DNA from: Candidatus Colivicinus equi
Lineage (GTDB): Bacteria > Bacillota_I > Bacilli_A > Erysipelotrichales > Erysipelotrichaceae
Direction of reading: 5' to 3'
Length of the DNA: 61,626 nucleotides
Assembly (NCBI GenBank): GCA_018064825.1
Contig: JAGHUL010000002.1
Span: 1-61,626, forward strand
Below are positions 1 to 61,626 of this stretch, in pieces (position 1 is the first letter of the stretch; each line of letters starts with the position of its first letter). A program made the position numbers and the translations under genes. Below the pieces are notes generated by a model. That model was not told the DNA's origin, did no database searches, and worked only from the letters and a program-made list of their open reading frames with translations.

Positions 1-144
1 TATTTTGTTACAGATCAAAAATTATTATATGTAATGAATGATGATGGAACATTGTGCCTATGGGATTCTGAACATCCAAAACCAGAAGGCGAAGGTTTAC
101 ATAGAGCTACCGCAGAACAAATTGCTGCATTGCCAAAAGAATAG
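1..144 (+). CDS. C-terminal fragment of an unidentified protein (…TDQKLLYVMNDDGTLCLWDSEHPKPEGEGLHRATAEQIAALPKE*)
   Basis: Open frame 1 from the window edge to TAG at 142-144; 5' end outside window. Confidence 0.6.
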   Translation, partial: YFVTDQKLLYVMNDDGTLCLWDSEHPKPEGEGLHRATAEQIAALPKE

Positions 145-223
145 AATATATAACTAACAAAAAAAGCTAAAACGAAATCTACTCGTAGTAAGCAGAACGC
201 TTAACAAATTGTGTTTGCATGTC

Positions 224-283
224 CTTAATATATATGGTAATATTATTAAGCACTGTTCCGCTTTTCGCTATGATTATGAACAG
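224..283 (+). promoter_or_regulatory. Putative ribosomal protein L19 leader: hairpins CTTAATA(224-230)/TATTAAG(244-250) and CTGTTC(253-258)/GAACAG(278-283) with TTCCGCT in the second
   Basis: Two inverted repeats immediately upstream of rplS; position and TTCCGC-type loop recall the Firmicutes L19 leader. Confidence 0.45.
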
Positions 284-312
284 ATGTATCGATATGTAAA
301 AAGGAGAAAAAG

Positions 313-660
313 ATGAATTTAGGTTTAGTTAACGAAATTACTAAAGACCAAATGAAAACTGATCTTCCTGATTTACGTCCTGGACAAACTGTTCGTGTTG
401 ATGTAAAGATTAAGGAAGGCGACAAGTCTCGTATCCAAGCTTACGAAGGTATCGTTATCAAGGTTCAAGGTTCTGGAATTGGTAAGACATTCACAGTTAG
501 AAAGATCTCTAGCGGTGTTGGTGTTGAAAGAACATTCCCAGTTCATTCACCAGTTATCGACAAGATTACCGTAGTAAGAAAAGGTAAAGTAAGAAGAGCT
601 AGATTATTCTTCTTAAGAGAACGTTCTGGTAAATCAGCTAAGATTAAAGAGGTTAGATAA
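313..660 (+). CDS. rplS: 50S ribosomal protein L19
   Basis: Protein sequence ([28 protein letters not shown]…[13 protein letters not shown]). Confidence 0.98.
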
Positions 661-668
661 TTTCAAAC

Positions 669-697
669 AAAGCCACAGCGATGTGGCTTTTATTTTT
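669..697 (+). terminator. Rho-independent terminator after rplS
   Basis: AAAGCCACA-gcga-TGTGGCTTT followed by TATTTTT. Confidence 0.85.
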
Positions 698-698
698 G

Positions 699-704
699 TA
701 TAAT
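699..704 (+). promoter_or_regulatory. -10 box (TATAAT) 8 nt before lepB ATG; predicted leaderless mRNA
   Basis: TATAAT at 699-704, ATG at 713, no good SD; -35 not obvious. Confidence 0.5.
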
Positions 705-712
705 GGATATGT

Positions 713-1216
713 ATGAATATTAAGAAGAAGACTATTTTGGACATTGTTGAAGTATTAGTGATTGCTTTTGCGATTGCTTTTTTATTGATTAAGTTTGTTT
801 TGATTCCTTGCCGTGTTACAGGTTCTAGTATGCATTCTACATTAGAAGATGGTGATTTTGGTTACTCTTTTGTTTGTACAAGGAATTCTGGCATTAGTCG
901 TTTTGATATCGTTGTCGTCAAAACAGATGATAAATTACTTGTTAAACGTGTTATTGGTTTACCTAATGAGAAGATTGAGTATAAGAATAATAAGCTTTAT
1001 ATTAATGGCGAATATCTTGAAGAAGAGTTTTTGAGTGACGATGCGATTACTAAGGACTTTACTTATGAAATAGGCGATAATCAGTATTTCTGTATGGGTG
1101 ATAATCGTTATATTTCTAAAGATTCACGTTATTATGGCGCATTTGATGTGGATAGATTAGTTTCAACTCATCTATTTGTTGTCTTCCCATTTGGGCATTT
1201 TGGTTACCACAATTAG
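713..1216 (+). CDS. lepB: Signal peptidase I (S26)
   Basis: N-terminal TM, GSSMHSTLEDGD, VKRVIGLPNE, MGDNRYISKDSRYYGAF motifs. Confidence 0.93.
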   Translation: MNIKKKTILDIVEVLVIAFAIAFLLIKFVLIPCRVTGSSMHSTLEDGDFGYSFVCTRNSGISRFDIVVVKTDDKLLVKRVIGLPNEKIEYKNNKLYINGEYLEEEFLSDDAITKDFTYEIGDNQYFCMGDNRYISKDSRYYGAFDVDRLVSTHLFVVFPFGHFGYHN

Positions 1217-1218
1217 TT

Positions 1219-2004
1219 ATGAATAAGTTAGCTGCAGTAATTACAAACGATAATTGTAATGTAACAATATATGAAACGATGGATGCTATAAAAAAAGCCG
1301 GTTTTAATAATGCGTTTATTCAATGGTACGATAAAGATTTTGAAGTGAGTCAAGAAAAGCAATTAGAATATGCTAGAAAGATTGGCTTAAATATCATCTT
1401 TGCGCATCTTGGTTACCAGGGAATAAATAATTTGTGGCTTGATAATGTAGAAGGCGAAGAATTAACGAATCGTTTTATCAATGATATTAGAGTGTGCAAA
1501 GATAATGATATTGATTTTGTGGTGCTACACCTTACGTCTAAATCGGTTGCTCCAGAATATGGCGAGGTTGGATTAAATAGGTTAAGAAGAATATGTGATT
1601 TTGCTAGAAAAATTGGTGTAAGAGTTGCTTTTGAAAATACTAAGATCAAAGGATATATGGATTATGTATTAAGCAATATCATTGATGATAATGTAGGCTT
1701 TTGTTATGATATTGGTCATTGCCATGCACACTTCAATGATGAATTTGATTTCGATTTAGTTAAGAATAGAATGTTCGCGATTCACGCCCATGATAATGAG
1801 GGTGATAGAGATGCCCATTATTTACCATATGACGGAAATATTGATTGGGATCAAGTTATCGCAAATTTGAAATATGTTAATTATGATGGTTATATCACTT
1901 TAGAAGTTGTTTATAGTGAAAAATATTTAGATATGTCTATTGATGAATACTACGCTAAGGCATATGATATAGCTTCAAAACTTTCATTAAAGTTAGAAAA
2001 ATAA
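1219..2004 (+). CDS. Sugar phosphate isomerase/epimerase (AP-endonuclease-2-like TIM barrel)
   Basis: AFENTKIKGY…GFCYDIGHCHAH…AIHAHDNEGDRDAHYLPYDGNIDW motifs. Confidence 0.8.
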   Translation: MNKLAAVITNDNCNVTIYETMDAIKKAGFNNAFIQWYDKDFEVSQEKQLEYARKIGLNIIFAHLGYQGINNLWLDNVEGEELTNRFINDIRVCKDNDIDFVVLHLTSKSVAPEYGEVGLNRLRRICDFARKIGVRVAFENTKIKGYMDYVLSNIIDDNVGFCYDIGHCHAHFNDEFDFDLVKNRMFAIHAHDNEGDRDAHYLPYDGNIDWDQVIANLKYVNYDGYITLEVVYSEKYLDMSIDEYYAKAYDIASKLSLKLEK

Positions 2005-2005
2005 G

Positions 2006-2854
2006 ATGGAAAATAATAATATTACAAAAATTAATTGGTATCCTGGTCATATGGCAAAAGCTAAGAGACAGATGGAGGAACAATTAAAGCTTGTTGATAT
2101 CATCATTGAACTTCGTGATGCAAGAATTCCTCAAGCTTCCTCAAATCCTGAGCTTGCCAAGATGGCTAATAACAAACCAAGATTAATCATCTTAAATAAA
2201 GCTGACTTAGCTGATCAGAATGAGTCTTTATTATGGAAAAATAGTTTTGAACATTGTCTATTAGTTAATAGTATTGATGATAATTTAACAAAGATTGTTG
2301 TGAATGAAGTAAAACTTATCTTAAAAGATAAATTAGAAAAAGCTAAAGCACGTGGCATTCGAAAGAAAGTTCTAAGAGCTATGATTGTAGGTATACCTAA
2401 TGTTGGTAAATCTACTCTAATTAATAATATCGTCAAAAAGAAAGCCGCAAAGGCAGAAAATAGGCCAGGAGTAACGAAAGCTCTTCAATGGATAAGAATA
2501 AATGAAGATGTTGAATTACTTGATACACCAGGTGTTTTGTGGCCTAGAATTGAAGATCCTAATAATGGTATGCTTCTTGCTTTGATTGGCTCAATCAATG
2601 ATGAAGTATTAGATACTAGAGAACTAGTTGATTATGGTTTGAAATACTTAGTAAAAGAATATCCTGGTTATATTAATCAAAGATATGGTGTAGATGAAGA
2701 TTGTGATAATTTATTAGAAACAATCGGAAAGAATAAATTGTGGCTATCTAGCAATAATGAAGTTGATATAGCTAAAACTATCAGTCTAGTCTTAAAAGAC
2801 ATTAGGTCTAATAAAATAGGCAGAGTTACTTGGCAAAAATATGTTGGAGAATAA
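2006..2854 (+). CDS. rbgA: Ribosome biogenesis GTPase (YlqF/RbgA)
   Basis: NWYPGHMAKAKRQ, circularly permuted GTPase motifs NKAD, GIPNVGKST, DTPG. Confidence 0.93.
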   Translation: MENNNITKINWYPGHMAKAKRQMEEQLKLVDIIIELRDARIPQASSNPELAKMANNKPRLIILNKADLADQNESLLWKNSFEHCLLVNSIDDNLTKIVVNEVKLILKDKLEKAKARGIRKKVLRAMIVGIPNVGKSTLINNIVKKKAAKAENRPGVTKALQWIRINEDVELLDTPGVLWPRIEDPNNGMLLALIGSINDEVLDTRELVDYGLKYLVKEYPGYINQRYGVDEDCDNLLETIGKNKLWLSSNNEVDIAKTISLVLKDIRSNKIGRVTWQKYVGE

Positions 2855-3446
2855 GTATGAATTAGAATATTGGGCTAAGGACCAATATGTTATGGGCATA
2901 GATGAAGCAGGAAGAGGACCAATATGTGGTCCTTTAGTTGTGGCTTGTTGTATTTTGCCATTGAACTATCAAAATGATGATATTAACGATTCAAAGAAAT
3001 TAAGTGAGAAAAAACGTGAAGAATTGTTTAAGCAAATAATTAAAGATGCCCACTATTATAGCTTTAGAATAGTATCACCTAAAGAAATAGATGAATTAAA
3101 TATCTATGCCGCAACTAAAAAGGCAATGAATGAATTAAGCTTATCAACTAATATTCATGAGGTAACCTTAACTGATGCTATGCCTATAACTAGATATAAC
3201 GTCATTGATATTGTGAAAGGTGATGCCAAATCAATATCCATTGCCGCAGCATCAATCCTTGCAAAAGTTACTCGTGACCACATCATGTATGGGCTTGATA
3301 TCCTTTATCCACAATATGAACTAGCAAAACATAAGGGTTATCCAACAAAAAGACATTTAGAACTAATCAATGAATATGGTTTACAAGACTTCTATAGAAT
3401 GTCTTACAAACCATGTAAAGATTTAAAACAAATAAAATTATTTTAA
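2841..3446 (+). CDS. rnhB: Ribonuclease HII
   Basis: GIDEAGRGPICGPLVVA, DSKKLSEKKRE, GDAKSISIAAASILAKVTRD. Confidence 0.95.
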   Translation: MLENKYELEYWAKDQYVMGIDEAGRGPICGPLVVACCILPLNYQNDDINDSKKLSEKKREELFKQIIKDAHYYSFRIVSPKEIDELNIYAATKKAMNELSLSTNIHEVTLTDAMPITRYNVIDIVKGDAKSISIAAASILAKVTRDHIMYGLDILYPQYELAKHKGYPTKRHLELINEYGLQDFYRMSYKPCKDLKQIKLF

Positions 3447-3486
3447 TTTTTTTAAGCATTTTTGATTTTTTACGGAATATAGATAT

Positions 3487-4200
3487 ATGGACAAAAACAA
3501 ACTTATATCATATTCCTTTTTTTATGAAGGAGATTACAACAAGATTATTAGAGCAATTAAAGCTGATAAACAACTTGATAATGTAAAGATTGATAATTGC
3601 ATCACAATATTTGATGAGGAGTATCCAAAACGTCTATTCAATCTAAAGTATCCGCCATTAGTTTTATACTATAAAGGTGATTTGTCACTGCTAAAAGAAG
3701 ATTCTATGGCAGTAGTTGGTTCTAGACTTCCTTGTGAGTACAGTATAAAAGCTACTAAAGGCTTAGTCAGTCATTATGAAGATAAGGTAATCATCTCAGG
3801 TTTAGCAAAAGGTATTGATGCCTGTGCACATGAGTACGCTAAAAAAACGATAGCCGTATTGGGCTGTGGGATTAATTATATCTATCCAATATGTAACAAA
3901 GAATTGTATAAAAGGATTGAGAAAGAAGGTCTTATTATATCTGAATATCCTGATATGGTTAGACCTTTGGCGTATCACTTTCCATTCCGTAATCGTATAA
4001 TTGCGGGTCTTAGTAATAGCATGTATATTATGGAATCTAAAGCTAATTCTGGTACTATGACATCATTAAATGAGGCACTTGAACTAGGCATAGATGTGAA
4101 AGTGTTGCCTTATGATATTTTTAATGAACATGGGTATAATAATAATCATCTTCTATCAGAAGGGGCTATTTGTATCGATAAAGAAGAAATTGCATTTTAA
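3487..4200 (+). CDS. dprA: DNA-processing protein DprA
   Basis: YPPLVLYYKGDLSLL, AVVGSRLPCEY, SGLAKGIDACAHEYA, FRNRIIAGLS. Confidence 0.92.
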   Translation: MDKNKLISYSFFYEGDYNKIIRAIKADKQLDNVKIDNCITIFDEEYPKRLFNLKYPPLVLYYKGDLSLLKEDSMAVVGSRLPCEYSIKATKGLVSHYEDKVIISGLAKGIDACAHEYAKKTIAVLGCGINYIYPICNKELYKRIEKEGLIISEYPDMVRPLAYHFPFRNRIIAGLSNSMYIMESKANSGTMTSLNEALELGIDVKVLPYDIFNEHGYNNNHLLSEGAICIDKEEIAF

Positions 4201-4247
4201 GAAAAAATATGATTATATTATTAATTGTCAAAAGGAAATAACGTAAA

Positions 4248-6248
4248 ATGAAAAATTTAGTAATAGTTGAGTCACCATCTAAATCAAAGACTATTGAAAA
4301 ATATTTAGGTAAAGATTATAAGGTTACTTCATCAAAAGGTCACATTCGTGATTTGGCAACCGTAGGTAAAGAAGGTCTTGGCGTTGATGTTGAAAATGGT
4401 TTTAAACCAACTTATGTTGTATCAAAAGATAAGAAAACAGTTGTAAAAGATTTAAAGAAAATGGTTGAAGATGCAGACTTTGTATATCTTGCAACCGATC
4501 CAGATAGAGAAGGAGAAGCAATCTCTTGGCATTTGGCTAGTGAACTAGGTTTAGATTTAAACGAGAATAATCGTATTGTCTTTAACGAAATTACAAAGAA
4601 TGCTGTAATCAATGCTTTAAAAGAACCACGTACTATTGATATGGCTCTAGTTAGATCACAAGAAACTAGAAGAATTTTAGACCGTATCATTGGTTTCAAG
4701 TTGTCTAAATTATTACAACGTAAAATTCAATCAAAATCAGCTGGTAGAGTTCAATCTATCGCCTTAAGAATGATTTGTGATAAAGAAAAAGAAATAGCTA
4801 AATTTGTTCCAGAAGAATATTGGACAATTAAAGCATTATTAAATAAGAAGATTGAAACGGAACTAACTAAATATAATGGTAAGAAGATTACTTTAAATAA
4901 CGAAGAAGATACAAAGAAAGTAATTGAAGCATTAGGCGAAGATTATACATTAAAAGATGTCGTTTCTAAATCTAAGAAAAGAAGTGCATATTTGCCATTT
5001 ATTACTTCAACTTTGCAACAAGAAGCTTCTACTAAATTAGGTTTTACTTCTAAAAAGACAATGTCTGTTGCTCAAAGCTTATATGAAGGTGTCAATATCG
5101 GTAAAGAACAAACAGGTTTAATTACTTATATGAGAACCGATTCTACTAGATTATCAAAAGAATTTATTGATGCTGCAAATGATTACATCGTAAATACTTA
5201 TGGCAAAGAATATAAGGGCAATTATCGTGTAAAGAATGATGAGAATTCTCAAGATGCACACGAAGCTATTAGACCAACAAATATTAACAATCAACCTGAT
5301 GATATTAAACAATATTTAACTTCTGACCAATACAAACTATATAAATTGATTTATGCAAGAGCACTATCTTCATTAATGGCTGATTCTATAAGCGATGTAT
5401 TAACATATACTTTTGATAATAATGGTTATGAATTCACTGTTAGTGGTTCGAAACTTAATTTTGATGGTTTCTTAAAAGTATATGGCGAATATGATAAGAC
5501 TAAGGATGTTGTTTTACCAAAATTAGATAAAGGTGATGTCTTAAAGGCTAGCAAAGTTGAAAATATTCAACACTTCACCGAAGCTCCTGCTAGATATACA
5601 GAAGCTAAATTAATCAAAGCCCTTGAAGAAGAAGGTGTTGGTAGACCGTCTACATATGCAACGATCATCGAAACTATTATAAAAAGAGGGTATGTTGAAC
5701 TAAAGAAGGCAAGTGAATCTGGTAAGACTAAGTTCTTCTTCCCAACAGAACAAGGTAATTTAACAGATGATAAGTTAAGAGACTATTTCTCAGATGTTAT
5801 CAATATTAAGTACACAGCAAATATGGAAAAAGAACTTGATGACATTGCTATGGACAAAATAGATAATATTGAAGCTCTAGAAACTTTCTATAATGAATTC
5901 GAACCATTAGTTAAACAAGCTTACGACAAAATGGAAAAACAACAACCAGAAAAAACTGGTGAAGTATGTCCAGATTGTGGTGGCGATGTAGTTATTAGAA
6001 ATGGTCGTTTTGGCAAATTCAAGTCATGTATCAATTATCCGAATTGTAAGTGGCATGAATCATTAGTAAAGAAGGAAGAACCTGAAACACTAGATAGAAC
6101 TTGTCCAGAATGTGGTGCTCCTTTATTAAAGAGAAAATCAAGATATGGCAACTACTTTATCGGTTGTTCTGCATATCCAAAATGTAAATATATTGAAGCT
6201 ATAGAAGGTGAAAAACCAAAGAAGTTTTTCGCAAGAAAGAAAAAATAA
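4248..6248 (+). CDS. topA: DNA topoisomerase I with two C-terminal zinc ribbons
   Basis: VIVESPSKSKTIEKYLG, ATDPDREGEAISWHL, TYMRTDSTRLS, CPDCGG/CPECGA zinc ribbons. Confidence 0.97.
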   Translation: MKNLVIVESPSKSKTIEKYLGKDYKVTSSKGHIRDLATVGKEGLGVDVENGFKPTYVVSKDKKTVVKDLKKMVEDADFVYLATDPDREGEAISWHLASELGLDLNENNRIVFNEITKNAVINALKEPRTIDMALVRSQETRRILDRIIGFKLSKLLQRKIQSKSAGRVQSIALRMICDKEKEIAKFVPEEYWTIKALLNKKIETELTKYNGKKITLNNEEDTKKVIEALGEDYTLKDVVSKSKKRSAYLPFITSTLQQEASTKLGFTSKKTMSVAQSLYEGVNIGKEQTGLITYMRTDSTRLSKEFIDAANDYIVNTYGKEYKGNYRVKNDENSQDAHEAIRPTNINNQPDDIKQYLTSDQYKLYKLIYARALSSLMADSISDVLTYTFDNNGYEFTVSGSKLNFDGFLKVYGEYDKTKDVVLPKLDKGDVLKASKVENIQHFTEAPARYTEAKLIKALEEEGVGRPSTYATIIETIIKRGYVELKKASESGKTKFFFPTEQGNLTDDKLRDYFSDVINIKYTANMEKELDDIAMDKIDNIEALETFYNEFEPLVKQAYDKMEKQQPEKTGEVCPDCGGDVVIRNGRFGKFKSCINYPNCKWHESLVKKEEPETLDRTCPECGAPLLKRKSRYGNYFIGCSAYPKCKYIEAIEGEKPKKFFARKKK

Positions 6249-7540
6249 TGGTAGTTAATGTAATCGGTGCAGGTTTGGCGGGTAGCGAAGCCGCATATCA
6301 ATTAGCTATTCGTGGAATTAAAGTAAAATTATTTGAACAAAAGCCTATTAAGAAACACGCTGCTTTTAAGAGTGATGATTTTTGTGAACTCATTTGTTCA
6401 AACTCTTTAAGAAGTGATGATTTATATAATGCCGTAGGATTATTAAAACAAGAAATGCGTGTTTTAGATTCTTTAGTAATGGAAGCTGCTGATAAGTATC
6501 GCGTTCCTGCAGGAAAGTCTTTAGCAGTTGATAGGGTTGGCTTTTCAAAATATGTTACTGAAAGAATTAAAAGTAATCCTAACATCGAAATAGTCAATGA
6601 AGAAGTTACAGACATCGATATAAATGTTCCAACATTAATATGTGCCGGTCCACTATGTGAAGGAAAACTAGCGGATAGTATTAATAGATTATGCGGTAAT
6701 GAATTCTTACATTTTTATGATGCAATAGCACCAATTGTTGAAAAAGACAGTATTGATTTTTCTAGCGCCTATTATAAGTCTAGATACGATGACGAAAATG
6801 ATGGCGATTATATCAACTGTCCCTTAACTTTAGAAGAATACGATGAATTCTATAAAGCAATCATGGATGCACAAAGTATTGCCGTACATGATATCGATGA
6901 TGAGAAGTATTTTGAGGGCTGTATGCCTTTTGAACAGATGGCAAAAAGAGGATATAAGACTTTGCTTTTTGGTCCTATGAAGCCGGTAGGCTTAGAACAT
7001 AATGGCCAAAGACCTTTCGCCGTTGTTCAATTAAGAAAAGATAATGCAATTGATACCTTATATAATGTTGTTGGTTTCCAAACACATTTAACTTTTGGCA
7101 GTCAATTAGATGTTTTAAGAAAGATTCCTGCCTTAAAGAATGTCTCAATAGTTAGATATGGCGTTATGCATCGAAATACTTACGTTAATTCTCCTAATGT
7201 CATCAATAATAAATATCAGTTTATTAATTATCCTAATATCTTTATTGCGGGACAAATATCTGGCGTCGAGGGTTATGTTGAATCAGCAGCTAGTGGTTTA
7301 TATGCAGCTATCAATATGGCTCAATATTTAAATGGTGAAATAAAGTATGAACTTGGAGCTGATACTATGATGGGTGCAATGGCAAATTATATCAGTGATG
7401 TTCATATCAAAGAGTTACAACCAATGAATGCGAATTTTGGTATCTTTAAGTGTGAATACCAAGGACCAAAAGATAATAAAAAGAAGTATTATGTTGAACA
7501 TGCATTAGATACTGTTAAAAAGTATAAACAAAATGTATAA
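6248..7540 (+). CDS. trmFO: Methylenetetrahydrofolate-tRNA-(uracil-5-)-methyltransferase
   Basis: NVIGAGLAGSEAAYQ, FCELICSNSLRSD, MKPVGLEHNGQRPFAVVQLR. Confidence 0.95.
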   Translation: MVVNVIGAGLAGSEAAYQLAIRGIKVKLFEQKPIKKHAAFKSDDFCELICSNSLRSDDLYNAVGLLKQEMRVLDSLVMEAADKYRVPAGKSLAVDRVGFSKYVTERIKSNPNIEIVNEEVTDIDINVPTLICAGPLCEGKLADSINRLCGNEFLHFYDAIAPIVEKDSIDFSSAYYKSRYDDENDGDYINCPLTLEEYDEFYKAIMDAQSIAVHDIDDEKYFEGCMPFEQMAKRGYKTLLFGPMKPVGLEHNGQRPFAVVQLRKDNAIDTLYNVVGFQTHLTFGSQLDVLRKIPALKNVSIVRYGVMHRNTYVNSPNVINNKYQFINYPNIFIAGQISGVEGYVESAASGLYAAINMAQYLNGEIKYELGADTMMGAMANYISDVHIKELQPMNANFGIFKCEYQGPKDNKKKYYVEHALDTVKKYKQNV

Positions 7541-8435
7541 ATATTTAGACGATTTTATCAAATATCTCAATAATAAACGTACAGGATCAGCTCAAACTGC
7601 TGATTCTTATTATCGTGATATATCACGCTTTATTACATATTTGATTGATAATGATATATCTTCTTTTTCTGATGTCGATAAAGTAGTTGCAATGGACTAT
7701 ATCAATGTTTTGCGTTCTGGTAAGATTACTAGAGGCAAAATATCAAATAGCTCTTATGCGCGAAATTTGAGCGCTCTACGTAGTTTCTATCGTTATCTTT
7801 GTGAGATACATACATGTAAAAGCAATCCTTTTACATTATTTAAGAACGTTAAAATCAATAAACATCTTCCTGATGTTTTAACTGTTGATCAAATTGAACA
7901 AATATTTGATTGTTTTGATTTAGATGATCCATTAGATATTAGAAATAGAACAATCTTAGAGACAATCTATGCATGCGGACTAAGAATTAGTGAATGTTGT
8001 AATCTATTAATTAATAATATTGATTATAAAGAAATGAATATTAGAGTAATAGGAAAGGGTAACAAAGAAAGACTTATTCCTTATTATCCAAGATTAAACG
8101 AATTATTCTCTTTATATGAAGATAAATATCGTAATAAATATGCAGAAAAAGATTATCCATATTTATTTGTATCAACTAGAGGCACGCAAGTTTCGCCTCG
8201 TTCAGTACAACTATTATTAGAAGAAGTTAAACTGAAGGCTAATATTCCTATTGATATTCATCCTCATATGTTGCGTCACTCTTTTGCGACCCACCTTTTA
8301 GATAATGGTGCAGATTTAAGGACAGTTCAAGAATTGTTGGGACATGAAAATCTATCAACAACACAAATATATACTCATTTAACATTCGAAAGATTGAAAA
8401 AAACAGTAGATAAAGCCCATCCGCATTCTAAATAG
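7533..8435 (+). CDS. Tyrosine recombinase (XerC/XerD type)
   Basis: YACGLRISEC, HMLRHSFATHLLDNGADLRTVQELLGHENLSTTQIYTHL. Confidence 0.93.
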   Translation: MYKYLDDFIKYLNNKRTGSAQTADSYYRDISRFITYLIDNDISSFSDVDKVVAMDYINVLRSGKITRGKISNSSYARNLSALRSFYRYLCEIHTCKSNPFTLFKNVKINKHLPDVLTVDQIEQIFDCFDLDDPLDIRNRTILETIYACGLRISECCNLLINNIDYKEMNIRVIGKGNKERLIPYYPRLNELFSLYEDKYRNKYAEKDYPYLFVSTRGTQVSPRSVQLLLEEVKLKANIPIDIHPHMLRHSFATHLLDNGADLRTVQELLGHENLSTTQIYTHLTFERLKKTVDKAHPHSK

Positions 8436-8499
8436 ATTGCTGTATGTTATTAATTTAGTCAAATTTAAAGAAAATTGTTAATCAATTGTATTTTATTTG

Positions 8500-8508
8500 T
8501 GGTATAAT
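8500..8508 (+). promoter_or_regulatory. Extended -10 promoter of rpsB (TGGTATAAT)
   Basis: TGnTATAAT match upstream of the rpsB leader. Confidence 0.6.
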
Positions 8509-8529
8509 TACAAAGCATTTGTATACACA

Positions 8530-8579
8530 CACCATGGATTCATCACTCCGTGCGAAAGTTAGTGATGTTCGAAATGGTG
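8530..8579 (+). promoter_or_regulatory. Putative ribosomal protein S2 leader: CACCAT(8530-8535)/ATGGTG(8574-8579) enclosing CATCACT(8541-8547)/AGTGATG(8561-8567)
   Basis: Two nested perfect inverted repeats between promoter and rpsB start. Confidence 0.55.
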
Positions 8580-8607
8580 GAGGAAAAACGGAAAGAGAGG
8601 ATTTTAA

Positions 8608-9549
8608 ATGCAATTAGTTTCAATGAGAAAGCTTCTTGAAAATGGTGTTCATTTCGGACATCAAACTAGAAGATGGGACCCTAAGTGTAAACCATTTATT
8701 TACACTGCTAAGAACGGTATTTACATTATCGACTTAAACAAAACACAAGCAGATTTAGCTGTAGCTTATGACAAGATGAAAGCTATCGCTGAAGAAGGCG
8801 GAAAAGTATTATTTGTTGGTACAAAGAAACAAGCTCAACAAATCGTATTAGATGAAGCAACTAGATCTGGTAGCTTCTACATCAACCAAAGATGGTTAGG
8901 TGGTACATTAACTAACTTCCGTACTATTCAAAAAAGAGTTAAACGTTTATTAGAAATCGAAGAAATGGAATCTTCAGGTACTATTAGCGTATATCCTAAG
9001 AAAGAACAAGCTTTAATCCGTAAGGAAGCTGCAAGACTTGAAAACTTCTTAGGTGGTATCAAAGAAATGAAGAAACTTCCTAATGCTGTTGTAGTAGTTG
9101 ATCCAAAAGAAGATCATAATGCTGTAGCAGAAGCAAAGAAGTTAGGTATCCCAGTATTCGGTTTAGCTGATACAAACTGTGATCCAGCATTCGTTGATTA
9201 TGCAATTCCTGCAAACGATGACGCAATCAAATCAATCAAATTAATGATGTCTTTATTAGCTGATGCTATCGTAGAGACTAAGGGTGGTATTTTACAAGAT
9301 GCTTACCAAGAAGGCGAAGTTGAAGATGATATCACTATGGAAGATGTAATCATCAATGTTGAAAAACATGCTGAAGAACAAGAAAAGAGAAGAAGAGCTA
9401 AGAATGATGAAAAGAACGCTCGCTTCAATCGTGGTCCAAGAAAATATAACTCTGAAAAGAGATATATTGCTAAAAAAGAAGAAGCTCCTGCTGCTGAACC
9501 AGTAGCTGAAGCTCCAAAAGCTGAAGAAGAAGTTAAGGAGGCTGAATAA
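8608..9549 (+). CDS. rpsB: 30S ribosomal protein S2
   Basis: [35 protein letters not shown]…[11 protein letters not shown]. Confidence 0.98.
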
Positions 9550-9550
9550 G

Positions 9551-10438
9551 ATGGCTGTTACTGCTGCTCAAGTTAAAGAATTAAGAGAAAAAACTGGCGC
9601 TGGTATGTTAGATTGTAAGAATGCTCTTACAGCATCTGACGGCGATATGGAAAAAGCTCTTGACTGGTTAAGAGAAAAAGGTATCGCAAAATCTATTAAG
9701 AAAGCTTCTAGAATTGCTGCTGAAGGTTTATCAAAGGTTGTTGTTGATGGTAACAAAGCTTCAATCGTTGAAATCAACTCAGAAACAGATTTCGTTGCTA
9801 AAAACGATATGTTCTTAGCTTTATTAGATACTTGTGCAAAGACAATCTTAGCTGGTTGCCCAAAAACTAATGAAGAAGCTTTAGCTCTTCCAGTAGAAGG
9901 ACAAACATTAAATGATTTATTCATCAATGCTACTGCAACAATTGGTGAAAAGATCGTTTTAAGAAGATTTGCTGTTGTTGAAAAAGCTGATGATGAAATC
10001 TTTGGTGATTACACTCATATGGGTGGCACAAAGACTTGTATCGTAGTATTAAAGGGCGGCGATGCTGATTTAGCTCACTATATGGCTATGCAAGTTGCTT
10101 CTATGAACCCAACTTACGTATCAGCTGCTGATATGCCTGCTGAAGTAGTTGAACATGAAAGAAAAGTTCAAACTGAAATCGTTAAGAACGATGAAAAATT
10201 CGCTGGCAAACCTGAACAAGTTATCAATGGTGCTATCGAAGGTAAAGTATCTAAATCATTAAAAGAAATGTGCTTAGTTGATCAAGAATACTTCATGGAT
10301 ACAGCTAAGAAAGTTTCAGCAGTATTAAAAGAAAACAATGCTGAAGTTAAATCATTCGTTAGATACGGTGTTGGTGAAGGTCTTGAAAAGAGAGAAGAGA
10401 ACTTCGCTGAAGAAGTAGCTAAACAAATTGGTGCTTAA
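9551..10438 (+). CDS. tsf: Elongation factor Ts
   Basis: VKELREKTGAGMLDCKNAL…NSETDFVAKND. Confidence 0.98.
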   Translation: MAVTAAQVKELREKTGAGMLDCKNALTASDGDMEKALDWLREKGIAKSIKKASRIAAEGLSKVVVDGNKASIVEINSETDFVAKNDMFLALLDTCAKTILAGCPKTNEEALALPVEGQTLNDLFINATATIGEKIVLRRFAVVEKADDEIFGDYTHMGGTKTCIVVLKGGDADLAHYMAMQVASMNPTYVSAADMPAEVVEHERKVQTEIVKNDEKFAGKPEQVINGAIEGKVSKSLKEMCLVDQEYFMDTAKKVSAVLKENNAEVKSFVRYGVGEGLEKREENFAEEVAKQIGA

Positions 10439-10451
10439 TCTAATTGAACTT

Positions 10452-10483
10452 AAAGATTAACCTCAAATGGTTAATCTTTTTTT
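10452..10483 (+). terminator. Rho-independent terminator after tsf
   Basis: AAAGATTAACC-tcaaat-GGTTAATCTTTTTTT. Confidence 0.9.
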
Positions 10484-10525
10484 ATACTCTGTATTTTTGC
10501 TAAAATAGTAACGAGGTGTATTTGT

Positions 10526-11227
10526 ATGTATAAAAGAGTTTTATTAAAACTATCAGGTGAAGCATTAGCTTCAAAAGATTTTCCCTTCAATGTTGACACA
10601 CTAAACGATATTGCTAGACAAGTTAAAGAAATTCATGATTTAGGTGTTAAAGTAGGTATCGTTGTTGGTGGTGGCAATATTTGTCGTGGTCGTATTTTTG
10701 AGGAATCTGGTTTTGATCGTGTAGAATCCGATTATATCGGCATGTTAGCTACAGTTATTAATGCTAAGTTTGTTTCTGAATCAATTGAAAAAACAGGTAT
10801 TAAAGCTATGGCTATGTCTGCTGTAGAAGCCGTTAATATTGAACCATATGAAGTAAATAAAGCTAATGAATTGTTAAATGATGACTATGTATTAGTATTT
10901 GGTGGTGGTGTTGGTAAACCATATCATTCAACTGATACAGGTAGTGCTCAAAGAGCATTAGATATAAATGCTGAAGTTATCTTGATGGCTAAATCAGGAG
11001 TTGATGGTGTTTATGATAAGGATCCAAATGTCTATAGTGATGCTATTAGATTTGATGAATTAACTTTTAACGATATTCTCAAAAAGAATTTAAAGGTTAT
11101 TGACTCACAAGCTGCTGAACTATGTGAAAAGGGCAAGATTCAAGCTTTCATCTTCAATATGTCAGAAAAGGACAGTATTATCAGAGCAGTAAAACAAGAA
11201 ATAACAGGTACTGTTGTTAAGTTCTAA
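10526..11227 (+). CDS. pyrH: UMP kinase
   Basis: KRVLLKLSGEAL, GIVVGGGNICRGR, TDTGSAQRALDINAEVILMAKSGVDGVYDKDP. Confidence 0.97.
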   Translation: MYKRVLLKLSGEALASKDFPFNVDTLNDIARQVKEIHDLGVKVGIVVGGGNICRGRIFEESGFDRVESDYIGMLATVINAKFVSESIEKTGIKAMAMSAVEAVNIEPYEVNKANELLNDDYVLVFGGGVGKPYHSTDTGSAQRALDINAEVILMAKSGVDGVYDKDPNVYSDAIRFDELTFNDILKKNLKVIDSQAAELCEKGKIQAFIFNMSEKDSIIRAVKQEITGTVVKF

Positions 11228-11247
11228 TTAGAATTATGTATTAATCT

Positions 11248-11277
11248 AAAACATTGATATAACATCAATGTTTTTTT
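11248..11277 (+). terminator. Rho-independent terminator after pyrH
   Basis: AAACATTGAT-ataac-ATCAATGTTTTTTT. Confidence 0.85.
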
Positions 11278-11307
11278 ATAATTAATGTGTAATTAAGGAG
11301 AAAAATT

Positions 11308-11856
11308 ATGGGTAATGTTGTAATTGATAACGCTACAGCAAAGATGAATGACGCTATTGCTGCATTAGAGAAGAGCTTACAAAAGGTTAGAACTGGTCGT
11401 GCTAATCCTAACATGTTAGATGGTATTATGGTTGATTATTATGGTTGTCCAACTCCAATCAATCAAATTGCTTCTATAACTATTCAAGAAGGTAAAACTA
11501 TTTGTATCAAACCATTTGATGCTTCTAGTTTAAAGGATATTGAAAGAGCAATTAACACTTCTGATATTGGCCTTCCTCCAACAAATGATGGAATTAACAT
11601 TAGAATCACTACTCCAGCATTAACTGAGGAAAGAAGAAAACAATATTGCAAAGACGTTGATAAGATGACTGAAGAAACTAGAGTTCAAATTAGAAACGTT
11701 AGAAGAGATGCAAATGATGCTATTAAGAAAGATAAGACAATTCCTGAAGATATGTCTAAATCTTACTTAGAAGATATTCAAAAAGCTACTGATAAAGCTA
11801 TTGAAAAAGCTGAAGCAGTTGCTAAAGTAAAACAAAAAGAAATAATGACTATTTAA
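11308..11856 (+). CDS. frr: Ribosome recycling factor
   Basis: LQKVRTGRANPNMLDGIMVDYYG…PLTEERRKQ-like core, full length. Confidence 0.97.
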   Translation: MGNVVIDNATAKMNDAIAALEKSLQKVRTGRANPNMLDGIMVDYYGCPTPINQIASITIQEGKTICIKPFDASSLKDIERAINTSDIGLPPTNDGINIRITTPALTEERRKQYCKDVDKMTEETRVQIRNVRRDANDAIKKDKTIPEDMSKSYLEDIQKATDKAIEKAEAVAKVKQKEIMTI

Positions 11857-12566
11857 TGAATGAATTACAACACTTAGCAATCATTATGGATGGTAATGGT
11901 CGCTGGGCTAAGAAAAATAACCTTCCACGTACGGCAGGACATTATAAAGGTGTTGAAGTTGTACGTAATATAACAATACATGCTAATCAGTTAGGTATTA
12001 AATGCCTAACTGTTTATGCGTTTTCGACCGAAAACTGGAAGAGAAGTGAAGATGAAGTATCTTATTTGATGGGTTTACCAAAAGTATTCTTTAATTCTTA
12101 TATTAAAGAACTTATGGAAAATAACGTTAAAGTTATGATGATTGGTGATAAGACTAAACTACCAAGCGAAACCCAAAGAATCATGAATGACGCGATTGAA
12201 ACAACAAAAAACAATACGGGTTTAATATTAAACTTTGCAGTTAATTATGGTGGCCGTGATGAAATCATCAGAGCTGCTAAAGCTTATGCTGAAGATTATA
12301 AAGCAGGAAAAACAGACGAATTAACTGAGGATTTATTTAAAGACTATCTATATACTAAAGATTTACCTGAAGTTGATTTGTTGATTAGAACTAGTTATGA
12401 ACAAAGAATCTCTAACTTCCTTCTATATCAAATAGCCTATAGTGAGTTTATATTTACTGAAACATTATGGCCTGATTTTTCACCAGAAGAATTAGATCGT
12501 TGTATTGAAGAATACAATCATCGTAAACGTAATTTTGGAGGACGCAATGAAACAAAGAGTAATTAG
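11856..12566 (+). CDS. uppS: Undecaprenyl (isoprenyl) diphosphate synthase
   Basis: AIIMDGNGRWAKK, AFSTENWKRSEDEV, DLLIRTSYEQRISNFLLYQIAYSEF. Confidence 0.96.
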   Translation: MNELQHLAIIMDGNGRWAKKNNLPRTAGHYKGVEVVRNITIHANQLGIKCLTVYAFSTENWKRSEDEVSYLMGLPKVFFNSYIKELMENNVKVMMIGDKTKLPSETQRIMNDAIETTKNNTGLILNFAVNYGGRDEIIRAAKAYAEDYKAGKTDELTEDLFKDYLYTKDLPEVDLLIRTSYEQRISNFLLYQIAYSEFIFTETLWPDFSPEELDRCIEEYNHRKRNFGGRNETKSN

Positions 12567-13314
12567 TGGAGCATTTATCCTTTTAATTACTATTTCCGTT
12601 ATCATTGCTGGTTCTTATTTATTAAAAACAGCTTGTGTTTTAATAAATTTATATGGTTCTTACGAGATAGTAAAATGTGCTAGGGGAAAGAGTGATTGGC
12701 CTATTTGTATTGTCAGTGCAATTACTTCTTTGCTGATTTATTTATTTTTTGATAAAGCATTATTATTTATCATTGTTGATTTTCTAGTTTTATTTACTTT
12801 CTCTATTTTTGATGAAGAACGTAAGATTGATGATTTAGCATTAATCTTTCTAATAACAGTTATTCTAGGATGCACCACATATTTCATGGTGTTTACTAGA
12901 GAAATATCAATGCCATTACTAGCTTATGTCTTCATAATTTGTTATTTAACTGATGCATGTGCTTATTTTGTTGGTTCTTTTTTTGGAAAGCATAAATTAA
13001 ATGAACGTGTTTCTCCTAAAAAGTCAATTGAAGGTAGCGTTGGCGGTTTTATAGGTGGTATGCTTATTTCTTTGCTTTGGGCATATTTATTTGATTTCTT
13101 TGGTGTAGATAAGCTTATCATTATTGTTAGTTCTATTTTGTTACCTATCGTAAACCAGATTGGTGACTTAGCTTATAGTTTGATAAAAAGACACTATGGT
13201 ATCAAGGATTTTTCAAATTTAATTCCTGGACATGGTGGTTTATTAGATAGATTAGATTCATTAACATTTGTTATCTGTTTGTTGGGTTCGTTATTATATT
13301 TTGTAGGTAGGTAA
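12547..13314 (+). CDS. cdsA: Phosphatidate cytidylyltransferase (start placed at ATG 12547, MKQRVISG)
   Basis: Multi-TM; LTDACAYFVGSFFGKHKLNERVSPKKSIEGSVGG; LIPGHGGLLDRLDS. Confidence 0.95.
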   Translation: MKQRVISGAFILLITISVIIAGSYLLKTACVLINLYGSYEIVKCARGKSDWPICIVSAITSLLIYLFFDKALLFIIVDFLVLFTFSIFDEERKIDDLALIFLITVILGCTTYFMVFTREISMPLLAYVFIICYLTDACAYFVGSFFGKHKLNERVSPKKSIEGSVGGFIGGMLISLLWAYLFDFFGVDKLIIIVSSILLPIVNQIGDLAYSLIKRHYGIKDFSNLIPGHGGLLDRLDSLTFVICLLGSLLYFVGR

Positions 13315-13315
13315 G

Positions 13316-14464
13316 ATGAAAAAGAGACTATTATTATTGGGAGCATCTGGTTCTATAGGGAAACAAACTCTTGATGTTATCAGATGCCATCAAGAAGAAT
13401 TGGAATTAGTTGGTGTATCAGTGGGCAACAATGTTGGTGCTTTGGTTGATATCCTAAATGAATTTGATGTTAAGTATGCTTATTGTATTAATCAAGATGA
13501 TATTATTACTACTAAATATCCTAATGTTAAGTTCTTTTTTGGTGATCAAGGATTAATCGATATTGTTAAAGTTGAAGACTACGACATGCTTGTTAATGCT
13601 TTAGTTGGTTTTGTTGGTTTTATGCCTACTTTAGAAGCAATCAATAATAAAAAAGATATAGCTTTAGCTAATAAAGAAACATTAGTTGCTGGTGGCGATA
13701 TCATTAATGAAGCCTTGCAAGAAAATAACGTTAAATTATTCCCAATCGATTCAGAGCATTCAGCTATTCTTCAATCAATGCAAGGACATAGATTTGAAGA
13801 TATTAGAAGATTAATAATTACAGCAAGTGGTGGTGCGTTTAGAGATTATTCACGCGCTGATTTAGTAAATGCTGATCTAGAAAAAGCTTTACAACATCCA
13901 GTATGGAATATGGGCGCTAAGATTACCATTGATTCATCTACAATGATGAATAAGGGTTTTGAAGTCATTGAAGCTCACCATCTATTCCACTTACCATACG
14001 ATAAGATTGATGTTGTCATTCATCCTCAATCAATAGTTCATTCAATGGTTGAATATAATGATGGCTCTATTATTGCACAATTAGGTTGTCCAGATATGCA
14101 CTTACCAATTAAGTATGCTTTATTATATCCAAAGCATAGTTTAGATTTCTGTAGCCAATATTTAGACTTAACAGAAGTAGCGAATCTACAATTTATGAAA
14201 CTAGATTATAATCGTTTTCCACTTGTTAGATTAGCTAAAGAATTAGGTACTTTTGGTGGTAATTCTGGGGCTTTCTTAAATGGTGCTAATGATGAAGCTG
14301 TCAGTTTATTCTTAAACAATAAGATTTCTTTTGTAGAAATTGAAGAATATATCTTTAATACATTAAAAGATGCTCACTTTAAACAAAAACCAACTGCTGA
14401 AGATCTAGTGTCTTCTCATAAGTGGGCAATGGAACATGTAGATTATTTGTGGGCGAATTCATAA
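13316..14464 (+). CDS. dxr: 1-deoxy-D-xylulose 5-phosphate reductoisomerase
   Basis: LLGASGSIGKQTLDVI, ALANKETLVAGG, PIDSEHSAILQ, SGGAFRDY, TIDSSTMMNKGFEVIEAHHLF. Confidence 0.97.
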   Translation: MKKRLLLLGASGSIGKQTLDVIRCHQEELELVGVSVGNNVGALVDILNEFDVKYAYCINQDDIITTKYPNVKFFFGDQGLIDIVKVEDYDMLVNALVGFVGFMPTLEAINNKKDIALANKETLVAGGDIINEALQENNVKLFPIDSEHSAILQSMQGHRFEDIRRLIITASGGAFRDYSRADLVNADLEKALQHPVWNMGAKITIDSSTMMNKGFEVIEAHHLFHLPYDKIDVVIHPQSIVHSMVEYNDGSIIAQLGCPDMHLPIKYALLYPKHSLDFCSQYLDLTEVANLQFMKLDYNRFPLVRLAKELGTFGGNSGAFLNGANDEAVSLFLNNKISFVEIEEYIFNTLKDAHFKQKPTAEDLVSSHKWAMEHVDYLWANS

Positions 14465-15531
14465 TGTTAGATACACTTAAAAACATATTATTACTCGTTC
14501 TTGCTTTATCTAGTATTGCTGTTGTTCATGAATTTGGACATTTTATTACAGCAAAGGCTTTTGGTGTGTATTGTGGTGAATTCTCAATTGGAATGGGTCC
14601 AGAAATATTCTCACATCAATTTAAAGAGACTAAGTTTTCTTTGCGCGCTTTTCTAATTGGCGGTTATGTATCTATGGCAGGGGAAACTGAGAATCAAGAA
14701 GATGATGGCTCGATTCCTGAAAATAGAAGATTGTGTAATATTCATCCTGTTAAACGTATTATTGTTATGCTTGCAGGTATCTTTATGAATTTCATCTATG
14801 CCATCGTAATTGTATCTATCATTCTATTGAATAGTGGCTATTATGGCGTTTCAGGTAATCCTGTAGTAAAAGAAACTAGTGTTGGTTATCCTGCTTATGA
14901 TGTTTTACAAGCTGGAGATTATATTAAGAAAGTTGAATTTGAAAATGGATCCTCATTAAATGTTTCTGATTATTCAGAAATGTCTGCATTTTTAGAAACA
15001 TATGATGGGAATGGTCCTTGGACTATTACAGTTGATAGAAATGGTGAAACATTAACATTTGATATTACACCACAATATGTAGAAGAAGAGAATCGATATT
15101 TAATGGGCGCTACCTTTGATTCTTATACATATGAGGAAGTTACTATCTTTAATTGTTGGGGCTTTGCTTTTGACTATTTAATGATGATATTTAAACTTAC
15201 TATTAATGCCTTATTCGATTTATTTAGAGGAATTGGCTTAGATAATTTATCGGGTCCTGTAGGCATGTATAGTGCTGTAAGCGAAGTAAGAGAAGTAGGT
15301 TTTGAATATTATTTCATATTAATTGCTATGCTTTCACTAAATGTCGGTATCATGAATGCTTTGCCATTGCCAGTCTTAGATGGTGGAAGAGTTGTATTAA
15401 CATTAATTGAAGTTATTATTGGTCATCCTGTTAATAAGAAGATTGAAACTATTTTGATGAGTGTATCAATTGCTTTGATATTCTTATTATTCTTAGTTGT
15501 TACATATAGAGATATTCTGAAACTTTTCTAG
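14464..15531 (+). CDS. rseP: RIP metalloprotease RseP (site-2 protease), start placed at ATG 14464
   Basis: VVHEFGHFITAKAFGVYCGEFSIGMGP, PDZ region, NALPLPVLDGGRV. Confidence 0.94.
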   Translation: MLDTLKNILLLVLALSSIAVVHEFGHFITAKAFGVYCGEFSIGMGPEIFSHQFKETKFSLRAFLIGGYVSMAGETENQEDDGSIPENRRLCNIHPVKRIIVMLAGIFMNFIYAIVIVSIILLNSGYYGVSGNPVVKETSVGYPAYDVLQAGDYIKKVEFENGSSLNVSDYSEMSAFLETYDGNGPWTITVDRNGETLTFDITPQYVEEENRYLMGATFDSYTYEEVTIFNCWGFAFDYLMMIFKLTINALFDLFRGIGLDNLSGPVGMYSAVSEVREVGFEYYFILIAMLSLNVGIMNALPLPVLDGGRVVLTLIEVIIGHPVNKKIETILMSVSIALIFLLFLVVTYRDILKLF

Positions 15532-15541
15532 GAGGTTTTGT

Positions 15542-16543
15542 ATGAAAATATTAGTTACTGGCGGTACAGGCTTTATTGGTTCACATACTTGTGTAGAACT
15601 TATAAATGCTGGACATGAAGTTGTTATATTAGATAATCTTTATAATTCGAAGATTGATGTTTTGGATAAAATAAAAGCAATTACTGGAATTAAACCTAAG
15701 TTTTATCAAGTTGATATCAAAGATTACAATGAACTAGAAAAGGTTTTTGGTGAAAATAATTTTGAAGCTGTAATTCATTTTGCGGGTTATAAAGCAGTTG
15801 GTGAGTCAGTTTCTATTCCACTTGATTATTATGACAATAATGTTGGTGGATCAATTAATCTTTATCGTTTGATGAAGAAATATAGTGTAGACAATTTAGT
15901 GTTCTCTTCTAGTGCTACTGTTTATGGAGACAATTTTGAAGTTCCATTTAAAGAAGAATATGGATATGGCAATACAACCAATCCATATGGCACAACTAAG
16001 TTAGTAAACGAGATGATTATTAATGATAATTGCAAAGCTAATGAAAAAGCATCTGCTGTAATATTAAGATATTTTAATCCAATTGGTGCACATGAATCTG
16101 GTCTATTAGGAGAGATTCCAAATGGTATTCCTAATAATCTTCTTCCATATGTTGCTCAAGTTGAAACTGGTATTAGAGAATATCTAAGAGTATTTGGTGA
16201 TGATTATGATACACCTGATGGAACTGGAGTTAGAGATTATATTCACGTTGTAGATTTAGCCAAGGCTCATGTTTTAGCAATTGAATATGCGCAAAAACAT
16301 AAAGGCGCTCAAACTATTAATGTTGGAACAGGAAATGGCTATTCAGTTTTGGATGTTCTTCATGCTTATGAAAAAGCTTGTGGAAGAAAACTTGAGTATA
16401 AGATTATGGAAAGAAGGCCAGGGGATATAGCTACTAGTTATGCCGATGTATCTAAGGCTGAAAGGTTATTAGGTTTTAAAGCAAAATACGATATTGATAA
16501 GATGTGCGAGGATTCTTATCGTTTCTATCAAAATAATAAATAA
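15542..16543 (+). CDS. galE: UDP-glucose 4-epimerase
   Basis: VTGGTGFIGSHTC, SSATVYG, NPYGTTK, RYFNPIGAH. Confidence 0.95.
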   Translation: MKILVTGGTGFIGSHTCVELINAGHEVVILDNLYNSKIDVLDKIKAITGIKPKFYQVDIKDYNELEKVFGENNFEAVIHFAGYKAVGESVSIPLDYYDNNVGGSINLYRLMKKYSVDNLVFSSSATVYGDNFEVPFKEEYGYGNTTNPYGTTKLVNEMIINDNCKANEKASAVILRYFNPIGAHESGLLGEIPNGIPNNLLPYVAQVETGIREYLRVFGDDYDTPDGTGVRDYIHVVDLAKAHVLAIEYAQKHKGAQTINVGTGNGYSVLDVLHAYEKACGRKLEYKIMERRPGDIATSYADVSKAERLLGFKAKYDIDKMCEDSYRFYQNNK

Positions 16544-16563
16544 CGATAAATTTAACGATAAAT
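16541..16563. repeat. Direct repeat TAACGATAAAT x2 (period 12) overlapping galE stop
   Basis: TAACGATAAAT at 16541-16551 and 16553-16563. Confidence 0.8.
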
Positions 16564-16601
16564 ATATCTATAAAATATTATATAAATTTAATTAAAAATT
16601 A

Positions 16602-16630
16602 TTGACAAATATAATGATGTTTTTTATAAT
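16602..16630 (+). promoter_or_regulatory. Consensus promoter TTGACA-N17-TATAAT, 7 nt before ATG (leaderless)
   Basis: TTGACA 16602-16607, 17-nt spacer, TATAAT 16625-16630, ATG 16638. Confidence 0.85.
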
Positions 16631-16637
16631 TTAGGTA

Positions 16638-16853
16638 ATGACATCAAAAAATATGGGAACAATGTTAAAATCACTTGTTCCAATCAGTGTTTTGAATCAA
16701 GGAAAAGCTGCTAAGATCATTAGCTCTCTTGGTCATGACGATGTAAAGATAATTGTAAAGAATAATGAGCCAATGGCTGCAATTATTCCTATTTCGCGTT
16801 ATTCAGAATTAATTGAAGCTGAAGAGCTTTTGAATACAAAGAAGGGCAAATAA
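16638..16853 (+). CDS. Phd/YefM-like (antitoxin-fold) small protein, no adjacent toxin
   Basis: ISVLNQGKAAKIISSLGHDDVKIIVKNNEPMAAIIPISRYSELIEAEE matches the Phd/YefM pattern. Confidence 0.7.
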   Translation: MTSKNMGTMLKSLVPISVLNQGKAAKIISSLGHDDVKIIVKNNEPMAAIIPISRYSELIEAEELLNTKKGK

Positions 16854-17824
16854 TGGCAAAGAAAAGACAAGTTAAAACAAGCAGATTAATATTGGTTATC
16901 TTTGGTAGCATCTTAGCTGCCCTTATTGTTGTGGCTGGCGTTTATGGTATTTCACGTTTAATCAGTGACATTATTGATGATGACAATAATAATAATTCAG
17001 AACAAAACGTTGAACCAGTTAAGCCAACAGAAGATGTTTCTACTAATGATATTGAAATAATCAAAGGTGATTATAAAGTATATGAAGATGATACTGATAA
17101 ATTAGGTTTTAATTTCCTTGTTGCAGAATTAACTTTTAAAGCTGAGAATAGTATCAATTTTGATTTAAATAAACTACAAACTTCAGAAAAGGTAAATTTA
17201 GGTGATGTCGATAAGTATCTAAATAAGCTAACTGATAATGGATACAATATCTCGAAATTAAATATAACTTCTAAGATTCAATCACAAGAAAACAAATATA
17301 CATGTTATGTATTTATTCCTTATACGACTGATTCAATTACACTTGGTGTATATAACTTAATTGATACAAGTAGAATTGATTATGATTTAACAAAGAACGT
17401 TAACGTTGTTACATCATTGAAAGTCGAAACTGAAGAAGCGATCGTAATAGATGAAACTAGTATTAGCGTATTAGGCTCATATGAAGCAGATATGATGTTC
17501 CATAATGATGAGCAATATCCTTTAGCAGGCAATGTTAGAGTTTATGCTTTCTCTTTGAATATCAATTCTGTTGATGCTAAAACTAATGTTATCGAATCTG
17601 CTCAATTTATCCCTGATGGTTCAGGAAATACATATAAAGCTTTGGATGAAGGATATAAAGATTCAAGTTTTGAAAACGTAATTAACAAAGAACTTCACGA
17701 GGGTGATCGTTATGCTTTGTATTTTGAAATATATTCTGCAAACGATGTTTCTTATGATGGCAAGTTGATAGTTAGATTCAAGAATAACGATAAGTTAGTA
17801 GAACTATCTACTACTATGCAATAG
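16853..17824 (+). CDS. Membrane-anchored extracytoplasmic protein of unknown function
   Basis: N-terminal TM (LILVIFGSILAALIVVAGVYGI), Asn-rich linker, repeat of an Ig-like-sized domain. Confidence 0.6.
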   Translation: MAKKRQVKTSRLILVIFGSILAALIVVAGVYGISRLISDIIDDDNNNNSEQNVEPVKPTEDVSTNDIEIIKGDYKVYEDDTDKLGFNFLVAELTFKAENSINFDLNKLQTSEKVNLGDVDKYLNKLTDNGYNISKLNITSKIQSQENKYTCYVFIPYTTDSITLGVYNLIDTSRIDYDLTKNVNVVTSLKVETEEAIVIDETSISVLGSYEADMMFHNDEQYPLAGNVRVYAFSLNINSVDAKTNVIESAQFIPDGSGNTYKALDEGYKDSSFENVINKELHEGDRYALYFEIYSANDVSYDGKLIVRFKNNDKLVELSTTMQ

Positions 17825-17833
17825 GTGAGATAT

Positions 17834-20404
17834 ATGGTTAAAAAGATATTTGTTACATTATTAACAGCGTTGCTAATACTTCCAATAGTAGGTGTTTTGC
17901 AAAACAAGACAATCGAGACTAGTGCTAGTGAATTATATCCTATGGCTTGTTCTATTTTTGAAGTATCAGATCCTCAAGATGATGGTTCATTCAAGAAAGT
18001 ATCTTGTCATGATTCTTTTTCTAGTGCAAAGAAAGCTATGAAAGCTGATGAAGATTATGTTGTTAGATTATCTACATCATTATCACCTATGAAAATTGTC
18101 GCTATGAATAGAGGATATGCTTATACTTATCCATACCGTAGTGGATCTAGCACGATGCATATCTATTATGAACCTAGCTGGAGTACTACCGACACTACTT
18201 ATGTTGGTATCAAAGGTATTGAAATGACATATCTTGATACATATTCTATCAATGAGTCACTAAACGGATATGGAAAAATCCAGGTTGTTCTTAATGGTTT
18301 TAAAGGTTATTGTGACTTGGAATATACTGACTTAGTTCCTTATAGGTTTGTAAAAGATGGTATTGCATGTTACTTAGGTGGCAACGATAATACTTCTAGA
18401 CACGAAAGTCCATATAAGGTTGTATGTAAACCTAATTATTATATTCTTAAACAAAATGGTAATTATTTAGATATTGAATTCCATTATTACTATAACTATC
18501 CAAAATCTGGTACTGAAGTTTATTCTTATTCAAATCGTTTTGGATCAGGCGAACAATTCACTAATTTCATGAGTGTTGGTACTAAATATTATTCAAATGA
18601 TGGTATCAATTTCTATAGCGATATGAAACTAAGCAAGTATGTCGGTTCAACTTATAGTTATTACTTATTCCTTCCAGTAAGGAGTAGAAGTAATATCGAT
18701 GAAGATACATTTGATGATGTTATTGATGAATATTCTGATTCTGTTATGCGTAATAAAGGTGATGATTTCATTGAAGCACAAGAAAAATATGGCGTAAATG
18801 CATTAATTCTATTTGCAATGGGTTGTCATGAATCTGCATATGGAACTAGCAATATTGCAAAGAGTTGTAATAACTTATTCGGTTGGAATGCTTTAGACTC
18901 TAATCCTGATGCTGCTGAACAATATAAATCTGTGTCTCAATGTATTTACCAACAAGCTGGATACAATCTAAGAAAATACTTGGATAGATCTCAAGGCATG
19001 TGGTATGGAGAATGTTTAGGTACTAAGGGTGCTGGATTTAACGTTAACTATGCATCTGACCCTTACTGGGGCTATAAGATTGCTTCTATAGCTTATGAAA
19101 CAGATAAATTAGATAACAATAATAATGGTAATTTAACTGACTATGGAACTGTTAATATGGGCGTAATAACTGAATATAATTGTGCCTTATATTCTTCTAG
19201 TTCTACTAGTTCAAAAGTATATTACAACATGAAATATCGTTCTAATCATTTTAACGATTATACAGCTGCTGTAGTTGGTGAAGAAAATGGTATGTATAAG
19301 ATTATGTCTACTAATCCAATTACTTCAAAAGGTGTCGTTATTGACTTAGATTCTATTTCTACTGATGAATATAAGAAAGTTATTGAATATGATTGGAAAG
19401 CATCTACGGGTTATATCAAGAGCAGTTCTTTAACACCAATTAATTTCAATGGCTCAGTTGATCCTCAAGGTGATGATCCAAATAAAGATGTAGATCCATC
19501 AATCTTAAAACCATACGCTATTGTCAATGAACTTAACTTCGATAGTGATGACTTATATATTAGTGGTGTAGGTGCTATCTATGGTTTACATATGGTTGAT
19601 GAAGATAAAGTATCTCATGTTGTCACTATTACTGATGTCAATAATACAAATAATGTATATAGCTATGTATGTGATGATTTCAAATCTGATTTCGATATGA
19701 ATGATGGCTATCGTTACACATATTCTGGATATGAAGTATATATTCCAATTTGCGATTTACCATCATCTAGTTATCAAATTAAATTAGTTACTACATACGA
19801 CGGATATGAACAAACTGCTAATTTATCAACAACAGAATTAGAGTATCGTGATCAATTCGATACAGAAGGTGACTATACATATCGTCTAAAAGCTAATTCA
19901 ACTTATAATTATCGTCTTGAATTAGATATCTTTAAGACATGCTTAGATTACCAAGAGATTAATAAACCATCTAAACGTGATTCTTTAGCTACATATAATG
20001 ATATTTATGTAGATGAAAATAATAAGCTACATATCGAAGGATTAGGTTATATTTTCTACACTGATTTTGATGACGACGATGATATTGATTTCAATATCTA
20101 TCTTGTTTCAAATAATGGTTGCCGTCATTTGACAACTTATACAGTTAAAGAAGAAGGCTACGCAGAACTGTTTGGCATTGATTACAACATGGATTATATT
20201 GGTTTTGATGCGTGTGGCGATGTCAGTGATTTAGATGGTGAATATTCAATTATCTTAACTATTACTAATGGTTCTAACTTTGATATTTGTGAGATTTGTG
20301 ATTCTACTGGTTATACCGTTTATGATGATACGGTTAATGGAATAGATTATTGTGTATATGCTTCTAATGTAAGAGGCAGATTAATGTTAGACATTGAGGA
20401 TTAG
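17834..20404 (+). CDS. Secreted N-acetylglucosaminidase (LytG/glucosaminidase-domain) protein, start placed at ATG 17834
   Basis: Signal peptide; ALILFAMGCHESAYGTSNIAKSCNNLFGWNA…DPYWGYKIASIAYETDK glucosaminidase pattern. Confidence 0.8.
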   Translation: MVKKIFVTLLTALLILPIVGVLQNKTIETSASELYPMACSIFEVSDPQDDGSFKKVSCHDSFSSAKKAMKADEDYVVRLSTSLSPMKIVAMNRGYAYTYPYRSGSSTMHIYYEPSWSTTDTTYVGIKGIEMTYLDTYSINESLNGYGKIQVVLNGFKGYCDLEYTDLVPYRFVKDGIACYLGGNDNTSRHESPYKVVCKPNYYILKQNGNYLDIEFHYYYNYPKSGTEVYSYSNRFGSGEQFTNFMSVGTKYYSNDGINFYSDMKLSKYVGSTYSYYLFLPVRSRSNIDEDTFDDVIDEYSDSVMRNKGDDFIEAQEKYGVNALILFAMGCHESAYGTSNIAKSCNNLFGWNALDSNPDAAEQYKSVSQCIYQQAGYNLRKYLDRSQGMWYGECLGTKGAGFNVNYASDPYWGYKIASIAYETDKLDNNNNGNLTDYGTVNMGVITEYNCALYSSSSTSSKVYYNMKYRSNHFNDYTAAVVGEENGMYKIMSTNPITSKGVVIDLDSISTDEYKKVIEYDWKASTGYIKSSSLTPINFNGSVDPQGDDPNKDVDPSILKPYAIVNELNFDSDDLYISGVGAIYGLHMVDEDKVSHVVTITDVNNTNNVYSYVCDDFKSDFDMNDGYRYTYSGYEVYIPICDLPSSSYQIKLVTTYDGYEQTANLSTTELEYRDQFDTEGDYTYRLKANSTYNYRLELDIFKTCLDYQEINKPSKRDSLATYNDIYVDENNKLHIEGLGYIFYTDFDDDDDIDFNIYLVSNNGCRHLTTYTVKEEGYAELFGIDYNMDYIGFDACGDVSDLDGEYSIILTITNGSNFDICEICDSTGYTVYDDTVNGIDYCVYASNVRGRLMLDIED

Positions 20405-20406
20405 TT

Positions 20407-22068
20407 ATGAAAACATTTTTTGCAAACAAAATTAATATCTTTTTAGTAATATTATTAAGCGTCAGTTTAGTAGGCATTGGTTATTTGGGCTATCGTTTTT
20501 TCTTTGCTAAAGAAGAAACTATTATTGTTCCAGATTTCAAAGATAAATCAGTAGATGAAGTTATCTCTTGGTGTAACGATAACGGACTTACTGAAGCTTG
20601 CGTTATAAGCTACGAGAATAGTGATGATGTAGATAAAGATAATGTTGTCTACCAATCTGTAAAAGCTGATGAAAAATTGGTTGATACAATTAGTTTCGTT
20701 ATCTCAAAAGGAAAAGCAGAGAAAAAAGAGGAAACAACAATTGAAGTTATCAAGTTAGAAGACAATACTTCTAAAGAAGATATCGAAAAGTGGGTTATTG
20801 AGAACGAACTAACTAACGTTGAGTATGTTCAAGAAAAAACAGATGACTATGAAAAGGGCGTTGTATTTAAAATCGAACCTAAAAAGATAAAATCTAAAGA
20901 TGAAGAAGTTAAAGTATTCATTTCTTTAGGCAAACATGAAGATAAAGATGATGACGATGACACAGAATATATCGTTGTTAAAGAAGGTGCTTATATCGGA
21001 TTATCTTTAGATGAGTTTAAGAGCAAAGTAAAGGCTTTAAATTTGACTGTTGGTGATCATGTGAGTGAATGGGATGAATTCTCTTCAGAAGTTGATGAAG
21101 GTAAAATTATCTGGCATGGTTCAGGTGAACATTACGTTGTAAATGAAGGTGTTAGATACTCACTATCATTAGGCGAAGGTATTGAATTGGACGATGAAAA
21201 ATATCTAGGCTTAACTGAAGACGAATTCAAAGCTGCTATGGAAAAAATTGGCTTAGTAGCAATTACTGATGGTGACAATGATAAATATAGTGCATATGAT
21301 GCAGGATTAATTAGATGGTATAAATCTGATATCACATATAAGAAGGGTGACACTGTATATTATTCAATTTCTAAAGGTAAGAAGACTATCGTTGAAGTTG
21401 ATGAAACTAAGTATCTAGGTCTTAGTGAAAAAGATTTCATTGCCAAAATGAAAGAGCTTGGATTAGTTCCATATAATGATGGCGATAATGAAAAACTATC
21501 TGATTATGAAAAAGGCTGTGTTAGATGGTATAAGACAGGAAGAACTTATTATTTAGGAGATCAAATAAATTATTCTGTATCTGCTGGCAAGTATGAATAT
21601 TATGATATTGAAGCAGACACATACGAGGATTATACTGTTGATGATTTCAAGGCATATATGACAATAAAAGGCTTATATGCAGGCAATAAATCAAGTGAAT
21701 ATTCAGACAATATTTCTGAAGGCAGAATAATAAGAGTTAAAGCTGGTACTTATAAGACTGGCGATAGTGTTGATTATGTTGTTTCTTTAGGACCAGAACC
21801 TGATGAGCCTGCTGTTGAGACACAAAAACTTGAAAAACCTTCTACTTATAACTCGATATATAACGTATCAACTGCAGATGAAATGAAAAACGCTCTTAAG
21901 AATGGTGCCTTAAATTCATTCACTAATGTTGATTATCAATACGTTACAAATCACGATTTAACTGTTGGTAAAATTGTTTCTATTGAAGTAAATGGTTCTT
22001 CAAGTTATAAAGCTGGTCAATTTCCTATTGATACCAACATAACTGTGTATATTTGTAACGCAAATTAA
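20407..22068 (+). CDS. Membrane-anchored multi-PASTA-domain protein without kinase domain
   Basis: N-terminal TM followed by VPDFKDKSVDEVISWCNDNGL…VSKGK and about six PASTA-like repeats. Confidence 0.8.
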   Translation: MKTFFANKINIFLVILLSVSLVGIGYLGYRFFFAKEETIIVPDFKDKSVDEVISWCNDNGLTEACVISYENSDDVDKDNVVYQSVKADEKLVDTISFVISKGKAEKKEETTIEVIKLEDNTSKEDIEKWVIENELTNVEYVQEKTDDYEKGVVFKIEPKKIKSKDEEVKVFISLGKHEDKDDDDDTEYIVVKEGAYIGLSLDEFKSKVKALNLTVGDHVSEWDEFSSEVDEGKIIWHGSGEHYVVNEGVRYSLSLGEGIELDDEKYLGLTEDEFKAAMEKIGLVAITDGDNDKYSAYDAGLIRWYKSDITYKKGDTVYYSISKGKKTIVEVDETKYLGLSEKDFIAKMKELGLVPYNDGDNEKLSDYEKGCVRWYKTGRTYYLGDQINYSVSAGKYEYYDIEADTYEDYTVDDFKAYMTIKGLYAGNKSSEYSDNISEGRIIRVKAGTYKTGDSVDYVVSLGPEPDEPAVETQKLEKPSTYNSIYNVSTADEMKNALKNGALNSFTNVDYQYVTNHDLTVGKIVSIEVNGSSSYKAGQFPIDTNITVYICNAN

Positions 22069-22084
22069 CAAATTTTAGTAATAT

Positions 22085-22130
22085 AATCTCCTCTAAAGGG
22101 TTATAATAAAAGAGACTTAAGGAGGAGATT
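22085..22130 (+). promoter_or_regulatory. Inverted repeat AATCTCCTC/GAGGAGATT enclosing TATAAT and overlapping the nifJ SD
   Basis: Arms 22085-22093 and 22122-22130; TATAAT 22102-22107; followed by T7. Confidence 0.7.
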
Positions 22131-22136
22131 TTTTTT

Positions 22137-25100
22137 ATGGGAAAGACATTCCAATCTATGGATGGTAATACCGCTGCCGCTCATTGCGCGTATGCTTTTA
22201 CTGATGTCGCTGCTATTTACCCAATTACTCCATCTTCAACTATGGCTGAAGTTGTTGATGCTTGGGCAACGCAAAAAAGACTTAATGTTTTTGGCAATAT
22301 CGTTAAAGTAGCTGAAATGCAATCAGAAGCTGGTGCATCTGGTGCCGTTCATGGAACTTTACAAGGTGGTGCTTTAGCTACTACTTTCACTGCTTCACAA
22401 GGTTTATTATTGATGATTCCAAACATGTACAAATGGGTTGGTGAATTATTACCAGGTGTTGTACACGTTGCTGCTAGAGCTCTAGCTACTTCTGCATTAT
22501 CAATTTTCGGTGATCACGAAGATATCTATGCTGCTAGACAAACTGGTATCTGTATGCTATGTTCAAACTCTGTTCAAGAGGCTATGGATTTAGCAGGTGT
22601 TGCGCACTTATCAGCAATCAAGGGTAGTGTTCCATTCTTACATTTCTTTGATGGTTTCAGAACTTCACATGAAATTCAAAAAGTAGAAGTAATGGAATAT
22701 GATTACTTAAAATCATTATTAGATATGGATGCTGTAAAAGCATTCAAGAAAAACGCTTTAAATCCTCATGGTAACGCAGTTACTAGAGGTGGCGCAGAAA
22801 ACGATGACGTTGTTTTCCAAACTAGAGAAGCACAAAATACTCATTTCGCAAAAGTTCCTGATATCGTAGCTGATTACATGGCTAAGATTTCTGAACATAC
22901 TGGTAGAGATTATAAGCCTTTCACTTATTATGGTGCTAAGGATGCTGAAAGAGTTATTATCGCTATGGGTTCTGTTGTTGAAACTATTAAAGAAGTTATC
23001 GACGCACTTCCTAACGAAAAGATTGGTGTTGTTTCTGTTCACCTATATAGACCATTCAGCGCTAAATATTTATTAAACGTTCTTCCTGAAACAGCTAAGA
23101 AAATTGCTGTATTAGATAGAACTAAAGAAATTGGTACAAGAGAACCTCTATATTTAGATGTTCTAAGTGTACTTGCTAAGAAGGATATCACTTTAATTGG
23201 TGGTAGATATGGTATCGCTTCTAAGGATACTGCTCCTAACCAAATTAAGGCTGTATATGATGAATTAGCTAAAGATGATCCAAAACCTGAATTCACAATC
23301 GGTATCGTTGATGATGTAACTAATCTATCATTAGATGTTGATCCTAATTTCAAGGTTGAAGGTAAATATACTTCATGCTTATTCTGGGGCTTAGGTTCAG
23401 ATGGTACAGTTGGTGCTAATAAGAACTCTGTAAAGATTATTGGTGATAACACTGATCAATATGCTCAAGCTTATTTCCAATATGACTCTAGAAAAGCTGG
23501 TGGTGTTACTAGATCTCACTTAAGATTTGGTCCAGAACCAATTCATTCTACATATTATGTAAATAACGCTGACTTCATTTCATGTTCACTAGATTCATAT
23601 GTATTGAAATATGATATGCTAGCTTCATTAAAAGAAGGTGGAACATTCCTATTAAATACAACAATCGATGCTGATCAGATTGAAGACTATATGCCAAATA
23701 GAATGAAAGTTCAATTGGCAAAGAAAAATGCTAAGTTCTATATCATCAATGCAACTAAGATTGCTAATGAATGTGGTATGAGAGGAAAGACTAATACAAC
23801 ATTACAATCTGCATTCTTCGCATTGAATGAACAAATCATGCCATATGAAAAAGCTGTTGAATTAATGAAAGCTGCAGCTAAGAAATCTTATGGTAAGAAG
23901 GGTGATGCTGTTGTACAAGCTAACTGGGATGCTATTGATGCAGGTAAAGATGGTTTAGTACAAGTTACAGTTAAACCTGAATGGGCTAACCTTCCAACTA
24001 AGTTTGAAGTTGAAAAGACTGGTGATGCATACTTCGATGAATTCGTTCAAGCATTTGACTACTTGAATGGTTACGATATGAAAGTATCTGAATTCACAAA
24101 GAACGGTGTTCTAGATGGTACAATGAGAAACAATGTTTCTTATGCTGAACATAGAAATATTGCTTCATTTGCTCCAAAATGGAATCCTGATAACTGTATC
24201 CAATGTGGTTTCTGTTCATTCGTATGTCCACATGCTACAATTAGACAATTCGCTTTAACTGAAGAAGAAATCAAGAATGCTCCACAAGAATTCGCTACTA
24301 TCCAAGCTATCGGTAAGGGTGCTGAAAACTATAAGTTCAGAATCCAAGTTTCTCCTGATAACTGTGTAGGTTGTGGATTATGTGCTGCTGAGTGTCCAGG
24401 AAAGGGCGGAAATAAAGCTCTTGAAATGGTTAACGTTCATGAAATGATGGGCGAAGCTAAGTTAGCTGATTACTTATTCAATGAAACAGAATACAAGGCT
24501 GAATTAGTAAATGATACTCCAAAAGGTACTCAATTCTTAAAACCTTACTTTGAAGTTCCTGGTTCATGTCCTGGTTGTGGTGAAGCTCCTTATTACAGAT
24601 TGGTTTCACAATTATTTGGTCCTGATATGTTAGTTGCTAACGCTACAGGATGTTCATCAATTTACTGCGGTTCTACTCCATCTACTCCATTTGTTACTGA
24701 TAAGAATGGCAATGGTGTTGCTTGGGCTAACTCATTATTCGAAGATAATGCTGAATATGGTTATGGTATGGCATTAGCTAAGAACTATAAGAAAGCAACA
24801 TTATTAAAAGTTATGGAAGATAACCTAGAAAATGTTGAACCTGAATTAAAGACTTTATTAGAAGAATACTTAAAGATCAATGGTAATAGAGTTGAAGAAA
24901 AGAAACTTGCTTCTAAGATTGGTGAATTAGCTGGTAAGTCTGCTTGCGAAGCTGTTCATGTGTTAGCTGAAGAAGTAAGAGACTTAGTTTCTTGCTCAGT
25001 ATGGATCGTTGGTGGTGATGGTTGGGCATACGATATCGGTTACGGTGGCTTAGACCATGTTATCGCTAATAACTTAAATGTTAATATCTTAATCCTTGAT

Positions 25101-25628
25101 ACAGAAGTTTACTCTAACACTGGTGGTCAATCTTCTAAGTCTTCTCAAGCCGCTTCTATCGCTCAGTTCGCTGCTGGTGGTAAAGCTGTTGCTAAGAAGG
25201 ATATTGGTCAAATCGCTATGAGCTATGGTCACGTATACGTTGCTTCAGTATGTATGGGTGCTAATAGAGTTCAAGCTATCAAAGCATTAAAAGAAGCTGA
25301 ATCTTATAATGGTCCATCTCTAATCGTTGCTTACTGTCCATGTGAGCTACACGGAATTAAGGGTGGCTTGTCTAAACAACAACTAGTTCAAAAACAAGCT
25401 GTTGAATGTGGATATGTAACATTGTATAGATATGATCCTAGAAATGAATCTCCTCTAACGATTGATTTCACTGCTCCTAACTTTGATAAGTTCCAAGACT
25501 TCTTAATGGATGAAGCTAGATATAACAACCTAGTTAAAGTAAATCCTGAAAAAGCTCAAGAACTATACGATAAAGCTAGATCTGATGCTGAAAAGAGATT
25601 TAAGAATCTTCAAGCTAGAGCTAAATAA
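22137..25628 (+). CDS. nifJ: Pyruvate:ferredoxin (flavodoxin) oxidoreductase
   Basis: AYAFTDVAAIYPITPSSTMAE, two 4Fe-4S motifs CIQCGFCSFVCPH/CVGCGLCAAECPG, TPP domain GGDGWAYDIGYGGLDHV. Confidence 0.97.
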   Translation: MGKTFQSMDGNTAAAHCAYAFTDVAAIYPITPSSTMAEVVDAWATQKRLNVFGNIVKVAEMQSEAGASGAVHGTLQGGALATTFTASQGLLLMIPNMYKWVGELLPGVVHVAARALATSALSIFGDHEDIYAARQTGICMLCSNSVQEAMDLAGVAHLSAIKGSVPFLHFFDGFRTSHEIQKVEVMEYDYLKSLLDMDAVKAFKKNALNPHGNAVTRGGAENDDVVFQTREAQNTHFAKVPDIVADYMAKISEHTGRDYKPFTYYGAKDAERVIIAMGSVVETIKEVIDALPNEKIGVVSVHLYRPFSAKYLLNVLPETAKKIAVLDRTKEIGTREPLYLDVLSVLAKKDITLIGGRYGIASKDTAPNQIKAVYDELAKDDPKPEFTIGIVDDVTNLSLDVDPNFKVEGKYTSCLFWGLGSDGTVGANKNSVKIIGDNTDQYAQAYFQYDSRKAGGVTRSHLRFGPEPIHSTYYVNNADFISCSLDSYVLKYDMLASLKEGGTFLLNTTIDADQIEDYMPNRMKVQLAKKNAKFYIINATKIANECGMRGKTNTTLQSAFFALNEQIMPYEKAVELMKAAAKKSYGKKGDAVVQANWDAIDAGKDGLVQVTVKPEWANLPTKFEVEKTGDAYFDEFVQAFDYLNGYDMKVSEFTKNGVLDGTMRNNVSYAEHRNIASFAPKWNPDNCIQCGFCSFVCPHATIRQFALTEEEIKNAPQEFATIQAIGKGAENYKFRIQVSPDNCVGCGLCAAECPGKGGNKALEMVNVHEMMGEAKLADYLFNETEYKAELVNDTPKGTQFLKPYFEVPGSCPGCGEAPYYRLVSQLFGPDMLVANATGCSSIYCGSTPSTPFVTDKNGNGVAWANSLFEDNAEYGYGMALAKNYKKATLLKVMEDNLENVEPELKTLLEEYLKINGNRVEEKKLASKIGELAGKSACEAVHVLAEEVRDLVSCSVWIVGGDGWAYDIGYGGLDHVIANNLNVNILILDTEVYSNTGGQSSKSSQAASIAQFAAGGKAVAKKDIGQIAMSYGHVYVASVCMGANRVQAIKALKEAESYNGPSLIVAYCPCELHGIKGGLSKQQLVQKQAVECGYVTLYRYDPRNESPLTIDFTAPNFDKFQDFLMDEARYNNLVKVNPEKAQELYDKARSDAEKRFKNLQARAK

Positions 25629-25655
25629 AAACCAAAGTAATATTAATTACAAATT

Positions 25656-25683
25656 AGAGCATCTTAAATAGATGCTCTTTTTT
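25656..25683 (+). terminator. Rho-independent terminator after nifJ
   Basis: AGAGCATCT-taaat-AGATGCTCT-TTTTT. Confidence 0.9.
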
Positions 25684-25702
25684 GTTATATGACTCTATGC
25701 TT

Positions 25703-25708
25703 TATAAT
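25703..25708 (+). promoter_or_regulatory. -10 box TATAAT 6 nt before ATG 25715 (leaderless)
   Basis: TATAAT 25703-25708; weak TTGTTA 15 nt upstream; no SD. Confidence 0.6.
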
Positions 25709-25714
25709 TAGGGT

Positions 25715-27103
25715 ATGGATGTAAATATAGCTGAAGGAAGAGAACAGTATCAATACGCTTTAAAGAAGGGACGTAAACAGTTTTTAACTGATCGTTATCA
25801 TCGCGTTGATCCTTATATAAAATCTCTAGATTCACTAGTAAATATCTATGAATGTGCGATAGTTGATATTGGCCAAATTGATGTTCCTGCTGAACTTATT
25901 GTGGGAACTGTTAATACGGATAGAAGAACGTCTTTTGCCAGTAATTTTATGCCAATTATTAGAGGCGAAAGTGAGTTTTCTTACAAGTGGATAAATGTAT
26001 GCTGTTATCACTTATCTGATTCGGGAATTGCGGATTCTCCTATTGCTTATGAATATTTAGGCAAATTCTATATCTCAGAAGGTAATAAAAGAGTTAGTGT
26101 ATTAAAATCATATGGTGCAGTTTTTATTCCTTGTGTTGTTAAAAGGGTCATGCCTAAAGACAAATATAGTTTTGAAGGTAAATTATATTATGAATTTTTA
26201 GAGTATTATAAATTATCAAAACTATATTCAATACAATTCAAGAAATTAGGATACTATAAAAAACTTCAAAGATTGATGAAATTAGATGAAGATTATGAAT
26301 GGTCAAGGAAAGACCGCATAACTTTAGTTGGTTTTTATGGACGTCTTGTCTCAATGCTAAAAAAGAAAAAGATTAATGTTTATTATCCTGATGCCTTGGT
26401 AGTTTTGATAGAGATATATGGTTACGAGTTTTTATCAGAGATGTCTGATAAGCAATTACTAAAAGCGATTGATGCGGTAAGAACTAAGATTATATATGAT
26501 AAAGCGTATACTAATATCTTAGCTATTTCTGATGAGGAAGACGATGCCTTATGGAATGGTTACAACAATAAATATCTTAAACAATTTGATCTAATAATTT
26601 CAGCAGGTGATTTAAAGGCTGAATATTTAGAATATCTTGTAACAGTTTCTAATAAACCTCTATTATATGTACACGGCAATCATGATGAGAAATATGATGT
26701 TAATCCTCCTGAGGGTTGTATTTGTATAGATGACGATGTCTATGTACATGATGGCATTAGAATACTAGGCTTAGGTGGTTCTTTCTTGTATCGAGATAAT
26801 GGCAAATATATGTATAGCGAAAGACAAATGGAACGTCGTATCCATAAGCTAAAACGTAAGATTAATAAAGTGGGTGGTATCGATATTGTTGTTGCCCATG
26901 CGCCTGTAAAAGGATATGGAGATCTTGAAGACATCGCACATCAAGGTTTTGCATGTTTTGTGAAGCTGATTGAAGATTATAAACCTAAATACTTTTTCTA
27001 TGGTCATGTGCATACGCGCTATTCTCATAATTATGTTGGTTATTATAAATTAGGTGACACGCAGATAATAAATGTATCTGATAAACGTTCTATCATCTAT
27101 TAA
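25715..27103 (+). CDS. ParB/sulfiredoxin-like domain fused to calcineurin-like metallophosphoesterase
   Basis: YISEGNKRVSVLKSYGAVFIPCVV (ParB-like) and DLIISAGDL, YVHGNHDE, VVAHAPVKGYGD, FYGHVHTRY (metallophosphatase). Confidence 0.75.
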   Translation: MDVNIAEGREQYQYALKKGRKQFLTDRYHRVDPYIKSLDSLVNIYECAIVDIGQIDVPAELIVGTVNTDRRTSFASNFMPIIRGESEFSYKWINVCCYHLSDSGIADSPIAYEYLGKFYISEGNKRVSVLKSYGAVFIPCVVKRVMPKDKYSFEGKLYYEFLEYYKLSKLYSIQFKKLGYYKKLQRLMKLDEDYEWSRKDRITLVGFYGRLVSMLKKKKINVYYPDALVVLIEIYGYEFLSEMSDKQLLKAIDAVRTKIIYDKAYTNILAISDEEDDALWNGYNNKYLKQFDLIISAGDLKAEYLEYLVTVSNKPLLYVHGNHDEKYDVNPPEGCICIDDDVYVHDGIRILGLGGSFLYRDNGKYMYSERQMERRIHKLKRKINKVGGIDIVVAHAPVKGYGDLEDIAHQGFACFVKLIEDYKPKYFFYGHVHTRYSHNYVGYYKLGDTQIINVSDKRSIIY

Positions 27104-27139
27104 CTTTTTATCGTATATTTGTTAAGATATATTACATGA

Positions 27140-27223
27140 AAGGATGTGAATTAAATTTGGGAGAAGAAAGTCCTTGCCCGAATTATCTGTATTGCATCAC
27201 ACTTCTAGATAGGAGTGTTTTTT
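27140..27223 (+). promoter_or_regulatory. Candidate riboswitch/attenuator leader of CNNM/CorC gene
   Basis: P1 GGATGTGA/TCACACTTC, P2 AATTTGGG/CCCGAATT, possible pseudoknot AAGGA/TCCTT, terminator ACACTTC-tagata-GGAGTGT-T6 sharing the P1 3' strand and SD. Confidence 0.55.
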
Positions 27224-28483
27224 ATGTCTAATTCATTGCTTATAATCTTAGTTGTTTTAGTGCTATGTTATTCTTTTTTTAGTGCTTCGGAAACAGCTTT
27301 TTCAAGTATGAATAAGATTAAATTAAAAGCTCTAGCAAATACAGGTAATGAAAAGGCACAAAAAACATTAGATTTATCAGACAATTTTACGAGTTTACTT
27401 ACAACAATATTAATAGGGAATACGATTGTTAATGTCGTTGCTGCATCATTGGCTACGGTTTTCTTTACTAGGATATTTAGTGAAGATGGAGTAGCTATCT
27501 CTTCAATCGTGATGACTTTGGTCATTATGATTATTGGTGAAATAGTACCTAAGACTATGGCGAAACATTGTCCAGAAAAATTCGCAATGTTTATAACGCC
27601 AATTCTTAAGTTATTAGTATTTATCTTTACGCCATTAACCTTCTTATTTAATAAACTTGAAAGTATTTTTTCTTCGCTATTTAAAGATGATGATGAAGGC
27701 TATAATACCGAAGAGTTTATTACTTTAGTTGAAGAGGCTAATGAAGATGGTGATTTAGAGGAACACGAAGCTGACTTAATTACAAACGCAATTGAATTTG
27801 AAGATGTCGATGTTTCTGAAATATTGACACCTAGAATCGATGTTATCGCTATAGAGCTAGGTGAAGATTCTAACACCAAGATTGAGAAGATGTATCGTGA
27901 ATCAGGTTATTCAAGATTGCCTGTTTATAAAGATAACATCGATAATATCATTGGCGTATTGCACGAAAAAGATTTCTATTACTATCTGCTTCATAAAAAG
28001 AACAATAAAAATGGTATTGAAACAATAATTCAGCCGGTAATATATACTCAACCGCAAGTTAAAGTATCATCGTTATTAAAAGAATTCCAAGCAAATAAAA
28101 CACATATGGCAGTTGTTTGTGATGAATATGGTGGTACTGAAGGCATTATTACAATGGAAGATATCTTAGAAGAGCTTGTAGGCGAAATCTATGATGAACA
28201 TGATGAAATAGTTGAATACTATAAGAAGCTTGATGATAAAACATATTTAATCAAAGCTGATTTAGATATTGACGATTTCTTTGAATATTTTGATGTTGAA
28301 AATAACGAAGAATATGATTTCAATTCAACATCAGCTTGGGTTATAGATGTTTTAGATAAAATACCAGATGTTGGCGATAGTTTTGATTATAAGAATCTTC
28401 ATATTGAAGTAACTGATGCTGATAACAAGAAAGTTAATGAAATTAAAGTTATTGTTAATGAAAAAGAGGAAGACAATGAATAA
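27224..28483 (+). CDS. CNNM (DUF21) plus CBS-pair plus CorC/HlyC-C domain transporter-like protein; start placed at ATG 27224
   Basis: SASETAFSSMNKIKLK, ILTPRIDV, SRLPVYKDNIDNIIGVLHEKD, CDEYGGTEGIITMEDILEELVGEI. Confidence 0.9.
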   Translation: MSNSLLIILVVLVLCYSFFSASETAFSSMNKIKLKALANTGNEKAQKTLDLSDNFTSLLTTILIGNTIVNVVAASLATVFFTRIFSEDGVAISSIVMTLVIMIIGEIVPKTMAKHCPEKFAMFITPILKLLVFIFTPLTFLFNKLESIFSSLFKDDDEGYNTEEFITLVEEANEDGDLEEHEADLITNAIEFEDVDVSEILTPRIDVIAIELGEDSNTKIEKMYRESGYSRLPVYKDNIDNIIGVLHEKDFYYYLLHKKNNKNGIETIIQPVIYTQPQVKVSSLLKEFQANKTHMAVVCDEYGGTEGIITMEDILEELVGEIYDEHDEIVEYYKKLDDKTYLIKADLDIDDFFEYFDVENNEEYDFNSTSAWVIDVLDKIPDVGDSFDYKNLHIEVTDADNKKVNEIKVIVNEKEEDNE

Positions 28484-28556
28484 ATATCGCTTCTTTGCTA
28501 GAAAACAATGACTGTAAGATTTATAATGAATGTATAGATAGAAAGAGGATAATTAT

Positions 28557-29306
28557 ATGAAAATTTACGTTGGAAGCGAGGAACAAATCGCTAAAAAAGC
28601 TGCTCAACAATATGTTGATTTATTAACTAAGAAGCCTAATGCTGTTCTTGGTGGCGCTACTGGTTCAACACCTTTAGGTCTATATCATGAACTTGCTAGA
28701 TTAAATAAAGAAGGTGTTATTACATTTAAAGATGTAACTACATTCAATCTTGATGAATATGTTGGTCTAGATGGTAGTCATGATCAATCATATCGTTATT
28801 TCATGAATCATAATCTATTTGATCATATCGATATCGATAAAGAAAGAACTCATGTTCCAGATGGTATCAATCTAGAAAATATCAAGACTTATGATAAAGC
28901 TATTGAAAAAGCTGGTGGCATTGATCTTCAAATCTTAGGTATCGGTGTTGATGGACATATCGCATTTAACGAACCTGGTACACCATTTGAATCATTAACT
29001 CACGTTGTTGAACTAGAAGAGAATACTCGTGAAGTTAACTCTAGATTCTTCAAGAGTATTGATGAAGTTCCTCATCAAGCTGTTACAATGGGAATCAAAT
29101 CAATTATGCATGCACGTTCTATTATCTTAATTGCTTTAGGTGATAATAAGGCTGATGTTGTTGAAAAGATGATTAATGGTCCAGTTGATACTGCTGTTGC
29201 TGCTTCTATTCTTCAATTACATCCTGATTGCACTGTATATCTTGATGAAAAGGCTGCTGCTAAGTTATTAGCTAGCGGTGCTGACGTCGAAATTGAAAGA
29301 ATTTAA
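28557..29306 (+). CDS. nagB: Glucosamine-6-phosphate deaminase
   Basis: GGATGSTPLGLYHEL, NLDEYVGL, QSYRYFMNHNLF, GIGVDGHIAFNEPG. Confidence 0.97.
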   Translation: MKIYVGSEEQIAKKAAQQYVDLLTKKPNAVLGGATGSTPLGLYHELARLNKEGVITFKDVTTFNLDEYVGLDGSHDQSYRYFMNHNLFDHIDIDKERTHVPDGINLENIKTYDKAIEKAGGIDLQILGIGVDGHIAFNEPGTPFESLTHVVELEENTREVNSRFFKSIDEVPHQAVTMGIKSIMHARSIILIALGDNKADVVEKMINGPVDTAVAASILQLHPDCTVYLDEKAAAKLLASGADVEIERI

Positions 29307-29342
29307 GTTTTTCTGTGGTAAATAAGCGAAGAGATATGTTTT

Positions 29343-29909
29343 ATGAAAAAAAATAGTTTCGTTACTTTCTTTTATTTAATATTCATCATTATTTCAATCA
29401 TTGCTCAATTAGTGTATATTCCAGTTTGTCCTGCTTCTTTAATTCCTGGATCTCTTTTGAGCGTATTTACACTATTCTTTGCTGTTTTCTATTCAATCGA
29501 AAACTACAAGAAACAAGCTGCTCCTTATTTTAAGACTTACATGATTTTATTTGCAGTTTCTGAATTAGCTACATTCATTGGTCTATCTTATATGAATTTC
29601 ACTAATGCAGAATTAAGCGTTTCAGGTACTGTATTTGATGTTGTAAGTAATGTATTAGCTATCGTTGGTATCTTTGGTTCATTAATTATCGGTTTAAGTA
29701 AAGACCTTGGTGAGAAAGAATCTAATACTATTTGTAAGGTTGTCTTTATTCTTTATGCAATTGGTATGGTAATCTTTGCAATTGAACTTGGTAAGATGAA
29801 TCAATTATCATTTGCTTTACGTTTCTTATCTAGATTGATGATGGCTGCTATCATGTGGACTATGGTATACATGAAGTACGAAAATAAGAGAAGACGTGGT
29901 GCTAAATAA
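29343..29909 (+). CDS. Multi-TM membrane protein of unknown function
   Basis: Hydrophobic segments throughout; own ORF and SD-like GAAGAG. Confidence 0.6.
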   Translation: MKKNSFVTFFYLIFIIISIIAQLVYIPVCPASLIPGSLLSVFTLFFAVFYSIENYKKQAAPYFKTYMILFAVSELATFIGLSYMNFTNAELSVSGTVFDVVSNVLAIVGIFGSLIIGLSKDLGEKESNTICKVVFILYAIGMVIFAIELGKMNQLSFALRFLSRLMMAAIMWTMVYMKYENKRRRGAK

Positions 29910-29921
29910 TTAATAATAACT

Positions 29922-29946
29922 AGGCTATTGAAAAATGGCCTTTTTT
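29922..29946 (+). terminator. Terminator AGGCTATT-GAAA-AATGGCCT-TTTTT
   Basis: 8-bp stem (one G-U), GAAA tetraloop, U-tract. Confidence 0.75.
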
Positions 29947-29952
29947 CTTTGT

Positions 29953-30582
29953 ATGAACTATTATCAAGATATTATTAATAAAATAACTAAATTAATAGAA
30001 AATGAAAACTTTGATGAAGCTAACAAGCTAATTGATGAAGAACTTAATGTTCCATATGTTCCTAAAGAATATTTAGATCAATTAGAACAATTACAAGCTC
30101 AAGTTAAAGCTGTTACTTTTGTATATAAATCATTGACTGATGAAGATATTGAAAAATATCTATTTATGGATGCAGAACATCAACTTATTGCTGTCAATGA
30201 ACTTAATAAAAAGAATCTTCGTGAATATATAGATTTATGTAATAAGTATTTATCTTCTAATGGCTTTAAAAACGCTAAAGTATTACTTGTAGATAGTTTA
30301 ATAAATCAAGAAATAGGTGAAGATATTAAATATATAGATTCTGGTATGGAATACGAGTTTATTCCTAAATACGTGATGCCTATTGAAATTTCAGGTGGCT
30401 TTAAGAAGGCTTTAAAGCTTATTGACGATGAGTTTATGAAAGAACCTAGTATGAACAAACTTGCAAGAGATTTGTTGTATAAAGAGTGTTTAATGGCTTT
30501 ACCAGTCAATTACGAAGAAAGTGAAGCTCCTATACTAGCTAAAAATATTATTGATTATATTTATAAGGCTTTTAATAGTTAA
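29953..30582 (+). CDS. DUF3196-like/TPR-like protein (start placed at ATG 29953, MNYYQDI)
   Basis: Called start at 29935 lies inside the terminator stem; soluble helical protein. Confidence 0.55.
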   Translation: MNYYQDIINKITKLIENENFDEANKLIDEELNVPYVPKEYLDQLEQLQAQVKAVTFVYKSLTDEDIEKYLFMDAEHQLIAVNELNKKNLREYIDLCNKYLSSNGFKNAKVLLVDSLINQEIGEDIKYIDSGMEYEFIPKYVMPIEISGGFKKALKLIDDEFMKEPSMNKLARDLLYKECLMALPVNYEESEAPILAKNIIDYIYKAFNS

Positions 30583-30584
30583 AT

Positions 30585-30803
30585 ATGGAAAGAATAAAAC
30601 TTGGGAAGTATCTTCATTTCAAAGGAAAAGAATATGAAGTTCTATATGTAGGCAAACATACTGAAACTCTAGAAGATGTTGTCATATATAGAGCCTTGTA
30701 TGGCGATTTTGGAATTTGGGTTAGACCTTTAAAGATGTTTACAGAAAAAGTTGAAGTCGATGGAAAACTAGTCGATCGTTTTAAATTTATAGGTGACAAA
30801 TAG
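30585..30803 (+). CDS. DUF1653 family protein
   Basis: GKYLHFKGKEYEVLYVGKHTETLEDVVIYRALYGDFGIWVRPLKMF. Confidence 0.8.
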   Translation: MERIKLGKYLHFKGKEYEVLYVGKHTETLEDVVIYRALYGDFGIWVRPLKMFTEKVEVDGKLVDRFKFIGDK

Positions 30804-30879
30804 GTGCTAATTATAATCATTTTTATGGTATTTGATTTACATATTTGATAGAATATATAAGGTTATAAAGGAGAATTAT

Positions 30880-32142
30880 ATGGCAGAGTATAAAAAAATA
30901 GAATCTGGAAAAGCAGAGTTAACAGTTACATTAGAAGGTGATAACTGGCAAGAAGCAAAAAAGAAAGCGTACAAAAAGGTTGCTTCAAAAATAGAAATTA
31001 AAGGATTTAGAAAAGGTCAAGCACCTAAGAACATGATTGATAAATACATCAATCATAATGAAGTGTTAATAGAAGCTGCTGAAGCTTTGGCACAACAAGC
31101 ATTATTAGATGGCGTTAAGGAACATGATGTTCAATTAATTGACCGTCCTGAATTAAAACTTGATACTCTGGATGAAGATAAATGTGTTCTTACATTTGTT
31201 TGCCCAGTAAAACCTGATGTTAAACTTGGTGACTACAAAGCTCTAGAATATAAAGTTGAAGAAGTAAAAGTTGAAGATAAAGAAGTAGATGATCAAATCG
31301 CTACATTATTAGATAGAAAAGCTGATCTTGAACTTAAAGAAGATGGCGAAGTAGAAGATGGTGATACTGCTGTTATCGATTTCGAAGGTTTCGTTGATGG
31401 CGTAGCATTCGAAGGTGGTAAAGGTGAGAACTATGATTTAGTTATAGGATCTAATTCATTTATCCCTGGCTTCGAATCTCAATTAGCTGGTATGAAATCA
31501 GAAGAAACAAAAGACATCAATGTTAAATTCCCTGAAGACTACCAAGAAGCTTCATTAAAAGGCAAGGATGCAACTTTCAAAGTAACAGTTCATGAAATCA
31601 AAAAGAAAGTGCTACCTGTTCTAGATGATGAATTTGTAAAAGAACTTAAATATGAAAACGTCAATACTGTTGATGAGTTAAAGAATTACACAAAAGAGAA
31701 TCTTGAAAAGCAAAAGAAGGATGTTGCTACTAGAGAAGCAGACAACAAACTTGTTGACGAGTTAGCTAAGATTGTTGAAGTTGAAATTCCTCAAGTTATG
31801 ATTGATTCTGAAGAAGATACAATGGTAAATCAATATGAACAAAGATTAATGTCACAAGGTTTACAATTAGAACAATTCTTAAAGATGATGGGTCAAACTA
31901 AAGATGAGTTCAAAGCTTCAATGAAGGATGATGCAACTAAGCGTGTCAAGATTAATCTTGCTTTAGAAGAGATTGCTAAACTAGAAAATGTAGAAGTTAG
32001 TGATGAAGATATTTCTAAAGAATATGACAAGATGGCTGAAATGTATGGCTTAAAGGTTGAAGAAATCAAACAATACGTTCCAGAAGAAAATGTCAAAGAA
32101 GATCTAAAACTTAATAAGACTTTAGATTTATTAAAAAAATAG
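30880..32142 (+). CDS. tig: Trigger factor (start placed at ATG 30880)
   Basis: IEIKGFRKGQAPKNMIDKYI; PPIase domain GDTAVIDFEGFVDGVAFEGGKGENYDLVIGSNSFIPGFE. Confidence 0.96.
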   Translation: MAEYKKIESGKAELTVTLEGDNWQEAKKKAYKKVASKIEIKGFRKGQAPKNMIDKYINHNEVLIEAAEALAQQALLDGVKEHDVQLIDRPELKLDTLDEDKCVLTFVCPVKPDVKLGDYKALEYKVEEVKVEDKEVDDQIATLLDRKADLELKEDGEVEDGDTAVIDFEGFVDGVAFEGGKGENYDLVIGSNSFIPGFESQLAGMKSEETKDINVKFPEDYQEASLKGKDATFKVTVHEIKKKVLPVLDDEFVKELKYENVNTVDELKNYTKENLEKQKKDVATREADNKLVDELAKIVEVEIPQVMIDSEEDTMVNQYEQRLMSQGLQLEQFLKMMGQTKDEFKASMKDDATKRVKINLALEEIAKLENVEVSDEDISKEYDKMAEMYGLKVEEIKQYVPEENVKEDLKLNKTLDLLKK

Positions 32143-32145
32143 TAT

Positions 32146-32166
32146 AAAGACGCTTTGCGTCTTTTC
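32146..32166 (+). terminator. Hairpin AAAGACGC-ttt-GCGTCTTT between tig and lon (terminator/attenuator)
   Basis: Perfect 8-bp inverted repeat followed by short T run. Confidence 0.6.
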
Positions 32167-32183
32167 TTAAATGAGGAGGTATT

Positions 32184-34484
32184 ATGAGTAGTATTGAATC
32201 TTATCCACTATTATGTACTCGTGGAGCTGTAATGTTTCCTATGCAGGAATTAGCTATCGAAGTTGGTAGAAAGTATTCTGTAGATGCGGTAAATTATTGC
32301 TTAAAAAATCAATCACAGATCGTTATTGTTTCTCAAAAAGATCTAACTGTAAACGATCCAACTCCTGAAGATCTTTATGAAGTTGGTACATTATGTACAA
32401 TAAAAAACAGTCGTAAAAATTACGATCATTTAAAAGTTATATTTTCAGGTGTTAAAAGATGTTTTATTAAAAAGCATTTTGTTCAAGATGATGTAAATTT
32501 TGTTGAGATTGAAGAAATGGAAAGCTTCACATCTGATGAATTAGAGATTGAAGTTCTAACTAAAAAGGCATTGCTTGAATTCAATAACATAGCACAAAAG
32601 TATGCTAGACCTGGATTCCCTTTGAAGCAAAATACGGTATTTGACCAAGTGTTTGCATCAATAATGGTAGACACTTTTGCTCAAATCTATGTAAAAGAAT
32701 TAAATATTAAACAAAAATTCTTGGAAGAGAATAACGTTAATAAACGTTTATATATGATGCTTGATCAAATCGATAAAGAACACAAATTATATGATATTGA
32801 ACAAGAATTAAATGAAAAGGTTAAATCAACAATTGAAGAGGGACAACGAGACTACTATTTAAGAGAAAAACTTAAAGCTATTAAAGATGAACTAGGTGGC
32901 GAAGGTGTATCTGATATTGATGATTTAAGAAAACTTGTTGATGAAAACCCATATCCAGATAATGTTAAACAGAAAGCTTATGACGAGTTTAAACATTACG
33001 AAATGCTTCCACCTGCAACAGGAGAAACTGGTGTTATTCGTTCTTATTTGGAATGGTTGTTATTTACTCCTTGGTATCAAAAATCTGAAGATAATAATGA
33101 TTTAGAAAAAGCATCACAAATTTTAGATGAAGATCATTATGGTTTAGTAAAAGTTAAAGAAAGAATCTTAGAGTATTTAGCTGTTAAACAGATGACTAAT
33201 TCTTTGAAGTCTCCAATTATATGTTTAGTTGGTCCTCCAGGAGTTGGTAAAACATCATTGGCAAAATCTGTAGCAAGAGCACTTGATAGAAAATTCGTGA
33301 AGATATCTTTAGGTGGTGTAAGAGATGAAGCTGAAATTAGAGGTCATCGTCGTACTTATTTAGGTTCTATGCCTGGAAGAATTATTCAAGGTATGAAACG
33401 TGCTGGTACAACTAATCCTGTCTTCTTAATTGATGAAATTGATAAGATGGCTTCTGATTATAAGGGTGATCCATCTAGTGCAATGCTAGAAGTATTAGAT
33501 CCTGAACAGAACAATATGTTCTCTGATCATTATCTAGAAGAACCATATGATTTATCAGATGTTCTATTTATCTGCACAGCTAATTATCGTGATAATATTC
33601 CGCCTGCATTGTTAGATAGGTTAGAGATTATTGAATTATCTAGTTATACCGAAGAAGAAAAACTAAATATTGCTAACAAGCACTTAATTAAGAAGCAATT
33701 AGAAGCAAACGGTTTAAACGATAAACAAATTACATTTAATGATGAAATATTAACTTATTTGATTAGACATTACACTAGAGAAGCTGGTGTTAGACAATTA
33801 GAAAGAACGATAGGTAATCTTTGTCGTAAATCTGTTCTAGCTATCTTAAAACAAAAGAAACGTTCTATCAAAATAAACAAGAAATTAGTTAACACTTGGT
33901 TAGGACACGAAATCTTTGAATATGGTACAAAAGAAAAGAAAGATGAAGTAGGTGTAGTCACTGGCTTAGCATATACATCATTTGGTGGCGATATATTACA
34001 AATAGAAGTTAATTACTTTGAAGGTAAGGGTAACTTAGTTGTCACAGGTCAACTTGGTGATGTTATGGTTGAATCTGCAAAAATTGCTTTAGACTATATT
34101 AAAGCAAATGCTATAAAGTATGACATTAATCCTGAATTCTTCGATAAACATGATATTCATATTCATGTACCAGAAGGTGCAGTTCCAAAAGATGGTCCAT
34201 CTGCAGGTGTTACTTTAACTACAGCAATTGTTTCTTCTCTAACAAATCGCCCAGCTAAGAAAGATTTAGCTATGACAGGTGAAGTTACTTTACGTGGCAA
34301 TGTTTTACCTATTGGTGGTTTAAAGGAAAAATCATTAGCTGCACATCGTAGTGGCATTAAGACCATTGTTATTCCAAAAGGCAATATCAAAGATTTGGAT
34401 GATGTTCCTGATACTGTCAAGAATGAAGTTAAATTCATTCCAGTTGAAAAAGTTGATCAAGTATTTAAAGAGGCTTTATATTAA
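32184..34484 (+). CDS. lon: ATP-dependent protease La (Lon)
   Basis: GPPGVGKTSLAKSVARAL, EIRGHRRTYLGSMPGRIIQ, PKDGPSAGVTLTTA. Confidence 0.97.
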   Translation: MSSIESYPLLCTRGAVMFPMQELAIEVGRKYSVDAVNYCLKNQSQIVIVSQKDLTVNDPTPEDLYEVGTLCTIKNSRKNYDHLKVIFSGVKRCFIKKHFVQDDVNFVEIEEMESFTSDELEIEVLTKKALLEFNNIAQKYARPGFPLKQNTVFDQVFASIMVDTFAQIYVKELNIKQKFLEENNVNKRLYMMLDQIDKEHKLYDIEQELNEKVKSTIEEGQRDYYLREKLKAIKDELGGEGVSDIDDLRKLVDENPYPDNVKQKAYDEFKHYEMLPPATGETGVIRSYLEWLLFTPWYQKSEDNNDLEKASQILDEDHYGLVKVKERILEYLAVKQMTNSLKSPIICLVGPPGVGKTSLAKSVARALDRKFVKISLGGVRDEAEIRGHRRTYLGSMPGRIIQGMKRAGTTNPVFLIDEIDKMASDYKGDPSSAMLEVLDPEQNNMFSDHYLEEPYDLSDVLFICTANYRDNIPPALLDRLEIIELSSYTEEEKLNIANKHLIKKQLEANGLNDKQITFNDEILTYLIRHYTREAGVRQLERTIGNLCRKSVLAILKQKKRSIKINKKLVNTWLGHEIFEYGTKEKKDEVGVVTGLAYTSFGGDILQIEVNYFEGKGNLVVTGQLGDVMVESAKIALDYIKANAIKYDINPEFFDKHDIHIHVPEGAVPKDGPSAGVTLTTAIVSSLTNRPAKKDLAMTGEVTLRGNVLPIGGLKEKSLAAHRSGIKTIVIPKGNIKDLDDVPDTVKNEVKFIPVEKVDQVFKEALY

Positions 34485-35029
34485 TGATTCAGTTCGTCAA
34501 ATCAGCAGCCAAGTTATCGGATTTTCCTCAAGGATATAAAGAGGTTGTTTTTGTTGGAAGATCTAATGCTGGTAAATCATCTTTAATAAATGCTTTGTAT
34601 AAAAAAGATTTAGCATATACAGGTAAAACGCCTGGCAAAACTAAGATGATTAATTTCTTCAATAATGACGAAAAGTATTTGGTTGTCGATGTTCCTGGAT
34701 ATGGATTCGCAAATCGTTCTAAACAAGAAGCTATTGATTTTGGCGATATGATGGAAGATTATTTCTCTAGAGATAATATTAAATTATGCGTCATGATTGT
34801 CGATTGCCGAATCGGTTTAACTGACGATGATGTAAATATGCTTGATTTTTTAAAACAAAGAAAAATTAGATATATCATTGTTGTAAATAAAATTGATAAA
34901 TTGTCTAATAATCAATTGATGAATAATAAACATAAACTTTTCAAAGATTATGATAACTGTATCTATATCTCAACTTTAAAAAGAACAAATATCGATATCT
35001 TAAAGAATGATATTGAAAAGATTCTATAG
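34484..35029 (+). CDS. engB: Ribosome biogenesis GTP-binding protein EngB/YsxC
   Basis: VFVGRSNAGKSSLINAL, GKTKMINFF, VDVPGYGFA, NKIDK. Confidence 0.95.
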   Translation: MIQFVKSAAKLSDFPQGYKEVVFVGRSNAGKSSLINALYKKDLAYTGKTPGKTKMINFFNNDEKYLVVDVPGYGFANRSKQEAIDFGDMMEDYFSRDNIKLCVMIVDCRIGLTDDDVNMLDFLKQRKIRYIIVVNKIDKLSNNQLMNNKHKLFKDYDNCIYISTLKRTNIDILKNDIEKIL

Positions 35030-35037
35030 AGGTAAAT

Positions 35038-35424
35038 ATGACGCTAGATGAATTTGCTTTAGCACATTCTAAACTAATAGAGCAATATCAACTTATTGAA
35101 TATCATCTTGAAGGTTTATTCGGTATTGCAGGAAGTGGTGATTTTGAGGAGCTTACACGTCGTGTTGAAAACGATACGATGGGTGAATTGATTAGAAAAG
35201 TTAAATTTATTTTTCATGAGAAAAAGATTTATTTATTAGATATAAATGATTTTGAATCTTTGGAAGTAATTAGAAATGATCGTAACTATTGGTGTCATCA
35301 ATGTTACTTAGATATCAAAGCTAAAGAGAATATAGAAAAAATAACTAACATCAAAAATGACTATGATTTGGTATATGGTATGAATCAAAAATTACGTGAG
35401 GTATTTAAAACTATTAAAGGATGA
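35038..35424 (+). CDS. Small helical protein of unknown function
   Basis: 128-aa ORF with SD GAGG; no recognised family. Confidence 0.5.
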   Translation: MTLDEFALAHSKLIEQYQLIEYHLEGLFGIAGSGDFEELTRRVENDTMGELIRKVKFIFHEKKIYLLDINDFESLEVIRNDRNYWCHQCYLDIKAKENIEKITNIKNDYDLVYGMNQKLREVFKTIKG

Positions 35425-35469
35425 TTTCTGTATTGTTTATTAGGTTTAGATAACTTATAATTAAATTAC

Positions 35470-35655
35470 GTTGATTAGAAGGAAGTAATCAATTTGGGAA
35501 TGTAGAGATATAACGGTTGGTGAAAGTTATACTAGAATTGATGAAAATGTTGTCTAGGAGTTTACGAAAGTACGTGTAATTCGCGTTAAGGATTTAAGTA
35601 AGAAATTAAGGTGGTACCGCGACTATTTCGCCCTTTGTGCCACCTTTTATTTTTG
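35470..35655 (+). promoter_or_regulatory. T-box leader (valine) upstream of valS
   Basis: AAGGTGGTACCGCG at 35608-35621 with terminator …TGCCACCTTTTATTTTT; candidate specifier GTTGTC (Val codons) at 35549-35554. Confidence 0.92.
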
Positions 35656-35667
35656 GGAGGATGAATT

Positions 35668-38247
35668 ATGTTAGATAGCAAGTATGATGCAAAGAAAGTT
35701 GAAGAAGGAAGATACCAAGATTGGTTAGATCATCATTATTTTGAAAGTGGTGATATGTCTAAGAAACCATATTGTATCGTTATACCTCCACCAAATGTAA
35801 CAGGTAAATTACATTTAGGACATGCGATGGATAATACGATTCAAGATTTATTAGCTAGATATAATCGTTTGAAAGGTTATGATGTTTTGTGGGTTCCTGG
35901 AATGGACCATGCAGGTATAGCTACACAAGCTAAAGTTGATGCCAGATTAAAAGAACAAGGCGTTTCTCGCTATGATATTGGTAGAGAAAAGTTCTTAGAC
36001 AAAGCATGGGAATGGAAAAAGGAATATTCTGATTTCATTAGATCTCAATGGGCAAAACTAGGTAATAGTACTGATTATCGTAAAGAAAGATTCACTTTAG
36101 ATGAAGGTTTAAGTAAGGCTGTTGCGCAAGTATTTGTTACTTATTATAAAGAGGGATTAATATATCAAGGTCAAAGAGTTATTAACTGGGACCCTCAAGC
36201 AAAGACAGCACTAAGTAATATTGAAGTTATTCATAAAGATGTAAAAGGTTATATGTATTATCTTCAATACCATGTTGTTGATTCTGATGAAACATTTGTT
36301 GTAGCAACAACTAGACCAGAGACAATGTTTGGCGATGTATGCATTGTTGTTCATCCTAAAGATGAAAAAGTAAATCACTTAATCGGTAAGAAAGCAATCA
36401 ATCCTGCAAATGGTGAAGTTTTACCTATTATTGGTGATGAATATATTGAAATAGGATTTGGAACAGGCATTATGAAATGTACTCCTGCACACGACCCTAA
36501 TGACTATCAAATCGCAATAAGACATAATCTTGAAATGCTAATTTGTATGAATGAAGATGGCACTATGAATGAATTATGCGGTGAATTTAACGGTTTAGAT
36601 AGATATGAATGTAGAGAAAAACTATTAGAAAAATTCAAGAATGAAAATGTCTTAATAAAAGCCGAAGAAATCGTCCACTCTGTAGGTCACTCAGAGAGAA
36701 CTGGCGTTATGGTAGAACCTTATCTATCAAAACAATGGTTCGTTAAGATGAAACCTTTAGCTGAAGATGTTTTGAAAGCTCAAGAAAATCCTGATACAAA
36801 GATAAATTTCTATCCAAAACGTTTTGAAAAGACATTCAACCAATGGCTAGAAAACATAGAAGATTGGTGTATATCTAGACAATTATGGTGGGGACACAGA
36901 ATACCAGTTTGGTATCACAAAGAAACTGGTGAAATCTATTGTGAAGTTGAACCTCCAAAAGATATTGAAAACTGGATACAAGATGAAGATGTATTAGATA
37001 CTTGGTTCTCTAGTGCGTTATGGCCATTCTCAACGTTAGGCTGGCCAGATACTGAGTCAGAAGATTTAAAACGTTACTTCCCAACTACATGTATGGTTAC
37101 AGGTTACGATATCATATTCTTCTGGGTAGCTAGAATGGCATTTAGTGCTCGTCATTTCTTAAATGACGTTCCATTTAAAGATTGCTTAATCCATGGCTTA
37201 ATTAGAGACGAAAAGGGTAGAAAGATGTCTAAATCCTTAGGTAATGGTATCGACCCAATCGATATTATTGATAAGTATGGTGCCGATTCACTAAGATTAT
37301 TCTTGTCTACTAATTCAACACCAGGTTTGGATATGAATTTCTCAACTGAAAAGTTAGAAGCAGGTTGGAACTTTATCAACAAGTTATGGAATGCTTCTCG
37401 TTATGTTTTGATGAATTGTGATGATACATATAAGTATAGTAAACCATCGTTTACTAATGATATTGACTGTTGGATTGTTAACAAATTAAATCAAACTGTT
37501 AAATCTGCTACAGCTAATCTTGATAAATATGAGTTAGCAATTGCTGGTAATGAAATCATGTCATTTGTTTGGGATGATTTCTGTTCAATGTATATCGAAT
37601 TTACTAAGCCAGCATTAAATAGCGAAGATATTAATTTGAAACATCAAACATTAGATACTCTTATTTATGTATTAGAAGCTATTCTTAAACTTTTACATCC
37701 ATTTATTCCTTTTGTTACTGAAGAAATTTATCAAGAGATTAATGGTAAAGATAAATCATTATTGCAAGAATTGCTTCCTGAGATTATTGAAGTTGATGCG
37801 AATAAAGCGAAAGCTATTGAAGGCGTTATCGAAATAATCAAACAAACTAGAGAGATTAGAACTGAAAACAATATCAAACCTTCAAAAGAACTTCATATCT
37901 TAGTTGAAGGTATTCAATTAGATGATTCATTAAAATCAATTTTAGCTAAGATGACTAAGCTTATTACGATTGATAAGATTGAACAAGAATCTATTGTAAG
38001 ACCATTATCATTTGGAAAGATTAGCTTCATCATGGATGAAATCGTTGATAAGGCCGCTGAACTTGAAAAGATTAATAAAGAATTAGAAAGATTAGAAAAT
38101 GAAATCAAACGTTCTAATTCTATGCTGTCTAACGAGAAGTTTGTTTCTAAAGCTCCTCAACAAAAAGTAGAAGAAGAAAGAGCTAAACTTGTTAATTACC
38201 AAAATTCATATAATACTTTATTAGAAAAAAAGAAGGATTTTGAATAA
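35668..38247 (+). CDS. valS: Valyl-tRNA synthetase
   Basis: PPPNVTGKLHLGHAMD, GMDHAGIATQ, GRKMSKSLGNGIDPIDII. Confidence 0.98.
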   Translation: MLDSKYDAKKVEEGRYQDWLDHHYFESGDMSKKPYCIVIPPPNVTGKLHLGHAMDNTIQDLLARYNRLKGYDVLWVPGMDHAGIATQAKVDARLKEQGVSRYDIGREKFLDKAWEWKKEYSDFIRSQWAKLGNSTDYRKERFTLDEGLSKAVAQVFVTYYKEGLIYQGQRVINWDPQAKTALSNIEVIHKDVKGYMYYLQYHVVDSDETFVVATTRPETMFGDVCIVVHPKDEKVNHLIGKKAINPANGEVLPIIGDEYIEIGFGTGIMKCTPAHDPNDYQIAIRHNLEMLICMNEDGTMNELCGEFNGLDRYECREKLLEKFKNENVLIKAEEIVHSVGHSERTGVMVEPYLSKQWFVKMKPLAEDVLKAQENPDTKINFYPKRFEKTFNQWLENIEDWCISRQLWWGHRIPVWYHKETGEIYCEVEPPKDIENWIQDEDVLDTWFSSALWPFSTLGWPDTESEDLKRYFPTTCMVTGYDIIFFWVARMAFSARHFLNDVPFKDCLIHGLIRDEKGRKMSKSLGNGIDPIDIIDKYGADSLRLFLSTNSTPGLDMNFSTEKLEAGWNFINKLWNASRYVLMNCDDTYKYSKPSFTNDIDCWIVNKLNQTVKSATANLDKYELAIAGNEIMSFVWDDFCSMYIEFTKPALNSEDINLKHQTLDTLIYVLEAILKLLHPFIPFVTEEIYQEINGKDKSLLQELLPEIIEVDANKAKAIEGVIEIIKQTREIRTENNIKPSKELHILVEGIQLDDSLKSILAKMTKLITIDKIEQESIVRPLSFGKISFIMDEIVDKAAELEKINKELERLENEIKRSNSMLSNEKFVSKAPQQKVEEERAKLVNYQNSYNTLLEKKKDFE

Positions 38248-39146
38248 TGAAATTAGTTAATAAAGCGTTGTTGTTTACTGGTGCAGGTGTTCTTGCTTAT
38301 GAAAGCATGCTAGATGCTGTTTTTGAAAAGTGTTTTAGTACTAAAACCCCATTATTTAAAGAAAGCTTTGATAAGTATGATGAATATAAGGGCTATCTTC
38401 AAAACTCTAATGTTAACTCTGTGACAATAACATCATATGATGGTTTAAAGTTAAATGCCTATCGCATTACTAATCATGACAATAATAAATATGTAATTAT
38501 TATTCATGGGTTTACTGGAAATAAAAACGATATGTATGATGTCGCAAAGAAATTTGATGATATGGGTTATAACATTTTGCTTATTGATCAAAGAGGTAGT
38601 GGTGAATCAGAAGGTAAGTATGCAACATATGGTTTAAAAGAATCATTGGATTTGGTTAAGTGGATTGATTATTTAGTTAATAAGTGTCCTAATTCACAAA
38701 TTGTTTTATACGGAATATCGATGGGTGCATCTACAGTGTTATCAAGCTTAGGAACAAAACTTCCTGATAATGTAAAATGTGCTATTGAAGATTCTGGATT
38801 CTCTTCTTTATATGAAGAATTAAAATTCTTTATGAAAGAAAAATATCACTTAGTATTTGTAGATACAATCTTGAAGTTATTAGAAAAGAAAATAATTTCT
38901 AAGTTAGATTTTACTTATGAAGATTGTAATCATAAAATTGCATTAAAAAACAATAATGTTCCATTGTTGATAATTCATGGAACTGCAGATACTATCGTTC
39001 CATTTGAAATGTCTAAACGTATATATAATTCTACAAACGGTGCTAAGAAAATATTCGTTGTTGAAGGCGTAGATCACTGTGAATGCAAATCAAATGAAAA
39101 ATATTATATTAATATAAAATCGTTTATTGATAATTATGTAGTGTAA
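38247..39146 (+). CDS. Alpha/beta hydrolase with N-terminal hydrophobic segment
   Basis: IHGFTGNKNDMY, DQRGSGESEG, GISMGAST, IHGTADTIVP. Confidence 0.85.
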   Translation: MKLVNKALLFTGAGVLAYESMLDAVFEKCFSTKTPLFKESFDKYDEYKGYLQNSNVNSVTITSYDGLKLNAYRITNHDNNKYVIIIHGFTGNKNDMYDVAKKFDDMGYNILLIDQRGSGESEGKYATYGLKESLDLVKWIDYLVNKCPNSQIVLYGISMGASTVLSSLGTKLPDNVKCAIEDSGFSSLYEELKFFMKEKYHLVFVDTILKLLEKKIISKLDFTYEDCNHKIALKNNNVPLLIIHGTADTIVPFEMSKRIYNSTNGAKKIFVVEGVDHCECKSNEKYYINIKSFIDNYVV

Positions 39147-39178
39147 AATAATACGATAAACATTGACTATTTTAAATG

Positions 39179-39214
39179 ACTAGTAATAATTACGTGATTA
39201 TTACTAGTTTTTTT
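39179..39214 (+). terminator. Strong Rho-independent terminator
   Basis: ACTAGTAATAAT-tacgtg-ATTATTACTAGT-TTTTTT. Confidence 0.92.
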
Positions 39215-39237
39215 ATCATTCTTATTTTTAAAAAAAT

Positions 39238-39266
39238 TTGCATTGTGAAAATAATGGAATTATAAT
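39238..39266 (+). promoter_or_regulatory. Promoter TTGCAT-N17-TATAAT for histone-like gene
   Basis: TTGCAT 39238-39243, TATAAT 39261-39266. Confidence 0.75.
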
Positions 39267-39321
39267 TTTTATGGAGATAAAAAATCTCTATTACAAAAAG
39301 AATAAGAAAGGGAAAATTATT

Positions 39322-39471
39322 ATGCCAGAAAAGAAAGTTGCTAAGAAAGCTACTACTGCTAAGAAGGCTGTTGCTAAGAAAGCTGCTCCTGCTAAGAAGA
39401 CAGTTGCTAAGAAAGCTGCTCCTGCTAAGAAAGCTACAGCTAAGAAAGCTCCTGCTAAAAAAGCTAAATAG
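39322..39471 (+). CDS. Histone-H1-like Ala/Lys/Pro-rich basic protein (49 aa; start placed at ATG 39322)
   Basis: MPEKKVAKKATTAKKAVAKKAAPAKKTVAKKAAPAKKATAKKAPAKKAK; SD AAGAAAGGG. Confidence 0.8.
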   Translation: MPEKKVAKKATTAKKAVAKKAAPAKKTVAKKAAPAKKATAKKAPAKKAK

Positions 39472-39480
39472 TAATGCGAG

Positions 39481-39507
39481 AAAAGAAGTTGAAAAACTTC
39501 TTTTTTT
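39481..39507 (+). terminator. Terminator AAAAGAAGTT-GAAA-AACTTCTTTTTTT
   Basis: 10-bp stem with GAAA tetraloop and U-tract. Confidence 0.9.
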
Positions 39508-39525
39508 GTACTTATTTTTAATTTT

Positions 39526-39533
39526 GCTATAAT
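39526..39533 (+). promoter_or_regulatory. Extended -10 promoter (TGCTATAAT) of the thrS T-box
   Basis: TGnTATAAT at 39525-39533. Confidence 0.65.
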
Positions 39534-39540
39534 AATTCTA

Positions 39541-39732
39541 GATACAAAGATTAAGACACGATTAAGTTGAATAGTGTTTCAGAGAAATAACGGTTGGTGA
39601 AAGTTATTACACTTCAATTTGATTACTACTTATGAGTTTCTCCTTAATAGGAAGGCGTTGCTTGCGTTAAAAGCATTAAGAAATAAGTTAAGGTGGTACC
39701 TCGCATTCGCGACCTTGTGCCATCTTTTTTTA
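39541..39732 (+). promoter_or_regulatory. T-box leader (threonine) upstream of thrS
   Basis: AAGGTGGTACC at 39690, AACGGTTGGTGAAAGTT distal element, candidate specifier ACTACT at 39625-39630, terminator AAGGTGGTAC/GTGCCATCTT-T7. Confidence 0.92.
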
Positions 39733-39749
39733 TGATTAGGAGGATAAAA

Positions 39750-41480
39750 ATGATTAACGTTAAAGAAAATGAACAATTAAGTATTATGAATCATTCATGT
39801 GCGCACTTGCTGGCTCAAGCAGTTACACATCTATTTCCAAATGCAAAGTTTTGGGTTGGGCCTGTAATAGAAGAAGGCTTCTATTATGATATGGATTTAG
39901 GTGATTATGCTATTAAAGATGATGACTTAGAAAAGATTGAAAAAGAAATGAAGAAAATCGTCAAAGATGGTAAACGCATTGTTAGAAAAGAAATTAGCAA
40001 AGATGAAGCTCTTGAGATGTTTAAAGACGATCCATATAAGATCGATTTAATAAACAATATGGAAGAAGGTTCTATTATTACTACATATACACAAGGTGAT
40101 TTTACAGATTTATGTAGAGGTCCTCATGTTGAAACTGTTAAAGAGTTAAAGAACTTCAAATTATTAAAACATTCTGGTGCATATTGGAAGGGTGATGCTA
40201 ATAACAAAATGCTTCAAAGAATATATGGCATTTGTTTCCCTAGCCAAGAAGAATTAGAAACTCATTTAAATCAAATTGAAGAAGCTAAAAAAAGAGATCA
40301 TCGTAAATTAGGAAAAGAAATGGGTTTATTCATGATGTCTGATTATGGCCCAGGTCTACCATTCTGGCTTCCTAATGGTTATGTATTAAGAAGAACGCTT
40401 GAAGATTTCTGGTTGAAACTACATGCAGAAAGAGGTTATCAAACTATAGATACTCCTATCTTCTTAAATAGAGAATTATGGGAAACTAGTGGACACTGGG
40501 ATCATTACAAAGATGATATGTATACATTTGATGTTGAAGATGGAACATATGCTATTAAGCCTATGAACTGTCCTGGTGCTATTCTTGTTTATAATAATGC
40601 ACTTCACTCATATAAAGAATTACCATTAAGATATTCAGAATTAGGACATGTTCATAGATATGAAGCTAGTGGTGCACTTAGCGGTTTATTTAGAGTTAGA
40701 GGATTCACACAAGATGATGCTCATATCTTATTAATGGAATCACAAATCGGTGATGAAGTAGCCAGAATTCTAGAACTTTATGATTATGTATATTCTATTT
40801 TTGGTTTAAATTATGCTATCGAATTATCAACTAGACCGGAAGATTTTATTGGTGAAATTGAAGTTTGGGATGCTGCTGAAAAAGCATTAGAAAAAGCATG
40901 TTTAGCAACTGGACATAAGTTTAAAATTAATCCAGGTGATGGTGCGTTCTATGGCCCAAAATTAGACTTCAAGCTTACAGATTCATTAGGAAGAATTTGG
41001 CAATGTGGAACTGTACAATTAGATATGCAACTTCCAGGAAGATTTAATTGTACTTATATTGCTGAAGATGGTTCTAAGAAAACTCCAGTTATGATTCATA
41101 GAGCATGCTTTGGTTCTCTTGAAAGATTTATTGGTATTTTAATAGAAAATTATGGTGGCGTATTCCCACTGTGGTTGGCACCAAAACAAGTAACTATTAT
41201 TCCTGTTAATAGCGAAATTCATAGTGAATATGCAAATAAAGTTAAACAGTTATTAATTGAGAAGGGTATTAAAGTCGAAGTTGATGATCGTAACGAAAAA
41301 CTTGGTTATCGTATGAGAGAGGCTCAATTAACTAAAGTTCCAGTAGTTCTTGTAGTTGGCGATAATGAAATGAATTCAAATACCGTCAATATAAGAAGAC
41401 ATGGCAAGGAAGGACAACAATCAATGGGTGTTGATGAATTGATTGAGTCATTGCAAAAAGAAATAGAAGAAAAGAAATAA
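39750..41480 (+). CDS. thrS: Threonyl-tRNA synthetase (start placed at ATG 39750; upstream called start lies in the T-box)
   Basis: HSCAHLLAQAVTHLFP, CRGPHVETV, KPMNCPGAILVY, RVRGFTQDDAHIL. Confidence 0.98.
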   Translation: MINVKENEQLSIMNHSCAHLLAQAVTHLFPNAKFWVGPVIEEGFYYDMDLGDYAIKDDDLEKIEKEMKKIVKDGKRIVRKEISKDEALEMFKDDPYKIDLINNMEEGSIITTYTQGDFTDLCRGPHVETVKELKNFKLLKHSGAYWKGDANNKMLQRIYGICFPSQEELETHLNQIEEAKKRDHRKLGKEMGLFMMSDYGPGLPFWLPNGYVLRRTLEDFWLKLHAERGYQTIDTPIFLNRELWETSGHWDHYKDDMYTFDVEDGTYAIKPMNCPGAILVYNNALHSYKELPLRYSELGHVHRYEASGALSGLFRVRGFTQDDAHILLMESQIGDEVARILELYDYVYSIFGLNYAIELSTRPEDFIGEIEVWDAAEKALEKACLATGHKFKINPGDGAFYGPKLDFKLTDSLGRIWQCGTVQLDMQLPGRFNCTYIAEDGSKKTPVMIHRACFGSLERFIGILIENYGGVFPLWLAPKQVTIIPVNSEIHSEYANKVKQLLIEKGIKVEVDDRNEKLGYRMREAQLTKVPVVLVVGDNEMNSNTVNIRRHGKEGQQSMGVDELIESLQKEIEEKK

Positions 41481-41486
41481 GCACTA

Positions 41487-41516
41487 GAAAAGCTCCATTA
41501 GGAGCTTTTCGTTTTT
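41487..41516. terminator. Bidirectional terminator between convergent thrS and proS
   Basis: GAAAAGCTCC-atta-GGAGCTTTTC, perfect 10-bp stem. Confidence 0.85.
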
Positions 41517-41517
41517 C

Positions 41518-43194
41518 TTATTTTAGTTTTTCAATTGCTTCTTCAATGGTTAGTTCTTCAGCTTGAGCTTCGCAACGTTTTTTGAATTCAACTTTTCCTT
41601 CACTAGCGCCTCTGCCCACTGTTATACGATAAGGTATACCGATTAGTTCAGAATCGTTGAATTTAACGCCAGGTCTTTCATCTCTATCATCTAGCATTAC
41701 TTCAATGCCTAATGATTGTAGTTTATCGTATAAGTCATTAGCTACCTTACATTGAGTTTCGTCTTTTGTTGACATAATCAAGATTATAACTTTAAATGGA
41801 GCAATTATTTCTGGCCAAATAATACCTTTTTCATCATGATTTTGTTCAACGATGGCAGCCATTGTTCTTCCGATACCTATGCCATATGAACCCATCCAAA
41901 CATCTTGCAACTTATTGTTAACATCTGCATATTGCAAATCCATTGCTTTTGAATATTTAGTACCAAGCTTGAAAGTATTTCCTACTTCGATGCCCTTTGT
42001 AAACTTAAGTGGTTTATGACATTTTGGACATAAATCACCATCTTTGCAGTTAACGATATCTCCGACTAAATCATATTTGATATCACTAACATTAGCGTTT
42101 TTGAAATGATAACCTTTCTTATTAGCTCCACATACAAAGTTCTTCATTTCAAGTACTTCTTTATCGATTACAACTTTGCAATTTAATCCGATTGGACCGC
42201 AATATCCAGGAACAGCATTTGATTTTGCGATTAGTTCATCGTCTGCGAAATTGATTTCTTTTGCTTGTAATAGTTTAAGAACTTTTGTTTCGTTTAGTTC
42301 TCTATCACCATTAATGAAGAAGATTACTAATTCTCCATCTACATTCATAATTAATGCTTTAATTGAATGTGATGTTTCAACATTCAATAACTTGCATACA
42401 TCTTCAATAGTTTCGCAATGTGGTGTTTCAACTTCTTCGATTGGTTGTAGTTCACTATTATCAATAACTTGTGGTCTTACAACTTCAGATATTTCCATAT
42501 TTGAAGAATAATCACATTCATCACAATAGATAACAGTATCTTCACCAAGTGGGGCAATTGCTTGGAATTCTTCTGATAATAGGCCACCCATGATTCCTGT
42601 ATCGGCTTTTACGATACGATAGTTAACGCCTAACATATCAAATGATTTCTTGTATGCATCAAACATTAATTTATAAGATTTGTCTAATCCTTCTTCATTT
42701 ATGTCAAATGAATAAGCATCTTTCATAACGAATTCTTTAACTCTTACTAAGCCAAATCTAGCACGAGGTTCATCTCTAAACTTATCTTGAAATTGATATA
42801 GATTAAATGGCATATTTTTATAAGATTTAATCATTGATTTTGCAGCATACGCGAATAATTCCTCGTGAGTTGGCCCTAATACCATATCTTTGTTATTACG
42901 ATCTTTTAATTTAAAGATTGAAGGGCCAAATCCAGACATACGTCCAGAATTTTCGTAGTATTCACTTGCGATAAGTGCTGGCATTTTAACTTCTTGAGCA
43001 CCAGTTTCATTCATGTTTTTTCTTATGATGTTTTCAATTTTGTTTTCAACAATTAAACCTAATGGAAGCATCATGTATACACCTGCTGATGTTTTTTTAA
43101 TAAAACCTGCTTTTACTAATAGATTTCCTGAATCTGAATCTTCATCTCTTTGGTCTTCTCTCAAGGTGAAGAAATATTTGTCTTTTAATTTCAT
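41518..43194 (-). CDS. proS: Prolyl-tRNA synthetase (bacterial type with editing insertion)
   Basis: LLVKAGFIKKTSAGVYMMLPLGL, GPTHEELFA, QFQDKFRDEPRARFGLVRVKEFVMKDAYSF. Confidence 0.97.
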   Translation of the reverse strand: MKLKDKYFFTLREDQRDEDSDSGNLLVKAGFIKKTSAGVYMMLPLGLIVENKIENIIRKNMNETGAQEVKMPALIASEYYENSGRMSGFGPSIFKLKDRNNKDMVLGPTHEELFAYAAKSMIKSYKNMPFNLYQFQDKFRDEPRARFGLVRVKEFVMKDAYSFDINEEGLDKSYKLMFDAYKKSFDMLGVNYRIVKADTGIMGGLLSEEFQAIAPLGEDTVIYCDECDYSSNMEISEVVRPQVIDNSELQPIEEVETPHCETIEDVCKLLNVETSHSIKALIMNVDGELVIFFINGDRELNETKVLKLLQAKEINFADDELIAKSNAVPGYCGPIGLNCKVVIDKEVLEMKNFVCGANKKGYHFKNANVSDIKYDLVGDIVNCKDGDLCPKCHKPLKFTKGIEVGNTFKLGTKYSKAMDLQYADVNNKLQDVWMGSYGIGIGRTMAAIVEQNHDEKGIIWPEIIAPFKVIILIMSTKDETQCKVANDLYDKLQSLGIEVMLDDRDERPGVKFNDSELIGIPYRITVGRGASEGKVEFKKRCEAQAEELTIEEAIEKLK

Positions 43195-43214
43195 ACTGTT
43201 AATCTCCCTAAATA

Positions 43215-44060
43215 TTATATATTATATGGTTCGAAATTCTTGAAATGCAGTTTTGCCACATTATTTAATTTTTCTTTTCCGTATTTATTTATGAACATCT
43301 TTATATCATTATCTACTAATTCCGATGCACCTTTATGAAACTTGAAATTATATTGTTTCTCAAGCTTGTCCATATATGTTAAGAAGGCGTATCTGCTAAT
43401 CATACTTGACACGGCTACCGCCGGGTATTTAGATTCAGCTTTTGTCTCAAAGATTAGATTACGATATATTTCTTTTTCTTCGCTCAAATATTCATAATAT
43501 GTGCTAATGTCACAAAACTGGTCAACATATGCTTCACTAGGTATTTTATATCCTTTAGCTTCGAGATTTATGTATGCTTTATTATGCATTTTAGCTTTTA
43601 TCATATTAAGATTATTTGTTTTATGAACTTCGTTATATCTACTGTTATCTAGGATTAATAACGAATGTTTAAAACGTTTTGTAAGTTCTGGTCCTATTTT
43701 CATAATAAAATCATCATCTAAAGCTTTAGAGTCAGTTATATGATTGGCTTCAATAAAAGGATAATCTGATTCTTCGACAATTGACGCACATACTACGACC
43801 GGGCCAAAGACATCACCAGTACCAACTTCATCAGAACCGGCTTGTCTGTTTTTCTTTACGTCAATGTATGCTTGCGCGTAGAAAAAAGCATCATTTCCTT
43901 GAAATACTACTTTATTAGTTTTATATATCGAAATAGTTAAATCTTCTTTTTGAATAAAAGTATCGATATATTCGTTCTTATTTGGCGTGATATATTCTTT
44001 AAAAGTCTCTTTTAAAGTTTGAATTTTATCGTTTTCTAACTTAAATGAAAATGTTCCCAT
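43215..44060 (-). CDS. rnhC: Ribonuclease HIII (start placed at ATG 44060; TTG 44075 in ORF track)
   Basis: QAGSDEVGTGDVFGPVVVCA, ITDSKALDDDFI, long N-terminal TBP-like domain. Confidence 0.92.
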   Translation of the reverse strand: MGTFSFKLENDKIQTLKETFKEYITPNKNEYIDTFIQKEDLTISIYKTNKVVFQGNDAFFYAQAYIDVKKNRQAGSDEVGTGDVFGPVVVCASIVEESDYPFIEANHITDSKALDDDFIMKIGPELTKRFKHSLLILDNSRYNEVHKTNNLNMIKAKMHNKAYINLEAKGYKIPSEAYVDQFCDISTYYEYLSEEKEIYRNLIFETKAESKYPAVAVSSMISRYAFLTYMDKLEKQYNFKFHKGASELVDNDIKMFINKYGKEKLNNVAKLHFKNFEPYNI

Positions 44061-44066
44061 ATCTTT

Positions 44067-44072
44067 AGTATA
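44067..44072 (-). promoter_or_regulatory. -10 box TATACT (minus strand) 6 nt before rnhC ATG
   Basis: AGTATA on + strand at 44067-44072; ATG at 44060. Confidence 0.5.
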
Positions 44073-44141
44073 CAATACTGATGGATATATTATTTAGGTA
44101 TATAAGGTACTCTTTTTTATATTTTGCTTTGTATCAAATAA

Positions 44142-44170
44142 TTGCAGCAAAATCAGATATTTTCTAAAAT
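44142..44170 (+). promoter_or_regulatory. Promoter TTGCAG-N17-TAAAAT 6 nt before cvpA ATG
   Basis: TTGCAG 44142-44147, TAAAAT 44165-44170, ATG 44177, no SD. Confidence 0.6.
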
Positions 44171-44176
44171 ATAAGT

Positions 44177-44800
44177 ATGTTGATTCCTGAAAACTGTTTT
44201 ATTTATATAAATATATTTATTGTTCTGCTTTATATAGCTTTTATAGTATTTGGTTACTTAAAAGGCTTTGTTTTTGAACTTATTTCTTTGGTTTATACTG
44301 CCGCTTCTTTATTTATTGCATGGCTTATTTCTCCTGTTTTAGCGAATTTGCATCCAATATTGAAGTTATCAGACATCTATAAAGAAGAGATGATTATTAC
44401 AAAAATTGTTAATATTGATCAAATATTGAATACGTTTATATATTTTGTTCTAGTGTTCATTGCGTTAAAGATTGCTTATATTGTTATTTCATTAATAGTT
44501 AAATCGTTAAACAAAGTTCCAGTGCTTGGAACAGTTAATAAAATTTTGGGTGCTATTTTAGGAATTGTTAATGCAACTTTAGTAACATTAGTTATTTCTG
44601 TTCTTTTTACTCTTCCTTTGTTTAAAAATGGTCAAGAGGTTAGGAAGAATACCGCTTTATGTTATGTAGATAAATATAGTAATGCTTTAATAAGCTTTGT
44701 TGTAGATAACTTAAATATTGATATCGATTCAAATAATATCGATTTTGATGCTTCAGAGGCAAGAGAAAGCATTAAAGAATGGTTAATTAAACATGAATGA
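44177..44800 (+). CDS. CvpA family membrane protein
   Basis: Four TM segments, GYLKGFVFELISLVYTAASLFIAWLISP, LNKVPVLGTVNKILGAILGIVNA. Confidence 0.8.
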   Translation: MLIPENCFIYINIFIVLLYIAFIVFGYLKGFVFELISLVYTAASLFIAWLISPVLANLHPILKLSDIYKEEMIITKIVNIDQILNTFIYFVLVFIALKIAYIVISLIVKSLNKVPVLGTVNKILGAILGIVNATLVTLVISVLFTLPLFKNGQEVRKNTALCYVDKYSNALISFVVDNLNIDIDSNNIDFDASEARESIKEWLIKHE

Positions 44801-47069
44801 TTACCGTAGCTTAGATTTACCGTTTATTAAAAGTAAAATCGCTGAATACGCATCTATCTTAGAGGCTAAAGAGCAGATTTTAGATCAAGAGATTATTTAT
44901 AATCCTTTAGTAATTAAAAGTAATATCACCGAAACTAAAGAAGCATTAAATATATTAAAAGATGATTATGTCATTTCTTTTGATGGTATTAATAATGTCA
45001 ACGAATATTTAGATAAAGCTGAAAAGAACATTACTTTGAATGGTGCTGAACTATTAAAGATTCTAGTTTTTCATAACCATTGTTCACGTTTAAAGAAACA
45101 ATTTACTAATTTTAATAAAGAACTTAATATTCGAGATTACACAGATTCAATATATTTGGATACTGATGTTTTTAACAAGATAGAAAACTGCATAGATAAT
45201 AATGGCGAAATCAAACTAGACTGCACCGATGAATTAAGAAGGGTATGTAAAGAATTAGAGAATGCCGAGAAGTCTCTTTACTCTCGTGCTTATCAATTTG
45301 TTGATAAGCATATGGCATCATTACAAGAGCCTTCGTTATTTGAAAGAAATAATCGAGTTGTTCTTTTAATAAAGAATTCTGATAAAAACAAATACGGCGG
45401 TTATGCTTATGGTACTTCTTCTTCTGGCCTTGCAAGTTATGTCGAGCCTAGTCCATTAGTAGAATTAAATAATAGGCGTATGCAGCTATTACAAGCAAAA
45501 GAAGATGAAATTAGTCGGATTCTTAAACATTTAACATATGTTGTGAGCGGTATTTGTTCTTTTTACCGTAAAAATTTTGATTCTTTAGTCAAACTGAATG
45601 TTGTATTTGCGAAAGCAAGTTATGGCTATGCACATAATGGCATAATGGCTGAAATATCTTCTGATAGATATTTTGAATATACAGATATCTGCCATCCGCT
45701 TATAGATGAAAAGAAAGTTATATCCAATTCTTATCGACTATACAGTCCTTATAAAGGAATTGTTATTAGTGGATCTAACACAGGCGGCAAAACAGTATCG
45801 TTAAAACTTATTGGCTTAGCTACAGTATGCACATATTTAGGAATTCCTTTAATCGCAAGTAAGGCTATTGTGCCTATATATGATGATGTTTTAGTTGATA
45901 TTGATGATAATCAATCTATTCAAGATTCTTTATCGACTTTTTCAAGTCATATTACAAATATTAATAATATATTGTCAAAAGCAACTGATAAATCACTTAT
46001 TCTTATTGATGAGCTAGTAAGTGGTACAGATCCAAAACAAGCTCAAGCAATTTCGTTGGCTATTATCGATAAAATAAAGGAAATTGGTTCTAGTTTTGTA
46101 ATCACTACTCATTATGATGAAATTAAAAACTATTCTTATGATGATGATACGATTTTACTTTCTGCTGTAAGTTTTAATATGGAAACATTAACACCTACTT
46201 ACCATTATTTGGAGAATGCTGTAGGTTCATCGAATGCACTAGAAATTGCATCTCGCTATATAAGCGATGAAAGCATTATTGAAAAAGCACGTTATTATTT
46301 AGATTTAAAACAAACTAAAGAAGATGAGCTAATCAATAAATTGGCCAAACAGATTGAAGAAACTAGTTTGGAGAAAGAAAGATTAGATAATCTTCAAGAA
46401 GAAAACAGGGTTTTAAAAGAAGAATTAAATAGTAAAATTAAATCTTTTGATAGTGAAAAGGCGATTTTAAGAGAGAACTATTTAAAAGAACTAAATGATT
46501 TTATTGATAATGAGAAAAAGAAAACAGTATCTAGACTTCAGAGTTTACATTCAAGTAAAGAAGTAAACAAAATAGAAGAAATTGTAAAAGATGTTGAAAT
46601 TAAACCAATAAAAGAAATAGTTCAAGAAGATGAAACTATTGAAATAGGTGACAACGTTCGAATAAACGACAATGAACAAATAGGTGTTGTAACTGAGATT
46701 CGCAACAACAATGTTGTTGTCAATGTTAGAGGCATTAGTGTTAAAACAAAGATTTCCGATTTAAAAAAGATGCCAAAAATAAAAGTAGAGAAAACAAAGA
46801 TAATAAAACCAAAAGTGGCTAGAGTATCTAATGAATTGAATCTTGTGGGACAAAGAGTAGAAGATGGATTAGTTTTGATGGATGAATATTTAGATAAAGC
46901 CAATGCTTCGCGTTTATCAAGTGTCAAAATTATTCATGGAATTGGTACAGGAACTTTACGAACTGCACTAAGAGAAAGAATGAAAAAGATTAAATACATC
47001 GATAAATATCATGATGGTGATTTTTATGATGGTGGTAGTGCAGTAACAATTGTGGAATTTAAAAAATGA
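44793..47069 (+). CDS. mutS2: Endonuclease MutS2
   Basis: SGSNTGGKTVSLKLIGL, LILIDELVSGTDPKQAQ, C-terminal Smr domain LNLVGQRVEDGL…IIHGIGTGTLR. Confidence 0.96.
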   Translation: MNDYRSLDLPFIKSKIAEYASILEAKEQILDQEIIYNPLVIKSNITETKEALNILKDDYVISFDGINNVNEYLDKAEKNITLNGAELLKILVFHNHCSRLKKQFTNFNKELNIRDYTDSIYLDTDVFNKIENCIDNNGEIKLDCTDELRRVCKELENAEKSLYSRAYQFVDKHMASLQEPSLFERNNRVVLLIKNSDKNKYGGYAYGTSSSGLASYVEPSPLVELNNRRMQLLQAKEDEISRILKHLTYVVSGICSFYRKNFDSLVKLNVVFAKASYGYAHNGIMAEISSDRYFEYTDICHPLIDEKKVISNSYRLYSPYKGIVISGSNTGGKTVSLKLIGLATVCTYLGIPLIASKAIVPIYDDVLVDIDDNQSIQDSLSTFSSHITNINNILSKATDKSLILIDELVSGTDPKQAQAISLAIIDKIKEIGSSFVITTHYDEIKNYSYDDDTILLSAVSFNMETLTPTYHYLENAVGSSNALEIASRYISDESIIEKARYYLDLKQTKEDELINKLAKQIEETSLEKERLDNLQEENRVLKEELNSKIKSFDSEKAILRENYLKELNDFIDNEKKKTVSRLQSLHSSKEVNKIEEIVKDVEIKPIKEIVQEDETIEIGDNVRINDNEQIGVVTEIRNNNVVVNVRGISVKTKISDLKKMPKIKVEKTKIIKPKVARVSNELNLVGQRVEDGLVLMDEYLDKANASRLSSVKIIHGIGTGTLRTALRERMKKIKYIDKYHDGDFYDGGSAVTIVEFKK

Positions 47070-48799
47070 ATTTAAAAGAAAAGCTAAGTACATTGCCTAA
47101 AAAACCAGGCTGTTATCTACATAAAGATAAAGATGGAAAAGTTATTTACGTTGGTAAAGCTATTAACTTATTTAATCGTGTTAATAGTTATTTTCGTGGT
47201 GCTCATGATTATAAAACAACAAAATTAGTTTCGAATATTAGAGATTTTGACTATATTGTTACAAAATCTGAAAAAGAAGCTCTAATTCTTGAGTACAACC
47301 TAATCAAAGAATATGATCCAAAATATAATATTGTTTTTAAGGATGATAAATCGTACCCATATATTCTTATTAAAGATAGTAAAGAACCGTATGTCTCTGT
47401 TATAAGGTTAAATAAAAAGTCTAAATATAAGGGTAAGATATATGGACCATTTACTGATGTTTTTGCAGCTAGAAATTTATGTGATTTGGTAAATAAGATT
47501 TTTCCTACCAGAAAGTGTGAAAATCTTCAAAAGGATTTATGTCTATACTATCATTTGGGTAATTGTCCAGGTTATTGCAAAAACTACGTTGATGATAAGC
47601 AATGTGAGACTTATAAAGATGAGATTATCAGATTCCTTGATGGTGATTACAAAGGCACTGTTAAAGAATTGAAAAAGAAGATGAATAAAGCAAGTGAAAA
47701 TTTGGAATATGAAAAGGCTAAAGAATATCGTGATTTAATCAACGCTATTAACGTTTCTCTTTCTAGACAAGATGTTCAATCTAAGAATAGAGAAAGTTTT
47801 GATGTTTGGAATTACGAAACTAGCGATGGTTATATTGCTATCACTGGTTTATTCATTAAGAAGGGTAGACTTTTATCAAGTGACAAATTTATTGACTATT
47901 TAGTTGGTGACCCAGAGAACATGGTTTCAAACTATATTTATCATTTTTATGAAATAAATGATAAGAGTAAAGATGTTTATTTTCCAAAAGAATTGCTTTC
48001 TTTTTTGGATGGTAAAACTGTGACAAGAGGATATAAGTATCAACTATTAAAACAAGCTAAAACTAATAGTATTGAAAATCTAAAGCAGAATAAAAAAGTA
48101 ATAACAAATAAAGATGAATACTTTGATTCTATCGCCAATGAATTTAAACGTATCTTTAATAAAGAAATTAACACAATCGAATTATTTGATAATTCACATA
48201 CGGGTGGTGTTAATACAGTAGGGGCTATGGTGACATTCAAGAACTATCGTCCAAGTAAGAAAGACTATCGACTATTTAAATTAGATGAGTCAGCTGATGA
48301 TTTGGCTAGTATGAAAGAAATGCTTTATCGAAGATATTTTAGGGTTTTGAGGGATGATTTGCCTAGGCCTGATTTATTAATTGTCGATGGCGCAAAGACA
48401 CAAATAAATATCGCAAAGGACATTATCGGATCTTTAGGTTTAGATATTACTATTGTCGGTTTAGGAAAAGATGAGCATCATAATACTAGTTACATGATGG
48501 ATGAAGAATATAGGATTATCACAATACAAAAGGATTCTAATCTTTTCTTCTTTTTGGCAAATATGCAGGATGAAGTACATCGTTTTGCAATAACTTATCA
48601 TAAAAAGCTTAGACAAAAAGCAGTTTATAAATCTGTTCTTGATGATATAAAAGGCCTAGGTCCTAAATCGCGTAACAAGTTATTAAGAAAATACAAGTCT
48701 ATAGCTAATCTAAAAAGCCTATCTTTAGATGAATTAAAGACAGTCTTAAACTCTAATGTCGCTTTAGAGTTGTATAATAAATTGAGAGAAGATGTTTAG
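47066..48799 (+). CDS. uvrC: Excinuclease ABC subunit C
   Basis: LPKKPGCYLHKDKDGKVIYVGKAINL, ELFDNSHTGGVNTVGAMV, C-terminal HhH. Confidence 0.97.
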   Translation: MNLKEKLSTLPKKPGCYLHKDKDGKVIYVGKAINLFNRVNSYFRGAHDYKTTKLVSNIRDFDYIVTKSEKEALILEYNLIKEYDPKYNIVFKDDKSYPYILIKDSKEPYVSVIRLNKKSKYKGKIYGPFTDVFAARNLCDLVNKIFPTRKCENLQKDLCLYYHLGNCPGYCKNYVDDKQCETYKDEIIRFLDGDYKGTVKELKKKMNKASENLEYEKAKEYRDLINAINVSLSRQDVQSKNRESFDVWNYETSDGYIAITGLFIKKGRLLSSDKFIDYLVGDPENMVSNYIYHFYEINDKSKDVYFPKELLSFLDGKTVTRGYKYQLLKQAKTNSIENLKQNKKVITNKDEYFDSIANEFKRIFNKEINTIELFDNSHTGGVNTVGAMVTFKNYRPSKKDYRLFKLDESADDLASMKEMLYRRYFRVLRDDLPRPDLLIVDGAKTQINIAKDIIGSLGLDITIVGLGKDEHHNTSYMMDEEYRIITIQKDSNLFFFLANMQDEVHRFAITYHKKLRQKAVYKSVLDDIKGLGPKSRNKLLRKYKSIANLKSLSLDELKTVLNSNVALELYNKLREDV

Positions 48800-48962
48800 A
48801 AATATTGGTGATTTACTATCTTTTGTGGTCTTGGTAATATTATGCATTTATGCATTTAGACTTTTGGTTTGGTCTTTTACGTATGATAATAATCAAGGTG
48901 TCGATAAAAGAAGCGAATTATTTGATATGTTTAGAAATTATATTGATAACGAGGATGAATAA
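48792..48962 (+). CDS. 56-aa single-pass membrane protein, unlisted in the ORF track
   Basis: MFRNIGDLLSFVVLVILCIYAFRLLVWSFTYDNNQGVDKRSELFDMFRNYIDNEDE*; overlaps uvrC stop by 8 nt and rmuC start by TAATG. Confidence 0.65.
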   Translation: MFRNIGDLLSFVVLVILCIYAFRLLVWSFTYDNNQGVDKRSELFDMFRNYIDNEDE

Positions 48963-50008
48963 TGGATAATAATACTTTATTAGTTATTATTGCTTTACTA
49001 TTTGTTGTGACGATTATTATCATCCTTGTTTTGATATTAAATAACAATAAAAAAACCAATGATTTACATAACGAATTGTCTAAATCAATCTATGAGATTA
49101 GAAGCGGTTTAAATAAAGACTTTGTGGATTTCAATAATAATGTTAATGGGCAACTATTTAATTTTTCTGAAAGAGTTAATTCAAATATAATCCAATCTCA
49201 TAAAGCTACTAATGACATTTTCAATTCGATTACTGAACGTATGGCTAAGATTGATGAAGCACAAAAGGGATTGAATAACTTAAATAATGAAGTTATATCT
49301 TTGCAATCTATTCTTACTGATAAAAAATCACGTGGTAGTTTTGGTGAAGTTGAACTATATTCTTTATTAGAAGCTGCTTATGGTACAAATTACGATCGTT
49401 ATCAGAAGCAATATCATTTACCAAATGATTCAATTGCTGATGCGGTAATATTTGGCGGTGATAGTTTAGGTATTCTGTGTGTTGACTCAAAATTCCCATT
49501 AGAAAACTATCGTCGTATGTATAACGACGAGTTAACTGATGGTGAAAGAAACGCCGCTAAAAAGCAATTTAGAGATGATGTTAAAAAACATATTAATGAT
49601 ATAAAGAATAAATATATCGTACCTGGAGTTACTGCTGATATGGCTTATATGTTTATTCCTGCTGAAGCAATATTTGCAGAGATATACGCAAACTTTGATG
49701 AACTTGTCGATTATTCTTATTCGAGTAAAGTTTATTTAGTTTCTCCAACAACTTTAATGGCATATATTACAGCTATCAAATCAATATATCTTGGTCAAAA
49801 GAAAGATGAGAAAGCAAAAGAAATTGAAAAATTATTAGCTGATTTAGGCAATGAATTTAATCGTTTTGCTATTAGAAGTGAAAACTTATATAAAGATTAT
49901 GAGAAACTAGGCAACGATTTTGCTCAGCTAGCAACTACTTCTAGCAAGATAATTAAACGTTTCGATCGTATAAATGCGGGTGATGTAGATGAACAAGAAG
50001 ATAAATAA
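48962..50008 (+). CDS. rmuC: DNA recombination protein RmuC
   Basis: SRGSFGEVELYSLLE…DAVIFGG…VDSKFPLENYRRM…VSPTTLMAYI. Confidence 0.92.
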   Translation: MDNNTLLVIIALLFVVTIIIILVLILNNNKKTNDLHNELSKSIYEIRSGLNKDFVDFNNNVNGQLFNFSERVNSNIIQSHKATNDIFNSITERMAKIDEAQKGLNNLNNEVISLQSILTDKKSRGSFGEVELYSLLEAAYGTNYDRYQKQYHLPNDSIADAVIFGGDSLGILCVDSKFPLENYRRMYNDELTDGERNAAKKQFRDDVKKHINDIKNKYIVPGVTADMAYMFIPAEAIFAEIYANFDELVDYSYSSKVYLVSPTTLMAYITAIKSIYLGQKKDEKAKEIEKLLADLGNEFNRFAIRSENLYKDYEKLGNDFAQLATTSSKIIKRFDRINAGDVDEQEDK

Positions 50009-50849
50009 CAAATTCCAATACATTATTATGGTAATTTTGTCTGGCACATTGCAGGCAATAGCGTATACATCTTTCACTGAACCTGCTGGTTTGTATCCAG
50101 CTGGTATTTCTGGTTTGTCACGTTTAACTAGTAATGTATTACTTGATTACTGGAATATTAATATTCCATATAGTGTTTTCTATTTTTCGATTAATTTAAT
50201 ACTTGCAATTATTGTATTCAAATATATCGGAAAATGGTTTACTTGCTTATCTTTATTACAGACTAGTATCGTATCTCTTCTTACATTGTATTTAAAACCT
50301 ATTATTATTCTTGACGAACCTTTATTGTTGGCTGTATTTGGTGGAGTTATAAATGGACTAAGTTCTGGGCTAGCATTAGAGTTTAATGCGTCAACTGGTG
50401 GACTTGATTTTTTAACTATCTATTTCTCAAATAAGTACAACAAGTCTTTGTGGAGCTATACTTTTGGTTTTAACTGTCTATTAGTATTAGCTGCTGGTGT
50501 TATCTATGGTTGGGAAGTTGCATGTTATTCAATAATATTCCAATTCTGCACGACACAACTTATTAAGAAAATGCATAAACGCTACACTCACCAAACAATA
50601 ACAATCATTACTAAAAAACCTAAAGAGGTTACTAGCAAAATCTTATCCCACACTAGACACGGCATTACTGAAATTAATGCAGTAGGTACTTATAAAAGGG
50701 AAGACGAAAAGATTTTGTATACTGTTGTTAATAGCTTCCAAACTAATGATGTTGTAAACTCGGCATTAATAGGTGATCCTAATTGCTTTATTAATATTCA
50801 AAATACAGTAGATGTTCGTGGTAACTACTATCAAAAACCACTAGATTAA
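49989..50849 (+). CDS. YitT family membrane protein (DUF161/DUF2179)
   Basis: PAGLYPAGISGLSRL, STGGLDFLTIYFSNKYN, C-terminal DUF2179-like domain. Confidence 0.88.
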   Translation: MNKKINNKFQYIIMVILSGTLQAIAYTSFTEPAGLYPAGISGLSRLTSNVLLDYWNINIPYSVFYFSINLILAIIVFKYIGKWFTCLSLLQTSIVSLLTLYLKPIIILDEPLLLAVFGGVINGLSSGLALEFNASTGGLDFLTIYFSNKYNKSLWSYTFGFNCLLVLAAGVIYGWEVACYSIIFQFCTTQLIKKMHKRYTHQTITIITKKPKEVTSKILSHTRHGITEINAVGTYKREDEKILYTVVNSFQTNDVVNSALIGDPNCFINIQNTVDVRGNYYQKPLD

Positions 50850-50850
50850 T

Positions 50851-51657
50851 ATGAAAGAAATAGAATTATTATTAAAATCAAAAAGAAATACTGAAATTCC
50901 AGTAAGTATCGTAGATTCTGAGACATCTAATTGCGCTTTAGTCATTTTTATTCATGGCTTTAAAGCGGATAGACATGAAGGTGGAAGATTTACCGAAGTA
51001 GCACGTAATTTAGCCAAGCTTGGTTATTCTTCTATAAGAATGGGTTTCCCTGGATGTGATGAATCGAAAGAAGATTTTATCAATTACTCTATCACGAATG
51101 ATTTAGATGATATTGAAACCTGTTATAAATATATGCTTGATACCTATAATGTTGATGCAAATCGTATAGGCGCAGTTGGTTATTCAATGGGAGCTAGATT
51201 AACAACACTATTTACAGGCATTCATCCTGAAATCAAAACAATCGGTTTATGGGCAGGCGCATGTTACGAAAATTATGGTGGAGATAATTTCTTAGGTTGT
51301 AATATCGAAGAGATTAATAAAGAACTTGTTAATAAAGACTATTATGATTATTTTAATACCTTCGATAATACGTATATTAAACTCAGCAAGCAATTAATAG
51401 AAGATATGGTTAATTATAATCCAGTTAAATGTTTAAATAATTTTGTAGGCAATGCTATTGTTGTTCATGGCAATGAAGACATAACTGTTAGTGTAGATAC
51501 TGGTTATGCTAATTTCAAGGCTTTAAAAAATGCTAAGAATAAAAAGTTAGTTATTATTGATGGCGCTAATCATGGCTTTGGATTATGGGATGATAAAATG
51601 CATCAATCTAGACAACTTGTAGAAGAAACTACGCTTTTCTTTAAAAATAATCTATGA
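50851..51657 (+). CDS. Alpha/beta hydrolase (dienelactone hydrolase/esterase-like)
   Basis: FIHGFKADRHEGGRF, GYSMGARL, VHGNEDITVSVDTGY, GANHGF. Confidence 0.85.
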   Translation: MKEIELLLKSKRNTEIPVSIVDSETSNCALVIFIHGFKADRHEGGRFTEVARNLAKLGYSSIRMGFPGCDESKEDFINYSITNDLDDIETCYKYMLDTYNVDANRIGAVGYSMGARLTTLFTGIHPEIKTIGLWAGACYENYGGDNFLGCNIEEINKELVNKDYYDYFNTFDNTYIKLSKQLIEDMVNYNPVKCLNNFVGNAIVVHGNEDITVSVDTGYANFKALKNAKNKKLVIIDGANHGFGLWDDKMHQSRQLVEETTLFFKNNL

Positions 51658-53567
51658 AAAAATTAACAATAGAAAATTACAAAGAGTATCTTTATAAAGT
51701 CTATAGTAGCTGGTATGGCAAGAATATCGGTATTAGACTTGGCGCTCCAGTTGAATCTTGGGACTACAAAAAAATAGAAGATACTTATCATGGCAAACAT
51801 GGTTATTTAAAAGATTACGGAATATTTGCGGCAGATGATGATTCAAATGGACCGCTATTTTTTGTTAGAGCCCTATTAGATAAAAAAGATATCACATCCG
51901 AAGATATAGGGAATACTTTCTTAAATTATATACAAGAATATTCAGGATTTTTTTGGTGGGGTGGCGTTGGCGTTTCTAGCGAACACACTGCTTATGAAAA
52001 CTTAAAAAATGGTATTAAAGCCCCTATGTCTGGTAGTGCAAAACAAAATGGTTTAGTTATGGCAGAACAGATAGGTGGTCAGATTTTCTCTGATTGTTGG
52101 GGTTATGTTTCTGGATACGATCCTTTGCTTGCTAAAGATCTTGCAGTAAAGGCTAGCAAGGTTACTCACGATCTAAATGGAAATGAAGGGGCTATCTTTG
52201 TTGCAGTTGCTATTACTTTAGCTATGCAATACGAAGATATTCATAGTGTTGTTTATGATACTTTAGAGTATTTAAATAAAGATCTTGAATACTATAAGGT
52301 TATGAAAGATATTTGCAATTATTATGAAAACAATAAAGATGATTATCATAAATGCTTTGATTATATCTTAAATAATTATGGTTATGATAAATATCCTGGA
52401 GTATGTCATATTATACCTAATTCATCATTGATGGTTATGTCTTTAATGTATGGTAATGGTGATTTTGATTTTACTATGGAAATGTTAAATAACTGTGGAT
52501 GGGATACTGACTGTAATTGTGGTAATGTCGGTTCTATTTTAGGAGCTTTATTAGGTATTGATAATATTGATAATAAGTGGATACTGCCAATAAACGATAT
52601 AGTTAACGCTTCTAGTTCTGTTGGTTCTTTGAACATTCAAACAATTAGTGAATCCGGAAAATTATTCGCAAAACTCGCTTATAAATTAGTTGATATTGAA
52701 ATAGAAGATGATAAACGTTTTGATTTACCATATGCATCTGAAGGTTTCTTTGGTGAAATAGATATCAATAACGGTATGCACTGTAACGGCCAAGTATATA
52801 AATATAGCTATTATTTAGGTGAAGATATATTTGATTCAAGATATGATCCTGAGTTTTCTCCAACAATTTATCCAGGATACACAATTACTGTAAAAGCTAA
52901 TAAAGACATCAAGGTCTTTGCGGAAGATATTGATGGAGAAAGATTTATTGGTATAAATAAGCTTACTATTCCTAGCAAAACTAATCGCATTATTAGAAAA
53001 TATGGTTTCAATGGTCAAGATTATGTTATTAATGATATCCAAATAGATCATACTCCTAATATAGAATATGATTTTAGAACGTTGCCTTATGATATATATG
53101 GCCCAAGATATGAAGGTGACGATAAATACAATATTCGTGGTTTTGTGAAACATCATGGCGATTTTAAGCTTGATAACAGGTTAAAAGGCAGTGGTTTCAT
53201 CACTATTGGCCATCTACTAGATAGATATTCTAATGTTGAATGTACATTTGAAGTCAAATCAAATAACGGCTGTTTTTTACTCTTCAATTGTGAGGGTTAT
53301 ATGAAGTATGAGGCTATTGGTATACAAAACGATGAGCTAATTTATATTAAAAAAGACAATGAAAACGATAACATTATAAAAACTTTGTATAATTGTCAAG
53401 AAAACAACAAAATCTCGTTGAAATTAAAGAATTCTGTTGATAAAATAACTATATTGATAGACAATAATACTTTTGTTTTTGATTATAAATTAGATTTACA
53501 TTCTTTGATTGGTATTAATATTTTAGAAGGTTCAGAAGTAAACACTATTGGTTTAAAATTGTTTTAA
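51654..53567 (+). CDS. ADP-ribosylglycohydrolase (ARH/DraG)-like protein with C-terminal beta-sandwich region
   Basis: GIRLGAPVE, FAADDDSNGPLF, GWDTDCNCGNVGSILGALLG. Confidence 0.75.
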   Translation: MKKLTIENYKEYLYKVYSSWYGKNIGIRLGAPVESWDYKKIEDTYHGKHGYLKDYGIFAADDDSNGPLFFVRALLDKKDITSEDIGNTFLNYIQEYSGFFWWGGVGVSSEHTAYENLKNGIKAPMSGSAKQNGLVMAEQIGGQIFSDCWGYVSGYDPLLAKDLAVKASKVTHDLNGNEGAIFVAVAITLAMQYEDIHSVVYDTLEYLNKDLEYYKVMKDICNYYENNKDDYHKCFDYILNNYGYDKYPGVCHIIPNSSLMVMSLMYGNGDFDFTMEMLNNCGWDTDCNCGNVGSILGALLGIDNIDNKWILPINDIVNASSSVGSLNIQTISESGKLFAKLAYKLVDIEIEDDKRFDLPYASEGFFGEIDINNGMHCNGQVYKYSYYLGEDIFDSRYDPEFSPTIYPGYTITVKANKDIKVFAEDIDGERFIGINKLTIPSKTNRIIRKYGFNGQDYVINDIQIDHTPNIEYDFRTLPYDIYGPRYEGDDKYNIRGFVKHHGDFKLDNRLKGSGFITIGHLLDRYSNVECTFEVKSNNGCFLLFNCEGYMKYEAIGIQNDELIYIKKDNENDNIIKTLYNCQENNKISLKLKNSVDKITILIDNNTFVFDYKLDLHSLIGINILEGSEVNTIGLKLF

Positions 53568-53577
53568 CAATTTTAAA
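53552..53577. promoter_or_regulatory. 26-bp perfect palindrome TTTAAAATTGTT-TT-AACAATTTTAAA
   Basis: 12-bp arms, 2-nt spacer, overlaps ARH stop codon, upstream of BMP lipoprotein gene. Confidence 0.75.
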
Positions 53578-53605
53578 TATAAAACGAAAAAAGAAGGAGA
53601 GAAAA

Positions 53606-54760
53606 ATGAAAAAATTATTTAAAGTCGTTTTAGTAGCTTTAATGGTTTTGTCACTAGTTGCTTGTGGTGGCGGTGCTAACGAAGAAACACCAGCTGAAGA
53701 ACAACCAACTGAAGAAACAAACGCTGTTAAGGTAGCAGTCTTAATCCCATTCAGAGGTGACCAATCTTATTTCGACACAATCGCTAACGGTGCTGATAAG
53801 CTAAATGGTACTAACTACAATGGTACAGACATTACTGTTGATGTTTATGAATGTGACCCTGAAGGTGCTGCTGAAGCTTCTAACTGGGCTAACTGGTTCG
53901 ACGATGTATGTGAAGATGGTGAATACGATCTAGTTGTTTGTGGTAACAACTCATACGAAGCATTCTTATATGAAGCATGCAAGAAATATCCTGATCAAAA
54001 ATTCATGAATTTCGATATGTCTGCTCTTCCTGAAGAAGGCTGTCCAGCTAACTGCTATTGTGTACAATACGCTCTAGATGACTTAGGTTATGTTGTAGGT
54101 ACATTATCTGCTGCATTAACTAAGACTGGTGTTGTTGGTGTTGTTGTAGGTATGGATAACCAAGCTATGAACCAATTCATTTCTGGATACGTTCAAGTAT
54201 TAGCTGACAAGGGTGTTCAATACGTTATTGACTATCCTGGATCATTCACTGATACAGATAAAGGTAAACTACACACTGAACAAATGATTGAACAAGCTAA
54301 CTGTGACGTTATTTGGCAAGTTGCTGGTGGTTTAGGTAATGGTGTTATCGCTGCTTGTGCAGAGAACCCTGATGTATGGTGCGTTGGTGTTGACCAAGAC
54401 CAATACGCTCAATTCAAAGAATCAAATCCTGATTGGGCTAACACAATCATCACTTCAGCTCTAAAGAACTCTGATGTTGCTATTGAATACGCTGTTCATC
54501 AATTAATCGATGGCAAATTAGATGCTAAACTTGGAACTACTGAAGCATTAGGTATCGCAGTAAACGGTGTAGGTATTGCTGAAAATGATTACTACAACGC
54601 TAACGTTTCTGCTGAAATCAAAACTGAAATCGCTGATACTCTAGCAAAAGTTACTGCTGGTGAAATCGAAGTTTACGATAGCTTAGCAGATGCTGATTAC
54701 GAAGCTAATTGGCCAGCTATTAGAGACGCTAATATCGTTTCTGTAACAGTTACTGATTAA
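53606..54760 (+). CDS. BMP family (PnrA/Med-like) nucleoside-binding lipoprotein
   Basis: Lipobox LSLVACGGG; ABC BMP fold motifs (YDLVVCGNNSYEAFLYEACKKYPDQKFMNFD). Confidence 0.9.
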   Translation: MKKLFKVVLVALMVLSLVACGGGANEETPAEEQPTEETNAVKVAVLIPFRGDQSYFDTIANGADKLNGTNYNGTDITVDVYECDPEGAAEASNWANWFDDVCEDGEYDLVVCGNNSYEAFLYEACKKYPDQKFMNFDMSALPEEGCPANCYCVQYALDDLGYVVGTLSAALTKTGVVGVVVGMDNQAMNQFISGYVQVLADKGVQYVIDYPGSFTDTDKGKLHTEQMIEQANCDVIWQVAGGLGNGVIAACAENPDVWCVGVDQDQYAQFKESNPDWANTIITSALKNSDVAIEYAVHQLIDGKLDAKLGTTEALGIAVNGVGIAENDYYNANVSAEIKTEIADTLAKVTAGEIEVYDSLADADYEANWPAIRDANIVSVTVTD

Positions 54761-54772
54761 TTTATTCAATAT

Positions 54773-54810
54773 ATAGGTTATGCTCTTTTTAGAGCATAAC
54801 CTATTTTTTT
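54773..54810 (+). terminator. 14-bp hairpin terminator/attenuator between lipoprotein and ABC ATPase genes
   Basis: ATAGGTTATGCTCT-tttt-AGAGCATAACCTAT-TTTTTT. Confidence 0.9.
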
Positions 54811-54826
54811 AAGAAAGAGAGAATGT

Positions 54827-56389
54827 ATGTCTGAATCCATTTTAAAATTGACGGATATCACAAAAGTTTATCCTAATGGTACTGTCGCAAATCGTGACAT
54901 TAACATGGAATTCGAAAAGGGTGAGATCCATTCCATCGTAGGTGAAAATGGTGCTGGAAAGTCTACTTTGATGAAGATGATTTTTGGCATTGAAAAACCA
55001 TCAAGTGGAACCATCGAATACAAGGGTAGTGAAGTACATTTCCAAAGCTCACTCGATGCTATTGCTGTGGGTATTGGTATGGTTCACCAACACTTTATGC
55101 TTATCCCATCTTATAGTATTGTTGATAATATTATTTTAGGTGACGAACCTAATAAACTATGTTTCTTAGATCGCAAGTCTGCGATTAAGAAAACACAAGA
55201 GTTGTCTGATAGATATAATTTCGAATTGGATGTTACTGCCAAGGTTTCAACTTTGTCTGTTGCTAAACGTCAAAAAGTCGAAATTTTAAAAACTTTGTAT
55301 CGTGATGCCGAATTAATTATTTTGGATGAACCTACATCTGTTTTAACTCCTCAAGAAACTGATAAACTATTTGACCAATTAAAGTCATTTAAGGAGCAAG
55401 GAAAGACTATTATCTTTATTTCTCATAAACTTGATGAAGTTAAAAAGATTTCTGACAAGATTTCTGTAATCAGAAATGGTGTTAGTAAGGGTACATATCT
55501 TAACCAAGAACTAACAATGGATCAATTAACTAATTTGATTATTGGTAGAAACTTAGATAATGATATGGATGAATATAAAACACACGAAGATTTCCACAAC
55601 GCTCATGCCTTAGAAGTAAAAGATGTCTTCTTAGGAAATCCTGAAAAACCACAACTTAATCATATATCGTTTGCTGTAAAGAACGGTGAAATATTAGGTG
55701 TTGCTGGTGTTGAAGGTAATGGACAAGTTGACTTGGTTCATTGCATTGTTGGTAGTCAAAAAGCTAAATACACTGGTTCAATTGAAGTCTTAGGTCAAGA
55801 TGTAACTAAGATGAATGTTAAACAAAGAAGAAATATTGGTATGGCTTATATACCTGAAGATAGAATTGGCGATGGTATTGCCGGAAGCTTGCCTATTTCT
55901 GATAATCTAATTTCTTCTTATTATGATCGTTCTGATATCAATTCTGGATTATTCATGAATCAAAAGAAGATTAATGAAATGTCTGATGAATTGATTAAGA
56001 ATTTCGCAGTTAAGACTGAAAGCCGTGAAATTACTGTTGAAAGCTTATCTGGTGGTAATGTTCAAAAAGTTGTTGTAGCTAGAGAATACAATACTAATGC
56101 TAAGATGATGATAGCTGAACAGCCAACTCATGGTATTGATATCGGTAGTGCTGAAACAGTCCACCATAAATTAATTGAAATGCGTAATGCTGGCGCAGGT
56201 ATCTTGCTTGTTTCTGCTGATTTAGATGAAGTAATCAATTTATCTGACCGTATTATCGTTATGTATAATGGTGAAATATCTGGTTATTTCCCTGACGTTA
56301 AGAAAGTTAATGCTCAAGAGCTAGGCTTATATATGCTAGGTGTTAAGCATCAAACTCCTGAAGAGATAGGAGGTGCAATGAATGACTAG
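54827..56389 (+). CDS. Nucleoside ABC transporter ATP-binding protein (two nucleotide-binding domains)
   Basis: GENGAGKSTLMKMIFG, LSVAKRQKVEILKTLYRDAELIILDEPTSVLTP, second domain LSGGNVQKVVVARE. Confidence 0.93.
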   Translation: MSESILKLTDITKVYPNGTVANRDINMEFEKGEIHSIVGENGAGKSTLMKMIFGIEKPSSGTIEYKGSEVHFQSSLDAIAVGIGMVHQHFMLIPSYSIVDNIILGDEPNKLCFLDRKSAIKKTQELSDRYNFELDVTAKVSTLSVAKRQKVEILKTLYRDAELIILDEPTSVLTPQETDKLFDQLKSFKEQGKTIIFISHKLDEVKKISDKISVIRNGVSKGTYLNQELTMDQLTNLIIGRNLDNDMDEYKTHEDFHNAHALEVKDVFLGNPEKPQLNHISFAVKNGEILGVAGVEGNGQVDLVHCIVGSQKAKYTGSIEVLGQDVTKMNVKQRRNIGMAYIPEDRIGDGIAGSLPISDNLISSYYDRSDINSGLFMNQKKINEMSDELIKNFAVKTESREITVESLSGGNVQKVVVAREYNTNAKMMIAEQPTHGIDIGSAETVHHKLIEMRNAGAGILLVSADLDEVINLSDRIIVMYNGEISGYFPDVKKVNAQELGLYMLGVKHQTPEEIGGAMND

Positions 56390-57479
56390 TAAAGTTGAAA
56401 ATAAAAAGAAGATCAATTTGTCTATTACAAATCCAAAAGTCTTTGATGCAATCAAACTTGTTATTGCTGTTTTAATTGCTTTAGCTATTACCTTCGTTTT
56501 ATTACTTCTTATTTCTAACGATGCTGTATACGGTATTAAGACTATACTAACAGGTCCATTACAAAAGAGCCGTTATTTTGGTGAAGTATTAACACGTACT
56601 ATTCCTTATGCATTTGCAGGTTTAGGCTGTGCTTTAATATTTAAATCTGGTGCATTTAACCTAGGTGCTGAAGGTATCTTTACAATTTGTGGTGTAGCAA
56701 TTGCTGCTGTAGCTACTACTGATTTATCAAGTATGGCTGGTTTACATCCTTATCTATGTGTTTTAGCTGGTATGGTTGTTGGCGCTATTCTTGCTACAAT
56801 TCCTGCAATTCTAAGAGCAATACTTGGTGTTAATGAAATGGTTTCTTCATTAATGCTGAACTCTGTATATTCATGTGTTTCTTTATATATAATTCGTAAT
56901 TTTATGTTGACTGATACTACTTCAACAATTGGTTCTAAAGATTATCTTGAATCTGCTATATTCGGTTATATATATGAACCATTGAAGATTACTCCATGCC
57001 TAATTATCTTATTAGCTTGTATGGTAATCGTATACTTGATTATGTATAAGACTAAACTGGGTTATCAAATTAGATTGTCTGGAACTAACGCTCAATTTGC
57101 TGAGTATTCTGGCATCAATTCTGTTAAATTAAGTATTAAAACTTCTATGCTTGCTGGTGCTTTATTCGGTATTGGTAGTGCATGTCAATTATTAACACAA
57201 ACTACTTTCTTCCAACCTGATAAATCTGTTGCTGGTATTGGTTTCTCTGGAAACTTACTTGCAATGTTAGGTAAGAATAATCCTATTGGTGTAGTTATTT
57301 CAAGTTTCTTCATTCAATATTTGGAAAAGGGTACTAATGTTCTTTATTTCAAAGATCAATCAGTTCCTTCTGAAATCGTTGCTATTGTTGAAGGCGTAGT
57401 TATTCTACTAATTTCTTCACAATACTTCTTAAGAAGATTCAGAGAAAAGAAATTATTAAAGGATGGTTTAGGGAAATGA
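56382..57479 (+). CDS. Nucleoside ABC transporter permease
   Basis: Multi-TM; FKSGAFNLGAEGIFTICGV; GYQIRLSGTNAQFAEYSGIN. Confidence 0.92.
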   Translation: MTSKVENKKKINLSITNPKVFDAIKLVIAVLIALAITFVLLLLISNDAVYGIKTILTGPLQKSRYFGEVLTRTIPYAFAGLGCALIFKSGAFNLGAEGIFTICGVAIAAVATTDLSSMAGLHPYLCVLAGMVVGAILATIPAILRAILGVNEMVSSLMLNSVYSCVSLYIIRNFMLTDTTSTIGSKDYLESAIFGYIYEPLKITPCLIILLACMVIVYLIMYKTKLGYQIRLSGTNAQFAEYSGINSVKLSIKTSMLAGALFGIGSACQLLTQTTFFQPDKSVAGIGFSGNLLAMLGKNNPIGVVISSFFIQYLEKGTNVLYFKDQSVPSEIVAIVEGVVILLISSQYFLRRFREKKLLKDGLGK

Positions 57480-58444
57480 TAGCTAGTGTATTCAAAATGT
57501 TTGGCTCAGCTAGTTTCTGGGCATTGCTACTTCGTTTAGCTACTCCAATTCTATTTGCTGCTATGGGTGCATTTGTTTCATCTGCTAGTGGTATTTCTAA
57601 TATTGCTATTGAAGCTATCATGACTTTATCAGCTATCGGTGGTGTATTAGGTTCTTACTTTACACAAAGCGCTGTTATGGGTTGCATAATTGGTTTAGCT
57701 GTTGGTGTTCTTTTCGCTTTGTTAATTGCTTTATTCTCTATGGAATTAGGCGCTAGTCCAATCCTTGTAGGTATTGCGTTAAATACATTTGCTGATTCTC
57801 TAGCAATATTTATTCTTTATACAATTACTGGTCAAAAGGGCACTAGTGCTTCGTTAAAGACGCCGACATTAGGTTCTGTAGATATTCCTGTTATAAAAGA
57901 TATTCCATTTATTGGCCAAATCTTTTCAGGACATTATGTAACTACTTATATCTGTTGGATTGTTATTATCTTAACAGCTATTATGATTTATAAGACTCCA
58001 CTTGGTTTAAGAATTAGATCTTGTGGATTAAATGACCAAGCTGCTGAGACTGCTGGTATCAACGTAAATAAGATGAGAGTTTTAGCTCTTGCATTATCTG
58101 GAATTTATGCTGGCTTTGGTGGTTTGTTCTTATCTCTAAACTCAATCGGTTTGTTCTCAAAGAACATGGTATCTGGTTTAGGATGGATGGGTATTGCTGC
58201 TAATGGTATTGCCTCATCTAATTTCTTAGTATTAATTTTATCTTCATTAGTCTTTGCAGTATTCCGTGCTGTTTCTGCAATCTTCTCTACAAATCAAGCA
58301 TTCCCAACTGACCTTGTTAATGCTTTGCCATACTTCGCCGTAATAGTTATCTTAATTGTTACTGGTGTAGCTAAACGTATTGGTCAAAGAAAAGGCAGCA
58401 ATGATGTTGTCTTAGGAGAAGTTCGTGATAAACATCGTCATTGA
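57476..58444 (+). CDS. Nucleoside ABC transporter permease
   Basis: Multi-TM; SSASGISNIAIEAIMTLSAIGG; GLRIRSCGLNDQAAETAGIN. Confidence 0.92.
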   Translation: MIASVFKMFGSASFWALLLRLATPILFAAMGAFVSSASGISNIAIEAIMTLSAIGGVLGSYFTQSAVMGCIIGLAVGVLFALLIALFSMELGASPILVGIALNTFADSLAIFILYTITGQKGTSASLKTPTLGSVDIPVIKDIPFIGQIFSGHYVTTYICWIVIILTAIMIYKTPLGLRIRSCGLNDQAAETAGINVNKMRVLALALSGIYAGFGGLFLSLNSIGLFSKNMVSGLGWMGIAANGIASSNFLVLILSSLVFAVFRAVSAIFSTNQAFPTDLVNALPYFAVIVILIVTGVAKRIGQRKGSNDVVLGEVRDKHRH

Positions 58445-59372
58445 TACTGACCCAGGACACGATGATATAATAGCTTCTTTAGTTGCTTTTGCACATAAAG
58501 AAGCTTTTAATATATTAGGGTTTACTACTGTTTGTGGCAATCAAACAATAGAAAAGGTTACGAATAATATATTAAATGTTTTGAATTATCTTAATTTAGA
58601 TATTCCTGTTGCTGTTGGTGCTGGTAAACCATTATGTAGATTACCAGAACCACAACCATTAGCTCATGGAGAATCGGGATTAGATGGTCCTATATTTGGC
58701 CATTGTGATAAAAAAACTCTTGATATATCTGCAGTAGAATTTTTGTACAGCAAATTAAAAGAGACTAAACTTACTATAGTAGCTTTAGCTCCTTTAACAA
58801 ATATTGCAGAATTATTAGAAAAACATCCAGACTGTAAAGACAATATTGAACGTATAGTTCTTATGGGCGGATCAGTATATTCTGGAAATATACAAGTTAA
58901 ATCAGAGTTCAATATATACCATGATCCAGAAGCCGCAAAAATAGTTTTCAATTCTAAAGTTCCTATTGTTATGGCTCCTTTAGAAGTTTGCTATGCTGGC
59001 GGTATTGACCTTTCTTTAATAGAAAGATTTAACAAAAATGGCAAAGTATCTAAATTAGTTTATGATATGTTGAGTTTCTACAGTTTATATTCACTTAATC
59101 ATAATCTTAAGGATACTATCATCTTTGATATGACGATTATTATCTATTTGCTTAATCCTGAAATTTTCACAATTAAGAAATATAATGTGGATATAGAACT
59201 TAATGGTGAATATACTAGGGGAATGACAGTATGTGAAGATATTAAAGAAGATAGCATCATTCATAATCCTGTTGATGTTCTAATGGACGTTGATAATGAA
59301 AAATTAACTAATATATTCTTAGAATCAATTGATTATCTTGATAAACAATACGAGGAGGGATTAAATCAATGA
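58425..59372 (+). CDS. Inosine-uridine preferring nucleoside hydrolase family
   Basis: IDTDPGHDDIIAS, ALAPLTNIAELLEKHPD, LMGGSVYSGN, EFNIYHDPEAAKIVF. Confidence 0.94.
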   Translation: MINIVIDTDPGHDDIIASLVAFAHKEAFNILGFTTVCGNQTIEKVTNNILNVLNYLNLDIPVAVGAGKPLCRLPEPQPLAHGESGLDGPIFGHCDKKTLDISAVEFLYSKLKETKLTIVALAPLTNIAELLEKHPDCKDNIERIVLMGGSVYSGNIQVKSEFNIYHDPEAAKIVFNSKVPIVMAPLEVCYAGGIDLSLIERFNKNGKVSKLVYDMLSFYSLYSLNHNLKDTIIFDMTIIIYLLNPEIFTIKKYNVDIELNGEYTRGMTVCEDIKEDSIIHNPVDVLMDVDNEKLTNIFLESIDYLDKQYEEGLNQ

Positions 59373-60562
59373 AAATAGGTGTTGTATATTTTGAATCTGA
59401 CAATGTTGAAGGAGCTAGTATTAATCAAAAAAATCGTGAACTAGTTGCTAAACTCGCTCAACAAGCAAATGTTGATATGGATTTTATCGATGTCAATGAA
59501 GTTGATACTTGTGATTTAGTATTTAGTTTTATCGGTGGCGGTGGTACCGAGGGTAATTTCTCTCAAGTCTATAAGAAACTTCCTGAACCTATGTTTTTAT
59601 TGACAACAGGTGCTAATAATTCTTTAGCTGCTTCTATGGAAATTCTTTCATTCTTAAGACAACAAGATATTGAAGGTGAGATTATCCATGGTTCTGAAGA
59701 ATACATGGTTAATCGTATTTCTACTATTGTTAAATGTTTTACTGCTATCAATAAATTAAGCAATTATCGCATTGGTAGAGTTGGTAAGCCTTCTGATTGG
59801 TTGATTTCATCTAATGTTGATGCTAAAGAATCAAAAGAAACAAATGGCATTGAAATCGTTGATATTGATATGCAAGAGTTCTTTGATGAAATTGCTAAAA
59901 AAGAATACGTTGAAAATGAATTCACAAAAGCTTTCTTAGAAAATCGATTTGATGAAGCTGAAAAACAAAAAGCTCTAGAAATCTATGGAGCTTTAAGAAG
60001 AATAGTTGATAAATATCAATTAAATGGTGTTACTGTTAGATGTTTTGATTTGTTAAAACCAGTTAAGGGTACTGGCTGTGTTGCTTTAGCTATCTTAAAT
60101 GCTGAAGGTATTTATGCATCATGTGAAGGTGATACACCATCTCTAATTTCAATGGCTATCTTAGGCGAATTAACTGGTGAACCTTGCTTCCAAGCAAATC
60201 CTTCAAGAATCTTAACTGATTCAAATGAAATTGTTTTCGCTCATTGCACTTTACCAGTAAATATGTATGATTCATGTGAACTTATGACACACTTTGAATC
60301 TGGCTTAGGTGTTGCATTTAGAGGAAAGATTAAAGAAGGTCCTATTACAGTATTTAAAACTGATGGTTTAGCACAAAGATACTTTGTATCTTCTGGTACA
60401 TTAGCAAAGAATTTATCTGAACGTAATTTATGTAGAACTCAAGTTCTTCTTAAACTTGATGAAGATGTAAATTACTTCTTAACTGAATCTATTGGCAACC
60501 ATCACATCATTATTAAGGGTGATTATGTTGATTTGATTCATGAATTCTTTAGGTGGTTTTAA
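59369..60562 (+). CDS. L-fucose/arabinose isomerase-like fold protein of unknown substrate
   Basis: N-terminal FSFIGGGGTEG…; C-terminal HCTLPVNMYDSCELMTHFESGLGVAFRGKIKEGPITVFKTDG resembles FucI-type C-terminal region. Confidence 0.65.
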   Translation: MKIGVVYFESDNVEGASINQKNRELVAKLAQQANVDMDFIDVNEVDTCDLVFSFIGGGGTEGNFSQVYKKLPEPMFLLTTGANNSLAASMEILSFLRQQDIEGEIIHGSEEYMVNRISTIVKCFTAINKLSNYRIGRVGKPSDWLISSNVDAKESKETNGIEIVDIDMQEFFDEIAKKEYVENEFTKAFLENRFDEAEKQKALEIYGALRRIVDKYQLNGVTVRCFDLLKPVKGTGCVALAILNAEGIYASCEGDTPSLISMAILGELTGEPCFQANPSRILTDSNEIVFAHCTLPVNMYDSCELMTHFESGLGVAFRGKIKEGPITVFKTDGLAQRYFVSSGTLAKNLSERNLCRTQVLLKLDEDVNYFLTESIGNHHIIIKGDYVDLIHEFFRWF

Positions 60563-60565
60563 TAT

Positions 60566-61489
60566 ATGAATAAGATTTGGTTTGATACTGATATTGGCGT
60601 TGATGATGCCGTTGCGCTATTATGCGCATATCAATTAGATAATATTGAAGTTGTTGGTATTTCTGCTATTGCTGGAAATTGTGATATTGACAATGTATTC
60701 AACAATGCACGTAATGTCACATATTTAGCAAAAAAAGATGTAAAAGTATATAAAGGTGCTAGTAAGCCACTTTATAAAGAATTAAAACCTGCAACTATAG
60801 TTCATGGCAATAATGGTCTTGGTGATGTTGTTATTCCAACTTCTCCAGCACCAATCGAAGAAAAATGTGCTATTGACGCACTATATGAAAAAGCGAAAGA
60901 ACTTAATGGTGAACTAAAAGTTGTTGCCGTTGGTCCTTTAACTAATATCGCATTAACTATAAGAAAGTATCCTGATTTTAAAGATTATTGTAAAGAAATC
61001 TATATTATGGGTGGAGCCGGCATTGGTGGTAATGCTTCTCCTTGTGCAGAATTTAATATCTATTCTGATCCACAAGCTGCTTCAGAAGTGTTTGAATCTG
61101 GCATCTTTATTCATGTATTTGGTTTAGATGTTACTCTTCAAGCAAATGCATACTCTTCAGAAATTAACGAAATAGGCTCATATGGAAATCCTGCTTCTGA
61201 TTTATTAAGAGACTCATTAAAGTTAGCTGTTAATCTATACAAGTTTTTAGGAATTGATGGCACATGTCTTCATGATGCTTGCCCAATTCTATATCTAGCT
61301 CATCCTGAATGGTTTAAAGGTGAACAATGCGGTATCTTCGTTGAACCTGAGGGTAAATATACTACTGGCGAAACAGTATGCGATTTATACTCTAATGCTA
61401 AGTACGAAGATCGCCATTGCAAGCTATATACATTCGTTGATCGCGAGGCTTTCGTCAATTGCGTTAAGGAATGTTATAAGAAGTATTAG
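60566..61489 (+). CDS. Second inosine-uridine preferring nucleoside hydrolase family protein
   Basis: FDTDIGVDDAVALLCA, AVGPLTNIALTIRKYPD, IMGGAGIGGNASPCAEFNIYSDPQAA. Confidence 0.94.
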   Translation: MNKIWFDTDIGVDDAVALLCAYQLDNIEVVGISAIAGNCDIDNVFNNARNVTYLAKKDVKVYKGASKPLYKELKPATIVHGNNGLGDVVIPTSPAPIEEKCAIDALYEKAKELNGELKVVAVGPLTNIALTIRKYPDFKDYCKEIYIMGGAGIGGNASPCAEFNIYSDPQAASEVFESGIFIHVFGLDVTLQANAYSSEINEIGSYGNPASDLLRDSLKLAVNLYKFLGIDGTCLHDACPILYLAHPEWFKGEQCGIFVEPEGKYTTGETVCDLYSNAKYEDRHCKLYTFVDREAFVNCVKECYKKY

Positions 61490-61533
61490 TTTAGATTATT
61501 TGTAAAATATAAAAACATCTATTCAATTGGCGA

Positions 61534-61585
61534 TTTGAATAAACATGGGGTTTTTAAGGAATAACACCTTTGAATAAACATGGGG
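61534..61585. repeat. 17-bp direct repeat TTTGAATAAACATGGGG at 61534-61550 and 61569-61585
   Basis: Exact repeat, 35-bp period. Confidence 0.9.
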
Positions 61586-61626
61586 ATTTAATCGCAAAAG
61601 ACAAATTTAGACCAGATGGAGGTCAC
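61570..61626 (+). CDS. Possible 5' end of next gene (TTG start: (M)NKHGDLIAKDKFRPDGGH…), truncated by window edge
   Basis: AAGGA SD-like at 61556-61560, 9 nt before TTG; open to window end. Confidence 0.4.
   Translation, partial: MNKHGDLIAKDKFRPDGGH

Follow-up and report, generated by a model that had tools for sequence, protein, structure and literature searches.

The acidic/proline motif of MgtL (EPDP) causes Mg2+-dependent ribosome drop-off, which occurs at low Mg2+ (PMC11282234), and in mgtQ the acidic codons at positions 2 and 5 have a similar effect (PMC8092293). The start codon of YoaL is needed for normal translation of MgpA, and its replacement lowers MgpA; CNNM proteins of the CorB/MpfA type export Mg2+ or confer tolerance to it (PMC12421838). 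Little is known of how Gram-positive bacteria turn on their Mg2+ exporters (CNNM/MpfA), and the open-access literature that we searched describes no leader peptide for a CNNM gene in Bacillota. Here we describe a leader upstream of a CNNM gene in the Erysipelotrichaceae that gives a concrete, easily tested mechanism and that corrects a false riboswitch lead at this locus. On balance, we favor a reading in which the leader encodes a translationally coupled, MgtL-like acidic/proline peptide whose completion would gate a Mg2+ exporter.

Results

The window, by which we mean the whole analyzed stretch of DNA (61,626 nucleotides of a Candidatus Colivicinus equi contig), contains a CNNM-CBS-CorC_HlyC transporter gene of the MpfA/CorB/PaeA-like type at 27224..28483; this and all features placed below lie on the forward strand. 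Domain matches to PF01595, PF00571 and PF03471 agree with the CNNM/CorC assignment made in an initial annotation of the DNA. By analogy, the gene product is a probable Mg2+ exporter, the direction of transport being carried over from CorB/MpfA. The Shine-Dalgarno sequence of the gene, GGAG (27212..27215), is recognizable in the sequence and falls in the 3' arm of a hairpin. Next downstream is a nagB-like gene (ATG 28557), before which a short ORF, LLENNDCKIYNECIDRKRIII (28495-28560), ends with a stop that overlaps the nagB-like start as ATGA. Elsewhere in the window, upstream of a threonyl-tRNA synthetase-like gene, 39238-39471 encodes a small Lys/Ala/Pro-rich repeat protein with AKKAAPAKKA repeats in 33-nt tandem units.

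We gathered CNNM orthologues from named genome contigs and from relatives of the same genus, family, order and class, and then read their leaders. The main set consists of 72 distinct Erysipelotrichaceae CNNM leaders, and the leaders called closest (n=21) are those with a CNNM N-terminal identity of at least 67%. Sequence and comparison with relatives revealed a leader-peptide ORF, MGEESPCPNYLYCITLLDRSVFYV, running from TTG to TAA at 27157..27231, with an alternative in-frame ATG start at 27136..27138. This ORF (27136/27157-27231), overlooked in the initial annotation, is the conserved element of the leader. It has its own Shine-Dalgarno sequence, AAAGGATGTGA (27139..27149); likewise, AAAGGATGTG(A/T) precedes the GTG or TTG starts of the relatives L025, L039 and L020.

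The leader ORF is in a different frame from the CNNM gene and overlaps the CNNM ATG at 27224 by 8 nt, as ATGTCTAA. Its end always lies at +4, +8 or +11 relative to the CNNM start, though the reading frame varies between species. The arrangement is that of overlap coupling, with a stop codon at or just past the next start and the next Shine-Dalgarno sequence in a hairpin, which is found in the genus and is weaker outside it. From this anatomy, translational coupling between the leader and the CNNM gene appears likely. A programmed frameshift that fuses the leader ORF to CNNM was also considered; it would need +1 or -2 in the window and was rejected as a conserved mechanism because the relative frame differs between species.

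Within its first ~10 codons the leader ORF contains acidic and proline codons, as in MgtL-type leaders. Specifically, the window peptide carries the motif E-E-S-P-C-P (27163..27180), which is conserved in relatives with the family pattern [DE]-x-P-[LI]-[PS]; the window version is slightly degenerate, with SPCP in place of VPLP, and the leader peptide of the relative L026 reads MEETPLPR. The peptide matched no known family in Pfam or NCBIfam. When the pattern [DE]-x-P-[LIVCSY]-[PSCAT] near the ORF start was counted, an overlapping ORF with the early motif was present in 42 of the 72 leaders and in 21/21 of the closest ones; dinucleotide-shuffled leaders yielded 0.03 motif ORFs per 72. This strict pattern mostly misses the leaders of genus g51, in which TTG frequently precedes Asp/Glu codons and the overlap is ATGA (e.g., L139, LDDSIPP...). 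Overlapping ORFs that carry two acidic residues and a proline early on were found in 37/72 CNNM leaders versus 0/~260 other genes at the same loci; 14 control rows with such an ORF turned out to be CNNM genes and were left out of the control set. The corrected Fisher p is about 2e-29 with relatedness ignored, and both this value and the codon counts given next overstate independence because the sequences are related.

Differences among the motif codons fall mostly at the third position (1086:545:1927 for positions 1:2:3), and those in the four codons after the motif are flat over the positions (2180:2106:2183). Since the [DE] and P columns of the comparison are fixed by the search pattern itself, which is no issue for the 21/21 closest leaders, independent evidence comes from three sources: variation at third positions, the presence of the motif in 21/21 closest leaders and the flat profile of the downstream codons. 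These data describe a short upstream ORF under coding selection, as expected of a leader-peptide regulator, and the ORF is almost certainly a genuine coding sequence. They also indicate that selection at the protein level is confined to roughly the first 8 codons, which specify one or two acidic residues, any residue, proline, Leu/Ile and Pro/Ser. Such conservation near the N terminus could be read as the mark of a microprotein with a function of its own, such as a transporter partner, instead of a cis-acting leader. However, the constraint stops after those codons, the C-terminal two thirds lack codon bias and even change frame (L018, L087), and the ORF always overlaps the CNNM start, all of which renders a microprotein highly improbable.

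The composition of the motif bears on what the peptide might sense. It has Pro, Leu and often Cys, the last at P+3 in 19/42 motif leaders, and a coupled leader peptide could in principle report a condition other than Mg2+, such as charging of Pro, Leu or Cys tRNA, EF-P or ABC-F activity, or translation capacity. MgtL-type motifs respond to EttA too (PMC11282234), and reportedly also to EF-P. Nevertheless, there are few codons per amino acid (1-2 Pro, 1 Leu), the acidic residues are well conserved and are not required by classical tRNA attenuators, and the downstream gene encodes a cation transporter, not a member of a biosynthetic operon. We therefore consider a signal other than Mg2+ unlikely.

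The position of the motif is relevant to a further possibility, that of an arrest-peptide attenuator, in which a ribosome stalled on the motif, and not drop-off, would set the state of the hairpin. The early motif is Pro-rich, and in the core genus (Pro at -43, hairpin from about -24), placing the motif Pro in the P site would leave the ribosome close to the 5' arm of the hairpin. Across leaders, however, the distance from the motif Pro to the CNNM AUG varies from -40 to -70, unlike the geometry of a position-dependent stall, and the Pro is residue 4-9 of the peptide, whereas arrest usually needs a longer nascent chain. Stalling of this kind seems quite improbable to us, and drop-off is the reading that we carry forward.

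The initial annotation had called for a transcript starting upstream of 27140, and a dedicated promoter-like sequence is indeed predicted just 5' of that position. A promoter scan gave a candidate extended -10, TGTTAAGAT (27120..27128), with a predicted transcript start at about 27134-27136; a candidate -35 hexamer, TTAACT (27100..27105), is visible in the sequence 17 nt before the -10 and is weak by consensus (4/6). As scored, an extended -10 (TGnTANNNT) precedes the leader ORF in 41/42 motif leaders, and the remaining one, L085, also reads TGTTAAAAT, the scan having picked another site there. The spacing falls into two classes. In the first, the -10 lies 7-11 nt before an ORF start that is always ATG and has no Shine-Dalgarno sequence, so that these leaders are predicted to be nearly leaderless; in the second, it lies 24-37 nt before an ATG, GTG or TTG start that has a Shine-Dalgarno sequence. 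The window offers both options, namely the almost leaderless ATG, 7 nt after the -10, and the Shine-Dalgarno-led TTG. Among the leaders of the core genus (L003-L018, L085-L093), the predicted ORF start lies 1-5 nt past the transcription start, is always ATG and has no Shine-Dalgarno sequence, which makes these leaders a candidate set of leaderless leader peptides.

Folding and comparison place a hairpin, ACACTTCT-AGAT-AGGAGTGT (27199..27218), over the CNNM Shine-Dalgarno sequence, followed by T6, so that it resembles a weak terminator. Its 8-bp stem has 3 GC pairs and a folding energy of -7.8 kcal/mol, and it beats shuffled sequences (z -3.2, 2/200); relatives often have just T4-5. Within the genus, 85% of cells are paired over 26 sequences, compared with 40-56% for slid versions. 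Five of the 7 pairs have both partners changed in one or more sequences, a count equaled in 58/500 shuffles, and this covariation is modest, with the 3' arm constrained anyway as a Shine-Dalgarno sequence. Several relatives outside the core genus have a weak hairpin or none.

The initial annotation had interpreted the same region as a new ion- or metabolite-sensing riboswitch in which P1 (GGATGTGA, 27142-27149, with TCACACTTC, 27197-27205), P2 (AATTTGGG, 27154-27161, with CCCGAATT, 27177-27184) and a pseudoknot (TCCTT, 27171-27175, with AAGGA, 27140-27144) compete with the terminator. All letters and coordinates that it quoted are correct, and its terminator-like hairpin holding the CNNM Shine-Dalgarno sequence is real. 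P2 is likewise a good hairpin in the single window sequence (z -3.0, 2/200 shuffles), but it is absent from relatives, and in the window it overlaps the TTG start of the leader ORF. P1 as drawn has a pairing probability of about 0.00 in the ensemble. P1 and P2 together reach -9.1 kcal/mol, versus -15.4 for P2 with the terminator and -24.5 for the minimum free energy fold, whose outer helix differs from P1 (27143-27149 with 27192-27198). Because that helix leaves the terminator hairpin intact, the proposed ON-switch layout, in which P1 and the terminator exclude each other, finds no support in the folding; P1 does not compete with the terminator.

The pseudoknot, also absent from relatives, would pair the Pro codons of the leader ORF with its Shine-Dalgarno sequence and probably arises as a side effect of coding. 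Folding, together with an alignment of the most similar leaders, detected no conservation of P1, P2 or the pseudoknot in the relatives' leaders, and the upstream regions of the relatives fold no better than shuffles. The comparison of orthologous leaders that the initial annotation had suggested thus shows an aptamer structure that is not conserved; what is conserved is coding, not structural. Searches of Rfam returned no match in the whole window at gathering thresholds and no meaningful match in 26900-27400 at relaxed thresholds, in line with the initial annotation, which could not match the element by eye to several known riboswitch classes. Taken together, the Rfam searches, the folding of the window and its relatives and the leader alignment led us to reject the riboswitch, which we regard as scarcely credible. 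The broader claim of a cis-regulatory leader before the CNNM gene fares better: one is probably present, in the form of the leader ORF and the Shine-Dalgarno hairpin, but no aptamer is supported.

Forty CNNM leaders sampled from other orders contained no acidic/proline leader ORF, and no leader ORF resembling that of the window was seen in the same-order family f2. A divergent CNNM paralogue from another genus of the family (L174) has a short ORF, MTETSDPLSRLCNRRGDDLC, that overlaps its start. A regulon search of the same genome with a degenerate DNA form of the motif found 6 sites, as many as the reversed control did, and none of the 6 motif-pattern sites was an obvious leader ORF of a gene; the pattern would miss the window's own degenerate motif, which makes this weak evidence. 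Other Bacillota CNNM proteins often start with MDPS, MEPG, MDSD or MPDGSVPL (L042-L082 from Clostridia, L162-L173 from the same order, L185-L224 from the same class). An acidic/proline N-terminal pattern occurs in 20/38 Clostridia CNNM rows versus 20/298 other proteins, uncorrected for relatedness, and these early codons may simply be part of the protein.

Discussion

Because the leader ORF overlaps the CNNM start and resembles MgtL, translation of the leader probably decides whether CNNM is produced. We picture the leader as a short dedicated transcript whose main content would be an upstream ORF of about 20-30 codons, which, beyond its motif, would merely stay open across the hairpin that hides the CNNM Shine-Dalgarno sequence. 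A ribosome that completes the leader peptide would melt the hairpin and terminate on the CNNM start, so that CNNM would be translated by coupling. If the ribosome instead falls off at the acidic/proline motif, the hairpin would reform and CNNM would remain untranslated; drop-off may in addition let transcription end at the weak terminator.

The likeness to MgtL, mgtQ, CorC and YoaL leads us to propose that low Mg2+ causes drop-off and leaves the exporter unmade. Low Mg2+ would destabilize ribosomes on acidic/proline nascent chains and turn the exporter off, and since such chains would be completed at high Mg2+, the exporter would be made only when Mg2+ is plentiful. By analogy with these systems, we lean slightly toward ribosome drop-off with Mg2+ as the signal. 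If the proposal is true, nascent-chain sensing of Mg2+ extends beyond Enterobacteria, and the same sensor has been wired with the opposite sign, with an exporter on at plentiful Mg2+. More tentatively, a nascent-chain switch that senses Mg2+ and controls a Mg2+ exporter might have arisen in the Erysipelotrichaceae independently of MgtL and with opposite sign; the same type of codons lies inside the CNNM protein of other Bacillota, and ribosome destabilization could accordingly serve CNNM/CorC exporters widely as a direct sensor, a broad reading to which we give somewhat less than even weight.

Among known systems, MgtL of Enterobacteria is alike in its early acidic/proline nascent chain, to be compared with MEETPLPR of L026, and in its short ORF before a Mg2+ transporter gene, mgtA. 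It differs in that mgtL ends about 140 nt before mgtA, whereas the CNNM leader ORF overlaps the transporter start; in that mgtL acts through mRNA refolding and Rho (PMC11282234), whereas here a hairpin hides the Shine-Dalgarno sequence; and in that drop-off turns an importer on, whereas at the CNNM leader it should turn the gene off. The locus falls outside the MgtL family proper (before the mgtA P-type ATPase, separate start, Rho read-out), as its gene is CNNM and its ORF overlaps, and peptides this short allow no claim of homology. Similarly, mgtQ, in the mgtC-mgtB intergenic region of Salmonella, is a short ORF with early acidic codons whose translation controls the ribosome-binding site of the next gene (PMC8092293), but aborted translation promotes mgtB, which is the opposite sign, and the read-out is through alternative stem-loops. 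CorL is the leader ORF of another Mg2+ transporter gene, corA, and responds to Mg2+ (PMC11552253); it differs in that corL translation represses corA through Rho, in the gene concerned and in its fewer acidic and proline residues.

The remaining two systems concern genes closer in kind to CNNM. The YoaL leader ORF of Enterobacteria overlaps the start of yoaE/mgpA, a CorC-domain gene that protects against Mg2+ excess (PMC12421838), an overlap that is seen in the sequence; however, YoaL has 52 residues and no early acidic/proline motif, and YoaE has a TerC membrane domain, not CNNM. E. coli CorC (YbeX) is encoded by a Mg2+-exporter-related gene whose own early codons, MSDDNSHSSD, reportedly destabilize ribosomes, and its expression is expected to rise with Mg2+ (both discussed in PMC12421838); unlike at the CNNM leader, the destabilizing sequence is in the protein itself and not in a leader ORF. 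The overlapping leader peptide described here belongs to a known general kind, upstream-ORF control of Mg2+ transporters, but the way it combines target, overlap and predicted sign is new.
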